Shown: positions 1 through 6,204 of the stretch, one piece after another
Layout: every line of letters begins with the position of its first letter
Position numbering within the stretch: position 1 is the stretch's first letter
DNA from: a bacterium
Lineage (GTDB): Bacteria; Blakebacterota; Blakebacteria; Blakebacterales; Blakebacteraceae
Direction: 5' to 3'
Assembly (NCBI GenBank): GCA_025774615.1
Contig: JALGVQ010000164.1
Coordinates: 1 to 6,204 of the forward strand
DNA: 6,204 bases
The notes under the pieces: model-generated
The model's database searches: none
What the model saw: only the letters and a program-made list of their open reading frames with translations
Told to the model about the DNA's origin: nothing
Translations under genes and position numbers: made by a program

Positions 1-1255
1 TGGGATCGGCCAGAACGTTATAGAATCTGCCGTCCCCGTAGAGTTTCCACTCGCTGTCCATGACAAAGCGGTCCGGTTGCCATTGACCCCAGCGGGGATC
101 GTAGTGGCAGAAGATCCATTCACGCGGATCCCCTCTCTCGCCATGAAGCTGGGGCAGGAAGCTCTTTCCATCGAGGATACAGGCAGACTTGATATCTGTC
201 CCGGTCGCTTCGACGATCGTGGGCAGGAAGTCGGTGAAATCGATCAGATCATCGCATACCAGACCACGAGGGATCACTCCCGGCTGACTGGCGATCAGGG
301 GTACGTGGGTGGCGGTCGAGATGGTTCGCCCCTTGCCTCCTATAACACTCATGTCGCCCATCAGGGATGTGATGTTCCGATGGGTTCCATTGTCAGTGGT
401 GAAGATCAGCAGGGTGTTCTCTCTCAGGCCCAGCTCCTCCAGGTTTCTGACTATCCGTCCGACGATCGTGTCCATGTAACCGACCATGTCGCCGAAGAAC
501 TCCCGTCCCCTCATCGCGGATCGTTCGGGGCCGACCTCGCTGTCCGGGGTGGGAGAGAATGGATCGTGGGGCAGGATCATGGGGTAGTAGGCAAAGAAAG
601 GACGATCCGCGTTCCGACGAATGAAGTCGTTAAGGAAGTCACAGCATACGTTGGGTCCATAGACATCATCGGGACCCTCGAGGATCTCACCGTTCCGCCT
701 GATCGACGGATTCCAGTATCTCGACCCGAGATGCTCCACCTGCCAGAGGCAGTGTTCATCGAATCCGGCCAGTTCGGGAAGCGTCCCCACGCCATGATAG
801 TTTGCTCCCTCGACTCTTCCGGAGAGCTGCCATTTGCCGGCAACGCAGGTGGTATACCCGGCGTTCTGAAGAAGGTGTCCGAAGGTCACCTCGCCAGGAT
901 CGAGGGTACCGAACTCGGTGTAGTTTCTGAAATTGTATCTGCCCGTCATGAGCTGCACGCGTGAAGGAGTGCAGAGGGGCTGGGAATGACAGCTGGTGAA
1001 CCGTATGCCCGTCCGGGCCAGTTCATCCAGGTGGGGAGTCTCATAAGAGGTGCCGCCGTTGCAGCTAAGACCCTCAAAACCCAGATCGTCGGCCATGATG
1101 AGGATGACATTCGGTCGACTCCTCTGGCGGGAACAGGCCTGCAGGAGAGGGGAGAGGGCCAGCGCCGCCGCGCCTCCCCCCACTGCCTGGAGGAACCGGC
1201 GACGGTCGGTGCTGCCCTCCATCCGACCGGTCTCCTGAGGCTGTAGTTCAGCCAT
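1..1255 (-). CDS. Sulfatase (formylglycine-dependent, type I), Tat-exported probable lipoprotein, C-terminus cut by window edge
   Basis: Hydrolyses sulfate esters of an unidentified substrate. My reverse-strand translation gives 418 residues before the left edge; the family usually has 450-550, so the C-terminal subdomain is missing. Seen: metal-binding Asp pair D56-D57 in the first strand (NVILIMADDLG, 49-59); the sulfatase signature C95-T-P-S-R99, whose Cys would be converted to formylglycine; GKW at 140-142 with the catalytic-type Lys141; PHDPF with His230; TTDNG with D288 and N289; and GGKG with Lys308. Residue 143 is Gln where arylsulfatase A has its active-site His. The N-terminus has a twin-arginine motif RRRFL (18-22), an Ala/Leu/Gly-rich segment and LQAC (Cys41), suggesting a Tat lipoprotein; Gln at -2 makes the lipobox imperfect. 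The ATG lies inside the end of the dehalogenase-like gene (8-nt overlap) without a strong Shine-Dalgarno, so coupled translation is likely. The maturase (FGE or anSME) is not in this window. Family assignment is firm; substrate unknown. Confidence 0.95.
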   Translation of the reverse strand, partial: MAELQPQETGRMEGSTDRRRFLQAVGGGAAALALSPLLQACSRQRSRPNVILIMADDLGFEGLSCNGGTSYETPHLDELARTGIRFTSCHSQPLCTPSRVQLMTGRYNFRNYTEFGTLDPGEVTFGHLLQNAGYTTCVAGKWQLSGRVEGANYHGVGTLPELAGFDEHCLWQVEHLGSRYWNPSIRRNGEILEGPDDVYGPNVCCDFLNDFIRRNADRPFFAYYPMILPHDPFSPTPDSEVGPERSAMRGREFFGDMVGYMDTIVGRIVRNLEELGLRENTLLIFTTDNGTHRNITSLMGDMSVIGGKGRTISTATHVPLIASQPGVIPRGLVCDDLIDFTDFLPTIVEATGTDIKSACILDGKSFLPQLHGERGDPREWIFCHYDPRWGQWQPDRFVMDSEWKLYGDGRFYNVLADP

Positions 1256-2495
1256 GTCTCGGTCCAGTACCCTGTGGCCGGGGTGCCTGCAGTTCCCCGT
1301 CCACATCCTCCAGGTCGAGCCACCATTGCTGCTGGTAGTCCGGTTTTCCATATCCGAGCAGATCATCACCCCATACCGCCATCCGCCGCAGGAAGGGCAT
1401 CTTGCGCATACTCCAGTTGATCGTTCTGTGGAAGGGCGTATATGGCTTGTTCCACGGACACACCTTGATGCATGTTCCGCAACCCGATCCCTGCTGGTTC
1501 CCAACCCTCATGGAGGTGCATTTTTCGACATCGGTGGACCATTTCTCATACCCGTTGGATACCACCCTGTCCCCATCACTGATCGCGCCGGAAGGACATG
1601 CCTGCGCGCACTTGTTGCATTTGCTGCAGAAATCCTGGAGTCCGAAATCGATCGGCCGGTCAACAGCCAGGGGAAGGTCGGTGGTGACGATCGCGGCCTT
1701 GAAACGCGGCCCCAGGAACGGATTCAACACGATGTCACCGATCCGGCACATCTCCCCCAGACCGGCCCATAGCAGGATGGGTGGAACCACTACCTGGTAA
1801 TTCATGGCATGATGGGCTCGAGCCTCATATCCGAGCCTTCGTATGTAATCTGCCAGAATGCAGGCGATGAATCCCGAGGTGGTATAGGCCAAAAAGCTCA
1901 TGGAATTACTTATCCAGTCGCTTCCGTTAAAGATGGAAGTAGTTCGCCAGTCCTGGTCGACAAGGATCGCAATGGCGTATTTGTGGTCACACTCCACCTC
2001 GGCGCCGGTGGCCTTTGAATGGGTGAATACCGCGTAGGGCGGAAGTTCGCAGATGCCGACCATGTCGGCCCTCAGGAAATACGACGTCTCCTTGATGTGC
2101 CGTGACATCGCGGATGGATCATCGGGGAGCGGGGCCCTTTTCTCAGCCATCGGGGGCATGGGTCGCCATGACGAGGCTCCCCAGGGAGTCGCGGAGGCTT
2201 CGGCGGCCGGACCGGTCACATCGACAAGCGGACCAAGCGCACCGGCCATCGACACAAGCGCACCCGAAAGCGGATACTTCGGCACGAAACGCTTGTACTC
2301 CCTCTGCAATCGCTGCCCGTAGTGGCCGAGGGCGGCCTTGTGAAAACCCCCATCGCGTTCATCCACGCGAGGGACTTCCTGGTCCCTGATGAGGGTTGTC
2401 GGCCTGTCGATCCGCGTCAGTGAATCAACCGGAAAGGGATCGGGACGGTCAGCCCGGCACCTGTCCCGGCGGTCTGAATTGAAGATCCTCGTCAT
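1248..2495 (-). CDS. Reductive dehalogenase (RdhA)-like corrinoid/4Fe-4S protein without export signal
   Basis: Probably a cobalamin- and iron-sulfur-dependent reductase that removes halogens from an organic substrate. The 415-residue protein has the C-terminal ferredoxin pair of the family: C290-x2-C293-x2-C296-x3-C300-P, then C326-x12-C339-x2-C342-x3-C346-P. Other family-like segments are VDERD (44-48), ADMVGICELPPYAVFTH (143-159), KYAIAILV (172-179), the helix ending RRLGYEA (219-225), WAGLGEMCRIGD (243-254), TTDLPLAVDRPID (271-283) and GYGKPDYQQQWW near the end (381-392). The N-terminal VDERD block and the x12 spacing in the second cluster argue against epoxyqueuosine reductase (QueG), the nearest alternative. 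Tyr204 may correspond to the family's proton-donor Tyr; I could not align it. There is no Tat motif, and an in-frame TGA lies nine bases before the ATG, so the start cannot move upstream. No RdhB membrane anchor is visible. This suggests a cytoplasmic, non-respiratory enzyme. GGAG lies 12 nt before the ATG, a long spacing. Confidence 0.88.
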   Translation of the reverse strand: MTRIFNSDRRDRCRADRPDPFPVDSLTRIDRPTTLIRDQEVPRVDERDGGFHKAALGHYGQRLQREYKRFVPKYPLSGALVSMAGALGPLVDVTGPAAEASATPWGASSWRPMPPMAEKRAPLPDDPSAMSRHIKETSYFLRADMVGICELPPYAVFTHSKATGAEVECDHKYAIAILVDQDWRTTSIFNGSDWISNSMSFLAYTTSGFIACILADYIRRLGYEARAHHAMNYQVVVPPILLWAGLGEMCRIGDIVLNPFLGPRFKAAIVTTDLPLAVDRPIDFGLQDFCSKCNKCAQACPSGAISDGDRVVSNGYEKWSTDVEKCTSMRVGNQQGSGCGTCIKVCPWNKPYTPFHRTINWSMRKMPFLRRMAVWGDDLLGYGKPDYQQQWWLDLEDVDGELQAPRPQGTGPRHG

Positions 2496-2563
2496 GATAT
2501 CCGGTCACTCCGGCAGCAGGTGTGGAATTGAATTCTAGAATCCTCTCCCCATCTCACAAGAGA

Positions 2564-3556
2564 TCACCGACGGATCGTGAATGCTTCGAGTCTCTCACCG
2601 TCGGTTCCGATCACGGTGACGTGCAACTCATCGGGTGATACATCTACTCTCGTTATGGTATGGGTAGGTCCGATGAGCAGGTGATAATCATTCTCTCCCT
2701 CGGTCGGATCGATCTTTATCAGGCTATGAGTGTGCCCTGATAACCAGAGGTCGACTCCCGCATCATTCGCGGGCCGTTCAAAATGTTCCCTTACATTCTG
2801 AGCCCAGTAACGGTCCGCTCCCCGTGGAGGGATATGAGAGATGATGATCCGGAATCGGGCCTTCAGCGCACTCTCGCTCCGGAGATCCCCGGCCAGCCAT
2901 TCTGCCTGTTCCTCGAGATAACGGGTGAAATCCACCAGGCCGTTGTAATAGCGGTGCCCGTCTTCTTTGTCCTCACCTGAATCGAGCACGATGAAGTGGA
3001 CCGGCCCATGGTCGAAGGAGTAGTAAGCCCGTCCATCCTGCAGGGGGATATAATCGGAGATGCTCCGCGCGAACCGGCCCCTGGTCTCGTGGTTCCCGCG
3101 AGCGAAGATGAACGGTGTTTCCGTCGCAAATCCATCGACAGAGGCATCAAGGAATCCGGTGAAAATCTGATCGGGTCTCATGAAATCGTCGATCATGTCA
3201 CCGTTGTAGATGACGAGATCGATCTCCCGCCAGGTGTCACTCCCGATTATCGTGACCAGTTCATCCGATCGCTCATGGAGGTCGGAAACCATGCTGAATG
3301 AGAAGCGTTCCTTTTCCGGATCGAGGGTGGTGAATTCGAACGAATCACTGATGATCGAGTCACCCCAGGCGACGATATGCTGTCGTTCGTATCCCAGAAA
3401 AGCCCGCGAGACTACCCGATACTGATACGTCGTATCGGTTCGGGCAGCAACAGGCTGATGGACCGCGGGCCGGAGTGCGACTGTTCTGCCTGCTGAACCT
3501 GAAGCCGTCAACAGCACCCCTGAGAGTCCGAGCGCGAACAGATATGATCCTCTCAT
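2564..3556 (-). CDS. Secreted calcineurin-like metallophosphoesterase (purple acid phosphatase-like)
   Basis: Hydrolyses phosphomono- or diesters with a two-metal centre, probably in the periplasm. With the start at 3556 it has 330 residues. It carries the full set of metallophosphatase motifs: D92-L-H94, N118-G-D120, G154-N-H-E157, H241 (SHIPP) and G274-H-T-H277. Residues 1-22 form a signal peptide (MRG, then a Leu/Ala/Gly-rich core) with probable cleavage after GSA. About 70 residues before the catalytic domain (YQYRVVSR to FEFTTLDP) resemble the beta-rich N-terminal domain of purple acid phosphatases, and the last 30 residues form a beta-rich tail. An in-frame ATG at 3625 exists, but the 3556 start has AAAGGA at 8 nt and places the signal peptide at the N-terminus. 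It is the first gene of the leftward unit, 68 bp before the dehalogenase-like gene with no terminator between. Substrate unknown; nucleotides, phosphate esters or phospholipid headgroups are all possible. Confidence 0.93.
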   Translation of the reverse strand: MRGSYLFALGLSGVLLTASGSAGRTVALRPAVHQPVAARTDTTYQYRVVSRAFLGYERQHIVAWGDSIISDSFEFTTLDPEKERFSFSMVSDLHERSDELVTIIGSDTWREIDLVIYNGDMIDDFMRPDQIFTGFLDASVDGFATETPFIFARGNHETRGRFARSISDYIPLQDGRAYYSFDHGPVHFIVLDSGEDKEDGHRYYNGLVDFTRYLEEQAEWLAGDLRSESALKARFRIIISHIPPRGADRYWAQNVREHFERPANDAGVDLWLSGHTHSLIKIDPTEGENDYHLLIGPTHTITRVDVSPDELHVTVIGTDGERLEAFTIRR

Positions 3557-3564
3557 CCTTCGAT

Positions 3565-3570
3565 TCCTTT
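3565..3570 (-). promoter_or_regulatory. Shine-Dalgarno of the metallophosphoesterase gene
   Basis: AAAGGA on the minus strand lies 8 nt before the ATG at 3556. This ribosome-binding site selects the inner start over the longer in-frame ATG at 3625, whose extra 23 residues are charged and would bury the signal peptide. Confidence 0.7.
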
Positions 3571-3709
3571 CGGATTTCGCGAAGATGTGATGATAGGACC
3601 CGGAGGTGTCGTGAAGGAACCGCAATCAATACTCTTCTGGTCCGGGAAGACCGGGAGCAGTGCGCTCAACCGCCACCTGACTGACAGATGTATTGTTCGT
3701 CATCGATCA

Positions 3710-3765
3710 TACAATGCCTTACCTGAAATCAATACAATCCCTATAATGAATTTCGTACAATCCCT
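3710..3765. repeat. Three direct decamer repeats TACAAT(G/C)CCT at 23-bp spacing
   Basis: TACAATGCCT starts at 3710, and TACAATCCCT starts at 3733 and again at 3756, so the spacing is exactly 23 bp each time. The second and third copies are identical; the first differs at one base. The 13-bp spacers between copies are unrelated, so this is not a simple tandem duplication. Position in the divergent region and overlap with the candidate promoter suggest a regulator-binding array, with the binding protein unknown. TACAAT is also close to a -10 hexamer, so a set of alternative promoter elements is possible. Confidence 0.6.
3719..3747 (+). promoter_or_regulatory. Candidate sigma70-type promoter for the beta-propeller lipoprotein
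   Basis: A perfect TATAAT (3742-3747) sits 17 bp after a weak -35 hexamer TTACCT (3719-3724). Transcription would begin near 3754 and leave a leader of about 135 nt before the ATG at 3890. The box lies just after the second decamer repeat, so a protein bound there would interfere with or recruit polymerase. The -35 match is only three of six, and the host's sigma preferences are unknown. Confidence 0.35.
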
Positions 3766-3889
3766 GTCGTGGAGAGTCCAACCTACATACGTTCTGACGG
3801 AATTCTGGTCACTTCGAAAGCATCTCTTGGCCCGTGATACAGCCTGGATGTGAGCACAATGTGAAACAGAAAGGAAGGGAACCACATCC

Positions 3890-5131
3890 ATGCATCTTCG
3901 CAATAGATCCGGCCTGCCGGCCCTGCTCATCCTCACCGCAGTCGTCGTTGCCTGTTCCTCAGGTGATTCGGACCTGATCGATCGGATCGGTGACGACGGC
4001 GTCAGGGAGATCATCTCCACCGCGCCGGCACCCCTGCCGCCGCCCTGGGACCTGGAACTCGATCTCGTCATCGGGGTCGGGTACGGTGATGAGGAAGAGA
4101 TGCTCCGTCAGCCGCTCGATTTCACCATGCTCGAAGACGGCACCTACGTCATCCTCGACAGCTCCCCGCTGCAGATCCGTATCTTCGACCATGACGGGCA
4201 ATTCGTGAGAGAATTCGCTCAGCCGGGGGAGGGACCGGCCGATATCCGCAACTACGATCCCCTGCGGGCCCACGGTGTAATGCCCCTCGGCGGGCCGGGT
4301 GAGTTCGAGCTCTGGACAGGCTGGCCGCTCTACCGCCAGCGGTGGACCGTGCAGGGTGAGATGATCACCTCCTCGACCATGGCCTCAAACCATCCCCTGC
4401 TCTCCGGTATCGGGGCCCGGATCAGCTGGCCCCACGGGGAAGACCTGCTGGCTCATGTGATCCAGACGAACGAGACGCAGGAGGAGGGCTACTTCAACCG
4501 GGACTTCCTCTTTCTGGGGACCGACTGGGCCGGTATGCATCTCGACACCCTGGCGGTGATCCATCACCCGCGGTTGCCTGAGATGGGAGGGCTCATGGGC
4601 CCCCTGGTCGGCTGGTTCTCGCCCCACGATTCGATCCTGCCCGCCAGCAACGGCCTCCTCTATGTGGCCCAATGGGAAGACGACTGGATCCGGGAGATCG
4701 ATCCGGACACCGGCGAGATGTTGAAGAGGTTCAGGTGGAAGCACGAATCCGACACCTTCGAGGGGGCCCGGCTGGAGATGGGGGAGTTCCGGCTGGGCGA
4801 CCGCTATGCCGAGATCGCACCTCAGGTGTTCGACTGGTACCGGGACCGCCTCTCGATCATCTGCCTGGCCGAGGGGCCTGACAACGAGATCTGGGTTCAG
4901 CGGACCCTGCACGACACCGGATTGGGAAACCCGTCGTCCCTCATCTACCCCGTTGAGGGCGTCTGGCCCACCGACGTCTTCTCCTCGGAGGGGGAATACC
5001 TCGGACGGATGGAGTTACCCTTTGCGCCGCGTCATCAGAAGACGCTGGGCGGAGATGTCCATGCGGTCATGGCCGGCGAGGAGGGAGCGCCGACACTGGT
5101 CCGCTATCGGACTAGAAGACAACAGCATTGA
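3890..5131 (+). CDS. Lipoprotein with probable six-bladed beta-propeller (NHL-like) fold
   Basis: Function unknown; such propellers usually bind a ligand or partner protein outside the cytoplasmic membrane. The 413-residue product has a type II signal peptide: Arg3/Arg5, a hydrophobic stretch 9-21, and lipobox V-V-A-C with Cys22. The rest is beta-rich with blade-like units of the pattern 'L.DGT.yVlD....i.iFD.dG.fvReF' at 76-117, including the QPGEGP turn typical of these families, then NGLLYVAQWEDDWIREID (254-271) and DVFSSEGEYLGRMELP (362-377). Trp is abundant. No catalytic motif is visible. It is preceded by a purine-rich AAGGAAGGGA (3871-3880), 9-11 nt before the ATG. It is the first rightward gene after the divergent region. 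The fold assignment rests on pattern resemblance to six-bladed propeller lipoproteins common in Gemmatimonadota and Bacteroidota. The lipoprotein call is stronger than the fold call. Confidence 0.85.
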   Translation: MHLRNRSGLPALLILTAVVVACSSGDSDLIDRIGDDGVREIISTAPAPLPPPWDLELDLVIGVGYGDEEEMLRQPLDFTMLEDGTYVILDSSPLQIRIFDHDGQFVREFAQPGEGPADIRNYDPLRAHGVMPLGGPGEFELWTGWPLYRQRWTVQGEMITSSTMASNHPLLSGIGARISWPHGEDLLAHVIQTNETQEEGYFNRDFLFLGTDWAGMHLDTLAVIHHPRLPEMGGLMGPLVGWFSPHDSILPASNGLLYVAQWEDDWIREIDPDTGEMLKRFRWKHESDTFEGARLEMGEFRLGDRYAEIAPQVFDWYRDRLSIICLAEGPDNEIWVQRTLHDTGLGNPSSLIYPVEGVWPTDVFSSEGEYLGRMELPFAPRHQKTLGGDVHAVMAGEEGAPTLVRYRTRRQQH

Positions 5132-5198
5132 TGTTGGACACCCGGTAGAAATCTGCTTCCTGGGAGGTAGCATTGCACAATCGGCATGAACACGTTTA

Positions 5199-5272
5199 CC
5201 GGCCCGATGGAACCAGTGTTCTTTCAGCGGGTCATGAAGAGATGAAGACTGTATTCTGCTCCATCGGGTCGG
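5199..5272. repeat. 13-bp inverted repeat with 48-nt loop
   Basis: The left arm 5199-5211 (CCGGCCCGATGGA) pairs with the right arm 5260-5272 (TCCATCGGGTCGG). Twelve positions are Watson-Crick pairs and one is G-U in RNA. It lies about 50 nt upstream of the repeat-lipoprotein start. As RNA it would form a stable stem enclosing a 48-nt loop. There is no T-run after it, so it is not a typical terminator; a leader structure or an incidental palindrome are the alternatives. Confidence 0.45.
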
Positions 5273-5313
5273 GTGATCACGGCCAATCCGTCGGGCACGA
5301 CAGACTCCAGAAC

Positions 5314-5318
5314 AGGAG
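5314..5318 (+). promoter_or_regulatory. Shine-Dalgarno of the repeat-lipoprotein gene
   Basis: AGGAG is spaced 9 nt from the ATG at 5328 and 3 nt from the alternative ATG at 5322 (MKM reading). The normal spacing favours 5328; both starts give the same signal peptide. Confidence 0.6.
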
Positions 5319-5327
5319 ATAATGAAA

Positions 5328-6204
5328 ATGAGACGACCGGCTACGTTCACGATCCTGGCTGCGGTCCTCCTCCTTGCTTCAGCTCTCACCGGCTGTGCCG
5401 GGTCCTCCCGGCAGACCGAGAGTGCGGCTGTGACCGAAGAGCAAACCCCAGATCGGCAAACTGAAAGAGTAGCCGTGCCCCGGGAGCAGACCCCTGAGGC
5501 CTGGGCCCGCGAACAATACGCTGCTGCCAGAAGGGAACTCCGTGCTGCGTTGGCAGCTGGCACGATCACCGAGGAGCAGGCCGAGGAACGCATGCTCGCG
5601 ATGATGACGCACATAACACAGGAGCAGGCCTTTGAAAGTGATATGCGTGAGCGGTTCACCGCCGCTGAGAGAGAACTCCGCGCTGCGGTGGAGGCTGGCA
5701 GGATCACGGAAGAACAGGCCCAGGAGCGGATGGTCGCGATACGGGAGCGCATAAGGCAGGAGCAGGCAACCGAACGCAGCATGCAGGAGCAATTTGCCAG
5801 CGCTGTGAGGGAGACCCGTGCCGCGGTAGAGGCGGGCGAGATATCTGAGGAGCAAGCCCATCAGCGGCTGACCGGGATGCTGGAGCATATGGCTCAGGAA
5901 CAGGCTCCTGAGCGCAACATGCGTGAACAATATGCCGTTGCCGGGCGGGAACTCCGCGCCGCGGTGGCGGCCGGCAGGATCACCGAAGAGCAGGCCAGGG
6001 AACGGATGATCGCGATGCGGGAGAGCATGGCCCGGGAGCAGACCCCTGAGGCCTGGGCCCGCGAACAATACGCTGCCGCTGAGAGAGAAATTCGCACCGC
6101 GGTGGCGGCTGGCACGATCACCGAGGAGCAGGCCGAGGAACGCCTGGTCGGAATGCGCCAGCGCATGGGCCGGGAGCAGGCCACCGAGAGCGGTGTACGC
6201 GAAC
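5328..6204 (+). CDS. Repeat-rich helical lipoprotein, 46-residue tandem repeats, C-terminus cut by window edge
   Basis: Unrecognised function. The frame stays open to the right edge (292 visible codons). A type II signal peptide is clear: MRRP, hydrophobic core 7-21, lipobox L-T-G-C with Cys23. After a short Glu/Gln/Arg-rich linker (24-52), the protein is a chain of 46-residue repeats, with five complete and a sixth beginning. Nearly invariant positions within each unit are E1, Q2, E5, E10, A15, R17, E18, R20, A22, A25, G26, I28, E30, E31, Q32, A33 and R36. The core (LRAAVxAGxITEEQAxxRM) looks like two helices joined by a Gly-x-Ile-Thr turn, similar in style to SHOCT-type hairpins. Strong charge and heptad-like Ala/Leu spacing suggest a coiled or solenoid rod. 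Start choice: AGGAG (5314-5318) is 9 nt before the ATG at 5328 but only 3 nt before the in-frame ATG at 5322. No Cys follows the lipobox. Confidence 0.9.
   Translation, partial: MRRPATFTILAAVLLLASALTGCAGSSRQTESAAVTEEQTPDRQTERVAVPREQTPEAWAREQYAAARRELRAALAAGTITEEQAEERMLAMMTHITQEQAFESDMRERFTAAERELRAAVEAGRITEEQAQERMVAIRERIRQEQATERSMQEQFASAVRETRAAVEAGEISEEQAHQRLTGMLEHMAQEQAPERNMREQYAVAGRELRAAVAAGRITEEQARERMIAMRESMAREQTPEAWAREQYAAAEREIRTAVAAGTITEEQAEERLVGMRQRMGREQATESGVRE
5484..6204 (+). repeat. 138-bp in-frame tandem repeat array (46 residues per unit)
   Basis: Units begin at 5484, 5622, 5760, 5898 and 6036, each exactly 138 bp, with a partial unit from 6174 to the window end. Unit length never varies, so no indel has been fixed in the visible array. 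Units 2-4 have diverged considerably at the DNA level. Units 1 and 5 share two long identical blocks: 46 bp (5479-5524 with 6031-6076) and 36 bp (5556-5591 with 6108-6143). The array continues past the edge, so copy number is unknown. Confidence 0.95.

Follow-up and report, generated by a model that had tools for sequence, protein, structure and literature searches.

A predicted soluble, short NpRdhA-like reductive dehalogenase and its sulfatase neighbours in a Blakebacterota genome

The closest described system is NpRdhA of Nitratireductor pacificus pht-3B (PDB 4RAS, 6ZXU), in which S422, K488 and R552 hold the phenol hydroxyl and Y426 donates a proton; the K488Q variant is inactive (PMC7565698). 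BhbA, encoded on plasmid pBHB of Comamonas sp. 7D-2, has its gene set among protocatechuate 4,5-dioxygenase genes, not sulfatases, and the plasmid-borne catabolic relatives (Comamonas, Nitratireductor) lie next to pobA or protocatechuate dioxygenase genes, where no sulfatase is annotated. In the wider family, debromination of 2,6-dibromophenol is known for a Roseobacter debrominase (PMC13101508). Putative reductive dehalogenases without a TAT signal were inferred from Loki- and Thorarchaeota marine sediment genomes (PMC6737245) and from marine Deltaproteobacteria (PMC6299228), and many of the TAT-less enzymes described belong to a membrane-hybrid type whose N-terminus carries helices (PMC6797604). 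Soluble TAT-less enzymes from marine genomes have already been reported (PMC6737245, PMC6299228, PMC6797604). Sulfated bromophenols, named as natural products in the first-pass annotation of the DNA studied here, are confirmed for red algae, lanosol-4,7-disulfate being one (PMC9322897). Among the papers searched, none links a reductive dehalogenase, a sulfatase and bromophenol, and no rdhA-sulfatase link was found in those on gene neighbourhoods.

The window analysed (6,204 nucleotides) is an entire contig, C234, of a Blakebacterota genome of 3.3 Mb (324 contigs, 82% complete). On its minus strand, a metallophosphoesterase gene (3556-2564) is followed by an rdhA-like gene (2495-1248), which encodes a 415-aa FeS protein, and then by a sulfatase frame left open at the window start. 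The sulfatase is not complete within positions 1-2495; it leaves the contig end and finishes in contig C144: the last 37 residues of the truncated protein matched the end of C144 with 100% identity, an exact 114-bp overlap joins that end to the window start, and the frame runs on across the join. This join was inferred from the overlap, not from reads, and gives a region of 42 kb in which phosphoesterase and rdhA are followed by sulfatase 1 (437 aa, counted from its likelier start) and sulfatase 2 (654 aa), the last beginning about 57 nt past sulfatase 1. Both the rdhA-like and the sulfatase genes are real. Their features in the window are as follows.

2564-3556, minus strand: metallophosphoesterase gene, co-directional, 68 bp upstream of rdhA (PF00149, 65 bits)
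1248-2495, minus strand: rdhA-like gene, 415 aa, ATG at 2495, TGA at 1250-1248 (TIGR02486, phmmer, Foldseek)
1896-1898, minus strand: S200, equivalent to NpRdhA S422, which binds the phenol hydroxyl there (alignment; role from PMC7565698)
1884-1886, minus strand: Y204, equivalent to Y426, the proton donor in NpRdhA (alignment; role from PMC7565698)
1698-1700, minus strand: K266, equivalent to K488, hydroxyl-binding in NpRdhA (alignment; role from PMC7565698)
1596-1628, minus strand: first [4Fe-4S] motif, CSKCNKCAQAC-P, with C290, C293, C296 and C300 (sequence; invariant columns of a 23-sequence alignment)
1506-1508, minus strand: R330, equivalent to R552, hydroxyl-binding in NpRdhA (alignment; role from PMC7565698)
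1458-1520, minus strand: second [4Fe-4S] cysteines, C326, C339, C342 and C346 (invariant in the 23-sequence alignment, A1)
1253-1255, minus strand: alternative sulfatase 1 start named in the first-pass annotation, overlapping the rdhA stop (anti-SD pairing -3.9 kcal/mol)
1232-1236, minus strand: AGGAG, the Shine-Dalgarno sequence of ATG 1222, 9 nt before it (read from sequence; pairs with the anti-SD at -7.4 kcal/mol)
1-1222, minus strand: sulfatase 1, likelier start ATG 1222, 437 aa in total, ending in C144 at position 36086 (PF00884; contig overlap)
1133-1204, minus strand: TAT signal DRRRFLQ... and lipobox-like LQAC (TIGR01409, 18.6 bits; lipobox read from sequence)
959-973, minus strand: formylglycine motif CTPSR of sulfatase 1 (sequence; aligned with solved S1 sulfatases)

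The phosphoesterase has a 401-aa paralog, 83% identical, elsewhere in the genome (L046, G000:C18, 2526-3731) that carries a purple-acid-phosphatase N-domain; 71 aa of this domain are missing, in frame, from the window copy, which may be decaying or altered. At the other end of the window, positions 5322-6204 encode a lipoprotein-like protein with repeats of about 40 aa (REQYAAAERELRAAVAAGRITEEQA...), weakly DUF2680/SHOCT-like, which exits the contig end.

The reading of the first gene as dehalogenase-like was borne out, as its product scored 195.2 bits against TIGR02486 (curated cut-off 160.35). Its best solved relative was NpRdhA (phmmer, 6zxu, E 1e-117), followed by PceA (2e-29) and QueG (4e-7). 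An AlphaFold model built from 23 homologs (pLDDT 70, pTM 0.78) was compared with known structures by Foldseek, and the top 14 matches were all NpRdhA chains (TM about 0.8; PceA reached about 0.57 and QueG about 0.35). In a FastTree phylogeny with few respiratory sequences, the protein and its orthologs grouped with NpRdhA and BhbA, apart from the TAT-bearing RdhA of the same genome. Both FeS motifs expected of RdhA (CXXCXXCXXXCP and the second-cluster cysteines) are present.

The protein is about 40% identical to NpRdhA over 400 residues, and the two have in common the fold, the two [4Fe-4S] motifs, the residues S422/Y426/K488/R552, and the lack of both a TAT signal and RdhB. They differ in architecture: NpRdhA, of about 700 aa, retains a vestigial B12 domain at its N-terminus, whereas the protein encoded here is a single catalytic module of 415 aa, with neither a duplicated N-terminal B12 domain nor a fused reductase. 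A fused reductase is known for BhbA-type dehalogenases; BhbA itself, of the same clade and with the same S/Y/K/R active-site set, has 1071 aa with further domains. The protein is an "NpRdhA-like" short variant, not one of identical architecture.

The hallmarks of respiratory RdhAB systems are missing from the locus. A profile search gave no TAT signal match in the protein, and no RdhB-like gene was seen among the neighbours of rdhA in the joined 42 kb. The N-terminal helices of the membrane hybrids (PMC6797604) are absent by eye. The TAT-less enzymes of marine genomes are, like the present protein, putative dehalogenases recognised from genome sequence; RdhB is lacking here and in most orthologs inspected. 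Because the polar residues of NpRdhA are kept and both the TAT signal and the RdhB partner are absent, the protein most likely dehalogenates halophenols as a soluble, non-respiratory enzyme. Its clade is widespread among uncultured bacteria and also occurs in one archaeal MAG. A scan of a viral collection with the RdhA alignment returned nothing.

Conservation of the active site was high, with the tyrosine present in 27/27 homologs, the serine in 26/27, and the lysine and arginine each in all 26 that cover the site. The other RdhA-like proteins of the genome have R at NpRdhA position 488 and W at 552, where these positions align. In the substrate pocket, however, A419 and F290 of NpRdhA are replaced by N and G, respectively, a difference that speaks against the explanation preferred below. 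Since the hydroxyl-holding and proton-donating residues are all retained, a phenolic organohalide is the likely substrate, that is, an ortho-halogenated phenol from which bromine or chlorine would be removed. The earlier proposal of a reductive-dehalogenase-type enzyme acting on such compounds is thereby supported as likely.

While family, residues and fold were observed, the activity, substrate and electron donor described next are inferred. The product of 2495-1248 would be a cytoplasmic, catabolic-type reductive dehalogenase in a short single-domain form, dependent on cobalamin and two [4Fe-4S] clusters. By analogy with NpRdhA, the halogen ortho to the phenol hydroxyl would bind the cobalt of cob(II)alamin, while the hydroxyl would be held by S200, K266 and R330. 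Electrons would arrive via the two FeS clusters from a ferredoxin or reductase, and Y204, as its NpRdhA counterpart does, would supply a proton as the halide departs.

Further RdhA-like genes occur in this genome and beside orthologs elsewhere. One contig (L025, G000:C60, 29-4176) carries a candidate respiratory rdh cluster. Its products are an RdhA-like protein that scores 210 bits against TIGR02486, a TAT-RdhA that scores 173, a small protein of the membrane that may be RdhB, and a second membrane protein of FMN-binding/NosR-like type. Another (L024, G000:C309, 2366-3577) encodes an RdhA-like protein of 138 bits, below the family cut-off, which is probably anchored by an N-terminal helix. 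In a Deltaproteobacteria MAG (L006:2046-4530), a second, distant RdhA-like gene (E 7e-39) follows the ortholog after 68 nt, possibly forming a two-enzyme unit. Two tandem NpRdhA-type genes 7 nt apart, followed by an FAD-dependent reductase-like gene, were seen at L072:1465-3976, and this tandem arrangement was found in two near-identical loci in the phylum of the Acidobacteriota reference.

The identification of the second gene as a sulfatase proved correct (PF00884, 155 bits, cut-off 25). The protein shares CTPSR and TAT export with known S1 sulfatases (the kappa-carrageenan S1_16 enzyme 9FO1, the GalNAc-6-sulfatase 7STT and arylsulfatase A). Where 9FO1 and sulfatase 2 have GKWHLG, sulfatase 1 has GKWQLSG (His to Gln), and two relatives have Ser or Gly at this place; the other catalytic residues of the S1 set (Asp/Asp, Lys, His, Asp-Asn, Lys) are kept. 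The TAT signal and lipobox-like sequence suggest that sulfatase 1 is exported, probably as a lipoprotein. Its nearest solved relatives, all at low identity and not close enough for substrate assignment, are mainly carbohydrate sulfatases (carrageenan, GalNAc), with steryl-sulfatase and arylsulfatase A scoring nearly as high. A structure model from four sequences (pLDDT 55) was too poor to indicate a substrate class. Sulfatase 2, whose ATG is preceded by a strong AGGAGG, has, besides PF00884, an F5/8 type C (F5/8C) domain of the glycan-binding type as well as a sulfatase C-terminal domain; it is nearest to arylsulfatase A and GALNS. As sulfatase 2 is predicted to be exported and carries F5/8C, desulfation of polysaccharides or other glycans fits better than that of small aryl sulfates, and both enzymes probably act on sulfated glycans. 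The sulfatases are predicted to be exported and the dehalogenase cytoplasmic, which would place them in separate compartments. Ten PF00884 matches and two FGE-family genes were detected genome-wide; sulfatases are therefore a general feature of this genome.

The proposal of tight translational coupling between the two genes depends on the start codon of sulfatase 1. The overlap described in the first-pass annotation is present in the letters: the rdhA TGA lies at 1250-1248, an in-frame ATG at 1255-1253, and ATGGCTGA (1255-1248, minus strand) is common to both. A second in-frame ATG (1222-1220) sits 33 nt downstream of the first. The statement that the sulfatase has no strong ribosome-binding site holds for ATG 1255 (-3.9 kcal/mol) but not for ATG 1222, which has AGGAG and -7.4 kcal/mol; about 7% of the ATGs in the 42-kb region reach -7 kcal/mol. 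The twin arginine falls at residues 7-9 from ATG 1222 and at 18-20 from ATG 1255, and the genome's remaining TAT sulfatases, sulfatase 2 among them, have it at about residues 5-9, matching ATG 1222. Given this Shine-Dalgarno sequence and a TAT leader of normal length, translation likelier starts at ATG 1222, with a gap of 25 nt and its own ribosome-binding site in place of an overlap. Obligatory translational coupling is not supported; co-transcription of rdhA and the sulfatase is plausible.

The pairing itself, noticed after the fact in one genome, was sought at homologous loci elsewhere. The set comprised 16 loci with orthologs 52-73% identical, many with several kb of flank, eleven loci from a Desulfobacterota order (ten further genomes and a second copy in one already seen), and one locus in each of four additional genomes from the phylum of the Acidobacteriota reference. 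A co-directional sulfatase neighbour was found at none of these 31 loci in 30 other genomes, many of which show one or two genes per side while several stop at contig edges. No tandem rdhA-sulfatase pair was found in the 16 loci or in the sets searched, namely 377 genomes of the Myxococcota reference's phylum, 389 of the Desulfobacterota order, 396 of the Acidobacteriota phylum and four of the own phylum. The sole exception was a divergent sulfatase-superfamily N-terminus (L009:1-447), which was rejected as support for the pairing, since the contig end cuts it short and its similarity is distant. A match to sulfatase 1 at E 1e-25 was absent from 12 of the 16 ortholog-bearing genomes. Thus neighbours differ in all 31 loci, the outcome that the first-pass annotation had named as refuting its proposal, and a similar sulfatase is missing from most ortholog genomes; a shared pathway is not supported.

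Within the own phylum, rdhA was found in this genome only (one of four, which are 63-85% complete), no sulfatase 1 counterpart beyond 39% identity was found in the other, likewise incomplete genomes, and neither gene was detected in the same-genus genome. The nearest rdhA orthologs (65-73%) are from Desulfobacterota and Myxococcota. Desulfobacterota orthologs often adjoin sigma-54, LysR or GntR regulators in place of a sulfatase. Several of them (L007, L010, L011, L012, L020, L052) are divergently oriented to a gene for a GAF/sigma-54 activator, in many cases accompanied by an M24 peptidase, and this suggests an inducible regulator.

Taken together, the locus is best explained by a soluble NpRdhA/BhbA-type dehalogenase next to separate exported sulfatases, in a lineage-specific neighbourhood and not a conserved desulfation-dehalogenation pathway, a reading to which we give a probability of roughly 0.7. 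The downstream sulfatases, probably acting on sulfated glycans, lie on the rdhA strand and may be transcribed with rdhA, an arrangement seen in this genome only. Counter to this explanation, the pair is co-directional and close (25 nt, or an 8-nt overlap), and another sulfatase follows after about 57 nt. The genes may therefore form one transcript, and co-transcription often means related function. In addition, no same-genus genome with an rdhA ortholog was available in which loss of the pairing could be seen. A sulfatase beside a given gene is uncommon here, with 10 PF00884 matches in 3.3 Mb, so that the adjacency is not trivially expected. The one-strand adjacency and short gap speak for the original proposal that an exported sulfatase desulfates bromophenol sulfates outside the cytoplasm, the phenol diffuses in and RdhA debrominates it, with the genes coupled as one pathway. 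The RdhA active site suits phenols, the genome has FGE-type maturases, and since sulfated bromophenols exist in red algae the pathway is chemically reasonable, although no sequence feature ties these sulfatases to them. Against it stand the absence of the pairing from the 31 homologous loci and of a similar sulfatase from most ortholog genomes, the mainly carbohydrate-directed relatives of sulfatase 1 (arylsulfatase A and steryl-sulfatase being nearly equal), F5/8C on sulfatase 2, the different predicted compartments, and the lack, across the joined 42 kb, of genes for taking up phenols or degrading aromatics. We consider this proposal unlikely. Slightly less likely still is a real operon of a rare phylum for algal sulfated halophenols, with desulfation outside the cytoplasm and reductive dehalogenation inside; if true, it would be a lineage-specific innovation, and its absence elsewhere would not weigh against it.

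A different possibility, less likely than the preferred explanation but appreciable, is that the four-gene stretch was recently assembled or acquired, rdhA having come horizontally to lie by chance before a glycan-desulfation pair, in which case co-transcription would be functionally meaningless. The presence of rdhA in one of four own-phylum genomes, its nearest orthologs in other phyla (Desulfobacterota and Myxococcota), a phosphoesterase gene that is duplicated and has lost an internal segment, and the failure to detect sulfatase 1, too, in the same-genus genome all point this way; however, absences from genomes this incomplete are soft, and inspection of the joined 42-kb region by eye turned up neither a transposase nor an integrase. 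That the protein is a QueG-like or other cobalamin/FeS reductase and no dehalogenase appears very improbable. Dehalogenase activity is only predicted and TIGR00276 does match weakly, yet its 38 bits are far under the cut-off of 200 while the reductive dehalogenase model exceeds its own, and the E values, the ranking of the modelled structure, which puts NpRdhA far above QueG, and the retained halophenol-binding residues all favour NpRdhA.

In sum, the dehalogenase assignment is strengthened, coupling based on the overlap is doubtful, a joint pathway is not borne out by the differing neighbourhoods, and a desulfation-plus-dehalogenation route is unsupported, with a low probability left for it in this lineage. 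The short single-domain RdhA clade keeps the complete halophenol-binding site of NpRdhA across uncultured Desulfobacterota, Myxococcota, Acidobacteriota, Fibrobacterota and a Hodarchaeota MAG. From this site a concrete substrate class, ortho-halogenated phenols, can be predicted for genes that are usually listed only as putative dehalogenases.
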